Source: an uncultured Roseobacter sp.
GTDB lineage: Bacteria > Pseudomonadota > Alphaproteobacteria > Rhodobacterales > Rhodobacteraceae
Assembly (NCBI RefSeq): GCF_947499265.1
Contig: NZ_CANMNK010000005.1
Span: forward strand, 308,173-372,172
Direction of reading: 5' to 3'
DNA length: 64,000 nucleotides
The notes below the pieces were generated by a model. That model worked only from the letters and a program-made list of their open reading frames with translations. It was not told where the DNA came from and did no database searches. This document shows, piece by piece, positions 1-64,000 of the stretch. Position 1 is the stretch's first letter. Every line of letters starts with the position of its first letter. A program made the translations under genes and the position numbers.

Positions 1-549
1 TGGCTGGATCGGTGTGCCGTGGGAGTGGCAACCATTGGTGCGGCCATCCCGGCCTATTGGCTGGGTCTGCTTTTGATCCTGCTTTTTGCAGTTCATTTGG
101 GCTGGCTTCCGGCGATGGGCGCCCGAACTCCGGCGCATATCATCCTGCCTGCGCTCACATTGGGGCTCGGCGTCGCGGCATCGCTCACACGCATTTTACG
201 CTCCGGTATCCTGGAGGCCCGAGGCCAGCCGTTCCTGCCCGCATTTCGGCGGCGCGGTGTGGCGGGGCGCTACATTGAACGTGACCACGTTGCCCCGCAT
301 GCCGCGATCCCGGTCGTTACCGTCTTTGGCCTTGAGCTGGCGCTTCTTCTGGAGGGCGCGGTCATGGTCGAGGTGATCTTTGCCCGTCCCGGCCTTGGCA
401 GCTTTCTGGTGAATGCCATCGAGGCCCGCGATTTTCCCAAGGTTCAGGCCGTTGTGATCCTTGCAGCGCTGCTTTTCGTATCCGTTAACCTGCTGATTGA
501 TCTGATCTATCGCACGCTGGACCCCCGGATCGGAGAACACGATGCGTAG
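1..549 (+). CDS. ABC transporter permease, DppB-type, 5' end missing
   Basis: The reading frame is open from the first base of the window, so this is the C-terminal part of a longer membrane protein. What remains (about 182 residues) has the hydrophobic pattern of the DppB/OppB family: a segment ending in a PAYWLG stretch, a permease loop around GARTPAHIILPALTLG, and the typical last part with a long hydrophobic helix before LIYRTLDPRIG. In this family the protein is one half of the inner-membrane channel for peptides, nickel or related solutes. Its stop overlaps the start of the next permease by eight bases, as usual in such operons. An internal GTG at 19 is only an apparent start. The solute cannot be told from a permease. 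Confidence 0.85.
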   Translation, partial: WLDRCAVGVATIGAAIPAYWLGLLLILLFAVHLGWLPAMGARTPAHIILPALTLGLGVAASLTRILRSGILEARGQPFLPAFRRRGVAGRYIERDHVAPHAAIPVVTVFGLELALLLEGAVMVEVIFARPGLGSFLVNAIEARDFPKVQAVVILAALLFVSVNLLIDLIYRTLDPRIGEHDA

Positions 550-1336
550 TGTGATCATCCTCGCATTGATCCTTGTGACAGTTGCGCTCATCGGGCCCAT
601 GCTCGCCCCGCATGACCCGGCACAGATCGACATTCCCAACCGTCTCAGCGCCCCCGGTGCTGAATGGGTGCTGGGAACCGATGCCCTTGGGCGCGATATC
701 CTGTCGCGCCTGTTGCATGGCGCGCGCTGGTCCCTTGGTCTCGCTTTCCTGATTTCCATCATCGGGCTTATCGTGGGCACGCTGATGGGTCTTGTCGCGG
801 CACTTGGTGGCAAACTTGCAGACTGGGTGGTGATGCGTACCACCGACACATTTCTGGCTTTCCCCGACCTCGTAGCCGCCGTTGTCATCGCCGGGGTGCT
901 CGGAGCAGGTACCGGCAGCTTGATCTTTGCTCTGACCGTGACCGGCTGGATGCGCTATGCTCGGGTCGCACGCGGGATTGGCCTGTCCTTAAAAACCCGG
1001 GGGTATGTCGTTCAGGCGCGGCTCGCCGGCCTATCGCCGCTCGCCATTGCGCGCTGGCACTACCTGCCGTCGCTCCTACCGTCGCTCACCGTTGTTTGGA
1101 CCGGGATGTTCGCGCGCGCCATCCTTGGCATCTCGGCCCTTGGTTTTCTGGGGTTTGGGGTGCAACCACCGATGCCCGAATGGGGCACCATGCTGCTGGA
1201 CGCACGCATTCATATGCGCTCAACTCCACTGCAAATGATCTGGCCCGGGCTCGCGGTGGTGACTTGCGTTCTGGCCATCAACCTGGCCGGGGATGCCCTG
1301 CGCGACGCGCTGGCCGAACAGGAGCACCATGCATGA
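542..1336 (+). CDS. ABC transporter permease, DppC-type
   Basis: This 264-residue protein is the second permease of the peptide/nickel-type importer. It begins with an N-terminal membrane helix, then shows the family sequence APHDPAQID and LGTDALGRDILSRLLHGARWSL, which is characteristic of DppC/OppC proteins, and about five further membrane segments ending in LAINLAGDALRDAL. It overlaps the preceding permease and would pair with it in the membrane. The usual continuation of such operons is one or two ATPase genes, but here only a 49-codon stub follows. The importer can therefore work only if an ATPase is supplied from elsewhere or upstream of the window. Confidence 0.88.
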   Translation: MRSVIILALILVTVALIGPMLAPHDPAQIDIPNRLSAPGAEWVLGTDALGRDILSRLLHGARWSLGLAFLISIIGLIVGTLMGLVAALGGKLADWVVMRTTDTFLAFPDLVAAVVIAGVLGAGTGSLIFALTVTGWMRYARVARGIGLSLKTRGYVVQARLAGLSPLAIARWHYLPSLLPSLTVVWTGMFARAILGISALGFLGFGVQPPMPEWGTMLLDARIHMRSTPLQMIWPGLAVVTCVLAINLAGDALRDALAEQEHHA

Positions 1337-1479
1337 CGAACCCGGAGCGGCCCGGCTTTGGCCTGCGGATATCCTCCAGACGGCCAATCGATTTTCGATC
1401 TGAGCAGCATCCGGTCGAAGTGAGCGCTGTGCGAAGAAGTGCCTCTGAACTTGACCTGGCGCCAGACATAGAGACCTAA
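1333..1479 (+). pseudogene. Truncated start of the missing ABC ATPase gene (probable)
   Basis: An ATG overlaps the stop of the second permease (ATGA), the expected place for the ATPase gene of this operon. The frame stays open for only 48 residues (MTNPERPGFGLR... to a TAA) and contains no Walker A motif or any other ATPase feature, whereas a DppD protein is over 300 residues. The next gene lies on the other strand 26 bases later. I infer that the body of the ATPase was lost by a deletion or rearrangement somewhere after about position 1368. The sequence from there to 1505 matches no family I recognise; it may be foreign junction DNA. A non-coding tail is the alternative. Confidence 0.45.
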
Positions 1480-1505
1480 GCCAGAGATGAACGGCCAACA
1501 CACGT

Positions 1506-3356
1506 TCAAGCTACATGTGCCAGCTTAACCAGTAGCCACACGTATGCCGCGAGCAGGACTGTGCGCAGCCACTCCGCGTAGGGAAGAGACCAGATCCACC
1601 AACCGATGGCGTAAGCGCCAACTGCCAGAATAACCCAGACCAGAGGCGCAACACTTCCGACGACATGAACCAAGGTCTTGCTGCCTGCCGCGATCGGACT
1701 CAGGTTCTTACCGTCAATGCTGTCAGGTATCTTGGGAGTTCTGCCGAGCAGTGCAAATGTCGCTATGGCGTCCCAGTTTTGCTCCACCAGCGCGGCTCCA
1801 TGCGCCCCACGGCAGATCGGCTGCGCAACCACGATATGCTGCCCGGGCGTGAAGCCATTATGTCCTGCGGAACCGATGTCCTGCAGGCGCAGATCCTGAA
1901 ATGCCTTGGGGAAGAAGGCCACAACCCAATCCGCTGTCGCCCTGATGTTTAGCAGGCGCTTTACCTGATCGGGTCTTGCCGACCAGTCGAACCTCCTGCT
2001 CACGACGCTGCCCGCAAACACGACATTCTCAAACCGGCATAAGGGATATGATGCCAGTGCCTTGGCCAATAGATAGGTTCCGTTTGAGTGGCCAATATAG
2101 GAAAATGAGGCATTGGGATAACGAGCCACGGCCTCACCGTACTGATCCATCAACCATTCGACCTTGCTGCGTCTGCCAGCGGGGCGTAAGAACTCGGCGA
2201 TGGGGAAATAGCCGTAGCTGGACGTTTCGGTCGCCACGCGCGCTTTGCGTTTTTCGCGCTTAGCAAGCTCCACCACTCGGCGGGCAACCTTATGGGTCCA
2301 ATATCCTTTGTCGCGAATACCGTGAATGACGAAGACGACGTCGGTCACAGAATTGTCCTGATCAAATGGCATCTCATCCGAGGGTATAATCTCTACATCG
2401 CGGAGCCTCTCGCGCGTCCAGGTAAGCGCTTTGGCTAAAACGGCTCGACGCGCTTCACCCATGGTTTGGGGTCCGTCAGGCGCAGCGTCAGGAACCGGAC
2501 GACTGCCACTCGCGGAGGCTCCCATTTCTATGACGTTCGCGTGCCCGGAAAACGGGACATCCAGATAAACAAAATCGCTTCCAGCAACGAGGTCGATGTT
2601 GTCCTCAGGGGAGACCATGTCGTCGACCGAACCGAGCAGTTGAATAGTCAGCGCTGCCCCCGGATAGTCGCCAGGCTGGCGAGCCCATTGCCGCATCCAG
2701 AGCCACTGAAGTCGAAGATTTGTAATGAAGGGAGCGCCTTTTCTGATCTGGGCGATGAGCGGTGTCAGTCCGAAAAGCTGCAGGAGTTGTATAAGGATCA
2801 CCCCAGGCACCCACATCAGCGCCGTTGTTATGGAAAGGTGATGACTCAGCCTCCAGCCTCGATTCATCCCGGCCAGCAGCACAATCCGCGAGACTTTGTC
2901 AGCCCAGTCTAGAGGCTTTTTCCGCCCATGCCTCAGGGAAGTTTCACTATGCTCTTCGTCGCGGCTATCTTCTTTCAGCCCGGGTGCTCTGTCGTGATCA
3001 CCACACGCAACTATATAGGCATGACGTGCAATGAGACCGCCAAGACTATGCCCAATGAAGACGATATCTTCGTAGCCTCCGCTCTTGTCCCAAGCTGCGG
3101 TTACCTCGCTGATGATCTGCGTTGTGATATCTTCGACGCGCGCAAACGAAAGCAGTCCCGCTGGCATAGCCGGGATCAGGATGTCCGCCTCCGCGAAGGT
3201 ATCCTCGACGCTCTCTGCATGGTCTACGAAACATCCGCGAATGGTCCTGGAAACATCTCGTACGCTGGATGTCGTCCCGTTGTAGGAATGCAGGATCACA
3301 ACAAGCCTACGCGATTGGCTGGAACTGGTCAGAAACTTTGATACCCCTGCCATCAA
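1506..3356 (-). CDS. Tandem alpha/beta-hydrolase protein with C-terminal membrane anchor
   Basis: The 616-residue product holds two alpha/beta-hydrolase domains. Domain 1 starts with LVVILHSYNG (about 18-27) and has the nucleophile elbow GHSLG at 102-106, a candidate acid near D246 and histidine H272. Domain 2 starts with DVVFVIHGIRD (339-349) and has GHSNG at 422-426, with candidates D476 and H519. Each domain thus appears to have a full Ser-Asp-His triad. Two hydrophobic helices at about 563-585 and 596-613 would anchor it in the membrane. Substrates may be lipids or esters; nothing in the sequence fixes this. It stands alone, back to back with the cox regulator. Family is certain, function unknown. 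Confidence 0.75.
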   Translation of the reverse strand: MMAGVSKFLTSSSQSRRLVVILHSYNGTTSSVRDVSRTIRGCFVDHAESVEDTFAEADILIPAMPAGLLSFARVEDITTQIISEVTAAWDKSGGYEDIVFIGHSLGGLIARHAYIVACGDHDRAPGLKEDSRDEEHSETSLRHGRKKPLDWADKVSRIVLLAGMNRGWRLSHHLSITTALMWVPGVILIQLLQLFGLTPLIAQIRKGAPFITNLRLQWLWMRQWARQPGDYPGAALTIQLLGSVDDMVSPEDNIDLVAGSDFVYLDVPFSGHANVIEMGASASGSRPVPDAAPDGPQTMGEARRAVLAKALTWTRERLRDVEIIPSDEMPFDQDNSVTDVVFVIHGIRDKGYWTHKVARRVVELAKREKRKARVATETSSYGYFPIAEFLRPAGRRSKVEWLMDQYGEAVARYPNASFSYIGHSNGTYLLAKALASYPLCRFENVVFAGSVVSRRFDWSARPDQVKRLLNIRATADWVVAFFPKAFQDLRLQDIGSAGHNGFTPGQHIVVAQPICRGAHGAALVEQNWDAIATFALLGRTPKIPDSIDGKNLSPIAAGSKTLVHVVGSVAPLVWVILAVGAYAIGWWIWSLPYAEWLRTVLLAAYVWLLVKLAHVA

Positions 3357-3577
3357 ATAGTTCCTTGTGATTAAATGATCTTTCTCAATTCATATGAATA
3401 CCGTTAGCGTACTGGCGCTGCGTTTTCTATGGCGCAGTGCATTCCTAACAAATCCGCATCCAGACAAACTCCCTGATCAAATCGACCTAAACTGCCCCAT
3501 TGGAGCGCACGTCAGACACCACAATGTGCGGCGCACCCTGTTTGCAAAAAGAAACGGTTTTGGTCATCTTTGCACAT

Positions 3578-4705
3578 ATGGAATTTCTGGACGTTACCCA
3601 TAATGGTTTTCTGGTCGCAATGTCTTGCGTTGTCGCCCTTGTGGCCGGCTTCACCGGGCTTTCGCTCACCCGTGACCTGTCGGAAAAGCCGATGTTTCAA
3701 AAAAAGATGTCTATTGCGCTTGCATCGATTGCTTTGGGTGGCGGCATTTGGGCAATGCATTTCATCGCGATGTTGGGGCTGCAGCTTCCGATCCTGTTCT
3801 ACTATGACGCCGCGATTACGCTTGTTTCGGCATTGTCTGCGATTTTGCTTGTCGGGGCGGCCTTGATCCTGATGCACTTTGCCGAGCGGACCCCTGCCAT
3901 CATTTCAATTGCAGGCGGAATTGTGGGCATCGGCATTTTGGTGATGCATTACATCGGCATGGCAGGCTTGGAGCTGTGCCGGGCGATCTACACGACATCA
4001 GGTGTCATCGTCTCGTCATTCGTCGCCATCGGGCTTTGTGTTCTGGCTTTCTGGATTGCCTATGGCCAAAGGACAAACCGCAACATCGTCTTGGGCACGC
4101 TGTGCTTTGCCATTGCCGTGTGCTCGGTGCACTTTTTGGCGATGGCCGGAACCCGCTTTGTTGCTGACCCCAGCCTCTCGGAGTTTGGCCCGTCGATGAG
4201 CAATGAGACTCTGGCGCTTGGGGTCATCTTTTTCAGCTTTGTCATCTTCGGTGCGTGCCTTTGGGTCAGCGTTACCTATCTGGTTGTTTCGCCTGAGAGA
4301 GAGAGAGGCCTTCCGGAACCGTCAGCCTTGCACGAAGCGGATCCGACCGCGATGTTGCAAATCCCCTGCGAGCGGGACGGCAGCAAGGTTTTCATCGCGC
4401 CCAACGACGTCTCGTTTGTCCGTGCTGACGGCCACTATACACAAGTCTACACGGAGAAAGAGCGGCTCTTTTGCGTCTGGCCAGTGACCGAAGCGACGAA
4501 GCGACTGGTCCCAGCTGGATTTCTGAAAACCCATCGCAGCTATCTCGTGAACCCGCGGCGCGTCGCGCGATTTGAGCGGACCAAGGACAAGGGGCGCTGC
4601 GTCTTCGAGGGCCCCGATTTGCCACCGGCACCTGTCAGCCGTTCGAAGCTGAAGGCGATACAGGACGCCTTGGCATCGCAGATCGGCGCAGTTCGTGCGA
4701 CCTAG
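3578..4705 (+). CDS. coxC: MHYT-LytTR membrane regulator, CoxC/CoxH-like
   Basis: The N-terminal half is a seven-helix MHYT sensor domain with the repeated signatures AMHFIAMLG, VMHYIGMAG and VHFLAMAG, whose His and Met residues are thought to bind a metal and sense a diatomic gas or redox state. The C-terminal part (from IPCERDGSKVFIAPNDVSF onwards) is a LytTR DNA-binding domain containing THRSYLVNPRRV. This combination is known for CoxC and CoxH of carboxydotrophic bacteria, and the gene sits 112 bases before coxM. It is the likely transcriptional regulator of the CO dehydrogenase genes. I chose the ATG at 3578 because the first helix starts right after it; the frame is open from an ATG at 3500, which would add 26 unlikely residues. 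Confidence 0.82.
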   Translation: MEFLDVTHNGFLVAMSCVVALVAGFTGLSLTRDLSEKPMFQKKMSIALASIALGGGIWAMHFIAMLGLQLPILFYYDAAITLVSALSAILLVGAALILMHFAERTPAIISIAGGIVGIGILVMHYIGMAGLELCRAIYTTSGVIVSSFVAIGLCVLAFWIAYGQRTNRNIVLGTLCFAIAVCSVHFLAMAGTRFVADPSLSEFGPSMSNETLALGVIFFSFVIFGACLWVSVTYLVVSPERERGLPEPSALHEADPTAMLQIPCERDGSKVFIAPNDVSFVRADGHYTQVYTEKERLFCVWPVTEATKRLVPAGFLKTHRSYLVNPRRVARFERTKDKGRCVFEGPDLPPAPVSRSKLKAIQDALASQIGAVRAT

Positions 4706-4817
4706 GGCGCATTTCGTGCAAAATACCTGTTTTTCATTGATTTTCTAAAGCCGCCGCACGCCGGCGTATGCACTACTTCCCCTAAGCCAGATCAATCGCT
4801 TTTAGGGAGGAGAGCCG

Positions 4818-5672
4818 ATGATTCCAGCGGCATTTGAATACTATCGACCACAAGATATGGCCGGGGTTCTTGCCATTCTTGAGGAGCATGGTGACGACGC
4901 CCGTGTCATGGCGGGCGGGCACAGCCTGATCCCGATGATGAAGCTGCGCATGGCCGAGGTGCCGCATCTGATCGACTTGCAGGACGTCGGTGGCATGTCG
5001 GGCATCGAGGTTGGTACCGACAGCATCCGCATCGGCGCGATGGTCACGCAATCGGACATCATTGACGACGCGAGCCTGGCCGCTGCCGCCCCGATCCTGC
5101 GCGAAGCCGCCTTGCAGATTGCCGACCCGCAGGTCCGCTATATGGGCACGGTCGGGGGCAATGTCGCAAACGGCGATCCGGGCAATGACATGCCCGGCCT
5201 GATGCAATGCCTTGACGCGCGCTTCACTTTGGTCGGCGCTGATGGTGAACGCGACGTTCCGGCCCGCGATTTCTATGAAGCGGCTTATATGACCGCGCGG
5301 GAGGACGAGGAAGTTCTGACCGCCGTGACGATCCCCCTGCCCAAAGGCGGCTATGCCTACGAAAAGCAAAAGCGCAAAATCGGGGATTATGCGACGGCTG
5401 CCGCAGCGGTGCAGATCACCAAAGAGGGTGATGTTTGCGCCTCCGCCGCGATTGCGATGACGAACCTCAGCGACACGCCGGTCTATTCGGAAGCTGCTGG
5501 CGCGGCGCTTGTTGGAACTGCGCTGGACGATGCTGCGTTGACAGCCGCGGCCGCCGCGATGCTGAACGACATCGACCCGACCGAGGACAATCGCGGCCCC
5601 ATCGCATTCAAGAAACACGTGGCTGGCGTCATCCTGCGCCGCGCCATCCTGCGCGCCTGGTCGCGTGCTTAA
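4818..5672 (+). CDS. coxM: Aerobic CO dehydrogenase medium (FAD) subunit
   Basis: This 284-residue protein is the flavoprotein subunit of the molybdenum CO dehydrogenase, which oxidises CO with water to CO2. The two FAD-binding motifs are in the expected places: AGGHS at 32-36 and TVGG at 111-114. Length matches CoxM proteins (about 288 residues). A strong ribosome binding site, AGGGAGGAG, precedes the ATG. The FAD passes electrons from the iron-sulfur subunit towards the quinone pool on the cytoplasmic face of the membrane. It opens the structural operon coxM-coxS-coxL, with coxS 12 bases downstream. Confidence 0.95.
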   Translation: MIPAAFEYYRPQDMAGVLAILEEHGDDARVMAGGHSLIPMMKLRMAEVPHLIDLQDVGGMSGIEVGTDSIRIGAMVTQSDIIDDASLAAAAPILREAALQIADPQVRYMGTVGGNVANGDPGNDMPGLMQCLDARFTLVGADGERDVPARDFYEAAYMTAREDEEVLTAVTIPLPKGGYAYEKQKRKIGDYATAAAAVQITKEGDVCASAAIAMTNLSDTPVYSEAAGAALVGTALDDAALTAAAAAMLNDIDPTEDNRGPIAFKKHVAGVILRRAILRAWSRA

Positions 5673-5684
5673 GGGAGGGATCAC

Positions 5685-6215
5685 ATGCCTGACAAAATGC
5701 ACATCAAGCTCAACGTGAACGGCAAGGATGAGGAGTTCCTCGCCGAACCGCGCGAATTGCTGATCTACACGCTGCGCGAGCGGCTGAACATCACAGGGCC
5801 ACATATCGGGTGCGAGACGTCGCATTGCGGGGCCTGCACCGTGACCATCGACGGCAAATCGGTGAAATCCTGCACCATGTTCGCAGCCCAGGCCAGCGGC
5901 AAGTCGGTCACCACCATCGAAGGTATCGGCGGCCCCGATGACCTGCACCCGCTGCAAGAAGCGTTCAAGGAACATCACGGGCTGCAGTGCGGCTATTGCA
6001 CGCCCGGCATGATCACGCGAGCCACAAAACTTCTGGAAGAAAACCCCAATCCGACCGAGGAAGATATCCGTTTCGGCATGGCGGGCAACATCTGCCGCTG
6101 CACCGGCTACCAGAACATCGTGAAATCCATTCAGGCCGCTGCCGCTGAGATGAATGCTGCCGCCGCCTCAAGCAGCGAAGCGGTAGGCAATAAAACAGTG
6201 GAGGCCGCAGAATGA
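5685..6215 (+). CDS. coxS: Aerobic CO dehydrogenase small (2Fe-2S) subunit
   Basis: The 176-residue small subunit carries both 2Fe-2S clusters. The plant-ferredoxin type cluster would use C43, C48, C51 and C63, and the second cluster C102, C105, C137 and C139 (motifs CGYCTPG and CRCTGYQNI). It relays electrons between the molybdenum site of CoxL and the FAD of CoxM. The last 25 residues, rich in Ala and Ser, form a slightly longer tail than the core family needs. A GGGAGGG site precedes the start, and the stop overlaps the coxL start (ATGA). Confidence 0.95.
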
Positions 6216-8641
6216 AAGACGAAGTAGAAAACCGCGAAGATCGCGTCGCCAACCTCAAAGGCATGGGCTGCTCGCGCAAGCGGGTCGAAGATGCTCGTTT
6301 TACTCAGGGCAAGGGCAACTATGTGGACGACATCAAGCTCGACGGCATGCTGTTCGGTGATTTCGTCCGCTCGCCCTATGCCCATGCGCGGATCAAGAGC
6401 GTCGATACCGCTGCGGCGCTGGAAGTGCCAGGTGTGCTGGCCGTTCTGACCGCTGCTGATCTTGAGCCGCTGGGCCTGCACTGGATGCCAACGCTTGCGG
6501 GTGACAAGCAGATGGTGCTGGCCGATGGCAAGGTTCTGTTTCAGGGACAGGAGGTCGCCTTTGTTGTGGCCGAAGACCGTTATGCTGCCGCCGATGGTAT
6601 CGAGTTGGTTGAGGTTGAGTATGAAGAACTGCCGGTCATTGTCGATCCATTTGAGGCTTTGCAATCCGATGTGGTTTTGCGCGAGGATCTGGTGGGTGAG
6701 GATGGTTCGTTGCCCGATGGCGCACACGGACCGCGCAAACATCACAACCACATCTTCACCTGGGAGGCAGGGGATAAGGAACCGACCGAAGAAGTCATCG
6801 CCAACGCTGAGGTCGTGGCCGATGAGTCCATGTACTACCACCGCACCCACCCCTGCCCGCTGGAGACCTGCGGTTGCGTGGCCTCGATGGATAAGGTCAA
6901 TGGCAAGCTGACGCTGTGGGGTACGTTTCAGGCACCGCACGCAATCCGTACAGTTGTGTCCCTGATCTCGGGGATCGAAGAACACAATATCCGAGTGATC
7001 TCTCCCGACATCGGGGGGGGCTTCGGCAACAAGGTGGGCGCCTATCCGGGCTATGTCTGCTCGGTCGTGGCCTCCATAGTCACCGGTAAGCCGGTGAAAT
7101 GGATCGAAGACCGCATGGACAACCTGATGACCACTGCCTTTGCGCGGGATTATCACATGACGGGTAAAATCTCCGCCACCAAAGAAGGCAAGATCACCGC
7201 GTTGCAATGTCATGTGACTGCTGATCATGGCGGGTTTGACGCCTGTGCCGACCCGACCAAATTTCCGGCAGGCTTCATGAACATCTGCACCGGGTCCTAT
7301 GACATCCCGACCGCCTACCTGGAGGTCGATGGCGTCTATACCAACAAGGCCCCTGGCGGCGTCAGCTATCGCTGTTCTTTCCGGGTGACGGAGGCGGTGT
7401 ATTTCATCGAACGTATGATCGAAGTGCTCGCCATTGAGCTCGACATGGACGCGGCAGAGCTGCGCCGGATCAACTTCATCAAGAAGGAGCAATTTCCCTA
7501 TACCGCCGCCCTCGGCTGGGAGTATGACAGCGGCGATTATCACACCGCATGGGACAAGGCGCTTACGACGGTCGACTACGAGGGGCTGCGCGCCGAACAG
7601 GCGCAGCGGGTCGAGGATTTCAAAGCTGGCAAGACCCGCAAGCTCATGGGGATCGGTCTCAGCTTCTTTACCGAAATTGTCGGCGCGGGGCCGGTCAAGA
7701 ATTGCGACATCCTTGGGCTGGGCATGTTTGACAGCTGCGAAATTCGCATCCACCCGACAGGGTCCGCGATTGCGCGTCTGGGCACCATTTCCCAAGGTCA
7801 GGGGCATGCCACGACGTTTGCGCAAATCCTGGCCTCGGAGATCGGCCTGCCTGCAGATAGCATCACCATCGAGGAAGGCGATACCGATACCGCACCCTAC
7901 GGTCTGGGCACTTACGGGTCTCGCTCCACGCCCGTCGCCGGCGCGGCGACAGCCATGGCCGGGCGCAAGATTCGCGCCAAGGCGCAGATGATCGCGGCCT
8001 ATCTGCTCGAAGTCCACGACAATGATGTGGAATTCGACGTGGACCGATTTGTCGTCAAAGGCGCGCCGGAGAAGTTCAAGACAATGAAGGAAATCGCCTT
8101 CGCCGCTTACAATCAGGCGATCCCGGGGATTGAACCGGGGCTGGAGGCGGTCAGCTACTATGACCCACCCAACATGACCTACCCGTTCGGTGCTTACGTC
8201 TGCGTCATGGACATCGACGTCGACACCGGCGTGCCGGAAATCCGCCGCTTCTATGCGCTGGATGACTGCGGCACGCGGATCAATCCGATGATCATCGAAG
8301 GTCAGGTGCATGGCGGTCTGACCGAAGCGCTTGCCGTCGCGCTGGGACAGGAGATCGCCTATGACGACATGGGTAACGTGAAAACCGGCACGCTGATGGA
8401 CTTCTTCCTGCCGACCGCCTGGGAAGTGCCCAACTACGAGACCGACTTCACCGTCACCCCAAGCCCGCATCACCCGATCGGGGCCAAGGGTGTCGGAGAA
8501 AGCCCACATGTGGGCGGGGTGCCGTGTTTCTCGAACGCGGTGCAGGATGCCTTCCGCCCCTTCGGCAACCGGCACACCAACATGCCGCATGACCATTGGC
8601 GGATCTGGCGGACGGCGAATGAGCTGGGCTTGCACGACTGA
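6212..8641 (+). CDS. coxL: Aerobic CO dehydrogenase large (molybdenum) subunit, form I
   Basis: This 809-residue protein is the catalytic subunit with the CuSMo molybdopterin-cytosine-dinucleotide site. The active-site loop reads SYRCSFR at residues 385-391, placing the copper-binding cysteine at C388, the same number as in Oligotropha carboxidovorans. The CSFR core marks form I (true CO-oxidising) enzymes, not the form II type with AYRGAGR. The usual first residue of the loop is Ala and here is Ser. Near the C-terminus GAKGVGES contains the catalytic glutamate. Length equals that of known CoxL. It overlaps coxS and is followed by the maturation genes. Confidence 0.96.
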
Positions 8642-8695
8642 GGAAACTAATGTGGGCATCCGGGCCTGCGGGTGCCCACCGCGCGGGATTTGAGA

Positions 8696-9571
8696 ATGAC
8701 TTGGACCGATCTACAAACCGCTCTGGCAGCGGATGGGTATGTTGCATCTGACGATCTGACGGTTGCGATGCATCTGGCATTGACGCTTGACCGGCCTTTG
8801 CTGCTGGAAGGGGCTGCGGGCGTGGGCAAAACCCAACTCGCCAGCAGCATGGCAACGCTGCGCGATACCAAACTGATCCGCTTGCAATGCTATGAGGGGT
8901 TGGATGCCGCGCAGGCGATCTATGAGTGGAACTACCAGCGGCAGCTTCTGACGATCCGCGCCGCCGCTGAAGACGGCGAAACCGGGCAATCGGTTGAGGC
9001 GCGCATCTTTTCGCGTGAGTTTCTGCTGGAGCGTCCCCTGCTGGCCGCGATCACGCAAGACACGCCTCCCGTTCTGCTGATTGACGAGATTGACCGCGCC
9101 GACGAGGAATTCGAAGCCTATCTGCTGGAAATCCTTTCCGAATTTCAAATCACGATCCCGGAGCTTGGTACCGTCTCGGCGACAACCAAACCCATCGTGA
9201 TCCTCACCTCCAACGGCACGCGCGATTTGTCGGATGCGCTGCGCCGCCGCTGCCTTTACGCCTATGTGGACTATCCCGACCGGGAGACCGAACTCGCGAT
9301 CCTCAACGCCCGCTGTCCAGGCGTTGAGGCACGGTTGGGCGAACAGATCGTGGGGTTTGTGCAGAAACTGCGCGCGGAAGATCTGGAGAAAACGCCCGGT
9401 ATTGCCGAAACGCTCGACTTCGCCGTCGCTCTCATGGGGCTTGGCATCGCGGATCTGACGGAGGATCCGGCGGCATTGCAACACACGCTCAGCACCTTGC
9501 TGAAGACCCAAAGCGACCGCGCCCATATCACCCCAGAGGTCGCAGGCCGCATCGCCGGGCGCGCCGCATGA
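8696..9571 (+). CDS. coxD: MoxR-type AAA+ ATPase for CO dehydrogenase maturation
   Basis: The 291-residue product has Walker A GAAGVGKT at 39-46, Walker B VLLIDEIDRA at 126-135 and a conserved arginine-rich sensor region (SDALRRRCLYAYVDYP), all typical of MoxR AAA+ proteins. In Oligotropha CoxD is a membrane-associated chaperone-like ATPase needed to insert sulfur and copper into the CoxL active site. It works with the VWA protein CoxE, whose start overlaps its stop (ATGA). I chose the ATG at 8696; a GTG at 8672 in the same frame would add eight residues. Confidence 0.92.
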   Translation: MTWTDLQTALAADGYVASDDLTVAMHLALTLDRPLLLEGAAGVGKTQLASSMATLRDTKLIRLQCYEGLDAAQAIYEWNYQRQLLTIRAAAEDGETGQSVEARIFSREFLLERPLLAAITQDTPPVLLIDEIDRADEEFEAYLLEILSEFQITIPELGTVSATTKPIVILTSNGTRDLSDALRRRCLYAYVDYPDRETELAILNARCPGVEARLGEQIVGFVQKLRAEDLEKTPGIAETLDFAVALMGLGIADLTEDPAALQHTLSTLLKTQSDRAHITPEVAGRIAGRAA

Positions 9572-10749
9572 GCCGCGTCACCCGCTTTGCAGGTCGTGAT
9601 CCCGGCCCTGCAGCGCGGGTCGTTGGGTTCATGGCGCATCTGCGGGAAAACGGATTGCGCCTTGGTGTGTCCGAAACTGATCTCGCGCTGGCTGCCTTAT
9701 GTGAGGTGGACGCGAGCCTGCCAGAACACAGCCGTCAGGCTTTGAAAGCGGTCTGTACGGGGTGCAAAGAAGAGATCGACCAGTTTGACGCGCTTTTTGA
9801 CAGCTATTGGTTGGACGCGGGCCGCGTGAAACAGAAGATCGTGCAAACCCCGGCCGTAAAGGACGATGACGGCGTACATTCGTCCCGCGAAGCGCAAGGC
9901 GATGACGCCAGCGGAGCCGGGTCAGTGAATGCGCCCGATGGCGGTGAAGGTGAGGCCGAAAGCGAGGGCGAAGGCCGGTTGATTGCGACGGAGGTGCGCA
10001 ATCTGATGCGCAAAGACCTGCGGGATCTGGTCCGCCCCGAAGACATCGCAGAGGCGGAAGGGGTCGCGCGCCGGTTGGGCGCCGCCCTGCGCGACCGCCG
10101 GTCCCGCCGCCGGATCGCCGCGCGCAAGGGGGACCGGTTGCATTTTCGCAGGACCATCCGCGCCAGCCTTGCGACCGGAGGCGAGCCGGTGCGGTTGCTA
10201 CACAAACACCGCCCCGACCGACCCCACAAGATTGTGGCGCTGTGCGATGTCTCGGGCTCGATGACGGTCTATGCGCAGGTGTTTCTGGCATTTCTGGCCG
10301 GGCTCATGCGCAGTGATCCCACGGCAGATGCCTATCTGTTCCACACCCGTCTGGTCCGCATCACCGAAGCCCTGCGCGACAAGGATACCCTGCGTGCAAT
10401 TGGACGCATGTCATTGATGGCGGACGGTTTTGGTGGCGGGTCCGAAATCGGGCCGTCTCTGGCTCGCTTTGCCAGAACCTACGCCAAGCGCTTTGTCGAT
10501 GGACGCAGTGTCGTCATGATCCTTTCGGACGGCTACGACACGGCCCCGCCCGACGTTCTGGACGCGGCCCTCGAAGACTTGAAAAAGCGCGGCTGCAAGA
10601 TCATCTGGCTCAACCCGTTGAAAGGGTGGCGCGATTACGCGCCCGTCGCGGCGGGCATGGCGGCGGCGCTCCCGCATCTTGATCTCTTTGCCTCCGCCAA
10701 CACGCTGGACGATCTGGCCGCCCTTGACCGGGAGTTGACAGCGCTATGA
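9568..10749 (+). CDS. coxE: VWA-domain CO dehydrogenase maturation protein
   Basis: This 393-residue protein ends in a von Willebrand A domain with the metal-ion adhesion motif DVSGS at 227-231 and a later SDGYD. Before it lies a low-complexity acidic and glycine-rich linker (about 98-140, rich in Gly, Glu, Asp and Ser) and an Arg-rich stretch (about 168-200). CoxE proteins pair with CoxD, as MoxR ATPases generally pair with VWA partners, and help mature the active site of CO dehydrogenase. Overlapping starts and stops with both neighbours point to one transcript and coupled translation. Confidence 0.92.
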   Translation: MSRVTRFAGRDPGPAARVVGFMAHLRENGLRLGVSETDLALAALCEVDASLPEHSRQALKAVCTGCKEEIDQFDALFDSYWLDAGRVKQKIVQTPAVKDDDGVHSSREAQGDDASGAGSVNAPDGGEGEAESEGEGRLIATEVRNLMRKDLRDLVRPEDIAEAEGVARRLGAALRDRRSRRRIAARKGDRLHFRRTIRASLATGGEPVRLLHKHRPDRPHKIVALCDVSGSMTVYAQVFLAFLAGLMRSDPTADAYLFHTRLVRITEALRDKDTLRAIGRMSLMADGFGGGSEIGPSLARFARTYAKRFVDGRSVVMILSDGYDTAPPDVLDAALEDLKKRGCKIIWLNPLKGWRDYAPVAAGMAAALPHLDLFASANTLDDLAALDRELTAL

Positions 10750-11528
10750 CACCAGCAGAAATCCTTTCCTCTGATCTGGCCGAAGCGGCGGAAACCCTGC
10801 GCGCACAAGGTGAGCCCTTTGCCTTTGCAACCATCGTCCGCACCGCCGGGGCGACAGCGGCCAAGCCCGGCGCAAAAGCCCTGCTGAGCAGCGATGGCAC
10901 CATTCTGGAGGGCTGGCTTGGCGGTGGCTGCACGCGCGGTGCTGTCAAACGCGCGGCTGTCGAGGCCTTTAAAACAGGGGCGCCGCAACTGGTGTCGGTC
11001 GCTCCGGAAGAGCTGCTGGCCGAGAAGGGGATCACCGCCGGGGAGGAGGTGGACGGCACGCGCTTTGCCCGCAATGGCTGCCCCTCGCGTGGCAGTATCG
11101 ATATTTTCATCGAGCCTTGCCTGCCAATGCCGGTACTGACGGTCGTTGGAAACTCGCCGGTGGCCAACGCTTTGTCAGCACTTGCGCCCAGTTTTCACTG
11201 GGACATTAAAAGCGTGCTCGAAGACACCATTACCCACCAACGCCATGCGGTGGTCGTTGCGACACAAGGCCAAGGGGATTTGGACGCGCTCCTGGCCGCA
11301 TTGCAGGCCAAACCGAATTTCATCGCCTTTGTCGGCAGCCAAAAGAAATTCGCGGTTCTGGCGGACAAGCTGCGCAAGGCCGGGGTCGGCGACGCGCCGA
11401 TCGCAACCATCAAAGCACCTGCCGGCATAGACATCGGAGCCGTAACCCCGGAGGAAATCGCACTTTCGATTTTGGCCGAACTGGTGCAGCAGAGACGCCG
11501 CGTCTTTCAAGGCAAAGCCGATGACTGA
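10746..11528 (+). CDS. coxF: XdhC/CoxF-family molybdenum cofactor protein
   Basis: The 260-residue protein belongs to the XdhC/CoxI/CoxF family. It has the N-terminal XdhC block (TAKPGAKALLSSDGTILEGWLGGGC, seen here in part as LSSDGTILEGWLGGGC) and a C-terminal Rossmann-like XdhC_C part containing FIAFVGSQKKFAVL and GIDIGAVTPEEIALSILAEL. These proteins bind molybdenum cofactor, help its sulfuration and deliver it to the apo-enzyme. Its position after coxE fits CoxF. It overlaps coxE by four and the next gene by eight bases. Confidence 0.85.
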   Translation: MTPAEILSSDLAEAAETLRAQGEPFAFATIVRTAGATAAKPGAKALLSSDGTILEGWLGGGCTRGAVKRAAVEAFKTGAPQLVSVAPEELLAEKGITAGEEVDGTRFARNGCPSRGSIDIFIEPCLPMPVLTVVGNSPVANALSALAPSFHWDIKSVLEDTITHQRHAVVVATQGQGDLDALLAALQAKPNFIAFVGSQKKFAVLADKLRKAGVGDAPIATIKAPAGIDIGAVTPEEIALSILAELVQQRRRVFQGKADD

Positions 11529-12126
11529 TGTCGCCGCGATCATTCTGGCGGCGGGTCAATCGCGCCGTATGGGCGATCAGAACAAGCTGCTCCTGCCCAT
11601 CTCCGGCATGCCAATGATCCGACATGTTGTCCTGCAATATCGTGCGGCAATCACAGGGCCGATTGTTGTCGTCACGGGGTATGACGCCGCCAGGATTGTA
11701 AGCGCGCTTGAAGATATCGACGTTGCCTTTGCGTTCAATCCTGACCACGAGACAGGCCAGCAAACCTCGGTTGCCTGCGGGCTGCGTGCCTGTCCGTCGG
11801 CGGAACTGGTGCTGATCGGATTAGGGGATCAGCCGCTCTTGAACGCAGGTGACATCAGCTCACTTCTTCAGGCGCATATCGCAGGCGATCCCGCCAAAAT
11901 CTCCATACCCATTAAGGGCGACAAACGCGGCAATCCCATCGTGATCCCGAAAACACTTCAGCCGCGTCTACTGGAAGACCCTGACCGTCCCGGGTGCATG
12001 CGCTTCACCCGTGAAAACCCGGATCTGGTGCAGCGACATGCGCTGAAAGCACACGGGTTTTATACCGATGTCGATACACCCGACGCCTATCAGGCGCTGC
12101 TGGCCCGAAAGGAAACCGTGCAATGA
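11521..12126 (+). CDS. MocA/MobA-like nucleotidyltransferase, probable MCD synthesis
   Basis: The 201-residue protein begins with IILAAGQSRRMGDQNKLLL, the nucleotide-binding signature of molybdenum-cofactor cytidylyl- and guanylyl-transferases, and contains GLGDQPLL as the metal-binding region. CO dehydrogenase needs molybdopterin cytosine dinucleotide, so a MocA-type cytidylyltransferase acting for CoxL is the natural reading. The two proteins of the XdhC family and MocA often occur together for such enzymes. The sequence alone cannot prove CTP over GTP use. The stop TGA overlaps the ATG of a 30-codon ORF. Confidence 0.85.
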   Translation: MTDVAAIILAAGQSRRMGDQNKLLLPISGMPMIRHVVLQYRAAITGPIVVVTGYDAARIVSALEDIDVAFAFNPDHETGQQTSVACGLRACPSAELVLIGLGDQPLLNAGDISSLLQAHIAGDPAKISIPIKGDKRGNPIVIPKTLQPRLLEDPDRPGCMRFTRENPDLVQRHALKAHGFYTDVDTPDAYQALLARKETVQ

Positions 12127-12215
12127 AAAACTGGATGAACATCCTGCGCCGCCTGCGCCAAAAAATCGCTTTGACGCCGGAACAAGCAGACCACATCAGA
12201 TTCCCCTGTTGTTAG
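12123..12215 (+). CDS. 30-residue ORF inside the cox operon, ends FPCC
   Basis: An ATG overlaps the stop of the MocA-like gene (ATGA), the same junction as between the other genes of this operon. The product starts MKNWMNILRRLRQK, is strongly basic in its first half and ends HIRFPCC, with two adjacent cysteines at the very C-terminus. It stops 13 bases before coxG, whose ribosome binding site AAAGGA lies in between. The position suggests that it is translated and keeps ribosomes moving into coxG. I do not recognise a family; the C-terminal CC could bind a metal such as copper, but this is a guess. A remnant with no function remains possible. Confidence 0.5.
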   Translation: MKNWMNILRRLRQKIALTPEQADHIRFPCC

Positions 12216-12228
12216 CAAAGGACATATC

Positions 12229-12681
12229 ATGGAACTCGCCGACGAAGTCATCATCAACGCTCCGAAAGACCGCGTCTATGCCGCGCTGAATGATCCGGAA
12301 GTCTTGCAGCAATGCATCCCCGGCTGTGAGGAGTTGGTCAAACACTCTGATACCGAGCTTGCCGCCAAAGTTGTCCTGAAGGTGGGGCCTGTGAAGGCGC
12401 GCTTTAGCGGCGACGTGCAGTTGGACACAGCGGGCGCGCCAGATGCGTTTTCGCTCACCGGCCAGGGCAATGGTGGCGCTGCGGGCCATGCCAAAGGCGG
12501 CGCAGATGTCACGCTCACCGCTGACGGAGATCAGACCATCCTGCGATATGAAGCCAAGGCCGAGATCGGTGGCAAGCTTGCCCAACTGGGAAGCCGTCTG
12601 ATCCAAGGTACAGCCAAAAAGCTGGCCGCGAAGTTCTTCAAGTCATTTGCTGACGTGGTCAATGAAGACGCAACTGTCTAA
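12229..12681 (+). CDS. coxG: CoxG-family SRPBCC protein
   Basis: The 150-residue protein is a CoxG/SRPBCC-fold domain: it opens with MELADEVIINAPKDRVYAALNDPEVLQQCIPG in family style and has the later block AKVVLKVGPVKARFSGDV. In Oligotropha, CoxG recruits CO dehydrogenase to the cytoplasmic membrane, and the SRPBCC pocket is known in related proteins to hold a quinone or lipid-like ligand. Ribosome binding site AAAGGA lies seven bases before the ATG. It is the last gene of the cox cluster, followed by a terminator. Many CoxG proteins have a C-terminal membrane helix; this short one does not. Confidence 0.92.
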   Translation: MELADEVIINAPKDRVYAALNDPEVLQQCIPGCEELVKHSDTELAAKVVLKVGPVKARFSGDVQLDTAGAPDAFSLTGQGNGGAAGHAKGGADVTLTADGDQTILRYEAKAEIGGKLAQLGSRLIQGTAKKLAAKFFKSFADVVNEDATV

Positions 12682-12749
12682 GCGATTGGCTAGGCCGACC
12701 ACGCGTCGGATGTCCTTGTCATGACAGCCCGCCTCGCTTTTGGTTGAAA

Positions 12750-12786
12750 GGGAGCCAAGCGCAATGCTGGCTCCCTCGCGTTTTTT
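12750..12786 (+). terminator. Intrinsic terminator after the cox operon
   Basis: A perfect 8-base-pair stem, GGGAGCCA at 12750-12757 with TGGCTCCC at 12768-12775, encloses a ten-base loop and is followed by a run of six T at 12781-12786. It sits 69 bases after the coxG stop and would end the cox transcript. Confidence 0.75.
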
Positions 12787-12949
12787 GGAGCAAGCGGGGC
12801 GATGACCAGATACCCTTTAAACGAATGGGATGATCGCGATCTCCATCTTCACGCAACGCGGACTTCAAGTCGCCATCTGGCGGCGCGTCGGTGACCCCGG
12901 TTGATGCAACCCTCAACATGAATGCCACTTACCATCTTGGTGTTAGCCG

Positions 12950-13939
12950 TCAGTCTGAAGGCAAAAGGTAGTCATTTGTGAACCAACTTGAGACATCCGG
13001 CAATTCGGTCAGTTGTCTGCCGTCCTCGCCACGCAAAATGCCCGTCTCGAACAAAAACTGTGTGATATTCACGAACATCTCTTCGTCGATCAGACCTACC
13101 GGTTCGCCGGGGTCTTGCAGAAATCCGCCCTCGACCAGCGCCACCATCGAGGCGTGTACAAGGTCGGGATTCGACATCATCCCGGCGGTTTCGGCAATCA
13201 GTATATCAGCAGCCTCTGCAGGGTTGTTGGCGGCGAATTGATAGCCACGCTGCGCGGCTTGCACGAACGCGTGGGCGGCGTCGGGGTTTTGCTTTAGCCA
13301 AGTGCCATTGCCGCCCAAAAATGTCGTATGCTGGTCCGGAACGCCGAAGTCGGCATAGCGAAAGGCGCGTTGCGGACGATCCAGCAGCACCGAGTTCACG
13401 CCTTCCCACGTGCTGACCTCCAGCGTGAAATCCACGCTGCCATTGGCCAACGCTTCATAAGCCGACGTCCCCAATGTAACAGTATCGAAAACCCCTTCGC
13501 CGCCGTCGTTGCGGATGATGGTTGAAATCAACGCCTCCTCCCACGCGCTGCCGAAACCCGCATAGGTCATCCCATCCAGATCTGCAGGGCGCTGAATGTC
13601 CTCGCGTTCGCCGTTAAAGACCAACCGCCCGGCCTCATGCTGTACGACTGCCAAAACGACAGTCATATCCGCACCGCTCGCCCGCTGGCTGTGAAAACCC
13701 ACGGCACTGAGAATCCCAAACTCGGCCACTCCGGTGGCCACAAGGGTGCCGGAGGATGTATCCGTATAAGGCAGGATATCGACAACAAGACCCGCGTCCT
13801 CAAACCAACCTTTGGCCTGCGCCACATATAGACCGACATGATTGGTGTTTGGTGTCCAGTCGAGGGCAACAGTCAGGCGTTCCTGCGCCCAGGCAGGCAA
13901 ACTCACACAAAGCAAGGCGGCTGCAATCAGGTGTTTCAT
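12950..13939 (-). CDS. thiY: ThiY-like substrate-binding protein of a thiamin-precursor ABC importer
   Basis: The 329-residue product has a signal peptide (MKHLIAAALLCVSLPAWAQ) and then the NMT1/THI5-like block LTVALDWTPNTNHVGLYVAQAKGWF, typical of proteins binding the thiamin pyrimidine HMP or its formyl-amino precursor. It would catch the ligand in the periplasm for the ThiX/ThiZ membrane complex. The start at 13939 overlaps the stop of the ATPase gene (ATGA); the frame is open 46 codons further upstream but that part lies in the ATPase gene. It is the last gene of an operon headed by a TPP riboswitch, which strongly supports the thiamin role. Confidence 0.9.
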   Translation of the reverse strand: MKHLIAAALLCVSLPAWAQERLTVALDWTPNTNHVGLYVAQAKGWFEDAGLVVDILPYTDTSSGTLVATGVAEFGILSAVGFHSQRASGADMTVVLAVVQHEAGRLVFNGEREDIQRPADLDGMTYAGFGSAWEEALISTIIRNDGGEGVFDTVTLGTSAYEALANGSVDFTLEVSTWEGVNSVLLDRPQRAFRYADFGVPDQHTTFLGGNGTWLKQNPDAAHAFVQAAQRGYQFAANNPAEAADILIAETAGMMSNPDLVHASMVALVEGGFLQDPGEPVGLIDEEMFVNITQFLFETGILRGEDGRQLTELPDVSSWFTNDYLLPSD

Positions 13940-14691
13940 ATCTGGTCTCCGGTTTGATTGAGTAAAATGTCGAGAAGATGCGCCTCCAGGGCGTGGGCTT
14001 CGGCTGTGATGGCGCGGTCCATGCGCGGACGTGCGGTTGGCACGGCAACTTCGGCGATCACGCATGCGGGCCGACACGACAGCACATAGATGCGGTCGGA
14101 AAGTGCTACGGCCTCGCGGACATCATGGGTGACCAGCACCGTGGTCCAGCGCGCATCACGCCAGCGTTCTTCGAACCACTTCTGCATCCGTGTACGCGTC
14201 AGCGCGTCCAGCGCGCCGAAAGGCTCATCCAGCAATTGCACGGGCCGCGCCTGCACGACCGTGCGCAAAAGAGCCGCCCGCTGTCGCATCCCACCCGACA
14301 GTTGTGCCGGGTAGTGCTGCTCGAACCCGATCAATCCGAAGTCATGAAGAAACAGCATAACGCGGTCGCGCGCATCCTTGCGGGTCATGCCCTGCACCTC
14401 CAGCCCCAAGGTCAGATTGTCGAGGATGCGCCGCCAGGGCATCAGCGCGTCACGTTGCGGCATAAACGCAAATCCCTGCTGATTTTGCGCCAACGGGCGC
14501 CCGTTGCAGGTGATCGCGCCACGGTCATGCTGCAATGCCCCGGTCAACAGCCGGAAAATGGTGGACTTCCCGGCACCGGACGGGCCAAGGATTGATATGA
14601 ATTCGCCTTCGGCCACCCGCATCGAAATGTCGTCCAGCACCGCGGTGTTGCCTAAGGTGACACCGACGTTTTTCATCTCGAGAATGCTCAT
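13936..14691 (-). CDS. thiZ: ThiZ-like ABC ATPase
   Basis: The 251-residue protein has Walker A GPSGAGKST, signature [15 protein letters not shown], Walker B VQLLDEPFGALDALTR and the switch histidine in VTHDVREA. It belongs to the nitrate/sulfonate/HMP ATPase group, and its neighbours make it the energising subunit of the thiamin-precursor importer. It overlaps both the permease and the binding-protein genes by four bases. Length is normal for the group. Confidence 0.9.
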   Translation of the reverse strand: MSILEMKNVGVTLGNTAVLDDISMRVAEGEFISILGPSGAGKSTIFRLLTGALQHDRGAITCNGRPLAQNQQGFAFMPQRDALMPWRRILDNLTLGLEVQGMTRKDARDRVMLFLHDFGLIGFEQHYPAQLSGGMRQRAALLRTVVQARPVQLLDEPFGALDALTRTRMQKWFEERWRDARWTTVLVTHDVREAVALSDRIYVLSCRPACVIAEVAVPTARPRMDRAITAEAHALEAHLLDILLNQTGDQI

Positions 14692-15476
14692 CTGCCATCT
14701 CCCAGGTCGCGCCAGCGCAGGAAGATGCGTTGCAGTAGCGCGGTGATGGCGAACAACACCAGCGTCAGGGCCGAACTGATGACAACGGCCGCCAGCACGA
14801 GGTCAGGTCGAAAGCTGTTCTTGGCGTTCAGAATCACAATGCCCAGGCCCGCGCGGGCGCCGACATATTCCGCAAAGATTGCCGCCACGACCGCATAGGT
14901 GATCGAAATACGCAGCCCTGCAAAGAAATACGGCATTGCAGATGGCAACCGCGCGCGGCGAAACACTGTGCGGCGTGAGGCGCCCATGGCGCGCAGCAAG
15001 TCTTCAATTTCGGGGTCGGTGGCAGCGTATCCATCCAGCAGGGCCACCAACATCGGGAAGAACGTCACAAGCGTCACCAGCAATATTTTTGGTGTCAGAT
15101 CGAAACCGAACCACAACACGACCAAAGGCGCGATGGCGACAAGCGGCAACGTCTGGCTCACCACAAAAATCGGAAGCAGCGCGCGGCGCACACGCGGTGT
15201 GAAATCCAGCACAACTGAGAAGACAAAGGCCACCGTAAGCGACAGGGAAAACCCGGCGAGCGTGGCTTTAACGGTCGGAACCGTGTTGTGCCACAGAATG
15301 GCGCGGTTCAGCACCATCTGATCCAGCACCCGCGAAGGTGCAGGCAACACGAGCGGGGATATCCCCGAGACGCGAACGTAAAGCTCCCAGATCGCGAAGG
15401 CGCTGACCAGACTCAGGACGGCGGGAAAGCCACGGGTAAGACCTTCGCCGGGACGGCGAGGCAATGGGCGCTGCAT
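14688..15476 (-). CDS. thiX: ThiX-like ABC permease
   Basis: The 262-residue inner-membrane protein shows the SsuC/ThiX-type arrangement of about six helices, with SGISPLVLPAPSRVLDQM after the first helix and the EAA-like loop RAMGASRRTVFRRARLPSAMPYFFAGLRI that contacts the ATPase. Five bases separate its start from the stop of the upstream YkoF-like gene. It forms the channel for the HMP-type ligand carried by ThiY. Confidence 0.9.
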   Translation of the reverse strand: MQRPLPRRPGEGLTRGFPAVLSLVSAFAIWELYVRVSGISPLVLPAPSRVLDQMVLNRAILWHNTVPTVKATLAGFSLSLTVAFVFSVVLDFTPRVRRALLPIFVVSQTLPLVAIAPLVVLWFGFDLTPKILLVTLVTFFPMLVALLDGYAATDPEIEDLLRAMGASRRTVFRRARLPSAMPYFFAGLRISITYAVVAAIFAEYVGARAGLGIVILNAKNSFRPDLVLAAVVISSALTLVLFAITALLQRIFLRWRDLGDGR

Positions 15477-15480
15477 CTGT

Positions 15481-16089
15481 TCAGCGCTTGGATGGACTGT
15501 TGGCGGATACCGTCAAATCAATCGTGACATGCCCATTGGGGGGGCCGAACTGGCAAAATGCCTGCTTCAGAGTGGCAAAGACCGGGCCTGCATCACCCGC
15601 GAGGCGCGTGCAGAAGTTTTTCGACCGATCAAAGGTACCGCTTTGCTTGAGGAATTCGATACAGCCCATGATCTCAGCCATGTGATCGCCTGCCCCCATC
15701 ACATACAAGGAGAACTGCGCATCCGCCGCCTGACCCTTTTGCGGTGTCGCAGCGATGGCCGTTAGCGCGTTCTGTTGGCGTGACGCCAGCGGCTCTGACG
15801 GGTTGGCAAGCGCTCCTGTCTGGCAGATCGGGTCATCAGGCTCACCGGGACAGCCGCGTGACAGGGTAGCGCGCAGCACAACATGCTTGCCCGAAGCCGC
15901 CGCCGCTGCGTAAAGGTCACGCAACGCAGGAAACAGCACCTCGGGCGGTCCGACGATCAGGGTTGAAATATCATCGGTTTCGATCCGCAATCTGTCGCGC
16001 CACGGATCAAGGGCGCTTAGCGATGATAGAATGAGATCAACAAACCCGTCTGTCATCGGGTAAAGGGAAACTTGCGCGCCTGCAAACAT
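15481..16089 (-). CDS. YkoF-family thiamin/HMP-binding protein
   Basis: This 202-residue protein resembles the YkoF family, made of two related alpha/beta halves (MFAGAQVSLYPMTDGFVDLILSSL..., and again AQFSLYVMGAGDHMAEIMGCIEFL...). YkoF of Bacillus subtilis binds thiamin and its gene lies in a thiamin-precursor transport operon controlled by a TPP riboswitch, exactly the setting seen here. It is the first gene of this operon. Its ribosome binding site AAGGAGGA (about 16095-16102) directly abuts the riboswitch, which suggests control of translation. It has no signal peptide and probably acts in the cytoplasm. Confidence 0.82.
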   Translation of the reverse strand: MFAGAQVSLYPMTDGFVDLILSSLSALDPWRDRLRIETDDISTLIVGPPEVLFPALRDLYAAAAASGKHVVLRATLSRGCPGEPDDPICQTGALANPSEPLASRQQNALTAIAATPQKGQAADAQFSLYVMGAGDHMAEIMGCIEFLKQSGTFDRSKNFCTRLAGDAGPVFATLKQAFCQFGPPNGHVTIDLTVSANSPSKR

Positions 16090-16094
16090 TTCTG

Positions 16095-16195
16095 TCCTCC
16101 TTGCTACGCTGGCATTATCCAGATCAGCTTTGAGGGTCCGAGGGCATGCGCCCGCATCTCAGCCGCGGCTCTACGCGGCTCCCCTGTGGTGCCTT
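16095..16195 (-). promoter_or_regulatory. TPP riboswitch (THI box) of the ykoF-thiXZY operon
   Basis: On the minus strand the conserved parts of the thiamin pyrophosphate aptamer appear in order: GGGGAGCC (near 16178-16184), CTGAGA (16157-16162), an ACCC element, and CTGATCTGGATAATGCC followed by AGCGTAG (16104-16127). The last element is the most invariant part of the class. The Shine-Dalgarno sequence AAGGAGGA lies immediately 3' of the aptamer and the start codon six bases further, so ligand binding probably hides the ribosome binding site. High TPP would then shut down precursor import. Exact ends are approximate. Confidence 0.93.
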
Positions 16196-16497
16196 TTTCG
16201 TGTCAGATCGACGGAAGAAATGCAAGACCAACCAACCGGTTGGGCTTGATGTTTATTTCTGTAAAAAGAGTTGCCACATCATCAAATGAGGCCGCGCCCC
16301 AAGATGCTGCCGTTGAGGCTGGCCTCATAGACAACAACAAAATCCACCTCAGGTCACATCAACGCCCACGTTTTGTGGTAGCGTTGGGCGGCAAGGTGTT
16401 CATCTAAGTTATATTGCTCCAACTTTATTCATCCAGAAAGACGAATTGGTCGCGATCAACTAAACGAAATTTGGTCCTTTGGGAGAGGACGTTTTGA
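16196..16497. other. Intergenic region with a 12-bp palindrome, divergent promoters expected
   Basis: This stretch separates the leftward thi operon from the rightward TIR gene and must hold both promoters. A perfect 12-bp palindrome, CCAACCGGTTGG, lies at 16232-16243 and may be an operator. The part from about 16400 is AT-richer. The only other clear signal is the ribosome binding site AGAGGA before the TIR gene start. I see no small gene here. Confidence 0.4.
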
Positions 16498-19400
16498 ATG
16501 AAACGCATTTTTCTGAGTTACGGACACGATCACACGGCGCTTTTCGCCGCAAAGATAAAATCTGACCTTGAAAACGCCGGGTACGAGACCTGGTTTGACG
16601 CGGAACGGCTTTGCCCGGGCGGCGATTGGGAGCGCTACATCGAGGAAGGTCTCGAGTGGGTCTCTGAACGCCCGGAGATGGGCTATTTCATCCTCCTGAT
16701 GACCCCGCATTCCGTCAGGCGACCTGATGGCTATTGCCTGAACGAACTGGCGCGGGCGATGGCCCGACAGCTCAAAATCATTCCGGTTCTGGTAGAAACA
16801 GTTGAGCCGCCGCTTTCGATCGCCCGCATTCAATGGCTTGATATGCGCGATGCGCGGCACGTCGATGAAGACGTATATCAGGTGAAATTTCAACGGCTCC
16901 TGCACGCGATCAAAACCGGCGATCTGGACTTTGCCGGCACAACACAACGTCTGATCCAACGGCTGGATCCGCTGTCTTTCCAAACCGACATTGCACGCCA
17001 TCTTGATGGGTTTACGGGCCGTACCTGGATCCTGGACGAAATCAAGGCCTGGCTGCAAGGAGACGAGCGCGCATTTTGGCTCACAGGAGGACCCGGTACG
17101 GGGAAAACTGCGCTGTCTGCCTGGCTCACGGCGCAATTACCCGAGCTTGCAGCCGTCCATTTTTGTCAGCATGGCCATGCCCGCAAGAGTGACGCGCACC
17201 GGGCCGTGACGTCTTTGGCCTATCAACTCAGCATGCGCCTGCCGGACTATCAGGCGCGGTTGAACGCTTTGCCGCTTGAAGAGATTCTGTCCGAACAAGG
17301 CGCTGAAACCCTGTTTGAAGAGTTATTCATTCAACCCTTGGCGGGGATCGCCTTGCCAGATGGCGAAAATCTTTTGATCTTGATCGATGCACTCGATGAG
17401 GCGTCTCACAACGGTGCAAACCCACTGGTCAACATTGTCGGAAGCGGCATCGAAAGAACGCCTGACTGGCTCCGGTTTCTGGTCACCAGCCGCCCGAATG
17501 AACCCGAGGTTTCATTGCCGCTTCAACACTTGTCCCCTTTTCGCCTTGAGGCGCAAAAGCCAAACGGAACGGACCTGGCGGCCTTTCTGCGGAGCAGCCT
17601 GGAGCGCATATTGGCCACGCCGCCCGCCCCGGCAACCATAGATAAAATCGAAAGCCGCTGTGAAGGGTCGTTCCTCTATGCTCTTTGGGTTTGTCGCGAA
17701 ATTGCGACCAAACGCCTTGACCTTGAGGCGACAGATGCCTTGCCTTCCGGCTTTGCAGCCATGCTTTTGCAAACGTTCAAACGCCAGTTTCCAGACATAG
17801 GGCTCTACAAATCAGCGCAACGCCCGCTCTTTGAGGTTTTGACCACGGCCCGCGAACCCATGGCCCAGTTGGAATTGGCACGGATCCTGAACTGGACCGA
17901 TTACGACGGGGATGAGATCATCGAAAGCTGCGGATCAATTCTCTTTACCGAGGGCGACAGGCTGGCGGTGTTCCACCTATCCGTTCTGGAGTGGTTGTTG
18001 GATCGAAAGAAATCCGGCCCCTATGCGGTCGCGGAAACCGCAGGGCATCGCAGGCTCGCAGACTATGGCTGTGGGCTGTTTCAACGTGATCCGGCCACGA
18101 TGACATCCTATGCCATGACGGCAACCACCCATCATCTGATGCAGGTAAACCGCATTGAAGAGGCCTGCGCGCTGTTGTTTGATTTCAGCCTGATGCAAAG
18201 GCGCGTTGCAGCGGATTTCTTAGGCTTCATCGAAGATTTGCGCATGATGCAAGGGCAGAACGACCTCACAGCCGATGATGCGAAGGCAACCGAAGATATC
18301 ATAAGCATCTTTGACATGGCCTATGGTCTGCTTTTGGCGGAACCGGATCACCTGGCCTCTCAACTGCAGGCAAGGCTGGTCAATCATGTCAGCCCAAGGC
18401 TGACGCAACTGGTCGCGCAAGCCTCGACCAGCGCCAAATCATCGATCTTGCGCGCTCTGACCCCGGCATTGCGACAAGCTGGCGATCCCCTGCGACGGGT
18501 GCTGCCCGGCACCGCCGAAAGCCTCGATAGTGATGAGGTCTTTGCCATGTCTGCGGTCGCAATGGATGAGGCACGTGGCTTGGCAATGGCAGGCGGAGAG
18601 ATGGGTGTGCTGCATGTTTGGCAGACCTCTACCGGCACCCCCCAATACAAAGAGGCGCTTGAGGACGCGTCACTTTCCTGCTCGGCCTACTGCCAGCAAA
18701 GTGGGCGATGGTTTCTGGGGGATTGGGAGGGCCGCATCACCGTCTTTGATGTCGACGCAATGACGCTGCGCACCGTCCGGGATGCATCGGGCAAGCAGGT
18801 GGTCAATATGGCGGTCTCGCGGTGCGGAACAAAGCTTGCCGCGATCATAGAAGCGAAAACGGGAGAGACCAGCGCGCTCCAAATATGGAACATTTCGGAA
18901 AAAGACCCCAAAACCATTTCTCTCACCCAAAATGCCGGGTCGCAAGCGATCAGCTTTCTGCCTGACCAACCAAAGCTCGCACTTGCCAACGACAAGACGG
19001 TCGAAATCATCGACCCCGATACGGGAGAGACGGAACCCACCGGCATCACGATCACGCAGCCCGTCGGGGAAATTTGTTTTTCGGCAGATGGCAACACGCT
19101 GGCTTTGGGCATCAATACGATGCAAATACAGTTGATATCCTGGCCAGAAGGCAGGCTGATCGGATTGCTGAACGGCGGGCCTGACGGGAAAGAGGGTTCT
19201 CATCTCTCAGGTCTCGTTTTTACAAACGCAGATGCGAACCTGCTTTCCTCAGGGTGGGATGGCGCCTTGCGGTTATGGGACACGCAGAGCTTTCGCGAAA
19301 TCGGCTCATGCCCAAACCCGTCGCAGGTCTACGGCCTGCACCTCGACCAACAGACAAACCGCGCAATCACCGGTCATAAAATCGATGGCGCGCGCATCTG

Positions 19401-20352
19401 GGACATCAAAAAACTGGTCGGTACCGATGCTGTCGAGCGACATGCCAACGGCGCGCAATTTGTCGTACCTCTCACGGCACATGGGTTGGTGGCGACAGGT
19501 GGCGCCCGCACCCCCGGTGATGCCATTCGCATCTGGAACCTGGCCGATGGGCGTTGTCTCAAAACAATCGAGATTTCGGGAGAAGTTTCAGGGCTCAGTG
19601 CCACATCCGACGGGAACGCACTCGTGGTTCTGGAAGGCGACAACATAAGGTATTTAAGGGTAGATTTTGAAGCACCTGATGGTGTTGTCAGCGTCCATGG
19701 CCACGCTCCAGAAAGTGCCGTTGGCGATTGCCCTTCACGGCTTGATGTCATCAGACTGGCAGAAACTAAACTGGTCAGCCTGCGGAGTGGGTGGCCAGCG
19801 ACAAAGCTCGTGACCTGGCAAGCGCCCAAGTGGCAGGCCGAAACCATCGCGGAATTCAAAACCGCCTATGATCCGTGCCTCGCGCTGACGACCGACGGGC
19901 AAAAATGTGCACTGGTTCTGGATGATGTGCCGGCCTTGATCCTTTATGATCTAGGTTCAGGTGACCAACGTTCGGACGTACCGTTTCCTTGGGCGACTGA
20001 TGTCACGGCCTCGGCTGTCGCGATGTCCGCTGCGGGGGGCCAGATTGCGGTTGGCACCCAAAAAGGTCACGTGCACATCATCGACAGCAACACGCGCCAA
20101 ACGACAGAACTGCGCCCCGCCGACAACGACTACATCAGCGCCCTTTGTTTTACCGAAGATGAGACACAGTTGATTGTCGGAACTTACGGTGGCCGGGTGG
20201 AAGTCTGGGACGTACCATCCTCAAAACGGCTGAGCGCCTTCTGCAATAACGACGGATGGCTGGCGGTCTGGGCGTCCAGCAAACAGCGCCGCATTGTGGC
20301 CTGCGACCTTGTCGGGGCGGTGCATTTTCTCGAAATTCCAGCTTTTGCGTGA
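16498..20352 (+). CDS. TIR-NTPase (STAND)-WD40 protein, possible immune receptor
   Basis: The 1284-residue protein has three parts. Residues 1-about 135 form a TIR-like domain (KRIFLSYGHDHTALFAAKI, then DAERLCPGGDW, with C80 and E83 in YCLNELARA at the place of the catalytic glutamate of NAD-consuming TIR domains). Residues about 170-480 form a P-loop NTPase of the NACHT/STAND kind, Walker A GGPGTGKT at 197-204 and Walker B LLILIDALDEA at 292-302. From about 520 to 680 lies a helical region, and from about 680 to the end WD40-like repeats (for example GALRLWDTQS, DAIRIWNLADG, GRVEVWDVPSS). Such effector-switch-sensor proteins act in phage defence or signalling; whether this one does is inference. 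Low spontaneous similarity between blades suggests an old propeller. It stands alone. Confidence 0.82.
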   Translation: MKRIFLSYGHDHTALFAAKIKSDLENAGYETWFDAERLCPGGDWERYIEEGLEWVSERPEMGYFILLMTPHSVRRPDGYCLNELARAMARQLKIIPVLVETVEPPLSIARIQWLDMRDARHVDEDVYQVKFQRLLHAIKTGDLDFAGTTQRLIQRLDPLSFQTDIARHLDGFTGRTWILDEIKAWLQGDERAFWLTGGPGTGKTALSAWLTAQLPELAAVHFCQHGHARKSDAHRAVTSLAYQLSMRLPDYQARLNALPLEEILSEQGAETLFEELFIQPLAGIALPDGENLLILIDALDEASHNGANPLVNIVGSGIERTPDWLRFLVTSRPNEPEVSLPLQHLSPFRLEAQKPNGTDLAAFLRSSLERILATPPAPATIDKIESRCEGSFLYALWVCREIATKRLDLEATDALPSGFAAMLLQTFKRQFPDIGLYKSAQRPLFEVLTTAREPMAQLELARILNWTDYDGDEIIESCGSILFTEGDRLAVFHLSVLEWLLDRKKSGPYAVAETAGHRRLADYGCGLFQRDPATMTSYAMTATTHHLMQVNRIEEACALLFDFSLMQRRVAADFLGFIEDLRMMQGQNDLTADDAKATEDIISIFDMAYGLLLAEPDHLASQLQARLVNHVSPRLTQLVAQASTSAKSSILRALTPALRQAGDPLRRVLPGTAESLDSDEVFAMSAVAMDEARGLAMAGGEMGVLHVWQTSTGTPQYKEALEDASLSCSAYCQQSGRWFLGDWEGRITVFDVDAMTLRTVRDASGKQVVNMAVSRCGTKLAAIIEAKTGETSALQIWNISEKDPKTISLTQNAGSQAISFLPDQPKLALANDKTVEIIDPDTGETEPTGITITQPVGEICFSADGNTLALGINTMQIQLISWPEGRLIGLLNGGPDGKEGSHLSGLVFTNADANLLSSGWDGALRLWDTQSFREIGSCPNPSQVYGLHLDQQTNRAITGHKIDGARIWDIKKLVGTDAVERHANGAQFVVPLTAHGLVATGGARTPGDAIRIWNLADGRCLKTIEISGEVSGLSATSDGNALVVLEGDNIRYLRVDFEAPDGVVSVHGHAPESAVGDCPSRLDVIRLAETKLVSLRSGWPATKLVTWQAPKWQAETIAEFKTAYDPCLALTTDGQKCALVLDDVPALILYDLGSGDQRSDVPFPWATDVTASAVAMSAAGGQIAVGTQKGHVHIIDSNTRQTTELRPADNDYISALCFTEDETQLIVGTYGGRVEVWDVPSSKRLSAFCNNDGWLAVWASSKQRRIVACDLVGAVHFLEIPAFA

Positions 20353-20577
20353 GGCTTCGGTCGCCTTGACGATTTACCGCCCCGAATAGCAGAGCGTTGA
20401 AAGATCCAAGACAGCGCGCGGGTGCTCTGTGTAACCGAGTGGCCACGTTCTCTCACAAAGCTTTCAGAGTTTTCTCAGAACTTCATCAGGATTGACGAGG
20501 ACCGCTTCGATAATCCGTCAGCGCCGGACGCAGGTAAATCGCCGCATCCGGCCCAGGAAATATCAAAGGAAAGTAAA

Positions 20578-21240
20578 ATGCCCCTCGCCATAAACAGTAT
20601 CGCACCAGATTTCAGCGCGCAAAGCACGCAAGGCCCCATCGATTTCTACGATTGGGTCGGAGACAGCTGGTGCATGTTCTTTTCGCATCCAAAGGATTTC
20701 ACGCCCGTTTGCACCACTGAAATGGGTGCTGTTGCCCAGATGAAGCCGGATTTTGACCGCCGCGATGTGAAACTGCTCGCCTTGTCGATTGATACCGTTG
20801 AAGACCACACCCGCTGGTCGGATGACATCGAAACCGCCTGTGACATCGCTCCGAACTATCCGATGATCGCGGATACCCATCTGGAGATTGCAAAACTCTA
20901 CGACATGCTGCCAGCGAAGGCCGGTGACACATCGGAGGGCAGGACCGCCGCCGATAATGCAACCGCGCGCACCGTCTTCGTGATCGGACCGGACAAAAAG
21001 ATCAAGATGACGATCTCTTACCCGATGACCACGGGGCGCGATTTCACCGAAGTGCTCCGCGCCATCGACAGCCTGCAATTGATGGCCCGCCATCAATTGG
21101 CGACACCGGCCAACTGGAAACACGGCGAGGATCTGGTGATCGCCCCCTCAGTTTCCAATGAGGAAGCGCAGGCGCGTTTTCCGAACGGATGGAAAACCCC
21201 TTTGCCATATTTGCGGCTCGTACGCGCGCTGCAGACCTGA
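20578..21240 (+). CDS. 1-Cys peroxiredoxin (Prx6 type)
   Basis: The 220-residue protein has the peroxidatic motif FSHPKDFTPVCTTEMG with the active cysteine near residue 47, and the long C-terminal domain of the Prx6 subfamily (ARTVFVIGPDKKIKMTISYPMTTGR). It reduces hydrogen peroxide or organic hydroperoxides. I chose the ATG at 20578, which follows the ribosome binding site AAGGAAAG; the frame is open from 20422 but the added residues do not belong to the family. A sulfurtransferase gene follows after 21 bases on the same strand, perhaps co-transcribed. Confidence 0.92.
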   Translation: MPLAINSIAPDFSAQSTQGPIDFYDWVGDSWCMFFSHPKDFTPVCTTEMGAVAQMKPDFDRRDVKLLALSIDTVEDHTRWSDDIETACDIAPNYPMIADTHLEIAKLYDMLPAKAGDTSEGRTAADNATARTVFVIGPDKKIKMTISYPMTTGRDFTEVLRAIDSLQLMARHQLATPANWKHGEDLVIAPSVSNEEAQARFPNGWKTPLPYLRLVRALQT

Positions 21241-21261
21241 TTTATTTTGAAAGGAAATTTC

Positions 21262-22176
21262 GTGAAACAGGAACTTACACGCCGAAGTTTTGCAATCTTG
21301 TCATTCGCCGCAGCCACCGTGCTGCCCCATCTGCCCGCAGCGGACACCGTTACCGAAGGCTACGTAAATCCTCATTTGCTTGTCGAGCCCAATGAATTGA
21401 TCGGTGCCGTTTCCGCGATGACCCCATCGCAGGCTGAGGGCACGGCAACAGCAATCGTTGTGATCGACGTGCGCAAAAAAGACGCCTACGATGCAGGGCA
21501 CATCCCCGGCGCGCGGCATCTTGATCCCAACGCCGTTGTTGCAGCGAACAGTCCTATCAGCGGGTCGCTCAAGACAATCCCCGAGCTTGAACGATTGCTG
21601 AGCAGGCTGGGCATTTCAGCGGACCACCGGGTTGTCCTCTATGATAATCGCGGTGGGTTTCATGCAGCACGGATGTTCTGGCTGCTGGAATACCTTGGTC
21701 ACCAGAACGTCGCGCTCCTGAACGGAGGATATGATGCATGGCGCGTGATCGACGGCCCCACAACCAAAATCCGGTTTCATCACGCTCGGGCACGGTTTCA
21801 GGCCGCGCCGAGCCCCCGGCGGTTTGCCAGTGCGGATTACGTGTTGAGACATCGCTCCGAACCCAGCGAAAAGCTGATCGATGTGCGCCCGACCAAAATG
21901 TATGCCGATGGGCATATTCCCTGGGCCATCAACATCCCTTGGGCGCAAAACCTTGGTGAGGGCAATCGTTTTCTGTCGGCAGAAAAGCTGCGCAAAAACT
22001 TCGAAGCGCAGGGGATCACGACGGACGATAGTGTGACACTACACTGCCAGGTTGGTCTGGCCTCTGCACATAGCTATGTGGCGCTGCGCCTGCTCGGCTA
22101 CCCCCGGGTGCGGGTCTATCATCGGTCCTGGGCGGAATGGGGGAGCGACCCATCCTTGCCAAAAGTCTCATCGTAA
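21262..22176 (+). CDS. Exported two-domain sulfurtransferase (rhodanese)
   Basis: The protein of about 304 residues begins with a twin-arginine-like signal (ELTRRSFAILSFAAATVLPHLPAA) and then has two rhodanese domains. The first has DVRKKDAYDAGHIPGARHLD and lacks a catalytic cysteine; the second has DVRPTKMYADGHIPWAINIP and the loop LHCQVGLAS with the likely active cysteine. This is the layout of thiosulfate or mercaptopyruvate sulfurtransferases. Export by Tat is inferred from the N-terminus. The start is GTG at 21262 with AAAGGAAA upstream; a TTG at 21247 also opens the frame. Its substrate is not fixed by the sequence. Confidence 0.85.
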   Translation: MKQELTRRSFAILSFAAATVLPHLPAADTVTEGYVNPHLLVEPNELIGAVSAMTPSQAEGTATAIVVIDVRKKDAYDAGHIPGARHLDPNAVVAANSPISGSLKTIPELERLLSRLGISADHRVVLYDNRGGFHAARMFWLLEYLGHQNVALLNGGYDAWRVIDGPTTKIRFHHARARFQAAPSPRRFASADYVLRHRSEPSEKLIDVRPTKMYADGHIPWAINIPWAQNLGEGNRFLSAEKLRKNFEAQGITTDDSVTLHCQVGLASAHSYVALRLLGYPRVRVYHRSWAEWGSDPSLPKVSS

Positions 22177-22556
22177 CCAAAGGGCGCCGCAACCCCATAG
22201 AAAAGCGCGGCGCCCCTTCGCCTTGCGGCGGAAATGCGCGTTTTCTGGACCCAGTGAGCGCCACTCACATGTCCGGAAATCGCATCAAACCCAGGTTGAG
22301 ACAGAGACGTCTCACCAACATGACCACTGGTCATCGCCAGCTTTTTCGCGTCACGTGAAAGCCGTTCTCTATCCCTTTACACAGAATGTCGCGGTGTCAC
22401 CTTCAGGCGTTGAAGACCCCCGGATCGACGCCTCTCAGCAAAATGTGAACACGTAACGGATTCCCAAATGGACATTAATCAACTAAAACAACCGAATTAT
22501 TTTTATGATTTCAGCCGGTCAAGAATGGACTGGTATTTTAGAAGGGTCACTTTTCC
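22177..22556. other. 380-base gap with a GC-rich inverted repeat
   Basis: No convincing gene lies here. Just after the sulfurtransferase stop, GGGCGCCGC (near 22184) and GCGGCGCCC (near 22206) can form a 9-bp stem, possibly a terminator without a T run. The last 80 bases before the next gene are AT-rich and probably carry its promoter. Confidence 0.4.
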
Positions 22557-24089
22557 ATGGCCGGGGTTTTGCCAGAAACGGCATTCGATGCGAATGCGCG
22601 CACCATTTCACTAAACGGTGTCGAGACGAGACTAACACCCAAATCCGCCACCGTGCTATCGATCCTTCTCGCCGCAAATGGGCGTGTTGTCAGCCGTCAG
22701 GAACTGCTGGATCGGGTGTGGCCCGACGTTGCCGTTGTAGATGAAGTCCTGACGCAGGCCATTGCCGAGCTGAGACGCGCGTTGGGCGACAACGCCCGCC
22801 AACCGCAGTATATCGAGACGGTTGCAAAATCCGGGTACCGCCTTTTGGGACAGCTGCAAAGCACGGCGCCCGCGCAAAAAACCGACCCAGACGCGCCTGA
22901 ACTTGAATGCTCATTTCAGCACCCCTCGCTGGTTGTCGTGCCCTTTGAGGCAATCTCAACCGACACGTCGACCACCCTCTTGAGCAAAGGGCTCACGCGG
23001 GATCTTGCGGCCAGTCTTGCCAAATCCAGGTGGCTCTTTGTGTCCGCCTTTGCCAGTGCCACAGCGTCCGAAGTCGCCCATGTCGAACCTCTCAAGGTGG
23101 CAGAGGCGCTGCATGTGCGTTACGCGCTTTGGGGATCGGTGATCATCTCCGGAAATCGCATGCGCGTCATGGCGCGGCTATGTGACCGCAAAACAGCAAG
23201 CCTGCTTTGGGCGGAGCATTTTGAGCGCCCCATATCGGATCTGTTCGATGTTTTGGACGAGATCGGTCAGGAGATTGCCAAATGCGTGGAAGCGGTCATC
23301 GAAGCACAATTGCGCCGCATCGCGCGCCTGACGCCGATCAAGGATCTGGATGCCTGGGGTCTTTACCACCGCGCGTCGGGCCACAGGTTTGCCGCCGCGC
23401 GGGAAACGATCACGGAGCTGTCCGAATTGTTGGCCATGGCGCGCGCGCTTGAGCCTTCGTCGGCGCGCATTGCCGCGGCTCAGGCGACGCTGCAGTTCCG
23501 CAAAGAAATGCTGCTGACTCGGCCAACCGAACCACCGCGGTTGGTTTTGGCCCCGGATATGGCCCGCGCGGCCATTGAGTTGGACGAATTTGACCCCGAT
23601 GCGATGACCGCGCTCGGATCTACGCTGATCGTGTCGGGCTGCCGCGACGAGGGGATGTTCTGGATGAGCCAGGCCTGCCGTCATAACCCCAATTCGGTAA
23701 ACGCCCGCAACCTGCTGGCCTGGACCTGCCTGATCGCGGGCCACAAAGAAGAGGCGATGACACATGCAGCCTATGCAAACCGGATCAGCCCCCTTGATCC
23801 GGTGGGCTACAGTTTTCATTGCGTCATGGCCCAATCTCTCGCGTTAAGCGGAAATGTGAAGGCCGCGATGGTGCACAGCGAACGGGCGGCATCGCACCGA
23901 AACGCCAATGTTCAGGTCTACGCTGTCGCAGCGCTTTGCGCCCTTCTTGCGGATCGCGGGGATATTGCAGTGCAACATCTGGCGCGGGTGCGGGATGTCA
24001 CCCCAGACTTTTCAGCGGAGACGTTTTTGAAGTGGTTTCCGTTTTCAGGATCGGAAAGCGGCCTGATCCGGGAGACGCTTGCGGCCTAG
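22557..24089 (+). CDS. CadC-type transcriptional regulator with TPR-like region
   Basis: The 510-residue protein starts with an OmpR/CadC winged-helix DNA-binding domain (about 10-100: LTPKSATVLSILLAANGRVV, VDEVLTQAIAELRRALGD and YIETVAKSGYRLL). It then has a domain seen in adenylate-cyclase-linked and CadC-like proteins (LVVVPFEAIS..., YALWGSVIISGNRMRVMARL), where a low-molecular ligand may bind, and ends in helical repeats that resemble TPRs. No clear membrane helix is visible between the parts, unlike CadC itself. Target genes are unknown; it stands between the sulfurtransferase and the pca genes, and is transcribed towards the latter. Confidence 0.8.
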   Translation: MAGVLPETAFDANARTISLNGVETRLTPKSATVLSILLAANGRVVSRQELLDRVWPDVAVVDEVLTQAIAELRRALGDNARQPQYIETVAKSGYRLLGQLQSTAPAQKTDPDAPELECSFQHPSLVVVPFEAISTDTSTTLLSKGLTRDLAASLAKSRWLFVSAFASATASEVAHVEPLKVAEALHVRYALWGSVIISGNRMRVMARLCDRKTASLLWAEHFERPISDLFDVLDEIGQEIAKCVEAVIEAQLRRIARLTPIKDLDAWGLYHRASGHRFAAARETITELSELLAMARALEPSSARIAAAQATLQFRKEMLLTRPTEPPRLVLAPDMARAAIELDEFDPDAMTALGSTLIVSGCRDEGMFWMSQACRHNPNSVNARNLLAWTCLIAGHKEEAMTHAAYANRISPLDPVGYSFHCVMAQSLALSGNVKAAMVHSERAASHRNANVQVYAVAALCALLADRGDIAVQHLARVRDVTPDFSAETFLKWFPFSGSESGLIRETLAA

Positions 24090-24126
24090 ACGCCGTGACG
24101 CCGCCAACACCTATCGCGTCATGGGG

Positions 24127-24531
24127 TCAGCCCTGCCCTTCGGTTTCGCCGCGTACTGATCGTTCCATCTCTTCAAAGGTTTCTCTGGCCAGCCTCAAGG
24201 CATGATTGGCGCGCGGCACACCGGCATAGATTGCGACATGCTGGAAGGCTTCCAACACATCCGTCTTGCTGGCACCGGTACGGGCGGTGGCGCGGATATG
24301 CATCGGGATTTCGTCAAAGTTGCCCAGCGCCGCCAAGAGGGCCAGCGTCAGCATCGACCGTTCGCGCGGCGTGATGGCATCGCTGGCCCAGACATTGCCC
24401 CATGCGCTTTCGGTGATAAGATCCTGGAATGGCGCGTCGAACGGCGTCTTGCCCGCTTCGGCGCGGTCGACATGGGCGTCTCCCAGTACCTTGCGCCGCA
24501 CGGCATCACCCGCTTTCAATCGATCAGACAT
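24127..24531 (-). CDS. pcaC: 4-carboxymuconolactone decarboxylase
   Basis: The 134-residue protein has the length of PcaC and the family features WGNVWASDAITPRERSMLTLALLAALG and the catalytic-region stretch VAIYAGVPRANHALRLA. It decarboxylates 4-carboxymuconolactone in the protocatechuate branch of the beta-ketoadipate pathway. Ribosome binding site AGGAGG lies seven bases before the ATG. It follows pobA on the same strand after 84 bases, so both are probably expressed together. The other pca genes (pcaH, pcaG, pcaB, pcaD) are not in the window. Confidence 0.92.
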   Translation of the reverse strand: MSDRLKAGDAVRRKVLGDAHVDRAEAGKTPFDAPFQDLITESAWGNVWASDAITPRERSMLTLALLAALGNFDEIPMHIRATARTGASKTDVLEAFQHVAIYAGVPRANHALRLARETFEEMERSVRGETEGQG

Positions 24532-24615
24532 CCTGTGTCCTCCTGGCCAGTATAACGGTGTCGTGGCGCGCGCCGAGGACCGCCGACAAATGTCGCTTTG
24601 ATGCGCTGCCCTGCA

Positions 24616-25821
<1,206 letters not shown>

Positions 25822-25875
25822 TTAGCAATAAAAATGAGTATTCAGATATTTAACTTACCGGTTTTGGAAACTATT

Positions 25876-26808
25876 ATGGATCGGCGCATCAAGTATCGCC
25901 ATATAGAGGCCTTTGTCGAAATCGCGCGCGAGGGCAGCCTGAAACACGCCGCGCGGAAATTATTTCTGACCCAGCCCGCAATCTCCAAAACGCTCAAAGA
26001 GCTGGAAGGTATCCTGGGCACCACGCTGATGCGCCGCAACCGGGGTGGTGTGACATTGACCAGACAGGGTGCGGTCTTTCTGCATTTTGCACAAATGTCA
26101 TTGGCCAGTCTGCAGCAGGGCCTCAACGGGTTGGAAACCGCGGATCATGCGCTCAAGGAACGGCTGAATGTCGGTGCATTGCCTAGCGTCGCGGCCACGC
26201 TGATGCCGGAGGTTGTGACCGAGTTTTCCCATCTCGCGCCGAACGGGATGCTGCGCGTTCTGGATGGCCCGCATGACTATCTTGTCGACCGATTGCGCTT
26301 GGGTGCGCTTGATCTGGTCATCGGCCGTCTGGGCGATCCCGACACGATGCAGGGCCTGACCTTCACACAGCTTTATACCGAACAGGTTGTCTTTGTCGTC
26401 CGCGCGGGCCACCCGCTGTTGGCAAGCCCGGACGTCCAGCGCATTATCGACTATCCGGTGATCTCCCCGCCACCAGCTGCGGCCATTGCCCCAACCGTCG
26501 AGCGCTTTTTGATCGCACATGGCATCGGGGAGTTTCCGAACAAGATTGAAACAGTCTCCGGCGCATTGGGCCGTGCGTATACGCGACATTCGGATGCGGT
26601 CTGGATTATTTCCGGTGGCGTTGTGGCGAATGAACTGGCGGATGGTCTGCTGGTGCAATTGCCGTTTGATACTGCCATGACGCGTGGCCCTGTCGGGCTG
26701 ACGTCCCGTGCAGACGGGCCTGACATGCGGGTCCAGCACGTGTTCCGTCTCGCCGTGCAGACCGTTTTGGACCGAAACGATCTGGCAATACGTGCCGAGG
26801 GGAATTGA
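25876..26808 (+). CDS. pcaQ: LysR-type regulator, PcaQ-like
   Basis: The 310-residue protein has an N-terminal helix-turn-helix (FVEIAREGSLKHAARKLFLTQPAISKTLKELEG, here residues about 12-44) and the LysR effector domain. MDRRIKYRHIEAFVEIAR at the start resembles PcaQ, the activator of protocatechuate genes in rhizobia and roseobacters. It is divergent from pobA with 90 bases between the starts, so it probably controls pobA and pcaC in response to a pathway metabolite. An ATG at 25834 would add 14 residues. PobR is the alternative name; sequence favours PcaQ. Confidence 0.82.
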   Translation: MDRRIKYRHIEAFVEIAREGSLKHAARKLFLTQPAISKTLKELEGILGTTLMRRNRGGVTLTRQGAVFLHFAQMSLASLQQGLNGLETADHALKERLNVGALPSVAATLMPEVVTEFSHLAPNGMLRVLDGPHDYLVDRLRLGALDLVIGRLGDPDTMQGLTFTQLYTEQVVFVVRAGHPLLASPDVQRIIDYPVISPPPAAAIAPTVERFLIAHGIGEFPNKIETVSGALGRAYTRHSDAVWIISGGVVANELADGLLVQLPFDTAMTRGPVGLTSRADGPDMRVQHVFRLAVQTVLDRNDLAIRAEGN

Positions 26809-26951
26809 CGGCGTTTTCGCTCCACGCATCCTGCAACTCTTCGTAAACCGAATAATGCCTATGCGTTGAAGATCATATTTGCACGGATTTTGAGCAGCTT
26901 ACGCCGCGCAGGGGGCAATCCGCTTCTGATCCCTGTCACAGGCAACCATGG

Positions 26952-27551
26952 ATGCTACGCAACCACATGCGCGAAGACCTCAGCATCCTTGTGGTGGAAG
27001 ATAACCCCGAAAAAGCATCCCAGATCACCCAGGCCCTGAATGCGGCAGGGTGGTCGGACGTGCATGCTTTGGGGCAAACCGCCCGGCTGGATCAGGCGAT
27101 CAAATCACGTCAACCTGATATCGTTTTGATCGATCTGGCCAACCCGGACCGGGACACGCTGGAACACCTCAGCCAGGTCTCCGACACCAAAGCCCGCGCC
27201 GTTGCCATGTTTGTCGATCACACCGACCCCGACCTGACGCAAGCGGCCCTCACCGCGGGCGTCAGCGCCTATGTCGTCGACGGGCTGCAAATGAACCGGA
27301 TCAGGCCGGTGATCGAAACCGCCATCGCACGGTTTCAGATCATGAAACAGATGCAATCCGAACTCGACGCCGCAAAACGTGCGCTGGAGGATCGCAAGAC
27401 CATTGACCGGGCCAAGGGCATTGTGATGCGCCGCCGCGGCCTGTCGGAGGATGAAGCCTATAAGCTGATGCGCAAGACGGCGATGGATCAGGGGCGTAAG
27501 GTGATTGATGTGGCCCAGGCGCTGGTCACCGCGGCGGACCTGCTGTCATGA
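26952..27551 (+). CDS. nasT: NasT-type ANTAR antiterminator
   Basis: The 199-residue protein has a response-regulator-like receiver part (ILVVEDNPEKASQITQAL, IVLIDLANPDRDTLE) and a C-terminal ANTAR RNA-binding domain (about 145-195: RKTIDRAKGIVMRRRGLSEDEAYKLMRKTAMDQGRKV in part). NasT binds paired hexaloop hairpins in the leader of nitrate assimilation transcripts and prevents termination. It is held inactive by NasS, the next gene, whose start overlaps its stop. The matching hairpins and terminator are present upstream of nrtA. The start could also be the ATG at 26967. Confidence 0.92.
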   Translation: MLRNHMREDLSILVVEDNPEKASQITQALNAAGWSDVHALGQTARLDQAIKSRQPDIVLIDLANPDRDTLEHLSQVSDTKARAVAMFVDHTDPDLTQAALTAGVSAYVVDGLQMNRIRPVIETAIARFQIMKQMQSELDAAKRALEDRKTIDRAKGIVMRRRGLSEDEAYKLMRKTAMDQGRKVIDVAQALVTAADLLS

Positions 27552-28708
27552 TGAAAACAGTGCTGAATTGCGGCTATGTCCCCTTGGTGGACTGCGCCCC
27601 GCTGATCATCGCGCAGGAGCTTGGGTTTGCGGCAGAGGAAGGCATCGACCTCAATCTCGTGCAACAACCCTCATGGTCGGCACTGCGCGATATGCTGGCA
27701 TTGGGCCATCTGGACGCAGCACAAATGCTGTCGCCGATGCCCGTTGCGATGTCGCTCGGTCTGGGCGGGCTGAGCGCGGAAATCGATGCGCTGATGGTGC
27801 TCTCGGTCAACGGAACGGTCTTTGGCCTCTCCACCCCCCTCGCGCAGAAACTGCGTGCGGCGGATCATGCGCCAGCCTTCGGACAAGCGGCCCAACTGCA
27901 CAAAAGCCTCAACGCGGCAGGAATAAATCACCTGCGCATTGGCGTGCCCTTTCATTTTTCGATGCACCGGCTGTTGCTGGAATACTGGCTGGCGGAAAGC
28001 GGACCGCCGGATTTATCGGTAGACATTGTCGCCGTCCCCCCGCCGCGCATGTCCGATGCGATCAGCCGTAACGAAATCGATGCATTCTGGGTGGGCGAAC
28101 CCTGGGGCAGCGTTGCAGTGTCGCGCGAGGTGGCTGAGCTGGTGCTTCCGGGCAGCGCGATCTGGGCTTTCGCACCGGAAAAAGTGCTGGCCGCGCGACA
28201 TCAGTGGATCGAGGATCACCCGACCCGGGTGCGGGGCCTGATGCGCGCCGTTCATCAGGCGGCGCGCTGGCTTGATACATCGACAAACAAATCACTGGCG
28301 GTTGAGATACTGGCGCGCAGCGAACACCTGAACCTTGCGCCGGATCTCATTGACCCTGCGATCTCCGGCCAGCTGTCCCCCAAGGCAGAGGACCTGCCCA
28401 CGCAAATTGACCGATTTCTGGTGTTCAACAAACATGCCGCCAACTTTCCCTGGCGCAGTCAGGCCGCGTGGATTGCCGAGCGTATTGGCGCGGCGGCGGA
28501 TGATATCGCCAAGGCCAAGGCCTGCTTCAGAACAGACCTCTACCGGAACAATCTCGGGCCTGTCGGTGTCGATCTGCCGGGTGCCTCGGAAAAAATCGAA
28601 GGCGCGATGCGCCATTCAACCGCCGTTTCTTCAACCCGGGGCCATATGATTCTTGCACCTGATGCCTTTTTTGACGGCAAAACCTACGAAAACGGCACCG
28701 AGAAATGA
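27548..28708 (+). CDS. nasS: NasS-type nitrate/nitrite sensor
   Basis: The 386-residue protein resembles the nitrate-binding protein NrtA (MMKTVLNCGYVPLVDCAPLIIAQELGF...) but has no signal peptide, which marks it as the cytoplasmic sensor NasS. In Paracoccus and Azotobacter NasS binds NasT when nitrate and nitrite are absent and lets it go when they bind. The ATG overlaps the nasT stop, giving coupled production of both partners. A short terminator follows the gene and separates it from the nrt transcript. Confidence 0.9.
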   Translation: MMKTVLNCGYVPLVDCAPLIIAQELGFAAEEGIDLNLVQQPSWSALRDMLALGHLDAAQMLSPMPVAMSLGLGGLSAEIDALMVLSVNGTVFGLSTPLAQKLRAADHAPAFGQAAQLHKSLNAAGINHLRIGVPFHFSMHRLLLEYWLAESGPPDLSVDIVAVPPPRMSDAISRNEIDAFWVGEPWGSVAVSREVAELVLPGSAIWAFAPEKVLAARHQWIEDHPTRVRGLMRAVHQAARWLDTSTNKSLAVEILARSEHLNLAPDLIDPAISGQLSPKAEDLPTQIDRFLVFNKHAANFPWRSQAAWIAERIGAAADDIAKAKACFRTDLYRNNLGPVGVDLPGASEKIEGAMRHSTAVSSTRGHMILAPDAFFDGKTYENGTEK

Positions 28709-28725
28709 TCAATTATTGAGCGCTA

Positions 28726-28746
28726 GCTGCATTGCAGCATTTTTTT
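28726..28746 (+). terminator. Intrinsic terminator after nasS
   Basis: GCTGC at 28726-28730 and GCAGC at 28734-28738 form a 5-bp stem around a three-base loop, followed by seven T at 28740-28746. It lies 18 bases after the nasS stop and would end the nasTS transcript. Confidence 0.6.
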
Positions 28747-28780
28747 GCACCGCAGCACGTCAATTTATTTGATCGCATCC

Positions 28781-28818
28781 CGGACTAACCGCACAGTCGG
28801 AGCAGGGCAAAGATGCCC
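28781..28818 (+). promoter_or_regulatory. Tandem hexaloop hairpins, NasT (ANTAR) target in the nrt leader
   Basis: Two small hairpins lie close together. The first has GACTA (28783-28787) against CAGTC (28794-28798), with one A-C mismatch at the loop end, and the hexaloop ACCGCA. The second has GGGC (28805-28808) against GCCC (28815-28818) and the hexaloop AAAGAT. Both loops have A at position 1 and G at position 4, the known recognition pattern of ANTAR proteins. A terminator follows 47 bases later, giving the layout of a NasT-controlled leader. GCCCAA at 28815-28820 can instead pair with TTGGGT at 28830-28835, a possible alternative fold. Confidence 0.75.
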
Positions 28819-28865
28819 AAAGTTTTGTGTTGGGTGCCGCTGTAGGCACACATGTTTAACTGAGC

Positions 28866-28925
28866 AAAGCCGCTCGTACGTTTCACGGTCCTCCCCCGTG
28901 ATACCTACGTGCGGCTTTTTCTTTT
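28866..28925 (+). terminator. Leader terminator upstream of nrtA, target of NasT antitermination
   Basis: AAAGCCGC at 28866-28873 pairs with GCGGCTTT at 28911-28918, and after one T-T mismatch CGTA (28875-28878) pairs with TACG (28906-28909). An inner hairpin CACGG/CCGTG (28884-28888 and 28896-28900) sits inside. The stem runs into TTTTTCTTTT. It lies 38 bases before the nrtA start and would stop transcription unless NasT intervenes. Confidence 0.82.
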
Positions 28926-28962
28926 GCGGCCTCTGCGCCTCCGATCTGAAGGGACCAACCTG

Positions 28963-30330
28963 ATGAAGAAAGTTCTCACATTATCCTTTACGGCAAGCCT
29001 GCTTGCCACCTCGGCCTTTGCCGAATTGCTCGATCTGGAAAAAGACGAGCTGACGTTCGGGTTTATCAAGCTGACCGATATGGCGCCGCTCGCCGTGGCC
29101 TACGAAAATGGCTATTTCGAAGACGAAGGTCTGTTTGTCACGCTGGAGGCGCAGGCCAACTGGAAGGTTCTGCTGGATGGCGTGATCGGCGGGCAACTGG
29201 ATGGTGCGCATATGCTGGCAGGCCAGCCGCTGGCCGCAACCATCGGCTACGGTACCACGGCGCATATCATCACACCGTTTTCCATGGACCTGAACGGCAA
29301 CGGCATCACGGTTTCCAATGAAATCTGGGACCAGATGAAGCCGAATATCCCCCTGATGGAGGATGGCCGCCCGCAACACCCGATCAGCGCAAGCGCGCTT
29401 GCACCCGTTGTCGAGGACTACAAAGATCAGGGCATCCCCTTCAACATGGGCATGGTCTTCCCCGTCTCCACCCACAATTACGAAATCCGCTACTGGCTGG
29501 CCGCGGGGGGTTTGCAACCGGGGTATTATTCACCCGATGACATTTCCGGCCAGATCGGCGCGGATGTATTGCTTTCCGTGACCCCACCGCCGCAGATGCC
29601 CGCAACCATGGAAGCTGGTACGATTTATGGCTACAGCGTCGGAGAACCCTGGAACCAGCAGGCAGTGTTCAAAGGGATCGGTGTGCCTGTGATCACCGAC
29701 TATCAACTGTGGAAAAACAACCCCGAAAAGGTCTTTGGCATCACGGCGGAATTTGCCGAAAGCTATCCCAATACGACGCTGGCGCTGACAAAAGCGCTCA
29801 TTCGTGCCGCGATCTGGCTGGATGAAAACGACAATGCCAACCGCCCCGAAGCGGTCGAGATCCTGTCGCGGTCGGAATATGTCGGGGCCGATTACGATGT
29901 CATCGCGAATTCGATGACGGGTACTTTCGAGTTCGAAAAGGGTGACAAGCGCGAGATCCCGGATTTCAACGTCTTCTTCCGCTACAACGCCACCTATCCC
30001 TATTACTCGGACGCGATCTGGTACCTCACACAAATGCGCCGCTGGGGTCAGATCGCTGAGGCCAAATCCGATGAATGGTTCGTCGAGACGGCCAAGGAGG
30101 TCTACCGCCCCGACATCTACCTGCAGGCCGCGCGCATGCTGGTGGATGAAGGCATGGCCAAGGAGGCGGATTTCCCCTGGGACAGTGACGGGTTCAAGGC
30201 CCCGACCCCCGCCGAGGATATCATTGACGGCATCGCCTACGACGGCCGAACCCCCAACGCCTATCTCGACAGCCTGCCCATCGGCCTCAAGGGCGAGCAG
30301 GTGATCGTAGGCAACGAGGTTCAGGGCTGA
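28963..30330 (+). CDS. nrtA: Nitrate-binding protein of the nitrate ABC importer
   Basis: The 455-residue protein has a signal peptide ([20 protein letters not shown]) and the NrtA fold, with [28 protein letters not shown] at the start of the mature part. It binds nitrate, possibly nitrite, in the periplasm. Ribosome binding site AAGGGA lies eight bases before the ATG at 28963; the frame is open from 28909 but that part is the leader terminator. It shares its overall family with the cytoplasmic sensor NasS encoded just upstream. A GC-rich hairpin follows the gene before nrtB. Confidence 0.93.
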
Positions 30331-30341
30331 TTTCACCTCTC

Positions 30342-30364
30342 CCCCGCCCTCACGCAGGGCGGGG
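30342..30364 (+). other. Intercistronic hairpin between nrtA and nrtB
   Basis: A perfect 9-bp stem, CCCCGCCCT at 30342-30350 with AGGGCGGGG at 30356-30364, closes a five-base loop CACGC. There is no T run, so it is more likely an mRNA stabiliser or partial attenuator that raises nrtA output over the membrane subunits. Confidence 0.65.
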
Positions 30365-30402
30365 CATCCCAGCTGTAATCCCTAGTCACAGGATCGCCAG
30401 AC

Positions 30403-31476
30403 ATGACCGCCATTGACCCCATTTCCCTTGACAGAGACGCGCGGCGCGCGCGCCTTTTCACCCGGATCAACAAGCTCGACAACTGGTTTCAGGTGCTTGG
30501 CCTCAGCTGGATGACACCGGTGCTGAAAGCCGTCGCGGGGGACAATCCAAAAGCACAATTGGGCGAGATCTGGCGACTGTTGGGCGTGCCGCTGCTGGCC
30601 ATCGCCATCTTTCTTGGGGCCTGGGCAAATCTGGCCCCAAAGGTACAGACGTCACTGGGGGCAGTCCCCGGACCGGCGCAAGTTTGGGAACAGGCGGTCA
30701 ATCTGAACGAAGACGCCAACCGTGCCCGCGAAAAGGAAGCGGCTTTTTACGAACGTCAGGACACACGTAACGCCAAGCTGATCGCCGACGGCCAAGCGGA
30801 TAAGGTCAAACATCGCACCTATACCGGCAAACCGACCTATTACCAGCAAATCTGGACATCGATCAAAACGGTTTTCTTCGGCTTTATGATTGCCTCGGTC
30901 ATCGCCATCCCGCTGGGTATTGCCGCGGGTCTATCGGCCACCGCCAACGCCGCCCTCAACCCGTTGATCCAGATTTTCAAACCCGTCTCCCCGCTCGCCT
31001 GGTTGCCGATCGTGACGATGATTGTCTCCGCCGTATACGCCAGCAATGACGGGATGTTTTCCAAATCCTTCCTGATCTCCGCCATTACCGTCACGCTTTG
31101 CTCGCTCTGGCCGACGCTGATCAACACCGCCCTTGGGGTCAGCAGCATCGACAAGGACCTCGTCAGCGTCTCCCGCGTGCTGAAAATGAACACCTGGACC
31201 AAGATCACCAAGCTTGTGCTGCCCTCGGCGCTGCCGCTGATCTTCACCGGGCTGCGGCTGAGCCTCGGGGTCGGCTGGATGGTCCTGATCGCGGCGGAAA
31301 TGCTGGCGCAGAACCCGGGCCTGGGCAAATTCGTCTGGGATGAGTTCCAGAATGGCTCCAGCCAGTCGCTGGCCAAGATCATGGTGGCGGTCTTCACCAT
31401 CGGGATCATCGGCTTCCTCCTGGACCGGGTGATGTATGCCCTGCAGTCCATGTTCACCTTCTCGGCAAACCGGTGA
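30403..31476 (+). CDS. nrtB: Nitrate ABC importer permease
   Basis: This 357-residue permease is of the NrtB type. It is longer than the usual 270-290 residues because of an N-terminal extension, and a charged segment (about 105-150, with [16 protein letters not shown]) sits between the first helix and the permease core. The core shows the cytoplasmic loop [27 protein letters not shown] and about six helices. It forms the channel for nitrate from NrtA. Its stop lies five bases before the ATPase start. Confidence 0.9.
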
Positions 31477-31481
31477 GCGCC

Positions 31482-33173
31482 ATGATCCTGAGCTTTCAGA
31501 ATGTGAACAAGGGGTTTGGACAGGGCGCTGCCCGGTCCGAGGTCCTGAACAACATCAATCTTGAGGTGCAGGAAGGCGAATTTGTCGCGATCCTCGGTTT
31601 CTCCGGCACCGGCAAATCCACCTTGATGAACCTGATCGCCGGGCTGGAAATGCCCGACAGCGGCACCGTGTCCTTCAAGGGCACAGCCATCACCGGCCCC
31701 GGCCCGGAACGCGGGCTGATCTTTCAAAGCTATTCGCTGATGCCCTGGCTGACCGTGGGTGGCAATGTCGGGCTGGCGGTGGACGCGGTCTTCCCCAAGC
31801 TCTCCAAGGCGGACCGTCAGGCGAAGATCGACCACTATGTCGGCATGGTGGGTCTGCGCCACGCCATCAGCCGCCGCCCGGCGGAACTGTCGGGCGGGAT
31901 GCGCCAGCGCGTTGCCGTGGCCCGGGCGCTGGCGATGAACCCCGAGATGCTGTTGCTGGACGAACCGCTCTCCGCGCTGGATGCGCTCACACGCGCCAAT
32001 CTGGCGGATGAAATCCTCGACATCTGGGAGCAGGACAAGAAGACCTGCATCATGATCACCAACGACGTCGACGAAGCCATTCTGTTGGCCGACCGGATCA
32101 TCCCTCTGAACCCGGACGGCACATTGGGCGACCCGTTCGTGGTCACTCTCCCCCGTCCGCGCGACCGCATGGAGATGAACCATGATGCAACCTTCAAGGC
32201 CCTGCGCGCCCGGGTCACCGGCTATCTGATGGATGTCGGCATCGCGGCCAAGGTCGAAGAGACGCGCAGCCTGCCCGACGTTACGCCGATCCATGGCGTG
32301 CCGGCTGCCGTGGCCGAGGCACAAAAGGGCATGATCGAAGAGCGCTTTCTGGATTTCTCGCAGCTGCACAAGGTCTATCCGACGCCCAAGGGCCCGCTGA
32401 CGGTGGTCGAGGATTTCAATCTCAAGATCAACCGCGGTGAATTCATCTCGCTCATTGGTCATTCCGGGTGCGGCAAATCCACGGTGCTGACCATGGCCGC
32501 CGGGCTGAACCCGATCTCAAAGGGTGCGATCAAACTGGACGGTCGCCACGTCGAGGGTGCTGATCCCGAACGCGCGGTTGTCTTCCAATCCCCGAACCTC
32601 TTCCCCTGGCTGACGGCCAAGGAGAACGTGGCGATCGGGGTGGATAAAGTTTACCCCCGCGCCTCCCAGGCCGAGCGGCAGGATGTGGTGGAATACTACC
32701 TCGAACGTGTGGGTCTCGCCGATAGCATGGACAAGGGCGCGGCGAGCCTCTCCAACGGGATGAAGCAGCGCGTCGGGATCGCCCGTGCCTTTGCACTCTC
32801 GCCCAAACTGCTGTTGCTGGACGAGCCCTTTGGCATGCTTGACAGCCTCACCCGCTGGGAGTTGCAGGAGGTGCTGATGGAGGTCTGGTCGCGCACCAAG
32901 GTCACGGCGATCTGCGTTACCCATGACGTCGATGAGGCGATTCTGCTGGCCGACCGTGTGGTGATGATGACCAACGGGCCGCAGGCGACCATCGGCAAGA
33001 TCACCGAGGTGGATTTGCCGCGCCCGCGCACCCGCAAGGCGCTGCTGGAGCATCCGGAGTATTACGCCTACCGGCAGGAAGTGCTCGATTTCCTGGAGGA
33101 ATATGAGCACGGCAACCAGTCCAAAAAGGCGGCTGCTCCAACCCCCACCCCTAAAGCAGTCGCGGCGGAGTAA
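31482..33173 (+). CDS. nrtCD: Fused double ATPase of the nitrate importer (NrtC-NrtD type)
   Basis: The 563-residue protein has two complete ABC ATPase domains in one chain. Domain 1: Walker [10 protein letters not shown] at 39-47, signature LSGGMRQR at 136-143, Walker [17 protein letters not shown], and ITNDVDEA where the switch histidine should be (N194). Domain 2: Walker [10 protein letters not shown] at 326-334, altered signature LSNGMKQR, Walker [17 protein letters not shown] and a normal VTHDVDEA. The two composite sites would therefore be unequal, one canonical and one degenerate. No NrtA-like domain is attached, unlike cyanobacterial NrtC. I chose the ATG at 31482; a GTG at 31473 overlaps nrtB. 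Confidence 0.92.
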
Positions 33174-33176
33174 GAC

Positions 33177-35615
33177 ATGACCAAAAAACTGATCATCATT
33201 GGGGCGGGCATGGCCTCGGGCCGGGTGCTGGAACATCTGACCGACCAGGCACCGGGTGCCTATGACATCACCCTCTTCAACGCGGAGCCGCGCGGAAACT
33301 ATAACCGGATCATGCTTAGCCCGGTGCTGTCGGGCGAGAAGACATACGACGAGATCGTGACCCATGACCATGCGTGGTATGCCGATGCGCGCGTCACCTG
33401 CCGTTTTGGCGAACGCATCGCGCAGATCGACCGTACAGCCAAAACGGTGACGGCCGAAAACGGTGACGTGCTGGCCTATGACAAGCTGCTCATCGGGACG
33501 GGATCCAATCCTTTCATGATCCCCCTGCCCGGGCATGATCTGCAAGGTGTGATCGCCTACCGCGACCTTGAAGACACGCAAGACATGATGGCGATGGGGC
33601 CGGACAACAAAGTCGTTGTGATCGGCGGCGGGTTACTGGGCCTCGAAGCGGCGGCAGGCATGGCCGCACGCGGCGCTGACGTCACCGTGGTGCACATCAT
33701 GGGCCATCTGATGGAACGGCAGTTGGACGAAGCCGCCGCCTACCTGCTGCGCAAGGCGCTGGTGGACAAGGGTATCACGGTACGATGTTCGGCCAATTCC
33801 AAGGAAGTCCTCGGGCGGGACGGGCATGTGCGTGCCTTGCTGCTCGACGATGGCACCGAATTGCCCTGTGATCTCTTGGTGATGGCTGTGGGCATTCGGC
33901 CCAACACCGCGTTGGCACAGGACGCGGGGCTCGCCGTCGGGCGCGGGATCCATGTGGATGATCAGATGATCACGTCGGACCCTGATGTGCTGGCCGTGGG
34001 CGAATGCATTGAACATGACGGGGCGATTTTCGGGCTGGTAGCACCGCTCTACGATCAGGCCAAGGTTGCTGCTCAAACTCTTTTGGGCTCGTCTGGACGG
34101 TTCGTGCAAAAGGAACTGTCGACCAAGCTCAAGGTCACCGGGTGCGATCTGTTCAGTGCCGGTGACTTCGCGGATGCCGAAGGGCGCGAGGACATCGTGT
34201 TCCGCGATCCTGCCCGCGGCGTCTATCGCCGTCTGGTGATCGAGAATAACACGGTCATTGGCGCGGTGATGTATGGCGACACCGCGGACAGCAATTGGTT
34301 CTTTGGCCTCATCCGCGACAAGACCGACATCTCGGAGATGCGCGAGACGCTGATTTTTGGCCCGGCGTTTCAGGGAGGGTCCCCCCAGGACCCGTTGGCA
34401 GCCGTTGCAGCCTTACCGCGTGACGCGGAAATCTGCGGTTGCAACGGCATTTGCAAAGGTCAGATCGAGGATGCCATAGCCGCAGGCGCCACGGATCTGG
34501 GGGCCGTCCGGGCAACGAGCAAGGCATCGGGGTCCTGTGGTACCTGCACCGGGCTGGTCGAACAGGTCTTGGCCGTCACACTGGGCGATGATTTCGTGAT
34601 GCCTGCGGCAGCCTCGGTCTGTGGCTGCACCGACATGACCCATGAAGACCTGCGCCGGATGATCAAATCGCAAAGGCTCACCTCGATGCCAGCGGTCTGG
34701 CAGGAATGCGGGTGGAAGACATCCTGTGGCTGCCACATCTGCCGCCCGGCGCTGAATTTTTATCTGCTCGCTGACTGGCCGCTTGAGTACCGCGACGACC
34801 CGCAAAGCCGGTTCATCAACGAACGCAAACACGCCAACATCCAGAAAGACGGCACTTTCTCTGTGGTTCCGCGCATGTGGGGTGGGATCACCACACCCGA
34901 TGAGTTGCGTGCGATTGCCGATGCGGCGGACAAATACGCCGTGCCCACCGTCAAGGTGACCGGGGGTCAGCGGATTGATCTGCTGGGGGTACGCGGCGAG
35001 GACCTGCCGGATATCTGGGCCGATCTGAACGCGGCGGGCATGGTGTCCGGTCATGCCTATTCCAAAGGGCTGCGCACGGTGAAAACCTGTGTCGGCACCG
35101 ACCACTGTCGTTTTGGCACCCAGGACAGCACCGGGCTGGGGATCAAGCTGGAAAAAACGCTCTGGGGGTCCTGGACGCCGCATAAGCTGAAGCTTGCGGT
35201 GTCGGGATGCCCGCGCAATTGCGCCGAGGCCACCTGCAAGGATATTGGTGTGGTCTGTGTGGACAGCGGCTTTCAGATCAGCATTGGCGGTGCGGCGGGC
35301 ATGGACGTGCGGGAAACGACCTTGCTGTGCCAGGTGGCAACCGAAGAGGAGACCATCGATGTGGTCAAGGCGGTCACGCAGCTCTACCGCGAAAACGCCA
35401 AATATCTCGACCGGATTTACAAGTGGATGAACAAGGTCGGGATCGACTGGATCATCTCACGCGTTGTCGAGGACGCTGCGGAGCGCGCGGCCCTGGTAGA
35501 GCGGTTCGAAGTGAGCCAATCGATCTACCGCAAAGATCCCTGGGCCGAGCACGCGACAGAGCGCGCCGAGACCTATCGACCTGTTGCCGATCTTTCACTG
35601 GAGGCCGCCGAATGA
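33177..35615 (+). CDS. nirB: NADH nitrite reductase large subunit
   Basis: The 812-residue protein reduces nitrite to ammonium with NADH. It begins with an FAD/NADH part (KLIIIGAGMASGRVLEHL, then VVVIGGGLLGLEAA), carries BFD-like 2Fe-2S motifs in the middle (ICGCNGICKGQIEDAI with SCGTCTGLVEQVL), and ends in the siroheme/4Fe-4S part with CVGTDHCRFGTQDS and SGCPRNCAEATC. Length is typical. It starts three bases after nrtCD and overlaps nirD. It acts in the cytoplasm as the second step of nitrate assimilation. Confidence 0.95.
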   Translation: MTKKLIIIGAGMASGRVLEHLTDQAPGAYDITLFNAEPRGNYNRIMLSPVLSGEKTYDEIVTHDHAWYADARVTCRFGERIAQIDRTAKTVTAENGDVLAYDKLLIGTGSNPFMIPLPGHDLQGVIAYRDLEDTQDMMAMGPDNKVVVIGGGLLGLEAAAGMAARGADVTVVHIMGHLMERQLDEAAAYLLRKALVDKGITVRCSANSKEVLGRDGHVRALLLDDGTELPCDLLVMAVGIRPNTALAQDAGLAVGRGIHVDDQMITSDPDVLAVGECIEHDGAIFGLVAPLYDQAKVAAQTLLGSSGRFVQKELSTKLKVTGCDLFSAGDFADAEGREDIVFRDPARGVYRRLVIENNTVIGAVMYGDTADSNWFFGLIRDKTDISEMRETLIFGPAFQGGSPQDPLAAVAALPRDAEICGCNGICKGQIEDAIAAGATDLGAVRATSKASGSCGTCTGLVEQVLAVTLGDDFVMPAAASVCGCTDMTHEDLRRMIKSQRLTSMPAVWQECGWKTSCGCHICRPALNFYLLADWPLEYRDDPQSRFINERKHANIQKDGTFSVVPRMWGGITTPDELRAIADAADKYAVPTVKVTGGQRIDLLGVRGEDLPDIWADLNAAGMVSGHAYSKGLRTVKTCVGTDHCRFGTQDSTGLGIKLEKTLWGSWTPHKLKLAVSGCPRNCAEATCKDIGVVCVDSGFQISIGGAAGMDVRETTLLCQVATEEETIDVVKAVTQLYRENAKYLDRIYKWMNKVGIDWIISRVVEDAAERAALVERFEVSQSIYRKDPWAEHATERAETYRPVADLSLEAAE

Positions 35616-35947
35616 CCCATTGGATCGATATTGCCGCCCTTGATGCCATCCCGCAGCGCGGAGCCCGTGTGATCAAAACCGGGTTGGGATGTGTTGCGGT
35701 GTTTCGCACCGGGGCGGACGAGGTTTTTGCGCTGGACAACGCCTGCCCGCATAAAGCCGGACCTCTGGCTGAAGGGATCGTGCATGGCAAGGCCGTTACC
35801 TGCCCGCTGCACAACTGGGTGATCTCACTGGAGACCGGTCAGGCGCAGGGCGCCGATGAAGGTCAGGTCGCAACCTATCCCGCGCGGGTGGAGGCGGGGC
35901 GTGTTCTGCTGGACGCGACCTTTCTGCGCGCGAGAGCCGTGGCATGA
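35612..35947 (+). CDS. nirD: NADH nitrite reductase small subunit
   Basis: The 111-residue protein is a Rieske-like domain with CPHKAGPL and CPLHNW, which supply the Cys and His residues for a Rieske-type 2Fe-2S cluster. NirD partners NirB. Some NirD proteins lack these ligands, whereas this one keeps them. The start at 35612 overlaps the nirB stop by four bases, and the stop overlaps the nasA start in the same manner. Confidence 0.93.
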   Translation: MTHWIDIAALDAIPQRGARVIKTGLGCVAVFRTGADEVFALDNACPHKAGPLAEGIVHGKAVTCPLHNWVISLETGQAQGADEGQVATYPARVEAGRVLLDATFLRARAVA

Positions 35948-38520
35948 GCTTGACGCGCACCGCCTGCCCCTATTGCGGCGTGGGCTGCGGGGTTCTGGCC
36001 GCCGCGGATGGCACCATCAAGGGCGATCCCGATCATCCCGCCAACTTCGGGCGCCTGTGCTCAAAGGGCTCGGCGCTCGGCGAGACCCTGGATCTCCAGG
36101 GTCGTCTTCTCGCCCCGCAGATCGGCAGACGTCGCGCAAGTTGGAATGAAGCGCTCGATCTGGTGGCCAACCGGTTTGCGGATGCCATCCGCAATCATGG
36201 TCCGGATAGCGTCGCCTTCTATGTTTCCGGTCAATTGCTGACTGAAGATTACTACGTGGCCAACAAGCTGATGAAAGGCTTCATCGGATCCGCCAACATC
36301 GACACTAATTCACGTCTGTGCATGGCGTCGTCTGTCGCTGGGCATAAACGCGCCTTTGGCACGGACACGGTGCCTGGCACTTACGAAGATCTGGAAGAGG
36401 CCGATCTGATTGTTCTGGTTGGATCCAACCTGGCCTGGTGCCACCCGGTCTTGCATCAGCGCATCGCAGCGGCAAAAGCCAAGCGCCCCGACCTGCGGGT
36501 CGTGAATGTCGATCCGCGCCAAACGGCCACGTCTGAACTGGCGGATATGCACCTGCGCGTTGCACCGGACGGGGACATCGCGCTCTTTAACGGGCTGTTG
36601 GCACATCTGGTTGATACCGGCGCCACCGATCAACGCTATGTTCAGGATCATGTGAGCGGCGCGCGTGCCGCCGTTGACGCCGCGCGGACGACCAACCCCT
36701 TGGACAGCGGCCTGACAAAAGGGGATTTGCAACGGTTTTTTCAGCTATGGGCACAGACAAAAAAGGTCGTCACCGTCTATTCGCAAGGAGTCAATCAATC
36801 CGCCTGCGGCACGGATAAGGTCAACGCGATCCTGAACTGTCATCTGGTCACGGGACGTATCGGCAGACCCGGCTGCGGCCCCTTTTCGGTCACAGGGCAA
36901 CCTAACGCCATGGGCGGACGTGAGGTGGGCGGGTTGGCCAATATGCTCGCCAATCACCTCGACATCGAAAACCCGGACCACCGCGACGCCGTTCAGACCT
37001 ATTGGCAAAGCCCGACGATCTGCACCGAGCCAGGCCTCAAGGCGATTGATTTATTTCAGGCCTGTGCCAGTGGTCAGATCCAGGCGCTATGGGTGATGTC
37101 CACCAATCCCGCGGTATCGATGCCGGATGCCAGCGGCGTGGCGCGCGATATTGCAAACGTCCCCTTTGTGGTCGTGTCCGACATCATGGCGCGCACGGAT
37201 ACCGGTGATCTGGCGGACGTGCGCCTGCCCGCGACCGGTTGGGGAGAGAAAAACGGCAGCGTGACCAATTCGGAACGGCGGATCTCGCGACAGCGGGCAT
37301 TTCTGCCAGCCCCCGGTGAAGCGCGCCCCGATTGGCAGATCATCTGCGATGTCGCTGCACGGATGGGTTGGGGGGACGCCTTTGCTTATGCGTCACCTGA
37401 CGCCATTTTTGCAGAATATGTCGGGCTGGCGCGCGCGACACGTCACTTCGGGCGCGACCTGGATCTGAGCGTGTTTGACAACGTCGACTACGAGGCTTTG
37501 CGCCCCACGCAATGGCCTGAGAACGGCAAGCGTTTCTTTGCGGACGGCAAGTTCTTTCATCCCGATGGCAAGGCCAGAATGCTCCCAATTGCCGCTCCCC
37601 GTCGGATGGCGCAGCGTTTTACGCTGAACACAGGCCGGAACCGCGACCAGTGGCACACGATGACGCGCACCGGGAAATCTGCACGACTGGGGACACATCT
37701 GGCTGAGCCTTATGTGGAAATTCATCCGGGCGATGCTGCCAGTCTGGGGATCAAAGCGGCAGATCTCGTTCAACTGGACAGCATATATGGCCGCGTTGTG
37801 CTGCGCGCTCTGATCACCGACCGTGTGGCCCCGGCACAGCTCTTTGCCCCGATGCACTGGACAAGACAGCGCGCCACGGCTGGCCTGATCAATAGCGTCA
37901 TCGCGTCGGATGTCGACCCGATCTCAGGTCAACCAGCGCTGAAATCGAGCCTCGTGACGGCCAAAAAGTTCAATGCCAAATGGTTCGGGTTCGCCGCCAG
38001 CGTCAACGAGATGGTCCCGCACGGACCCTATGCCGCGGTCGCCAAAACGCAAAACGGTTGGCAAATGGAATTGGCCGGCACCGACATACCCGCGGACTGG
38101 GAAACCCATGCGCGGCAGATCACCGGAATCACCACCGGCGACATCGCGGTGGTGGAAATCCCGATCTCCGGCGTGGTCCGGCTTGCCATTGTCGCGGATG
38201 GTCTGCTCAAGGCAGTGTTTTTTGCGGCAACGGAACCCGTCGCCCTGTCCCGTAGCGAAGCGGTCGGGCTGCTGGGGACACCCGTGGATGCGCTCACTGC
38301 GCTTGCAGGTCGGCCAACGGCGGGGCGCAGGGATCCGGGGGTGACCGTTTGCGCCTGCTTCAATATTGGCCGCAACACGCTGCTGGAGGCGGCGAATGCG
38401 GGTGCCGCGAGTGTTGACGCGTTGGGTGAGACGACCTGTGCGGGCACGAATTGCGGGTCTTGCAAACCGGAGTTGGCGGCCCTTTTGCAACAGATGATCA
38501 AACCGATGGCCGCAGAATGA
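35944..38520 (+). CDS. nasA: Assimilatory nitrate reductase catalytic subunit
   Basis: The 858-residue cytoplasmic protein reduces nitrate to nitrite. Near the start C8, C11, C15 and C39 supply the 4Fe-4S cluster (CPYCGVGCGV and LCSKG), followed by the molybdopterin bis-MGD oxidoreductase domains. At the C-terminus there is a BFD-like 2Fe-2S domain (VCACFNIGRNTLLEAANAG and CAGTNCGSCKPELAALL). No separate electron-transfer subunit (NasB or NasC flavoprotein) is encoded next to it, so electrons may come through this C-terminal cluster, possibly from NirB. It overlaps nirD by four bases. Confidence 0.95.
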   Translation: MSLTRTACPYCGVGCGVLAAADGTIKGDPDHPANFGRLCSKGSALGETLDLQGRLLAPQIGRRRASWNEALDLVANRFADAIRNHGPDSVAFYVSGQLLTEDYYVANKLMKGFIGSANIDTNSRLCMASSVAGHKRAFGTDTVPGTYEDLEEADLIVLVGSNLAWCHPVLHQRIAAAKAKRPDLRVVNVDPRQTATSELADMHLRVAPDGDIALFNGLLAHLVDTGATDQRYVQDHVSGARAAVDAARTTNPLDSGLTKGDLQRFFQLWAQTKKVVTVYSQGVNQSACGTDKVNAILNCHLVTGRIGRPGCGPFSVTGQPNAMGGREVGGLANMLANHLDIENPDHRDAVQTYWQSPTICTEPGLKAIDLFQACASGQIQALWVMSTNPAVSMPDASGVARDIANVPFVVVSDIMARTDTGDLADVRLPATGWGEKNGSVTNSERRISRQRAFLPAPGEARPDWQIICDVAARMGWGDAFAYASPDAIFAEYVGLARATRHFGRDLDLSVFDNVDYEALRPTQWPENGKRFFADGKFFHPDGKARMLPIAAPRRMAQRFTLNTGRNRDQWHTMTRTGKSARLGTHLAEPYVEIHPGDAASLGIKAADLVQLDSIYGRVVLRALITDRVAPAQLFAPMHWTRQRATAGLINSVIASDVDPISGQPALKSSLVTAKKFNAKWFGFAASVNEMVPHGPYAAVAKTQNGWQMELAGTDIPADWETHARQITGITTGDIAVVEIPISGVVRLAIVADGLLKAVFFAATEPVALSRSEAVGLLGTPVDALTALAGRPTAGRRDPGVTVCACFNIGRNTLLEAANAGAASVDALGETTCAGTNCGSCKPELAALLQQMIKPMAAE

Positions 38521-38588
38521 CACCCTGACGTCGAAACCCGCCCTCCCGTTGCATGCCCAAAAGGCACTGCTCAAGAAAGGCAAGTCAC

Positions 38589-40010
38589 GTGAAGACATTC
38601 CCAATGTTCCTGCAAATGGCAGGGCGACGCGTGGTCATCGTCGGCGGGGGCGAACAGGCCGCCCAAAAGACAAGGCTGATGCTCAAGACGGAAGCGCAAA
38701 TCCACATCGCAGCGCCGGATCTGGACGATGAACTGACCGCGCTGGCATGCGACGGTCGCATCCTCCATCAGACCGGGCCTCTCACAGATGAGACCTTTCA
38801 GGGCAGCGCGCTGGTTTTTGTTGCCACAGGCTGTCCAGGCGCAGATACCGCGATCCAAACGCTGGCAAAGGCCGCCGGGAGCCTTGTCAACGTGGTGGAC
38901 CAGCCAGACCTGTGTGACGCGATCACCCCGTCGATTGTCGACCGCGATCCGGTGGTTGTGGCCATCGGGACCGAAGGCACCGCACCCGTTCTGGCACGTC
39001 AGATCAAAACGCGAATGGAGCAGGTGCTGGAGCCGGGCCTGGGACGTCTTGCGGCCCTCGCTGGTCGCTTGCGCCCTGCAGCCGCAGCGCGTCTGGCCCC
39101 CCGCGAAAGGCGCGACCTCTGGCGTTGGGTGTTTGCCGGTCCTGCGCGTGAAGCCCATGCGCGGGGCGCCGAACGGGATGCCGCCCGCATGATCAAGGAC
39201 GCCCTGCAAACAGGTGATTTCGGCGCGGGCACAACCGGCAGCGTCGCGCTTGTGGGGGCCGGACCCGGGGCACGGGATCTGATCACATTGCGCGGCGTCC
39301 AGCGCCTGCAGGAGGCGGACGTGATCTACTATGACCGTCTGGTCGATCCGGGCATCCTCGAACTGGCGCGGCGCGACGCCGAACGCGTCTACGTGGGCAA
39401 GGCGCCCGGATGCCATAGCTGGCCGCAGGACCGGATCAGTTCTGTTTTGGTCTCATCAGCACGGCAAGGCAAGCGATGTGTGCGCCTGAAATGCGGCGAC
39501 CCCGGTATTTTCGCCAGAGGCGCCGAGGAAATCACCGCCCTGGAAGCGGCTGGCATCCCCTTTGAGATTGTCCCCGGCGTGACGGCGGCGAGCGGTGCAG
39601 CAGCTGCCTGCAATGCGATGCTGACCGAGCGTGGTGAGGTGGATACCCTGGTCTTGACCACCGGACACCGGCATGACGGACCGCATGCACCGGCCTGGCT
39701 GGCGCATGTGCAGCCTGGCGCTTCCATCGCGCTTTACATGTCGGTGGCCAGCGCGCCGATGATCCAGGATTTGCTGGTGCGGTCGCCCTACGCTGCACAT
39801 ATTGAGGTGACCCTGGTGTCGAAAGCACAGAGCCCCGCGCAAAAGATTGTCTCCTGCCACGTCACGGAATTGGCCGATGCCCTGACGCAAAATGACATGC
39901 AGGACACAACGATGATCTTGCTGAAGCTGCGCAAGTCATCTTGCCTGCGAGCGGGTCCACCGGCCCCCGGAACCACAGCGGCACCGGAATTGCGCGCCGT
40001 CTCTTCCTAG
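38589..40010 (+). CDS. cysG: Siroheme synthase, trifunctional
   Basis: The protein of about 473 residues joins the precorrin-2 dehydrogenase/ferrochelatase domain (FPMFLQMAGRRVVIVGGGEQAAQK) and the uroporphyrinogen-III methyltransferase domain (VALVGAGPGARDLITLRGVQRLQEADVIYYDRLV in part; later RLKCGDPGIFARG). It makes the siroheme cofactor that NirB needs. I chose the GTG at 38589 because the family sequence begins with KTFPMFL; an ATG at 38553 adds 12 residues. It ends the nitrate operon. Confidence 0.92.
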   Translation: MKTFPMFLQMAGRRVVIVGGGEQAAQKTRLMLKTEAQIHIAAPDLDDELTALACDGRILHQTGPLTDETFQGSALVFVATGCPGADTAIQTLAKAAGSLVNVVDQPDLCDAITPSIVDRDPVVVAIGTEGTAPVLARQIKTRMEQVLEPGLGRLAALAGRLRPAAAARLAPRERRDLWRWVFAGPAREAHARGAERDAARMIKDALQTGDFGAGTTGSVALVGAGPGARDLITLRGVQRLQEADVIYYDRLVDPGILELARRDAERVYVGKAPGCHSWPQDRISSVLVSSARQGKRCVRLKCGDPGIFARGAEEITALEAAGIPFEIVPGVTAASGAAAACNAMLTERGEVDTLVLTTGHRHDGPHAPAWLAHVQPGASIALYMSVASAPMIQDLLVRSPYAAHIEVTLVSKAQSPAQKIVSCHVTELADALTQNDMQDTTMILLKLRKSSCLRAGPPAPGTTAAPELRAVSS

Positions 40011-40071
40011 TGCGCGCAAAACCCTTCATGATGGCGCAGCTTGCATCAACGTTCATCAGAAAGTGCCGCCA

Positions 40072-40488
40072 ATGTCCCCTACTCAACCCTCGCGCATTCT
40101 CACCCATGATGCGGTGATGACAATGCTGTCCGCCGCCATCGCCGAAGCGGAAAGCCACGGGCAACCGCAATGCATTGTCATCGTGGATGCGAGCGGCGAA
40201 CTGCTCGGCGAAATTCGCATGACCGGCGCCAAGTTTCTGAGCCGCAAAAGTGCACGCTCCAAAGCGCTGACGGCGGCCTCGATCCGCGCGGCCACAACCG
40301 CGATACCGGACGCCGTGCGCCAAGCCATCGGCATGGCCACGGGCGGACATATGACCGGGCTGCCCGGGGGTCTGCCGATCATGATCGAAGGAGAGTGCAT
40401 CGGTGGGATCGGGATCGGGTCCGGATCAGGGGATCAGGATGTTGCCGTGGCCACCGCAGCGTTGAAGGCAATCGGCGCGGATATCTGA
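40072..40488 (+). CDS. GlcG/HbpS-family protein
   Basis: This 138-residue protein belongs to the GlcG/HbpS family (ILTHDAVMTMLSAAIAEAESHGQPQCIVIVDASGELL, then GGLPIMIEGECIGGIGIGSGSGDQD in part). Related proteins bind heme or act as oligomeric accessory factors next to oxidoreductases. It lies 61 bases after cysG on the same strand and may belong to the same transcript, but its role here is unknown. The GTG at 40063 is another possible start. Confidence 0.75.
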   Translation: MSPTQPSRILTHDAVMTMLSAAIAEAESHGQPQCIVIVDASGELLGEIRMTGAKFLSRKSARSKALTAASIRAATTAIPDAVRQAIGMATGGHMTGLPGGLPIMIEGECIGGIGIGSGSGDQDVAVATAALKAIGADI

Positions 40489-40491
40489 CGC

Positions 40492-41223
40492 CTAGTTTGC
40501 GGGGTCTTTCTCGCGGTATCCGATGCGCCGCGACACCCCGAACCCGATGGGCTTGCGCTTATTGCCGGGGAGCGCCGGATCAGGCCCCCAGATGGCCTGA
40601 TAGGTATCAACCGCCATGCCCCGGTTTTGCAGGATGACGGAGGCCGCCAACAGGCCGGACCACCAGATGGACAGGCAAAGCCACATCCAATTGGGCGCAT
40701 TGGCTTGCCAGAGACCGGTCAGGACAGCGGCAACAGAGAGCGCCAGCGCGACGTAGCCTGCAGCCTTGTGAACATACTCGAACGCAAGCCTGCGGGGCGT
40801 CATATCATAGTGATCCCCGTGTAATGAACCATCTGGCGCGGGCGCTGTGGGGCCGCCTTTTGTCCCGCGCAGAATGCCGCCACAGACCTGCACAACCGCC
40901 AACGCAAGAGCTGCCCAGCCGAGGAAGGCATGCGGCCCCGCCTTGATGGTCAAAGGCGGCGCAGACAGGATCAGCCCCAGCCCCACAACCATCAGCAGGG
41001 TGGCGGTATACTGGCAGATGCGGTGGGTGTTCCACCAGAAATGACTGTCCAGGGTGCGCGGCCAGTCCTGTCCCGGCGTAATCTTGAAGTACCGGGCGAT
41101 GAAAATACCCAGCGGGACCAATACCCCCCAGGCGAGGACCATCACGCGGGCATGCCAGCTCAGATGCCAGCCCACATCATGCGCGCTTGCCGCATCCATG
41201 GGGGCAAGCAGCCAGTCCCACAT
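40492..41223 (-). CDS. Cytochrome b561-type membrane protein
   Basis: The 243-residue protein has about five to six membrane helices and the spaced histidines of the b561 domain (SWHARVMVLAWGVLVPLGI, WWNTHRICQYTATLL, AFLGWAALALAVVQVCGG and EYVHKAAGYVALAL), which would hold two hemes b. It resembles the ferric-reductase or DOMON-linked b561 group, not the small CybB type. Its start overlaps the stop of the sugar permease gene by one base, so it is translated from that operon. Its electron donor and acceptor are unknown. The link to an ABC importer is unusual. Confidence 0.78.
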   Translation of the reverse strand: MWDWLLAPMDAASAHDVGWHLSWHARVMVLAWGVLVPLGIFIARYFKITPGQDWPRTLDSHFWWNTHRICQYTATLLMVVGLGLILSAPPLTIKAGPHAFLGWAALALAVVQVCGGILRGTKGGPTAPAPDGSLHGDHYDMTPRRLAFEYVHKAAGYVALALSVAAVLTGLWQANAPNWMWLCLSIWWSGLLAASVILQNRGMAVDTYQAIWGPDPALPGNKRKPIGFGVSRRIGYREKDPAN

Positions 41224-42098
41224 CAGCCTTTCACCGCTCCTGCGGTCATACCGGTAATGATCTGCCGCGACGCGACAAAGGTGAAAATAATGGGCGGGAT
41301 GGCGAGCAACATGCCAGTGGCCATGATCACGCCCCAGTCGATGTCAAATTCGGTCATGGAATTCACAATTGTGACCGGCACGGTGCGGGAGTTGCGATCC
41401 GCCAGCGCATTGGCCAGCAGGAATTCGTTCCAGGCAACCCGGAATGTGAAGATCGCCGCGGCGGCCAGACCCGGTTTGATGAGCGGCAACACCACGAGGA
41501 AAAACACCTGAAATGGCCCCGCCCCATCCATGCGCGCGGCTTCTTCGAGCTGGATCGGGACCTGCACGATGAAGCTTTGCAGGATCCAGATCACGAACGG
41601 CAGGTTCATCGCCACGTATACTAGGATGATCCCGGCGCGTGTGCCGTCGATCTGGAACTGGAAGGTCCAGATGCCAAAGACGGGCACCAGCAGCACCGCC
41701 GGCGGCACCATCCGCATCGCCAGCGTGGCGAGCGACACGCTATCGCGTCCCATGAACCGAAAACGCACCAGCGCATAGGCCGCCATGCAACCGATCACCA
41801 GTGTCAGCACGGTCGAGACCAGCGCAATGATCAGCGAGTTGACCAGCGCGCGACCAAAGGTTTTGTCGCAATAGTCGATGTGCGGCGCTTCGTACCAGAG
41901 GAAATCGCAGAGCGCCGTTTCATAGTTGCGCAGCGTCGGCATGAAAATGAGCGACGAGGTGTCGGACATGATGTCCACGTTCAGCTTGAGCGAGGTCATC
42001 AGCATCATCGCGATGGGCCCGACGGACATGACCACAAGGGCGACAAGCAGCGCGTAAAATGCCGGGTTCTGGCGGTCGTAGGTCTTCGCCGACATCAC
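41223..42098 (-). CDS. Sugar ABC importer permease, MalG type
   Basis: The 291-residue protein has six membrane helices and the C-terminal loop EAARMDGAGPFQVFFLVVLPLIKPGLAAAA, the EAA motif that binds the ATPase. It belongs to the carbohydrate uptake permease family (MalG/UgpE). A charged, cysteine-containing periplasmic loop (about 55-80, CDFLWYEAPHIDYCDKTFG) is longer than usual. It overlaps the other permease by four bases and the cytochrome b561 gene by one. Confidence 0.9.
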   Translation of the reverse strand: MMSAKTYDRQNPAFYALLVALVVMSVGPIAMMLMTSLKLNVDIMSDTSSLIFMPTLRNYETALCDFLWYEAPHIDYCDKTFGRALVNSLIIALVSTVLTLVIGCMAAYALVRFRFMGRDSVSLATLAMRMVPPAVLLVPVFGIWTFQFQIDGTRAGIILVYVAMNLPFVIWILQSFIVQVPIQLEEAARMDGAGPFQVFFLVVLPLIKPGLAAAAIFTFRVAWNEFLLANALADRNSRTVPVTIVNSMTEFDIDWGVIMATGMLLAIPPIIFTFVASRQIITGMTAGAVKG

Positions 42099-43012
42099 AG
42101 ATCCTCCTCAGCAGCTTTGCGCAGCCGCGCGGCGCGGACTTCCATCGCCTTGTTGTAGAAAAACATGCCGAAGGTCAGGATCATCAGCAGGATCAACAGG
42201 TAGTTCGACATGGCCGCCGCTTCGCCCAACTCACGGAATTCCGAGGCCGTGCGCGAGATGCGTAAGGATAGGATTTCGGTCGACAGTCCCGGCCCGCCAT
42301 TGGTCAGCACCAAGATCACTTCAAGCACCTTGAAGGCATCGATCAGACGCAGCAGCAGCGTTACAATCAGCACCGGCAGCATCAGCGGCAGCTTGATGTA
42401 GATGACCTGCTGCCAGCCGGTCGCGCCATCGATGCGCGACGCCTCCATCGCCGATTGCGGCAGGGATTGCAGCGCGGCCAGCGAGAGGATGAAGATAAAC
42501 GGGGTCCACTGCCAGACGTCCGCGATCACCACCGAGGCAAAGGCCCAGTTGCCATCTGAAAGCCAGGGCACCGGATCGAGCCCCATTGATTTCAGCGTGC
42601 GGTTAAAGATACCGACGGTGGGGTGATACATATAGCGCCACATCAGGCCGACAACGATGGGTGCGATCATCATCGGCAGGATGAAGAGCGTGCGCAGAAG
42701 GGACATGCCGCGGATATTGCGGTCAAGCAGCAGCGCCAGCCCGACGCCCAGAAACATCTCCAAAGACACAACGATGGCGGCGAATTTCAGCGTGACCCAA
42801 AAGCTTTCCCGAAAGCTCGCGTCGCTCAGAAGGTTGATGTAATTGCGCAGGCCGACGAATTCAGCTTCGCCGATCCGCTGGCTCGGGTTCCAGTCCAGAA
42901 AACTGGCGTAGATCATATAGCCAATGGGGTAGAGCAGCGCGACCGCCATGATGATGGCCGCAGGAGCCAGGAACAGATAGGGTGTCAGCCTGTTGACGTT
43001 CGCGCTTTGCAT
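42095..43012 (-). CDS. Sugar ABC importer permease, MalF type
   Basis: The 305-residue protein is the second membrane subunit, with six helices and the EAA loop EASRIDGATGWQQVIYIKLPLMLPVLIV. N-terminal RLTPYLFLAPAAIIMAVALLYPIGYMI is typical of MalF/UgpA proteins. It lies after the binding-protein gene, from which a strong hairpin separates it. The pair of permeases and one ATPase make a CUT1-type importer, whose substrates are di- and oligosaccharides, polyols or glycerol-phosphate. Confidence 0.9.
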   Translation of the reverse strand: MQSANVNRLTPYLFLAPAAIIMAVALLYPIGYMIYASFLDWNPSQRIGEAEFVGLRNYINLLSDASFRESFWVTLKFAAIVVSLEMFLGVGLALLLDRNIRGMSLLRTLFILPMMIAPIVVGLMWRYMYHPTVGIFNRTLKSMGLDPVPWLSDGNWAFASVVIADVWQWTPFIFILSLAALQSLPQSAMEASRIDGATGWQQVIYIKLPLMLPVLIVTLLLRLIDAFKVLEVILVLTNGGPGLSTEILSLRISRTASEFRELGEAAAMSNYLLILLMILTFGMFFYNKAMEVRAARLRKAAEEDL

Positions 43013-43040
43013 GTCTCAGAAATCCATGGGCGGGGAGTGC

Positions 43041-43064
43041 GCCGGGCGACCTGTGCCGCCCGGC
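43041..43064 (-). other. Intercistronic hairpin after the sugar-binding-protein gene
   Basis: A perfect 8-bp stem, GCCGGGCG at 43041-43048 and CGCCCGGC at 43057-43064, closes an eight-base loop (GCACAGGT on the transcribed sense). There is no T run. It lies 21 bases after the binding-protein stop and resembles the hairpins after nrtA and after the TRAP dctP gene. It probably sets the excess of binding protein over membrane subunits. Confidence 0.65.
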
Positions 43065-43084
43065 CAGCGTTTGGGAGGAAACGC

Positions 43085-44422
43085 TTACTGCCAGGTGTAG
43101 TATCCGGCCTCATCCATGATGGCGCGGGCCCGTTCGGCCACACCATTAAGCGCTTCCTGCGGGTCAAGCCCCTCGGTCAGCACCTGGCTCATGGTGGTCC
43201 CGATGTCGGCATTGATCTTGCCCCATGTGGGGATGATCGGACGCCAGTCGGGATCGGCATATTTCAGCGCCTCGCCAAAGGTCGCGGAATAGGGATATTT
43301 CTCGTTCAGTTCCGCGTTTTCATAGGTGGAGAAGCGCGACGGGTTGCCGCCCGCCATGGCCACCATCAGGTCGCCCTTCTTGGAGGTCAGCCACTGCATC
43401 AGCAGGAAGGCCGCTTCCTTGTTCTGCGCATTCTTCGGAATGGCAATGCCGAACCCACCGGTTTGCGAGCCACGACGCACGCCTTCGGGGTGCAGCGCAT
43501 AGCCGACGTTGCCCGCCACCTTGGACTTGCTGGGATCTTCAAACCCGGCGGCAAAGGCGATGGAATCCATGAACATGGCCGCCTGGCCTTGGCCGAAGGC
43601 TGCCGCAGCTTCGGCCGGGCCGAATGTCTGTGACCCTTCAGGGCCGCAATCCACGATGGTCTTCAGGGCATTGGCCGCAGCGACGCCAGCGTCATTGTTG
43701 ATGATGGGTTCCCAGTTGTCGTCAAACACGCGCCCGCCCAGAGGGGCAAGGTGCAGCAGAAACGCGTGGCTGGCCTGGTGGCCGGAGGCTGCGCGCGACG
43801 CCATGCCGCCCATGCCCGGTTCGACCTCGGGGATCTTGCACGCCGCGTCGAGCAGCTGGTCGTAGGTTTCGGGTGTTGCGATCCCATGCTTTTCAAAGAT
43901 GTCTTTGCGATAGGCCAGTACCGATGTTTCAGACCCGAAGGGAATGCCGAAAAGCGATCCGGTTTTGCCGGGCAGATAGCCTTTCTTGCCGCCTGCGATC
44001 CCGATATTGGCCACATAGCCGTCAATCAGGTCTTCGGCGTCATAGTTGGGGTCCGCCAGCTTCGGATTCATGAAAAACCGCGCCAGGTTTTCCAACTGAT
44101 CGGCAAAAACGTAATCCGCCTTGGAGAAGACCACATAGGCGATCATGTCGTAATCGCCCTCATCCTTGGTCAGCTCCAGGGTCTGCCGCTCGCGCATCTT
44201 GAGGTATTGCAACTGGTCCACTTCGACCTCAATGCCAGTCTCCTCGGTGAAGGCGGGCAACACCTTCATCATCGCGTTGTAATGCGGGTGCGCCGGTACG
44301 TTGATCACAAGCGTGGTGCCCGCGTAGGGCGCATAGGGCCCGCCGTGACCATCGGCCAGCGCCAGTCCGGCCATGGAAACCGACAGCGCGGTGCCCGTCA
44401 GGATTGTCTTGAGTGATAGCAT
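43085..44422 (-). CDS. Sugar ABC importer solute-binding protein
   Basis: The 445-residue protein has a signal peptide (MLSLKTILTGTALSVSMAGLALA) and the fold of family 1 extracellular solute-binding proteins, with FGIPFGSETSVLAYRKDIFEKHGI and AAAFGQGQAAMFMDSIAFAAG. It binds the substrate in the periplasm for the MalFGK-like complex. The sequence does not tell which sugar or polyol is bound. An AGGAGG-like site (GGGAGGAC) precedes the start. Confidence 0.9.
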   Translation of the reverse strand: MLSLKTILTGTALSVSMAGLALADGHGGPYAPYAGTTLVINVPAHPHYNAMMKVLPAFTEETGIEVEVDQLQYLKMRERQTLELTKDEGDYDMIAYVVFSKADYVFADQLENLARFFMNPKLADPNYDAEDLIDGYVANIGIAGGKKGYLPGKTGSLFGIPFGSETSVLAYRKDIFEKHGIATPETYDQLLDAACKIPEVEPGMGGMASRAASGHQASHAFLLHLAPLGGRVFDDNWEPIINNDAGVAAANALKTIVDCGPEGSQTFGPAEAAAAFGQGQAAMFMDSIAFAAGFEDPSKSKVAGNVGYALHPEGVRRGSQTGGFGIAIPKNAQNKEAAFLLMQWLTSKKGDLMVAMAGGNPSRFSTYENAELNEKYPYSATFGEALKYADPDWRPIIPTWGKINADIGTTMSQVLTEGLDPQEALNGVAERARAIMDEAGYYTWQ

Positions 44423-44456
44423 TCTTCAGTCCTCCCTAGATGCTATTTCTGATGTG

Positions 44457-45539
44457 TCAGAGCTTGAGCCCGGACGTCTTATCGAAAATCATGAGCTCAT
44501 CGGTGAGCACGCCAAAGGTCTGCGTGGTCCCGGATTTCACCGGGGCCGCACTTTGCGTCTCAACCAGGATTTCGCCACTGCCGCAGCGCGTGACCAGAAC
44601 CGATTGCGCCCCCAGATATTCTGAAACGACAATGCGCAACTCGATGGGCGCGCCCTGCGTCAGATCGGTGGTGAAACTCGACGGGCGCAGGCCCAGCGTG
44701 ATCTGGCGGTCCCGTGCGTTCTGAACCCGGGCGCTGGTTTCGGCATCCAGCGGCAGATGGAAGCCATCCCCCCGCACCCAAACGGTGTCCTGTTCCGCGA
44801 CCAACTCCCCATCGACGAAGTTCATCGTCGGTGAGCCAATGAACCCCGCGACGAATTTATTCGCCGGTGATTTGAAAAGCTCCTCTGGCGAGCCCTGTTG
44901 CTGGATCAGCCCGTCGCTCATCACCACAATCCGGTCGCCGAGCGTCATCGCCTCGACCTGATCGTGGGTCACATAGACCATGTTCTTGTCGATGGTGTCG
45001 CGCATCTCTGCGAGTTCTGCACGCATCTTGCCGCGCAGCTTGGCGTCCAGATTGGAGAGCGGCTCGTCAAACAGGAACGTGCCCGCGTCGCGCACCAATG
45101 CCCGCCCCATCGCAACCCGCTGCCGCTGCCCACCCGAAAGTTCCGCCGGTTTGCGGTCCAGCAGATGCGCAATGTTCAGCATCTCGGCGACGCGCTGCAC
45201 TTTCTCTTCGATCTCCGGCTTGGAGACCCGGGCCAGACGCAGCGCGAAAGACATGTTCTTGGCGATGTTCATATGCGGATAAAGCGCGTAGTCCTGAAAG
45301 ACCATCGCCAAATCGCGCTCTTTCGGATCGAGTTTGCTGATCGGTTTGTCGTCGAAATAAATCTCACCGCCAGACAGGGTTTCCAGCCCGGCCAGCATCC
45401 GGAGTGTCGTCGATTTCCCACATCCGGACGGACCGACAAGCACCGTGAATTCACCGTCGTTCAACGCCAGGTCAAAGGGTGGCAAAACTTCAACGGCACC
45501 GTAGCTCTTGGCGACCTGATCAAAGACAATTCGTGGCAC
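44457..45539 (-). CDS. Sugar ABC importer ATPase, MalK/UgpC type
   Basis: The 360-residue protein has Walker A GPSGCGKST, signature LSGGQRQRVAMGRALVRD, Walker B FLFDEPLSNLDAKLR and switch VTHDQVEAMTLGDRIVV, followed by an OB-fold regulatory C-terminus (from about 240, with ITLGLRPSSF). It is the first gene of the operon reading leftward and lies 34 bases before the binding-protein gene. The ATPase-first order is less common than binding-protein-first. A divergent LacI gene with an operator lies upstream. Confidence 0.92.
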   Translation of the reverse strand: MPRIVFDQVAKSYGAVEVLPPFDLALNDGEFTVLVGPSGCGKSTTLRMLAGLETLSGGEIYFDDKPISKLDPKERDLAMVFQDYALYPHMNIAKNMSFALRLARVSKPEIEEKVQRVAEMLNIAHLLDRKPAELSGGQRQRVAMGRALVRDAGTFLFDEPLSNLDAKLRGKMRAELAEMRDTIDKNMVYVTHDQVEAMTLGDRIVVMSDGLIQQQGSPEELFKSPANKFVAGFIGSPTMNFVDGELVAEQDTVWVRGDGFHLPLDAETSARVQNARDRQITLGLRPSSFTTDLTQGAPIELRIVVSEYLGAQSVLVTRCGSGEILVETQSAAPVKSGTTQTFGVLTDELMIFDKTSGLKL

Positions 45540-45646
45540 GCAAGTCCCCCCAAATGCGCTCGCACCTGCTCGTGAAATGAGCCCAAGCGATTACAAATAG
45601 AGTGCCTGCCGTGACGAATTTCAGGAAGGACAAAAACCGAAAACTA

Positions 45647-45660
45647 CGTTAACGTTAACG
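45647..45660. promoter_or_regulatory. LacI-type operator
   Basis: A perfect 14-bp palindrome, CGTTAACGTTAACG, with the central CG step typical of LacI-family operators, lies between the divergent ATPase and LacI genes. It is the natural site at which the regulator would control both transcripts. Confidence 0.72.
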
Positions 45661-45735
45661 CAAATCGCGTGTTACACGCTGAAAAGAATGATAAATCTGA
45701 ACCGAAGTAGAGAAGAGAAGAAAGCGCCACCAGGG

Positions 45736-46773
45736 ATGTCCAGCCAAGCAAAACCAACAAAAATCGAGGATGTCGCCCGCAAAGCCGATGTCAGCATCAT
45801 GAGTGTATCCCGCGCCATCCGGGGGGTGGAGGGGGTCTCGGAGAAGAAGCGCGCGGAAATTCTCAAGATCGCCCGGCAGATGAAATACATGCCCAATAGT
45901 GCGGCACGTTCGCTCGCCGTGGCGAACTCAAACCTGATCGGCATATCGCTGCCAACCTTCGCCGGAGAGGTCTTTGCCGAGATCCTGAACGGCATGCGCC
46001 AGACCTTCGATACGGCGGGCTATTCCAGCGTGATCGATACCACCGAGTACAACCGCGAGGCTGAGCTTAACTGGGTGCGCCGGTTGCTCTCCTGGCAGCC
46101 TGCGGCGATTATTCTGACAGGCATCGATCACCACCCTGAAACCCGCGAGCTGCTCAAGGCCTCCCCCATCCCGGTGCTGGAGATTTGGGACCACACGGAT
46201 GATCCCATCGATATCTGCGTCGGCATCGATCACTTTCAGGCGGGCCGGATGATCGGCGAGCATGCGATCTCCTTGGGGTATCAGCGGCCTGCTTTTGTCA
46301 GCACACCGCGGGGGCATGACAAGCGCGCCGATGCCCGCCTTGAAGGCATCCGCGATGTCTTTGCCGAACAAAGATCGACCCCGGTGATTGCGGAGCGCCC
46401 GGCGCTTGGCAACGCTTTTGTCACGGGGTTTGATGGCACCGCCAGCCTACTGTCAGACTATGCGCCGGATGTGATCTGCTATCTGAACGATCACATGGCC
46501 TTTGGCGGGTTGATGTGCTGCCAGGCAAAGGGATTTTCGGTGCCTGAGGACATCGGCGTCATCGGGTTTAATGCGCTCGATCTGGCGTCCGTGCTGCCGA
46601 TCAAACTGACCACCGTACGCACGCTGCGCCGGTTGATGGGCATCACCGGCGCGCGCAATCTTTTGGCGCGGATCAACGGCGTGCCCACCGAACAGAGCAA
46701 AGTTCTGCCTCTGGAATTCCAGGCGGGTCAGACCACGCGACTGCAAACCGACAACGACCGTTTAAGGGTCTAA
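45736..46773 (+). CDS. LacI-family transcriptional regulator
   Basis: The protein of about 345 residues has the LacI helix-turn-helix near the start (TKIEDVARKADVSIMSVSRAIRG) and the hinge helix region SAARSLAVANSNLIG, followed by a periplasmic-binding-protein-like effector domain. It probably represses or tunes the divergent sugar importer according to the imported sugar. I chose the ATG at 45736, which lies just before the HTH; an ATG at 45688 would add 16 residues. Its stop overlaps the end of the oxidase subunit gene on the other strand by four bases. Confidence 0.9.
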   Translation: MSSQAKPTKIEDVARKADVSIMSVSRAIRGVEGVSEKKRAEILKIARQMKYMPNSAARSLAVANSNLIGISLPTFAGEVFAEILNGMRQTFDTAGYSSVIDTTEYNREAELNWVRRLLSWQPAAIILTGIDHHPETRELLKASPIPVLEIWDHTDDPIDICVGIDHFQAGRMIGEHAISLGYQRPAFVSTPRGHDKRADARLEGIRDVFAEQRSTPVIAERPALGNAFVTGFDGTASLLSDYAPDVICYLNDHMAFGGLMCCQAKGFSVPEDIGVIGFNALDLASVLPIKLTTVRTLRRLMGITGARNLLARINGVPTEQSKVLPLEFQAGQTTRLQTDNDRLRV

Positions 46774-47780
46774 TCGTATCTGAGCTCCGTCGCCTTGCCG
46801 CGGAAGATATAGTAGGATAGCACCGTGTACCCCAGGATCGCTGGAAGCACGAAAAGCGTGCCCAACAGAATGATGAACAGGCTTTCGGGGGCGGCGGCGG
46901 CCTCGTAGATGGTGATCTGCTCAGGCACCACATAGGGGTAGAACGAATAGGCCATACCCGCAAAGGCAAGTGCAAAGAGCGCCATGGCCGCGACAAACGG
47001 CCCCCAGGTCATGCGGTCCTGCACCTTCGCCAGCTGATTGATCTGCCACCACAGATACACGACCAGCGCGCCGGACAGGATCGGCATGGGTGACAGATAC
47101 AGGAATTCAGGCAGGCTGAACCACTTGTCGAAGATGCGCGGGCTGACGAATGGCGTGGCGAGGGAAATCGCGCCGATACCCAGGATCAGACCCCATATGC
47201 CCCCCTTTGCCCACCGCACCGCGTGCATCTGTAAGGCTCCGTCGGTCTTGGCGATTAACCAGGCGGCACCGATGAAGCTGTAGCCGACTGTCAGGAACAC
47301 CGCCGTCAGCAGGGCAAATGCCACATGAGACACCGTCCACGTAAGACCCATGACATACATGCCGAGCATGAACCCCTGGCTCATGGAGGCCATTAGCGAT
47401 CCCGCGAAGAATGCCGCGTTCCACCTTGGCTTCTGCGACAGCGGTGCCTTGGCCCGGAATTCGAAGGACACACCCCGCAGGATCAACCCTACAAGCATGA
47501 TGAACACCGGCAGGTACAGCGATGTCAGGATGATACCGTGCGCCGGCGGAAAGGCCACCAGCAGCAGGCCAATGGCCAGCACCAGCCAGGTTTCATTCGC
47601 ATCCCAGAACGGCCCGATAGACGCCACCAGCCGGTCTTTTTCAAGATCATCGGCCAGCGGCATCAGCAGTCCAACCCCAAGGTCGAACCCATCCAGAATG
47701 ACGTAAATCAGGATGGACAGCCCCATCAGCGCGGCAAATGTCCAGGGCAGCCAGATGGCGGGATCGCCAAACATTTCCAT
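46770..47780 (-). CDS. cioB: bd-type quinol oxidase subunit II, CioB-like
   Basis: The 336-residue protein has about eight to nine membrane helices with the CydB/CioB start (LPWTFAALMGLSILIYVILDGFDLGVG) and the conserved GPFWDANETWLVLAIGLLLVAFP. It pairs with subunit I to make a bd-type terminal oxidase that reduces oxygen to water with quinol and does not pump protons. It follows cioA after two bases. No short CydX-type subunit gene follows; the next gene is convergent. Confidence 0.92.
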   Translation of the reverse strand: MEMFGDPAIWLPWTFAALMGLSILIYVILDGFDLGVGLLMPLADDLEKDRLVASIGPFWDANETWLVLAIGLLLVAFPPAHGIILTSLYLPVFIMLVGLILRGVSFEFRAKAPLSQKPRWNAAFFAGSLMASMSQGFMLGMYVMGLTWTVSHVAFALLTAVFLTVGYSFIGAAWLIAKTDGALQMHAVRWAKGGIWGLILGIGAISLATPFVSPRIFDKWFSLPEFLYLSPMPILSGALVVYLWWQINQLAKVQDRMTWGPFVAAMALFALAFAGMAYSFYPYVVPEQITIYEAAAAPESLFIILLGTLFVLPAILGYTVLSYYIFRGKATELRYD

Positions 47781-47782
47781 GA

Positions 47783-49171
47783 CTATTCTCCCGGATGCAG
47801 CACGGCCACTTCGGCTTCGCCGCCGCGTGGGTAGGTGCGGGTTGAGAGGGGTTCACCGCGTGACGCCTTGCGGGCCAGATAGGTGATGACCGCGATATAG
47901 GCGATGATCAGTGCGGCGTAGATGACCAGATAGCCAATCAAAGTGCCCAACACCATGCCTGCGGGCACGTCACTGACGGCGTCCTTGGTGCTCAGAACCC
48001 CTTGGACCAGCCACGGCTGACGCCCGATTTCGGTGGTATACCATCCCGCCAGCGTCGCAATCCAGCCGCTGAAACTCATCGCCGTAAAGGCATAGAGCGG
48101 CAGCGCGGGCATGTCGCCAGCGCCATATCTGCGCAGGAAATAAAGCCCGGCCCAGGACAGTGCCAGCATCGCCAGGCCAGTGCCAACCATGACGCGGAAG
48201 CTGAAGAACACTGGGGCCACGCGCGGGTGCAACGCAGTACCATCTTCGGCCACAAAATCGTTGAGCCCCGGCACAACGCCGTCTGCCTTGTGGGTCAGGA
48301 TCAGGGACGCGCCGTTTGGCACGGCAATCTCGAAGCGGTTCTCACGCGCGTCCTCATCCGGCAGGGCGAAGAGCACCAGCGGCACATTCGGCCCGGTTTC
48401 CCAATTGGCCTCCATCGCGGCAACCTTGGCGGGTTGGTGCTCCAGCGTGTTCAGACCATGGAAATCTCCTGCGAGAATTTGCAGCGGGATCAGCGCGGCG
48501 GCGGCAATGATGCCAAACCGCAAGGTCGATTTGACGCTCTCCGCCCGGTCGCCCCAGAGCAGGCGCAGCGCAGAGATACCCGCGATCAGGAAGGCAACGG
48601 TGAGACCGGATGCCAGCATCATGTGTACAAAGCGATAGGGCATGGAGGGGTTGAACACGATCTCCCACCAATTGGTGGCAAAGACGATCCCGTCACGCAA
48701 TTCATAGCCCTGCGGCGTGTGCATCCACGAGTTCAACACGATGATCCAGAAGGTCGACATGGTTGTCCCGAAGGCGACAAGGAAGGTCGCCATCGTATGT
48801 ACCCAGGGTTTCACCCGTGATGCACCAAAGAGCATGATCCCGAGGAAGACCGCCTCCAGAAAGAAGGCCGTCATCACCTCATAGGCCAGCAACGGCCCCG
48901 CCACATTGCCGACGGTTTCCATGAAACCCGGCCAGTTGGTACCGAACTGGAAGGACATGGTGATGCCCGACACAACCCCCATCGCGAAGGACAGCGCGAA
49001 GATCTTGACCCAGAACATATAGGCGTCCATCCACTTGCTCTCGCCCGTCGCATTGAAGCGCAGCTTGAAGAACAGCAGGACCCAGCCCAAAGCGATCGTG
49101 ATCGTTGGGAACAGGATGTGAAACGATATATTCGCACCAAACTGGATGCGAGACAGAAGTAAAGTGTCCAC
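47783..49171 (-). CDS. cioA: bd-type quinol oxidase subunit I, CioA-like
   Basis: The 462-residue protein carries the hemes of the oxidase. Visible signatures are RIQFGANISFHILFPTITI with the distal heme histidine, MAFFLEAVF-like TAFFLEAVFLGI, and GWYTTEIGRQPWLVQG. The loop that binds quinol is short and the protein is about 60 residues shorter than E. coli CydA, which is the mark of the cyanide-insensitive (Cio) subclass. Cyanide resistance itself cannot be read from the sequence. It is the first gene of the pair. Confidence 0.92.
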   Translation of the reverse strand: MDTLLLSRIQFGANISFHILFPTITIALGWVLLFFKLRFNATGESKWMDAYMFWVKIFALSFAMGVVSGITMSFQFGTNWPGFMETVGNVAGPLLAYEVMTAFFLEAVFLGIMLFGASRVKPWVHTMATFLVAFGTTMSTFWIIVLNSWMHTPQGYELRDGIVFATNWWEIVFNPSMPYRFVHMMLASGLTVAFLIAGISALRLLWGDRAESVKSTLRFGIIAAAALIPLQILAGDFHGLNTLEHQPAKVAAMEANWETGPNVPLVLFALPDEDARENRFEIAVPNGASLILTHKADGVVPGLNDFVAEDGTALHPRVAPVFFSFRVMVGTGLAMLALSWAGLYFLRRYGAGDMPALPLYAFTAMSFSGWIATLAGWYTTEIGRQPWLVQGVLSTKDAVSDVPAGMVLGTLIGYLVIYAALIIAYIAVITYLARKASRGEPLSTRTYPRGGEAEVAVLHPGE

Positions 49172-49299
49172 GGGATTATTCCTCGATTGTCGAGCGTTAG
49201 ACGAGTTGTGCCTGTATCCCGCAACATAGTTTTCGAAGTCTGAAAATCAGGGCCGTGCGACGAATTGCGCCTATTGCCAGAGGCCTGACGGAGCGGTGA

Positions 49300-49701
49300 T
49301 CAGTCTTTCGGGTCTGGGAACGCGACAGGGCCGCCCTGTTTCTCCCAGGTCGAAAACCCCTCTTTAAGATGCGCGGCGTCAAAGCCCATATCTTGCAAGG
49401 TTGCGGTCGTCAGCGCAGAGCGCCAGCCCGAGGCACAATGGAAGACGAATTTCTTATCTTCGGCAAAAACCTCTTTGAAATAAGGGCTATCGGGGTCCAC
49501 CCAGAACTCGATCATCCCGCGGGGTGCGTGAAAACTACCCGGGATGAAACCGCTGCGTTGCCGCTCCCGCACATCGCGAATGTCGACGACAACGACGTTC
49601 GGATCTTCCAGCATGGCGATCAGATCCTTGGTCTCAATTTCCTCAATACGGGCACGCGCATCTGCGACCATTTGCGCAGAGCTGGTTTTCAGGGCGGGCA
49701 T
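49300..49701 (-). CDS. Single-domain rhodanese-like protein
   Basis: The 133-residue cytoplasmic protein has one rhodanese domain: DLIAMLEDPNVVVVDIRDVRERQRSGFIPGSFHAPRG in part, and the active loop FHCASGWRSALT with the catalytic cysteine. It could transfer sulfur from thiosulfate to cyanide or another acceptor. It lies 128 bases upstream of the oxidase genes on the same strand and is divergent from a TauE/SafE exporter. Confidence 0.88.
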   Translation of the reverse strand: MPALKTSSAQMVADARARIEEIETKDLIAMLEDPNVVVVDIRDVRERQRSGFIPGSFHAPRGMIEFWVDPDSPYFKEVFAEDKKFVFHCASGWRSALTTATLQDMGFDAAHLKEGFSTWEKQGGPVAFPDPKD

Positions 49702-49840
49702 GGCAGATCCTTTGCGGTGGTAGGTGCAGGCGCGACACTGCCACAGCGCAGGACCCGCGACAACGGCCCAGACATGCGATTGACACGCCTGCCGCTTTCG
49801 GACGATCTAGAACGGGCAGACACGAGCAGGGCGAAGCACT

Positions 49841-50590
49841 TTGGACTATTGGACCACTCTCATTGTGGCAGGTGCTGCGTTTCTGTTTTCCGGTGCCGTC
49901 AAGGGGCTCGCCGGGATCGGTATGCCCACGGCAGCCATCGCGCTAATGACCCTTTTCCTTGACCCGCGCACGGCCATTGCACTGGTTCTCTTCCCGATGA
50001 TCGGCTCGAACGCCTGGCAGGTCCTGCGTGCGGGCGAACTGCAGCGCACCGCACGCCGTTATGCCGTCTTTGCCGTCGTGCTGCTGGGCGGCGTGACCCT
50101 GACGGCCTTCGCCACGCAAAACACCGGTGATCGCGCCCTGCTGGCGGTTCTCGGTCTGGTGATCCTGTTTTTCGTTGCCGTCTCGTGGCGCGGGCTGGTA
50201 CCGCCCCTGCTCGCCCGCCACGATCGATCCGCACAGATTGGCTTTGGCCTCTTGGCGGGTGTGGTGGGCGGCATGACAGCCGGTTGGGGCGCGCCGCTGG
50301 CCATGTATCTGGCCACCAAACAGGTCGACAAGGACGAATTTGTGCGCGCCACGGGGTTCCTGATCTTTGTCGGCAGTCTGCCGCTTTGCCTGGCCTACAT
50401 CCAGCTGGGGTTCATGACCGGCCCGCTTGCTGGGGCGTCGGCCCTGATGCTGCTCCCCACGCTCGTCGGCTTTTCACTGGGCGAGATCTTCCGCAACCGA
50501 CTGTCGGCTCAGGCGTTTCGCAAGGCAATTCTGATCGTTTTTGTCTTCATGGGGCTGAACCTGATCCGCCGCGCCATCTGGTACGGGTGA
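49841..50590 (+). CDS. TauE/SafE-family membrane exporter
   Basis: The 249-residue protein has about eight membrane helices and the family features FSGAVKGLAGIGMPTAAIALM near the start and GVVGGMTAGWGAPLAMYL in the middle. TauE/SafE proteins are thought to export sulfite, sulfonates or sulfoacetate. The start is a TTG at 49841, the only start codon that keeps the first helix. It is divergent from the rhodanese gene and convergent with the alcohol dehydrogenase gene. Confidence 0.88.
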   Translation: MDYWTTLIVAGAAFLFSGAVKGLAGIGMPTAAIALMTLFLDPRTAIALVLFPMIGSNAWQVLRAGELQRTARRYAVFAVVLLGGVTLTAFATQNTGDRALLAVLGLVILFFVAVSWRGLVPPLLARHDRSAQIGFGLLAGVVGGMTAGWGAPLAMYLATKQVDKDEFVRATGFLIFVGSLPLCLAYIQLGFMTGPLAGASALMLLPTLVGFSLGEIFRNRLSAQAFRKAILIVFVFMGLNLIRRAIWYG

Positions 50591-50595
50591 TCCCG

Positions 50596-51741
50596 TCAGA
50601 AACAGCTTTCCAGCAACTCGGTGGTGTTTTTCACGGTCATTTTCACCGGATTACCGCCGCAGCTTGGATCCTGCAGCGCAGATGCCACCAGAGCGTCCAT
50701 ATCCGGCTCGGTCACCCCCAACGCCGTCAGGTTCGCCGGGATCCCAAGCTTGGCGTTCATCTCACCCACAAATTTGTAAAACCCGTCAAACCCGCCTGAA
50801 ATGCTGAGGTAATTCGCAGCCCGCGCAAGATGTTTGCGCACCCGGGGCCGGTTGAACATCAGCACCTGCTGCATGACCACGGCGTTGGTGGTGCCGTGAT
50901 GGGTGTGGTGCACAGCGCCAATGGGATGAGACAGCGCGTGAATGGCTCCAAGCCCTTTTTGAAACGCGGTGGCCCCCATGGCGGCCGCTGACATCATATG
51001 CGCCCGCGCCACTAGGTTGGTGCCATCCTCAAAAGCGGTGAGCAGGTTGTCCTTGACCAACCGCATGCCTTCCAGGGCGATCCCCTGGCTCATCGGGTGG
51101 TAATGCGGCGAACAATAGGCTTCCAGACAATGGGCAAAAGCATCCATGCCAGTGCCGGCGGTGATCGCTGGCGGCATGCCCACGGTCAGCTCCGGATCGC
51201 AAATCACCACGGCGGGCAAGATCTTCGGATGAAAGATGATCTTTTTCTCATGGGTTTCCGAATTGGTGATGACGCTGGCGCGCCCCACTTCGGAGCCGGT
51301 CCCGGCCGTGGTCGGCACCGCGACAATCGGTGCAATCGCGTCTGCATCCGCCCGTGTCCACCAGTCGTCGATGTCTTCGAAATCCCACAACGGGCGCGTC
51401 TGCCCGGCCATGAAGGCAATGACCTTGCCCAAGTCCAGCCCCGACCCACCGCCAAAAGCCACCACGCCATCGTGCCCGCCCTCGCGGTATATGGCGACAC
51501 CTTCTTCGGCGTTCTGCTCGGTCGGGTTCGGATCGACATCCGAGAACATGGCCCGACCCAACCCCGCTGTGGTTAAGAGTTCCAGCGTGGCTTGGGTGAT
51601 CGGCAGATCGGCGAGCCCCTTGTCGGTCACCAGAAGCGGTTTCGTGATCCCGGCAGCAGTACAGGCCTCCGCGATTTCGGAAATACGTCCGGCGCCAAAG
51701 CGCACGGCGGTGGGATAGGACCAGTTGGCAACAAGGGACAT
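50596..51741 (-). CDS. Iron-containing (group III) alcohol dehydrogenase
   Basis: The 381-residue protein has the NAD-binding FGGGSGLDLGKVIAF and the metal-binding region GLGAIHALSHPIGAVHHTHHG of iron-activated alcohol dehydrogenases. It is the last gene of a seven-gene run and lies four bases after the aldehyde dehydrogenase. In that setting it most plausibly oxidises the alcohol group of a glutamylated amino alcohol to the aldehyde, with NAD. This substrate is inferred from the neighbours. Confidence 0.9.
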   Translation of the reverse strand: MSLVANWSYPTAVRFGAGRISEIAEACTAAGITKPLLVTDKGLADLPITQATLELLTTAGLGRAMFSDVDPNPTEQNAEEGVAIYREGGHDGVVAFGGGSGLDLGKVIAFMAGQTRPLWDFEDIDDWWTRADADAIAPIVAVPTTAGTGSEVGRASVITNSETHEKKIIFHPKILPAVVICDPELTVGMPPAITAGTGMDAFAHCLEAYCSPHYHPMSQGIALEGMRLVKDNLLTAFEDGTNLVARAHMMSAAAMGATAFQKGLGAIHALSHPIGAVHHTHHGTTNAVVMQQVLMFNRPRVRKHLARAANYLSISGGFDGFYKFVGEMNAKLGIPANLTALGVTEPDMDALVASALQDPSCGGNPVKMTVKNTTELLESCF

Positions 51742-51745
51742 CAGA

Positions 51746-53119
51746 TCAGGCCTTTTTCAGATGATATGATTTTGGACGTGTCAGATTGTGGTAGCCGATG
51801 ACAGACAAACCACCCCCCCGGCCCGTATCCTTGCAGCCGGTCCAGCACAAGCCCGGATCAAGGTAATCGGCGCGGTTCATGAAGACGGTGCCGGTTTCGA
51901 TGCTGTCACCAATCGCTTCGGCGCGCGCGGTGTCTTTGGTCCAGAGCGAGGCGGTCAATCCATAGTCGCTGTCGTTCATCAGGCGGATGGCGTGCGCGTC
52001 GTCCTGAACAGGCATGATCCCCACCACCGGGCCAAAGCTTTCCTCTCGCATCACCCGCATCGAATGATCCACGTCTACGAGGATTTGCGGCATCAGATAG
52101 GCGCCACTGTCCTGCGGGAAGAGCGCCGGATCGATCAACGCTTTGGCCCCTGCGGCCACGGCATCAGCTGTCTGGCTGCGCACCGCATCGGCAAATCGCA
52201 CCTGTGCCATGGGGCCCAGCGTGGTTTCAGGGTCCAGCGGATTGCCCAGCGTGTAGCCTTCCACGATCTTCACCGCCTTCGCGACAAACGCATCAAAATG
52301 GCGCTCGGTAACGTAGATGCGTTCGATCCCACAACAACACTGCCCGGAATTGAACATCGCCCCGTCAATCAGCGTCGCGGCGGCCGCATCAAGATCGGCG
52401 TCTTCCATGACATAGCCGGGGTCTTTGCCGCCCAGCTCCAGCCCCAGCCCGGTGAATGTGCCCTTGGCCGCCGCTTCCATGGCCCGGCCACCGCCGACGG
52501 AACCGGTGAAATTCACAAAGCCGAACGCGCGGTCGGCAATCAGGGCAGAGGTGGTCTGGTGGGTCAAGAAGACATTCTGGAACACATCCTCCGGGACGCC
52601 TGCCGCGCGGAATGCCTGCGCCATGCGTTCCCCCACCAGAGGTGTCTGGCTGGCGTGTTTCAGCATCACGGCGTTCCCGGCGATCAGCGCAGGGGCCACC
52701 GTATTAATCGCGGTCATATAGGGGTAATTCCACGGGGCCACGACCAGAATCAACCCATGCGGCACCCGTTTGATCATGCGCCGAAAGCTGTCGCTGTCCT
52801 CCAGCGCGATGTCGGCCAGCGCTGCTTCAGCAATGCCCGCCATATGCCGGGCGCGTTCGTCAAACCCGCCGAATTCACCGCCATACCGGATGGGGCGGCC
52901 CATCTGCCAGGCCAGTTCCGGCACGATCTCGTCGTTCATCGCGCCCACGTTGGCCACGCCTTTGAGCACCAGATCAATGCGTTCCCGCAGCGGTCGCGCA
53001 GCCCAGGCCACCTGCGCCGCCTTGCCTTTGGCCACCGCTTCTGCGGCTTCAAACTCGTTCAAAACGGGCCGCGTCGCATAGATCGACCCATCGATCGGGG
53101 AAATGCAAGTGATGGTCAT
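51746..53119 (-). CDS. NAD(P)-dependent aldehyde dehydrogenase
   Basis: The 457-residue protein has the ALDH signatures GLELGGKDPGYV with the general-base glutamate and FNSGQCCCGIERIYV with the catalytic cysteine, and a PWNYP motif (VVAPWNYPYMTAINT). Three adjacent cysteines at the active site are notable but occur in the family. It would oxidise the aldehyde made by the neighbouring iron alcohol dehydrogenase to a carboxylate. Short gaps (three and four bases) join it to both neighbours. Confidence 0.92.
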   Translation of the reverse strand: MTITCISPIDGSIYATRPVLNEFEAAEAVAKGKAAQVAWAARPLRERIDLVLKGVANVGAMNDEIVPELAWQMGRPIRYGGEFGGFDERARHMAGIAEAALADIALEDSDSFRRMIKRVPHGLILVVAPWNYPYMTAINTVAPALIAGNAVMLKHASQTPLVGERMAQAFRAAGVPEDVFQNVFLTHQTTSALIADRAFGFVNFTGSVGGGRAMEAAAKGTFTGLGLELGGKDPGYVMEDADLDAAAATLIDGAMFNSGQCCCGIERIYVTERHFDAFVAKAVKIVEGYTLGNPLDPETTLGPMAQVRFADAVRSQTADAVAAGAKALIDPALFPQDSGAYLMPQILVDVDHSMRVMREESFGPVVGIMPVQDDAHAIRLMNDSDYGLTASLWTKDTARAEAIGDSIETGTVFMNRADYLDPGLCWTGCKDTGRGGGLSVIGYHNLTRPKSYHLKKA

Positions 53120-53122
53120 GGC

Positions 53123-54487
53123 TCAGGCCCTTTCAAAGCCGCGGGCGATTTCCCAATCGGTCACGGCGCGGTCAAACTCTTCCTGCTCCCACTCGGCGCA
53201 GCGGGTGTAGTGGTCGACCACGTCGTCGCCCATCGCCGCCCGCAGCATAGCAGAGCCGCGCAGCGTTTCCGTCGCGGCGCGCAGCGTTTGGGGGATGTCG
53301 GCGGCCTTTGCATCCTCGTAGACGTCGCCCTTGGTCGGTGGGGCAAGCACCATCTTGTCCTCAATGCCCTTGATTCCTGCCGCCAACATCGCCGCCTGCG
53401 CCAGATAGGGGTTCAGGTCCGACCCGCCGATGCGGCATTCCACGCGCACGCCTTTCGTGCCATCGCCGCAAAGGCGGAAGCCTGCCGTGCGATTGTCCAC
53501 CGACCAGACGGTTTTGGTGGGCGCAAAGGTGCCCTTGGCAAAACGCTTGTAGCTGTTCACATACGGGGCCAGGAAGAACGTATAGTCCGGCGCGTAGGCA
53601 ATCAGCCCGGCCATATAGTGTTTCATCAGCTCGGACATGCCAAGGTCATCCTTCGCATCGTGGAAGGCAGGCGTGTCGCCTTGCCAGAGCGATTGATGCA
53701 CATGAGAGGAGCTGCCGACCTTATTTGCCGCCCATTTCGGCAGGAAGCTTGCGGCATGCCCGCGTGCCCATGCGATCTCCTTGACGGCATGTTTCGCAAT
53801 CGTGTGGTGATCGGCGCAATCCAGCGCTGCGGCGTAGCGAATGTTCAGCTCCTCCTGCCCAGTCTCCGCCTCGCCCTTTGTATTCTCCACCGGAATACCT
53901 GCGGCATAAAGGTGATTGCGCAGGGGCCGCATGATCCCTTCTTCCTTGGTGGTCTGCAGGATGTGGTAATCTTCGTTATATCCGCTGATCGGCGCCAGAT
54001 CGCGGAAACCGCCCTTGCGGATCTCGTCATAGCTCTTCTCGAAGAGGAAGAACTCCAGCTCTGTCGCCATCATCGCGTCAAAACCAAGGGCCTCCAGTTG
54101 CGCGATCTGTTTTTTCAAAACCGCCCGTGGATCATGCGACACGGGCGCGTGGCTGTGATGATCAAGGATATCACAAAGCACCATGGCCGTGCCTTCCAAC
54201 CAAGGCATGGGCCGGATGGTGTTCAGATCAGGTTGCATGACGTAGTCGCCATAGCCAGCCTGCCAGGACGTGGAGGCGTAGCCATCGGGCGTCGCCATCT
54301 CCAGATCGGTGGCCAGCAGGTAGTTGCAGCAATGTGTCTCGGCATGGGAGTGTTCCACGAAATTCGCCGCATGGAACCGTTTGCCCATCAGTCGCCCCTG
54401 CATGTCGACAAAACAGACCAGAACGGTGTCGATGCTGCCCTCCGCCACCTGCGATTTCAACTGCTCAAAGCTCAGCGTGCCTGCCAT
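53123..54487 (-). CDS. Glutamine-synthetase-family gamma-glutamyl-amide ligase
   Basis: The 454-residue protein is a glutamine-synthetase homologue (MATELEFFLFEKSYDEI, KVGSSSHVHQSLW and ECRIGGSDLNPYLAQAAMLAAGIKG in part). The FDGSS segment that shapes the ammonium site of true glutamine synthetases is missing; the region reads YGDYVMQPDLNT. Relatives such as PuuA, IpuC and GlnT glutamylate amines. I therefore read it as an ATP-dependent ligase joining glutamate to an imported amine. It lies first in the catabolic part of the run, after the TRAP genes. Confidence 0.85.
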   Translation of the reverse strand: MAGTLSFEQLKSQVAEGSIDTVLVCFVDMQGRLMGKRFHAANFVEHSHAETHCCNYLLATDLEMATPDGYASTSWQAGYGDYVMQPDLNTIRPMPWLEGTAMVLCDILDHHSHAPVSHDPRAVLKKQIAQLEALGFDAMMATELEFFLFEKSYDEIRKGGFRDLAPISGYNEDYHILQTTKEEGIMRPLRNHLYAAGIPVENTKGEAETGQEELNIRYAAALDCADHHTIAKHAVKEIAWARGHAASFLPKWAANKVGSSSHVHQSLWQGDTPAFHDAKDDLGMSELMKHYMAGLIAYAPDYTFFLAPYVNSYKRFAKGTFAPTKTVWSVDNRTAGFRLCGDGTKGVRVECRIGGSDLNPYLAQAAMLAAGIKGIEDKMVLAPPTKGDVYEDAKAADIPQTLRAATETLRGSAMLRAAMGDDVVDHYTRCAEWEQEEFDRAVTDWEIARGFERA

Positions 54488-54608
54488 GGGATGTTCCGTT
54501 TTCTAGAGCGTTTTGATGTCTCTTGGGCATCGCTTATCACTTTTGGCGTTTGACCGAAGGGAAAGGCAGCGAAAAATAATCCCGAATGACATTGAAATGC
54601 TGTGGGTC

Positions 54609-54630
54609 GGGGGCGACGCGTGCCGCCCCC
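54609..54630 (-). other. Intercistronic hairpin after the TRAP dctP gene
   Basis: A perfect 7-bp stem, GGGGGCG at 54609-54615 and CGCCCCC at 54624-54630, closes an eight-base loop (GCACGCGT on the transcribed sense). It lies seven bases after the dctP stop and has no T run. The loop shares GCAC and a final GT with that of the hairpin at 43041-43064. Confidence 0.65.
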
Positions 54631-54637
54631 GGTTGGT

Positions 54638-55672
54638 TTAGGTGTAGCGGTAGGGCCGTCCGGCTTTTACCATATCCGCGTTGTACTTCTTGAAAATATC
54701 CACGACTTTCGCCTTGGTTTCGCTTTCAGCGGCAATCTCGTCCCAGAACTTCAGCGCCGCATCCTCGACCTGCTGCCATTCCGCATCCGGGATCGAGGTC
54801 AGCTCCATCTTGGTGCCATTGACCCGCAGATTGGCCTCGCCGCCCCAGTACCACCACTGGCGATAATAATGCGACTGGTCCATGCAGACCTTGAGCAGTT
54901 CCTGCAGATCCGGCGGCAGCGCATTGTAGCTTTCCATATTGGCAAAGAACGACCCCGCCCAGGCGCCAGAGATGTTGTTGGTCAGGAAATAGTTGGTCAC
55001 ATCCGCCCAGCCCACGGTGTAGTCCTCGGTGATGCCAGACCAGGCGATGCCATCAAGTTCACCGGTCTGCACGGCCACCTCGATGTCTTCCCAGGGCAGC
55101 GTCACCGGCACCACGCCGAACTGCGTCAGGAAACGCCCGGCGGTGGGGAAGGTGAAGACCCGCTTGCCCTTGAGATCCTCAAGGCTGTTGATCGGATCCT
55201 TGGTGGCAAAGTGGCAGGGATCCCACGCGCCCGCGGAGATGTGTTTGACCCCGACCGCGGAATATTCTTCGTCCCAGATCTCGTTCAGGCCGTACTGATT
55301 GAAGAGCACCGGTACATCCAAGCTATAGCGCGAGGCAAAGGGGAAATAACCTCCAAAGACAGTGACTTCGGTGGGGGAGGCCATGGAATCGTCATCCGAC
55401 TGCACCGCGTCGATGGTCCCGTTCTGCATGGCGCGGAACAGTTCACCGGTGGGCACCAGCTGATCGGCAAAGAAGAGCTCGATCTGCATCCGATCCCCGG
55501 CGATCTTGTTGAAGCTGTCGATGGCGGGCTTGATCACATGTTCGGCCAATGCGGGGCCCGCATAGGTCTGCATCCGCCATTTGATCGTCGATTGCGCCAG
55601 CGCGGGTGCGGCCAGTGGGGCCGCCGCTGCCCCCGCCGCAGCGGTGGTGAGAAACTTACGTCTTGTCGTCAT
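54638..55672 (-). CDS. TRAP transporter solute-binding protein (DctP)
   Basis: The 344-residue protein begins with a Tat-like signal (MTTRRKFLTTAAAGAAAAPLAAPALAQ) and has the DctP fold with GELFRAMQNGTIDAVQSDDDSM and WEDIEVAVQTGELDGIAW. TRAP proteins of this branch bind organic acids or small amines in the periplasm. I chose the ATG at 55672, with AAGGAG upstream; the frame opens 39 codons earlier, inside the permease gene. Ligand inferred from the neighbours: an amino alcohol or amine. Confidence 0.92.
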   Translation of the reverse strand: MTTRRKFLTTAAAGAAAAPLAAPALAQSTIKWRMQTYAGPALAEHVIKPAIDSFNKIAGDRMQIELFFADQLVPTGELFRAMQNGTIDAVQSDDDSMASPTEVTVFGGYFPFASRYSLDVPVLFNQYGLNEIWDEEYSAVGVKHISAGAWDPCHFATKDPINSLEDLKGKRVFTFPTAGRFLTQFGVVPVTLPWEDIEVAVQTGELDGIAWSGITEDYTVGWADVTNYFLTNNISGAWAGSFFANMESYNALPPDLQELLKVCMDQSHYYRQWWYWGGEANLRVNGTKMELTSIPDAEWQQVEDAALKFWDEIAAESETKAKVVDIFKKYNADMVKAGRPYRYT

Positions 55673-55719
55673 GGTGGTTCTCCTTGTTGAAATGAACGCC
55701 CCGTCGTCCGGGGTCTTGA

Positions 55720-57042
55720 TTATTTTCCGTAAACATATTCTGGCAGCCACAGAGCGATCTGCGGGAAACTCATGATCAGAGCCAGACACACCAGCATCAC
55801 GCCCACAAAGGGCAGAATGGAGCCATAAATGTCGCGCAGAGTAATCTCCGGCGGCGCCATCGCGCGCATCAGAAAGAGGTTATAGCCAAAGGGCGGCGTC
55901 ATATAGGCGATCTGCGTGGTGATCGTGTAGAGCACCCCGTACCAGATCAGATCGAAGCCCAGAGCAGCAACCAGCGGCACGTAGAGGGGCGCGACGATCA
56001 CCAGCATCGCCGTGTCATCGAGGAAGGTGCCCATCAGCAGAAAGCTCAACTGCATGAGGATCAGGATCATCCAGGGGTTCAGGCCCAACTGTTCCGTAAA
56101 CAACTGATCGATAGCTTTTACCGCCCCCAGACCGTCGAAAACCGCACCAAACCCGAGGGCCGCGAGAATAATCCACATAAACATGCAGGAGATCGCCAGC
56201 GTCTGACGCACGGAGGTCTCGAAGACTGCGCGGTTCATCCGACCTTTAAGCACGGCGGCCATGAAGGCCGTGAGCGCGCCAATTGCCGAGCTTTCGACCA
56301 GAGATGTCCAGCCATTCACGAAAGGCACCATCATCGCCATGAAGATCACGATGGGCAGCAGCCCCGCACGCAGCAGCCGCAGTTTTTCGCCCATCGGCAC
56401 GGTGCGCTCCTCGGGTGGCAACACGGGGCCCAAAGCGGGGTTCGCCTTGCAGCGCAGGTAGATGTAAAGAATGAAGGCCGCGGCCATCATCAGACCGGGC
56501 AGCACACCGGCGAGCCAGAGCTGCCCGACCGGCTGCCGCGCGATCATCGCATAGAGCACCAGCACCACCGAAGGCGGCACCAGGATCCCCAGCGACGAGC
56601 CTGCCTGGATCACCCCTGTGACCATCCGCTTGTCATAGCCCCGCCGCAAAAGTTCGGGCAGCGCAATTGTAGCACCAATGGCCATGCCTGCGACGCTCAA
56701 CCCGTTCATGGCGGAGACCAGCACCATCAGCCCGATGGTCCCAATCGCCAGCCCACCCGATACCGGCCCCATCCAGACATGGAACATACGGTAGAGATCG
56801 TCGGCGATCTTGCTTTCCGACAACACGTAACCCATGAAAATGAACATCGGCAGGGTCAGTAGCGGATACCATTTCATCAGCTTCATGGCGGAGGAAAACG
56901 GGATGTTCACACCACCCGGTGTCCAGAGCAGCACCGCCGCGATCGCCGCCACGCCGCCAATGGCGCCAAACACGCGCTGACCGGTCATCAGCATCAGCAT
57001 CATCGAGGCGAACATCAGGATCGCGATCATCTCATACGACAT
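55720..57042 (-). CDS. TRAP transporter large permease (DctM)
   Basis: The protein of about 440 residues has twelve or more hydrophobic segments and the DctM blocks LPMFIFMGYVLSESKIADDLYRM, GVIQAGSSLGILVPPSVVLVLYA and MGTFLDDTAMLVIVAPLYVPL. It is the sodium-driven transport subunit. Its start at 57042 overlaps the dctQ stop by 11 bases; an ATG at 57069 in frame would add nine residues. dctP follows after 47 bases. Confidence 0.92.
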   Translation of the reverse strand: MSYEMIAILMFASMMLMLMTGQRVFGAIGGVAAIAAVLLWTPGGVNIPFSSAMKLMKWYPLLTLPMFIFMGYVLSESKIADDLYRMFHVWMGPVSGGLAIGTIGLMVLVSAMNGLSVAGMAIGATIALPELLRRGYDKRMVTGVIQAGSSLGILVPPSVVLVLYAMIARQPVGQLWLAGVLPGLMMAAAFILYIYLRCKANPALGPVLPPEERTVPMGEKLRLLRAGLLPIVIFMAMMVPFVNGWTSLVESSAIGALTAFMAAVLKGRMNRAVFETSVRQTLAISCMFMWIILAALGFGAVFDGLGAVKAIDQLFTEQLGLNPWMILILMQLSFLLMGTFLDDTAMLVIVAPLYVPLVAALGFDLIWYGVLYTITTQIAYMTPPFGYNLFLMRAMAPPEITLRDIYGSILPFVGVMLVCLALIMSFPQIALWLPEYVYGK

Positions 57043-57610
57043 GCAAATCAACCTCGCGCAATGTCGCAATGTCCTTGATCAACTCGGAGATTGCCTGGAG
57101 CAGCATCAGAAAGAAGCCCACGATCATAACCACTTTGATTGGCCAGATGTAGGGCCGCCACGCGGTGCTGGAGCGCTCCAGCCGCCCGATCTCCTCCGAC
57201 CCCGTCAGCAGGCCCGCGAAATAGCTAAGCGGCTCCTGGCCCCAATACCCCAATGAATAAGCGGTGGACCCGAGGCCGCCGTAGAGCAGAATGCCCAGAT
57301 AGAAGATCAGCAACAGCACAGTGAAAGCATCGAACCACGCCTTCTTGCGCACCGACCAGTTGTGATAAAACAGGTCCATCCTCACATTCGCCCCCAATTG
57401 CACCGCATAGGGACCGCCCATGATGTAATAGGCGACCATCGCGAATTGCGCGATCTCAAGTGTCCAGAGCGAGGGGAGAAAGAACGTCTTGGAAATCGAC
57501 GACCAGAGCAAGATGCCCATCATGACAAAGATGCCGTACATCATGACCCGCCCGATCCGGTAGTTCACCGCATCCACCACGCGCACGTAAAGCCCCGCCA
57601 GACGCCTCAT
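57032..57610 (-). CDS. TRAP transporter small permease (DctQ)
   Basis: The 192-residue protein has four membrane helices and the DctQ pattern ISKTFFLPSLWTLEIAQFAMVAYYIMGGPYAVQLGANVRMDLFYHN (only partly quoted: GANVRMDLFYH). It couples to DctM in the membrane. The start overlaps the amidohydrolase stop by four bases, which ties the hydrolase to the transporter on one transcript. Confidence 0.9.
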   Translation of the reverse strand: MRRLAGLYVRVVDAVNYRIGRVMMYGIFVMMGILLWSSISKTFFLPSLWTLEIAQFAMVAYYIMGGPYAVQLGANVRMDLFYHNWSVRKKAWFDAFTVLLLIFYLGILLYGGLGSTAYSLGYWGQEPLSYFAGLLTGSEEIGRLERSSTAWRPYIWPIKVVMIVGFFLMLLQAISELIKDIATLREVDLHVV

Positions 57611-58380
57611 GTCTGTGCCTCCACCGCGCGGATCGCCGCAATGGCCTGTTGCAGCCAGGGCGCGAGCATATCCGCGATGACCACCTGATCCTGAGATGTC
57701 GCGATCAGATCGTTGCGCACCTCCAGCATGACATTTGGCAGCCCCTGTTTGACCCCATGTTCCTTGAGCGTATGGGTCACGCCGTCCTGCGGGCCGTAAG
57801 GTTGATTGCGTTCGGTTTTCAGCGTGGTGTGTTCGGCGGCACGGGCCAGAATCGCATCGGCGAGCCTGGCATCGGCATCGTGAAGCACACCGAGCTGCAC
57901 CCCGCGCGAGTGCCCCAGATAGACCGGCGTAAAACTATGAATGGTGATCAGCACATTTGCATGTGTGGCCTCCAGCGTTTCGGTGATGGCGGCCCTGAAG
58001 GGCGCATAGACGTCCGCGATACGCGCCGCTTGGTCGCGCGCGCTCAACGACGCATTGCCCGGAATATCGAACACTTCGCTGCGCGTTGGCATCGCGCCTG
58101 CAGCATCCGGTGGTCGATTGCAGTCATAGACCAGACGCGACACACCACCGGCCACCAGGGCTGCGTCCAGCACTTCCGACAACCGGCTTGCGACTCCCAA
58201 CGCACCAGGGTCCCAGGCGACATGGCTTTGACGTACATCCTCACTCACACCCAAACCGGCGAATTTCGCGGGGATGTGATTGGACGCATGTTCGCAGACC
58301 AGCACAATGCCGGAAGCACCGCTCTTGCGGCTCACAATGGCTGGCCTCAAGCCCGCATCAGACGTGGTGTTTGGCGTCAT
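57607..58380 (-). CDS. N-formylglutamate amidohydrolase-family protein
   Basis: The 257-residue protein has the FGase-family features VLVCEHASNHIPAKFAGLG, HVAWDPGALGVA, YDCNRPPDAAGAMP and LEVRNDLIA. Characterised members remove the N-formyl group of formylglutamate in histidine breakdown, but no hut genes are present. As first gene of a run with a glutamyl ligase and two dehydrogenases, it may instead split the gamma-glutamyl amide at the end of the pathway. Start ATG at 58380 with AGGGGG upstream; the open frame reaches 58431. Confidence 0.85.
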   Translation of the reverse strand: MTPNTTSDAGLRPAIVSRKSGASGIVLVCEHASNHIPAKFAGLGVSEDVRQSHVAWDPGALGVASRLSEVLDAALVAGGVSRLVYDCNRPPDAAGAMPTRSEVFDIPGNASLSARDQAARIADVYAPFRAAITETLEATHANVLITIHSFTPVYLGHSRGVQLGVLHDADARLADAILARAAEHTTLKTERNQPYGPQDGVTHTLKEHGVKQGLPNVMLEVRNDLIATSQDQVVIADMLAPWLQQAIAAIRAVEAQT

Positions 58381-58436
58381 TCGTCCCCCTGTTGGCACAA
58401 ACTTCTTGCCGGATCGGGATTCTGTCAACACAATAA

Positions 58437-58452
58437 TGAAACTATCCTTTCA
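58437..58452. promoter_or_regulatory. Candidate operator for the RpiR-family regulator
   Basis: TGAAA at 58437-58441 and TTTCA at 58448-58452 form an inverted repeat with a six-base spacer, in the 120-base region between the leftward operon and the rightward RpiR gene. RpiR-family proteins bind such short inverted repeats. The match is small, so chance is possible. Confidence 0.35.
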
Positions 58453-58500
58453 GTTTGCATCGAACTGTAACAATACTCGTCAAAAAGAAGGCAGCGCCCT

Positions 58501-59373
58501 GTGGAAGACGCCGAACAGACCATCGCGGACCGTATTCAGGCCCGATTGGAAACCCTGACCCGCGCAGAGCGGCAATTGGCGCATTCAATTCTGGAAAACT
58601 ATCCGGCCTCCGGTCTGGGCCCGATTTCGGCGCTGGCCAATGATGCGGACGTCTCAACCCCCACAGTGGCCCGAATGGTGCAGAAACTGGGGTTCAAGGG
58701 CTACCCCGAATTTCAGTCAGAGCTGCGTGAGGAACTGAAAGCGAAGGTCAAAAGCCCGATCGCCAAACACGACACCTGGGCCGAAGGCGCCCCATCGGGC
58801 CATATGCTCAACCGCTTCACCGAAGCGGTCATCGACAACATCCGCTATTCGCTTGGGCAGATCGACACAGGAGATTTCGATGCCGCCTGCGCGCAGCTCG
58901 CAGACACCACCTCAAAACTGCACATCGTCGGCGGGCGCATTACCCACACGATGGCGGAATATCTGTTTTTACACATGCAGATGATCCGCCCCGACGTGAT
59001 CCACATTCAATCCACCTCGAACGCCTGGCCACACTATTTATTGGACGTGAAAGAGGACGATACCTTCGTGATCTTCGACGTGCGGCGGTATGAAAGCAAC
59101 ACGCTGAAACTGGCGGAAATGGCCCGCGGCAGGGGTGCGCGCATCATCCTGTTCACAGATCAATGGCGATCACCCATTCACAGCCTCGCGGATATCTGCT
59201 TTTCCAGCCGCATCGTTGTACCCTCGGCCTGGGATTCTGCGGCAACGACACTGCTTTTGGTCGAAACGGCCATTGCCGCCGTGCAGGATTTGATGTGGGC
59301 GGACACCAAGGAGCGCATGCAGACCCTTGAAGACATGTTCGATCAAACCAAACTCTTCCGCAAGTTCACCTGA
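58501..59373 (+). CDS. RpiR-family regulator (HTH plus SIS domain)
   Basis: The 290-residue protein has the RpiR helix-turn-helix (ISALANDADVSTPTVARMVQKLGFKGYPEFQ in part, residues about 40-70) and a C-terminal SIS domain (KLHIVGGRITHTMAEYLFLHM) that in relatives senses a sugar phosphate or other small ligand. It is divergent from the amidohydrolase-TRAP-ligase operon and is its most likely regulator. The start is GTG at 58501, 120 bases from the divergent start. Ligand unknown. Confidence 0.88.
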   Translation: MEDAEQTIADRIQARLETLTRAERQLAHSILENYPASGLGPISALANDADVSTPTVARMVQKLGFKGYPEFQSELREELKAKVKSPIAKHDTWAEGAPSGHMLNRFTEAVIDNIRYSLGQIDTGDFDAACAQLADTTSKLHIVGGRITHTMAEYLFLHMQMIRPDVIHIQSTSNAWPHYLLDVKEDDTFVIFDVRRYESNTLKLAEMARGRGARIILFTDQWRSPIHSLADICFSSRIVVPSAWDSAATTLLLVETAIAAVQDLMWADTKERMQTLEDMFDQTKLFRKFT

Positions 59374-59406
59374 GCGCTGCGAAGACCCCCCAGAGGAGGA
59401 ATTCAT

Positions 59407-61122
59407 ATGACGGATCATAATCGACGCCCGCGCAACGGCCTGTCCCAAGTGATCGGCGACACCTCCGAGCCGTTGCTGAACCTCACCATTCCCGCATTGC
59501 TTGCGCGCACGGTTGCAGAACACCCCGACCACCCGGCGGCCGTCTTCCGCGCACAGGATATCCGCTGGACCTATGCCGAATTCAGCCAGGAGGTTGACCG
59601 CCTGGCCGGTGGCTTGCTGAAGCTTGGCCTCCAAAAGGGCGACCGCGTCGGCATTTGGTCACCAAATCGCGCGGAATGGCTGCTGACACAGTTCGCGACC
59701 GCCCGGATCGGCGCCATCCTGGTCTGCATCAACCCTGCCTATCGGCTCTCCGAGCTGGAATATGCGCTGAACAAGGTCGCCTGCACCGCGCTCATAACCG
59801 CCCGCGCGTTCAAGACCTCCGACTACACCGGCATGCTGGCGGCCCTCGCGCCGGAGTTGGAAACCGCGACCCCCGGCGCGCTCGCCGCCGCGCGCCTGCC
59901 CCATCTGCGCAGCATCATCGTCATGGGCGATGATATCCCGCCCGGCATGCTGAGTTTCGATGCGATCTGCGCTCAGGGCGATCAAACACCCGGCGCGGAT
60001 CTTGACGCCATTTCCACGGCGCTTGACCCGCAGGACGTGATCAACATCCAATTCACCTCCGGCACCACGGGCAGCCCCAAAGGCGCCAGCCTGACCCACC
60101 ACAACATTGTCAACAACGCCCATTTCGTCACCCAGGCCATGGCCTTCACACCCGCCGACAAGCTTTGCATTCCAGTGCCCTTCTATCACTGTTTCGGCAT
60201 GGTCATGGGCACCTTGGGCTGCGTCACCAAAGCCGCCACAATCGTCGTGCCCGGCGAAGGGTTCGATCCAAAAGACACCCTCAGCACCGTATCAGACGAG
60301 GCCTGCACCGCGCTCTTCGGCGTGCCCACGATGTTCGTAAACGAATTGGCGCTGCCGGATTTTGACAGCTATAACCTGTCGACGCTGCGCACCGGCGTGA
60401 TGGCTGGGGCGCCCTGCCCTATTGAAGTGATGAAACAGGTGCAATCCAAAATGCACATGCACCAGGTCACCATCTGTTACGGGATGACCGAAACCTCACC
60501 GGTATCTTTCCAGAGCAATGTGGATGACCCCCTGCACCAACGCGTCTCCTCCGTCGGGCGCATTCATCCCCATGTTGAGGTGCGTATTATCGATGACAAG
60601 GGTGAGACACGCCCGGTTGGCGCTCAGGGAGAACTGCTGACACGCGGCTACTCGGTGATGCGCGGCTACTGGGGCGAAGAGACCCAGACTGCCCGCAGCA
60701 TCGACGCGGACGGGTGGATGCACACGGGCGACCTCGCCACTCTCGATGCCGAAGGCTATTGCGCGATCACCGGTCGGGTCAAAGACATTATCCTGCGGGG
60801 CGGCGAGAATGTCTACCCGCGCGAGATTGAAGAGTTTTTATATACACATCCTGATATCGCGCAGGCCCAAGTTTTCGGCATCCCCGACGATAAATTCGGC
60901 GAAATCGTCTGCGCCTGGATCGTTCCGAGAGAGGGCGCGCAGCTGACATCGAATGACGTGCGGCAGTTCTGCAAAGACAATATCGCGCATTTCAAGGTGC
61001 CTGCGCATGTGTCTTTCAAAGACGAGCTGCCGATGACGGTCACCGGCAAACCGCAAAAGTTCATCATGCGGGATCAGATGATCGCTGAGCTTGCCGCCGC
61101 GCTAGCACCGGACAAGACCTGA
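59407..61122 (+). CDS. Fatty-acyl-CoA synthetase / AMP-binding ligase
   Basis: The 571-residue protein has the ANL-superfamily motifs FTSGTTGSPKGASLTH (phosphate-binding loop), YGMTETSP, WMHTGDLATLD and the C-terminal PMTVTGKPQKFIM with the catalytic lysine. It activates a carboxylic acid with ATP and CoA; medium-chain fatty acids are most typical for this branch, but the substrate is not certain. It begins 33 bases after the RpiR gene on the same strand, with GAGGAGGAA upstream, so both may be co-transcribed. Confidence 0.9.
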   Translation: MTDHNRRPRNGLSQVIGDTSEPLLNLTIPALLARTVAEHPDHPAAVFRAQDIRWTYAEFSQEVDRLAGGLLKLGLQKGDRVGIWSPNRAEWLLTQFATARIGAILVCINPAYRLSELEYALNKVACTALITARAFKTSDYTGMLAALAPELETATPGALAAARLPHLRSIIVMGDDIPPGMLSFDAICAQGDQTPGADLDAISTALDPQDVINIQFTSGTTGSPKGASLTHHNIVNNAHFVTQAMAFTPADKLCIPVPFYHCFGMVMGTLGCVTKAATIVVPGEGFDPKDTLSTVSDEACTALFGVPTMFVNELALPDFDSYNLSTLRTGVMAGAPCPIEVMKQVQSKMHMHQVTICYGMTETSPVSFQSNVDDPLHQRVSSVGRIHPHVEVRIIDDKGETRPVGAQGELLTRGYSVMRGYWGEETQTARSIDADGWMHTGDLATLDAEGYCAITGRVKDIILRGGENVYPREIEEFLYTHPDIAQAQVFGIPDDKFGEIVCAWIVPREGAQLTSNDVRQFCKDNIAHFKVPAHVSFKDELPMTVTGKPQKFIMRDQMIAELAAALAPDKT

Positions 61123-61184
61123 AAGGTCTGGTCCGGGACATGTCGTGCGGCGCAGCCGCGCCTTTGGATCAAAGCGACCTCAGG

Positions 61185-61721
61185 TTACACCGCACCTTCG
61201 TATTCACCGCGCGCCGGATAGTCGTTCTGGATTGCGAAATCCAACGCCCCCACCAATTCCGAGAAATGCGGCCGCACGAAAGGCATCGTCTGCACCGACC
61301 CATAGTAGAGTGTCTGCTGCGGCGTGATCATGAACAGCCCGGGCTCGGAAAAGAGCGCAGGCTCTTCGATCCCGATGGATGTCTTCCCCCGCGAGGTCGA
61401 AATATAAAGGCCCCATTCCTTTGCCTTGGCCAGGCTCAGATCATACCCGAACCGCAGCGCTTTTGCCCCGATCTTCTCGGCCATCGCCTGCGCGCGGTCC
61501 TCACCATCCGAACTGATCGCAATCGTGGTCACGCCGCGTTCGGCAAAATCCGCCGTTTTCTTCTCAAGTTCAGCCAGATAGGTGGCGCACAGCGGGCAAT
61601 GCAGGCCGCGGTAAAAGCAGACAACCGTGCCCTTCTCCGCCCCATCCTTTGACAAATCAAACGTGCCGCCACCCAGGAGGGGCAGCAAAAGATCAGGGGT
61701 TTTCTGGCGTGGCATCAACAT
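61185..61721 (-). CDS. AhpC/TSA-type peroxiredoxin-like protein
   Basis: The 178-residue protein has a thioredoxin-fold peroxiredoxin domain with VVCFYRGLHCPLCATYLAEL, giving a CxxC pair, and TIAISSDGEDRAQAMAEKIG. It probably reduces hydroperoxides; the CPLC motif rather than the usual PxxxTxxC makes it an atypical member. It is convergent with the acyl-CoA synthetase gene. Start ATG at 61721; a second ATG two codons later (61715) is possible. Confidence 0.85.
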   Translation of the reverse strand: MLMPRQKTPDLLLPLLGGGTFDLSKDGAEKGTVVCFYRGLHCPLCATYLAELEKKTADFAERGVTTIAISSDGEDRAQAMAEKIGAKALRFGYDLSLAKAKEWGLYISTSRGKTSIGIEEPALFSEPGLFMITPQQTLYYGSVQTMPFVRPHFSELVGALDFAIQNDYPARGEYEGAV

Positions 61722-61886
61722 GTCTTGGTTTCCTTTCTCACTGGTTCAAAAAGTGACCTTTCACGAATGCGCGGACATGGCCAGTGCGCGGCGTTCACGT
61801 CTGCTTGTGTGATCTTACAGCCCGGCAAATGTCGCAGACGGACGCGCTCATTTCCCCAGCCCAGGGTTTTCTGGGCCTGATCGCTT

Positions 61887-63239
61887 ATGAAAGACGCCGC
61901 CATGACCAACCCCTTTGATGCCGTTTCCGAATTTGTCTTTCGACCAAAAATTCCAGACACAGCACGACGCATGGCGGCGCTCCTGCTGATCGACACTTTG
62001 GGCGTCGCAGCCGGCGCACATGGCATGACCCCTTCCAGAATTGCACGCGACCATGCCGTGGATTTTCACGCCGCCAGCGCGCCGCAACATGCTGCGCCAC
62101 TGCTCTTTGACGGCAGGCAGGCCTCCATTCCCGGTGCGGCCTTTGCCACCGCCACCCAGATCGATAATCTGGACGCGCACGATGGGTTCAACCCGGTCAA
62201 GGGACATATCGGCTGCGCCGTTGTGCCCGCGCTCTGCGCCTTTGCGTACCATGTACCGGACCTCACCGGCCAGCAGGCACTGGACATTCTGGCAATGTCC
62301 TACGAGATCGGCGCGCGGGCCGGATTGGCCCTGCATGCAACGGTCGCTGACTATCATACCTCCGGGGCCTGGAACGCGCTGGCCGTCGCCGCCATTGGCT
62401 GCCACTTGGGCGGTGCTTCGAAGGCGCAGTTGCGCGAGGCTCTGGGCATCGCCGAATACCACGGACCGCGTAGCCAGATGATGCGCGAAATTGCCAATCC
62501 GACCATGTTGCACGATGGCTCCGGCATGGGCGCCCTGACCGGATCCATGGCCACCCTGCTCGCCCTGCGCGGCTTTACCGGGGCCCCCGCGATCACCATC
62601 GAAGCGCCTGAAGCAGCACCTTTCTGGGCAGATCTGGGCACCCGCTGGACGATTGAAGAAAACTACATCAAGCCCTATCCGATCTGCCGCTGGGCACATG
62701 CACCTCTGGACGGGCTCGACCAGATCATGCGCGCGCATAACCTCTCCCACGATGAGATCAAATCTGTCCGCGTGGGCACTTTCGCCGAAAGTGCTGCCCT
62801 CTACCCGCATATGCCGGACACCACCGGTCAGGCCCAGTATTCTCTGCATTTCGCGCTGGCCACGCTGATGCGTCACGGCCAGGTCGGCCCGCAGCACATT
62901 GATGGCGCGGGGTTGAAGGACCAGCAGGTGGCGGAGCTTATCTCCCGCATTTCCGTACAGGTCGAGGACAGGCACAATGCCAGTTTCCCGAACCACCGGA
63001 TGGCCGATGTCGCCGTGACCCTCAGGGATGGGCGTGTCTTTCATTCCGGCGATATCCACGCGCGCGGCGGGCTGGACGCGCCGATGGATGAGGCGGAGGT
63101 TGCGCAAAAATTCCGCAACTTTGCGCAGCCGACGCTTGGCAGTGAGCGAAGCGCCGCGATTTGGGCGATGCGTGAAAAGCTCCTTTTGCCCGACACGCAA
63201 TTTGCCGAATTATCCGCTCTCTTGTCTCAGGCTCCTTAA
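61887..63239 (+). CDS. MmgE/PrpD-family protein
   Basis: The 450-residue protein belongs to the MmgE/PrpD family (AALLLIDTLGVAAGAHGM, LDAHDGFNPVKGHIGCAVVPAL and ENYIKPYPICRWAHAPLDG). Family members include 2-methylcitrate dehydratase and many dehydratases or isomerases of unknown substrate. No methylcitrate-cycle genes lie nearby, so a different substrate is likely. Its stop overlaps the stop of the convergent permease by four bases. Confidence 0.88.
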   Translation: MKDAAMTNPFDAVSEFVFRPKIPDTARRMAALLLIDTLGVAAGAHGMTPSRIARDHAVDFHAASAPQHAAPLLFDGRQASIPGAAFATATQIDNLDAHDGFNPVKGHIGCAVVPALCAFAYHVPDLTGQQALDILAMSYEIGARAGLALHATVADYHTSGAWNALAVAAIGCHLGGASKAQLREALGIAEYHGPRSQMMREIANPTMLHDGSGMGALTGSMATLLALRGFTGAPAITIEAPEAAPFWADLGTRWTIEENYIKPYPICRWAHAPLDGLDQIMRAHNLSHDEIKSVRVGTFAESAALYPHMPDTTGQAQYSLHFALATLMRHGQVGPQHIDGAGLKDQQVAELISRISVQVEDRHNASFPNHRMADVAVTLRDGRVFHSGDIHARGGLDAPMDEAEVAQKFRNFAQPTLGSERSAAIWAMREKLLLPDTQFAELSALLSQAP

Positions 63240-64000
63240 GTGCGCCAGTTCAGCACACGTCGCTCAACCGCGCCAATGACCGCACTGACCATCACCCCCA
63301 GGACCGACAGAATGACCACACCAGCAAAGAGCCTTTCCAGATCATAAAGCGCACCGGCCTCCAGAATATAAGCGCCAATGCCATATTCCGCGCCCAGCAT
63401 TTCCGCGGCCACCAGCAGGATGATCGCAATGGCCAGGCTGATGCGCAGCCCCGCCAGGATACCCGGCATTGCGCCGGGCAGAACGATCTTGCGCACAATC
63501 GACAGCCAGGAGAGCCCGAAGCTTTGCCCCATCCGGATCAGCGTACGGTCCACATTGTCCACCGCCGCATAGGTCGCAACGACCGTCGGGGTAAAGGTGC
63601 CAAAGGCGATCAGCGCGTATTTGCTGCCCTCATCAATCCCGAACCAGATCACGAAAAGCGGTAGCAGCGCGATCTTGGGGATCGGAAAAATCGCCGCAAC
63701 AAGTGGCACCAGACCGGCGCGGATGTAGGAGAAGAGCCCCATCAAGAGCCCAACCCCGATACCCGCGACCGCACCAAACGCAGCCCCGATGGCGAGACGT
63801 GCCAGAGACGGCAACAGGTGCTTGAAGAGCAATCCCGATGCGTAAAGCTCTTGAAACGTCCATAAAACATCGCTGGGCCGCGGCAGGGTCAGCGGGGAAA
63901 TCACGCCCGCGCGGGTCCCCCATTCTGCCAGAATCAGCAGCACCGCAAAAACGACAAATCCAACCCAACGCCGGGTAACCGGCGCAAATCCACCGCCGCG
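63236..64000 (-). CDS. ABC transporter permease, SsuC/TauC type, 5' end outside the window
   Basis: The minus-strand frame stays open to the last base of the window, so the true start lies beyond it. The visible part has SPLTLPRPSDVLWTFQ, about five further membrane helices and the EAA-like loop GQSFGLSWLSIVRKIVLPGAMPGILAGLRISLA. This is the nitrate/sulfonate/taurine/HMP permease family. The substrate is unknown; a binding protein and ATPase are probably encoded outside the window. Confidence 0.88.
   Translation of the reverse strand, partial: RGGGFAPVTRRWVGFVVFAVLLILAEWGTRAGVISPLTLPRPSDVLWTFQELYASGLLFKHLLPSLARLAIGAAFGAVAGIGVGLLMGLFSYIRAGLVPLVAAIFPIPKIALLPLFVIWFGIDEGSKYALIAFGTFTPTVVATYAAVDNVDRTLIRMGQSFGLSWLSIVRKIVLPGAMPGILAGLRISLAIAIILLVAAEMLGAEYGIGAYILEAGALYDLERLFAGVVILSVLGVMVSAVIGAVERRVLNWRT

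Follow-up and report, generated by a model that had tools for sequence, protein, structure and literature searches.

A seven-gene operon of an uncultured Roseobacter sp. is very probably an eto operon for ethanolamine

Seven consecutive minus-strand genes at positions 50596 to 58380 of the window (the whole 64,000-nucleotide stretch analysed here) are very probably a Roseobacter-type eto operon for ethanolamine, a nitrogen-bearing fragment of membrane lipids. In an eto-type route imported ethanolamine is converted to glycine via temporary attachment to glutamate, and the gene kit for it has already been published for bacteria. Both the binding of ethanolamine by EtoX and the induction of proteins on phosphorylethanolamine are in print for relatives, and phospholipid-derived ethanolamine can feed marine bacteria (PMC10132767). 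The original prediction, a gamma-glutamylation route for an imported amino alcohol, had guessed the chemistry well from sequence alone and was right in kind; the system itself is not new. The seven genes can accordingly be given more exact names than glutamine synthetase, N-formylglutamate amidohydrolase and generic dehydrogenases.

For this strain we infer the following substrate, enzymatic steps and regulation. EtoX, together with the EtoV and EtoW permeases, would import ethanolamine, which the glutamine-synthetase-like ligase would join to the gamma-carboxyl of glutamate in an ATP-driven reaction. The iron alcohol dehydrogenase would convert the hydroxyl of gamma-glutamylethanolamide to an aldehyde, and the aldehyde dehydrogenase would convert this aldehyde to gamma-glutamylglycine. 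The FGase-family hydrolase would then split gamma-glutamylglycine into glycine and glutamate, so that the glutamate would be recycled. The RpiR protein would probably repress the operon until the substrate appears.

Organization and conservation of the locus

All seven open reading frames of the predicted operon were found in the 64-kb window in the claimed order and at the claimed coordinates, and Pfam profiles placed each in its named family. The predicted divergent RpiR-type gene was likewise present on the plus strand. The features are:

58501..59373, plus strand: divergent RpiR-family regulator (HTH_6 and SIS domains)
58419..58434, minus strand: conserved partial palindrome ATTGTGTTGACAGAAT, candidate RpiR operator, between the divergent genes and overlapping a TTGACA (-35-like) hexamer
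57607..58380, minus strand: FGase-family hydrolase, predicted gamma-glutamylglycine amidohydrolase (GGAH) (PF05013, FGase 138.5 bits)
57032..57610, minus strand: TRAP small permease, DctQ, in the EtoV position (PF04290, DctQ 63.9 bits; order as in MED193)
55720..57042, minus strand: TRAP large permease, DctM, in the EtoW position (PF06808, DctM 219 bits)
54638..55672, minus strand: TRAP binding protein EtoX (DctP), putatively ethanolamine-type, with a Tat-type signal (PF03480; 628 bits to 4UAB)
54608..54631, minus strand: GC-rich hairpin with a 10-bp stem, immediately 3' of the stop codon of etoX and lacking a T tract
53123..54487, minus strand: glutamine-synthetase-like ligase, predicted ethanolamine gamma-glutamylase (Gln-synt_C PF00120; 774.5 bits to 5DM3)
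51746..53119, minus strand: aldehyde dehydrogenase (ALDH), predicted gamma-glutamyl-acetaldehydeamide dehydrogenase (PF00171, Aldedh 368.8 bits)
50596..51741, minus strand: iron-type alcohol dehydrogenase (ADH), predicted gamma-glutamylethanolamide dehydrogenase (PF00465, Fe-ADH 166.4 bits; ADH_Fe_C 136.4 bits)

The genes had been described as following one another with overlaps or short gaps, and this held for all junctions except one. According to the ORF coordinates, FGase and DctQ overlap by 4 bp and DctQ and DctM by 11 bp (DctM ATG at 57042); 47 bp separate DctM from DctP (ATG at 55672), 3 bp the ligase from ALDH, and the ALDH/ADH spacing is 4 bp. The exception is the DctP-ligase junction of 150 bp, the sole gap in the operon that is not short. 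The FGase gene has an ATG start at 58380, and its longest ORF would begin with a GTG at 58431, within the conserved upstream motif. The ALDH carries the SGQCC and ELGGK motifs.

We found the same seven-gene set in other genomes, where the original prediction had proposed to look for it: 61 of 80 related loci have all seven genes with order and orientation unchanged, and in 60 the divergent RpiR gene adjoins them. Such retention indicates that the gene order is not due to chance. Some relatives have an incomplete set: seven of the 80 have no ALDH between ligase and ADH, two (L016 and L017) no clear ADH within 10 kb downstream, and several no TRAP genes. Ligases of this type are common: of 198 genomes sampled from the family to which the window belongs, its own genome among them, 117 carry a homologue at E <= 1e-150.

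Published eto systems

For Phaeobacter sp. MED193, Westermann et al. 2023 give the order RpiR, gamma-glutamylglycine amidohydrolase, EtoV, EtoW, EtoX, ethanolamine gamma-glutamylase, aldehyde dehydrogenase, alcohol dehydrogenase (MED193_10021 to 10056; PMC10132767). Compared with their figure legend, the window agrees in both gene content and gene order for all eight genes (RpiR / GGAH-EtoV-EtoW-EtoX-ligase-ALDH-ADH). The route proposed originally (TRAP import, glutamylation, ADH, ALDH, release of glutamate) thus turned out to be the published ethanolamine pathway with the same gene order; Westermann et al. credit the pathway to Vetting et al. 2015. Five MED193 operon proteins rise on phosphorylethanolamine; the rise of EtoX is not ethanolamine-specific, since this protein is also 2.14-fold up in the control without phosphate (PMC10132767). 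A literature search that combined TRAP with ethanolamine as sole nitrogen source in Roseobacter found nothing.

Similarly, the window shares with the Chromohalobacter salexigens cluster the four families PF00120, PF00465, PF00171 and PF05013, listed as its ethanolamine enzymes in Table 2 of a 2022 review (PMC9397018). The GlnA4 pathway of S. coelicolor (SCO1611-SCO1615, PMC6529630) also comprises ethanolamine gamma-glutamylation, two proposed oxidations and gamma-glutamylglycine hydrolysis, but its gene set, as given in the legend of Fig. 2, includes a short-chain dehydrogenase and a putative ethanolamine transporter, and neither Fe-ADH nor TRAP genes are named there.

We also considered the canonical eut pathway and rejected it: no match to EutB (ethanolamine ammonia-lyase, PF06751) was found in the window's own genome (28 contigs, 100% complete by estimate), while the same profile matched in E. 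coli among 14 control genomes. Taken together, the matches to 4UAB and 5DM3, the published eto operon, this lack of EutB and the gene order kept in relatives suggest ethanolamine as the most likely imported amine.

The binding protein EtoX

Residues 65-382 of EtoX (P0004) match 4UAB, the ethanolamine complex of Chromohalobacter salexigens Csal_0678, with the 628 bits listed above, and its Tat-type signal scores 19.8 bits with the TAT_signal_seq model (cut-off 16.7). In the 70-row EtoX alignment, the column of Glu255 is glutamate in every row or in all but one; judging by a 3-residue numbering offset, Glu255 probably corresponds to the platform Glu220 of Csal_0678. Phe212 aligns at the place of the usual TRAP arginine, which Csal_0678 is also described as lacking. 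Homology to 4UAB, the glutamate and the missing TRAP arginine would together mark the protein as an ethanolamine-type binding protein. We found no second EtoX in the same genome, where the only further matches were three proteins of 23-27% identity.

Two EtoX types occur among close relatives, differing at 42 alignment columns that are each more than 85% conserved within a type. The window's EtoX is type 1, the type of 4UAB; type 2, present in 18 of 68 loci, is 59-64% identical to it, and the large permease beside type 2 is still 80-86% identical.

The two etoX types alternate between close relatives.

The operon could be a shared framework in which exchange of the binding protein alone shifts the uptake specificity, type 1 serving ethanolamine and type 2 another amino alcohol or another affinity range; we hold this only as a tentative and rather unlikely reading, within which the EtoX swap has occurred many times between close relatives. 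A related question is whether the same chemistry serves, in this strain, another small amino alcohol (alaninol, 3-aminopropanol or 2-aminopropanol) as the physiological amine. The amine-side specificity of the ligase is not readable from its sequence, and with two EtoX types among close relatives the family may not be uniform in what it takes up. On the other hand, the window's EtoX belongs to the type of the ethanolamine complex, and the homologous Phaeobacter EtoX, of type 1 or type 2, binds ethanolamine with a Kd of 7.9 uM (PMC10132767), which makes another amino alcohol very unlikely. Of the amines named originally (ethanolamine, alaninol, aminopropanol), the first was supported by 4UAB and Phaeobacter EtoX, and the others had no such support.

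The glutamine-synthetase-like ligase

Our preferred substrate, ethanolamine, also agrees with a solved homologue of the ligase (P0003), 5DM3 (774.5 bits), which we take to be a Chromohalobacter salexigens protein. As the original prediction had noted, the ammonium-site FDGSS segment is missing; aligning the ligase with E. coli GlnA and with another glutamine synthetase gene of its genome, which is GlnA-like and keeps FDGSS, confirmed this. In addition, Phe321 of the ligase stands in place of the Glu of PGYEAP in GlnA. We rejected its assignment as a type I glutamine synthetase GlnA, as it lacks FDGSS and scores 243.1 bits on that model (cut-off 429.15), and as the gamma-glutamylputrescine synthetase PuuA (model NF045547), on which it reaches 208.2 bits against a cut-off of 650.

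The analogies that were drawn initially with IpuC and PuuA would be weak by themselves, because the ligase is only 37% and 26% identical to them, respectively. IpuC (Paenarthrobacter aurescens TC1, plasmid pTC1) is likewise an annotated gamma-glutamylating ligase without FDGSS, but the neighbours of ipuC include a P450, a ferredoxin and a putative glutamine amidotransferase. The E. coli puu route runs in the order glutamylate, oxidise, oxidise, deglutamylate, and the route predicted here follows this scheme of PuuA, PuuB, PuuC and PuuD; the puu locus uses the PuuB oxidase and the PuuD hydrolase, presumably of the class I amidotransferase type, in contrast to the Fe-ADH and FGase found here. 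A route for polyamines or alkylamines, like those of PuuA and IpuC, shares the ligase family and an ALDH with the window and could appeal to the PuuA match, but it is next to negligible given that this match is below cut-off, that the seven genes lack the PuuB-type oxidase of the puu locus and the P450 adjoining ipuC, and that the ADH suggests a hydroxyl-bearing substrate.

The FGase-family hydrolase

The hydrolase, whose solved homologue is 2ODF/Atu2144 (249.6 bits), scored only 12.9 bits on the HutG model (TIGR02017; cut-off 278.75), and we rejected it as the N-formylglutamate deformylase HutG. Another FGase gene of the same genome (L088) scored 340.9 bits, above cut-off, and adjoins an ORF read by eye as histidine ammonia-lyase. 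Judged by these scores, the operon hydrolase is a PF05013 protein distinct from HutG. A nitrogen-assimilation or histidine-degradation cluster, composed of a glutamine synthetase isozyme and an N-formylglutamate deformylase, would fit the family names of the two proteins, but is exceedingly improbable in view of these HutG scores and of a ligase under the GlnA cut-off and devoid of FDGSS.

The use of an FGase-family protein for deglutamylation, first thought to be new, proved to be in print already: gamma-glutamylglycine amidohydrolases of this family (PF05013) were proposed by Krysenko 2019 (PMC6529630) and again in the 2022 review (PMC9397018), and Westermann 2023 (PMC10132767) names one at the same operon place in Phaeobacter. 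In the literature on the pathway, as far as covered, we found no report in which gamma-glutamylglycine was directly assayed as a substrate of an FGase-family protein.

Intergenic motif and hairpin

A first operator guess, TGAAA-N4-8-TTTCA, matched just 5 of 65 intergenic regions and was replaced by a ATTCTGTTGACAGAAT-like motif, found with at most 4 mismatches in 42 of the 65. This motif was picked from the same regions in which it was later counted, and these come from closely related genomes; that it is more frequent there than in random stretches hence indicates conservation, not binding. Scans for sigma-70 promoters and terminators gave no excess over shuffles (2 versus a mean of 3.5, and 8 versus 7.9, respectively). 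The 10-bp stem of the etoX hairpin lies in a 161-nt fold, the z of the whole fold being only -1.89. For the 55 bases at the hairpin's place, z was below -2 in 48 of 68 relatives.

The operon and its published counterpart

Checking of open reading frames and families upheld the coordinates and gene names put forward in the original prediction, a seven-gene operon with a divergent regulator.

Features of the operon and its intergenic regions (window positions)
58501-59373, plus: RpiR-family regulator, divergent from the seven-gene set
58419-58434: conserved partial palindrome ATTGTGTTGACAGAAT that contains TTGACA, in the rpiR-hydrolase intergenic region
58380-57607, minus: FGase-family hydrolase, gene 1
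57610-57032, minus: TRAP small permease, gene 2
57042-55720, minus: TRAP large permease, gene 3
55672-54638, minus: TRAP binding protein (etoX), gene 4
54608-54631: GC-rich hairpin lacking a T tract, immediately after the etoX stop codon
54487-53123, minus: glutamine-synthetase-like ligase, gene 5
53119-51746, minus: aldehyde dehydrogenase, gene 6
51741-50596, minus: iron-type alcohol dehydrogenase, gene 7

The overlaps or short gaps described between these genes hold for all junctions but one, the binding protein and ligase genes being separated by 150 bp. Behind rpiR lies a gene for an AMP-binding acyl-CoA ligase (59407-61122); only 5 of 80 relatives, every one titled Roseobacter, have it next to rpiR, and it is therefore probably not part of the eto system.

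The same gene order is found in the eto operon of Phaeobacter sp. MED193, which excerpts of Westermann et al. 2023 (PMC10132767) give as RpiR, GGAH (gamma-glutamylglycine amidohydrolase), EtoV, EtoW, EtoX, ETAGA, GAADDH and GETADH. According to these excerpts, five operon proteins are up on phosphorylethanolamine, EtoX also in the no-phosphate control, and EtoX binds ethanolamine with a Kd of 7.9 uM. Everything established for the window's operon consists of sequence relations; by these it is a new copy of the published ethanolamine system, and from them we infer catalysis, substrate and regulation in the strain. The gamma-glutamylation chemistry originally proposed is supported, with the amine narrowed from several amino alcohols to ethanolamine, but not its novelty. 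Deglutamylation by an FGase-family protein, offered as possibly new, is already in print in PMC6529630, PMC9397018 and PMC10132767. EutB had no match in the own genome.

These three sources, as excerpted, disagree on how far the Chromohalobacter salexigens pathway has been demonstrated. The authors of PMC10132767 call their genes closely related to those of C. salexigens and A. tumefaciens 'demonstrated to function as an ethanolamine utilization pathway', crediting Vetting et al. 2015. PMC9397018, which lists PF00120, PF00465, PF00171 and PF05013 as the C. salexigens ethanolamine enzymes, once counts it among species with characterized pathways and elsewhere calls the steps 'proposed', while PMC6529630 labels the pathway an in silico prediction. 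The last source puts this route forward for S. coelicolor too, hydrolysis being done by the formylglutamate amidohydrolase family. Its Figure 2 legend names orf5 a glutamine amidotransferase; SCO1615, which the discussion assigns to formylglutamate amidohydrolases, may be that same gene.

Ligase and hydrolase

The own genome carries six glutamine-synthetase-family genes, the window's ligase counted. Alignment with E. coli GlnA and L001, one of the five other family genes, which keeps the FDGSS segment as GlnA does, confirmed that this segment is absent from the window's ligase, as it is from IpuC of pTC1 and PuuA of E. coli. Phe321 of the ligase occupies the place of Glu in the GlnA PGYEAP motif; both that Glu and the FDGSS Asp serve the ammonium site. 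The ligase scored under the curated cut-offs of the GlnA, type III and PuuA models, and its beta-grasp domain (20.1 bits) under the Pfam cut-off of 33.4. Its best solved relative is 5DM3 (774.5 bits), presumably from C. salexigens, followed by 11ZS (587.7); all others reached at most 176.4.

For the hydrolase one solved relative was found, 2ODF (Atu2144, 249.6 bits). Assignment as HutG was rejected: it scored 12.9 bits against a cut-off of 278.75, which L088, the second FGase gene of the same genome, passes at 340.9; the third, L087, scored 114.8. L088 adjoins an ORF read by eye as histidine ammonia-lyase. An alignment was built from the window's protein, 2ODF and 66 relatives. Residues conserved in window-type hydrolases and HutG alike, among others H48, H70, R99, D103, N105, R106, H165, S166 and E237, look like a shared catalytic core, and others, e.g. 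C46, W73, D74, Y102, F167 and Y212, are conserved in window-type hydrolases and different or missing in HutG. With its predicted residue roles, this pattern of a shared core and differing residues fits HutG-like chemistry on another substrate.

Two types of EtoX

The window's EtoX (P0004) matched 4UAB with 628 bits across residues 65-382, the second-best chain scoring 66. 4UAB shows Csal_0678 with bound ethanolamine, to which Glu220 and several aromatic residues hold on (PMC12410723); the arginine behind the carboxylate preference of TRAP binding proteins is absent from Csal_0678 according to PMC4646407. In the alignment with 4UAB, Phe212 stands at the arginine place in the window's protein. 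A Glu that we take to be Glu220 of Csal_0678, with chain numbering three residues off, is kept in at least 69 of 70 aligned EtoX sequences.

Two main types were distinguished among 68 relatives: 46 near the window's (at least 74% identity), 18 at 59-64% (L013, L016, L019, L022, L024, L026, L033, L039, L044-L047, L054, L059, L062, L063, L070, L078) and 4 between. Operons of the second type have much the same layout; some aromatic positions are changed (W151Q, W195Y, F174Y, 4UAB chain numbering). The types alternate among close relatives, e.g. L026/L029 and L024/L025. On a ligase tree of 69 rows, 47 of them type 1 (window included), the fewest type changes were 11, at least 8 being forced by well-supported branches. 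Elsewhere in the own genome, G000:C8:63527-64558 is a remote DctP-like hit whose frame is interrupted by one TAA, possibly a broken gene.

Intergenic elements

Of 65 rpiR-hydrolase regions, window included, 42 contain a match to ATTCTGTTGACAGAAT with no more than 4 mismatches, as do about 0.9% of 650 random same-length stretches from the same loci. Exact ATTSTGTTGACAGAAT is present in the own genome in the window copy only, with four other sites at 2 mismatches. The ATTGTGTTGACAGAAT site may serve as an operator for RpiR, as a conserved -35 region, or in both roles.

Taken whole, the 161-nt stretch with the hairpin was only mildly more stable than shuffled versions, 9 of 200 of which did equally well (z -1.89). 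Across loci (30 mononucleotide shuffles each), the 55 bases behind etoX folded with z < -2 in 48/68, compared with 12/66 behind DctM, 6/66 behind FGase, 1/71 behind ALDH and 20/75 behind ADH. The hairpin may act in mRNA stability or processing.

Distribution and variants

Among the best 80 of at least 497 confirmed relatives, fetched by ligase similarity, 61 loci have all seven genes in order, 60 of these with divergent RpiR; the remaining 20 are short of one or more of the eight genes, and among these, in L042, L047, L049, L057, L065 and L077 a contig ends less than 4 kb from the ligase on one side. In seven, ligase and alcohol dehydrogenase have no aldehyde dehydrogenase between them, the gap being 31-128 bp (L031, L035, L036, L038, L039, L073) or 905 bp (L077). 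The L038 pair adjoins ORFs resembling, by eye, a hydantoinase-type amidohydrolase and a racemase. No clear Fe-ADH was seen within 10 kb downstream in L016 and L017, otherwise full operons. TRAP genes and this hydrolase type were absent from the 10 kb upstream in L031, L035, L038, L043, L055, L072, L073 and L079; L086 has the hydrolase, with no TRAP genes seen in that distance.

Of 198 genomes sampled from the family, own genome included, 117 have a ligase match at E <= 1e-150. A plasmid protein search matched 58 records, six of which were examined for gene setting. The full TRAP form is present in Paracoccus denitrificans PD1222 and Rhodobacteraceae SC52. In other copies of the core set TRAP is replaced, by an amino acid permease on S. 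meliloti pSymB (L095) and by an EamA transporter in Ruegeria conchae (L093), where the regulator is of the DeoR/GlpR type. IpuC was the sixth record. In Paraburkholderia phenoliruptrix a 55.8% ligase lies in a different setting, near a gamma-glutamyl-gamma-aminobutyrate hydrolase-family gene and a 2-aminoethylphosphonate transaminase.
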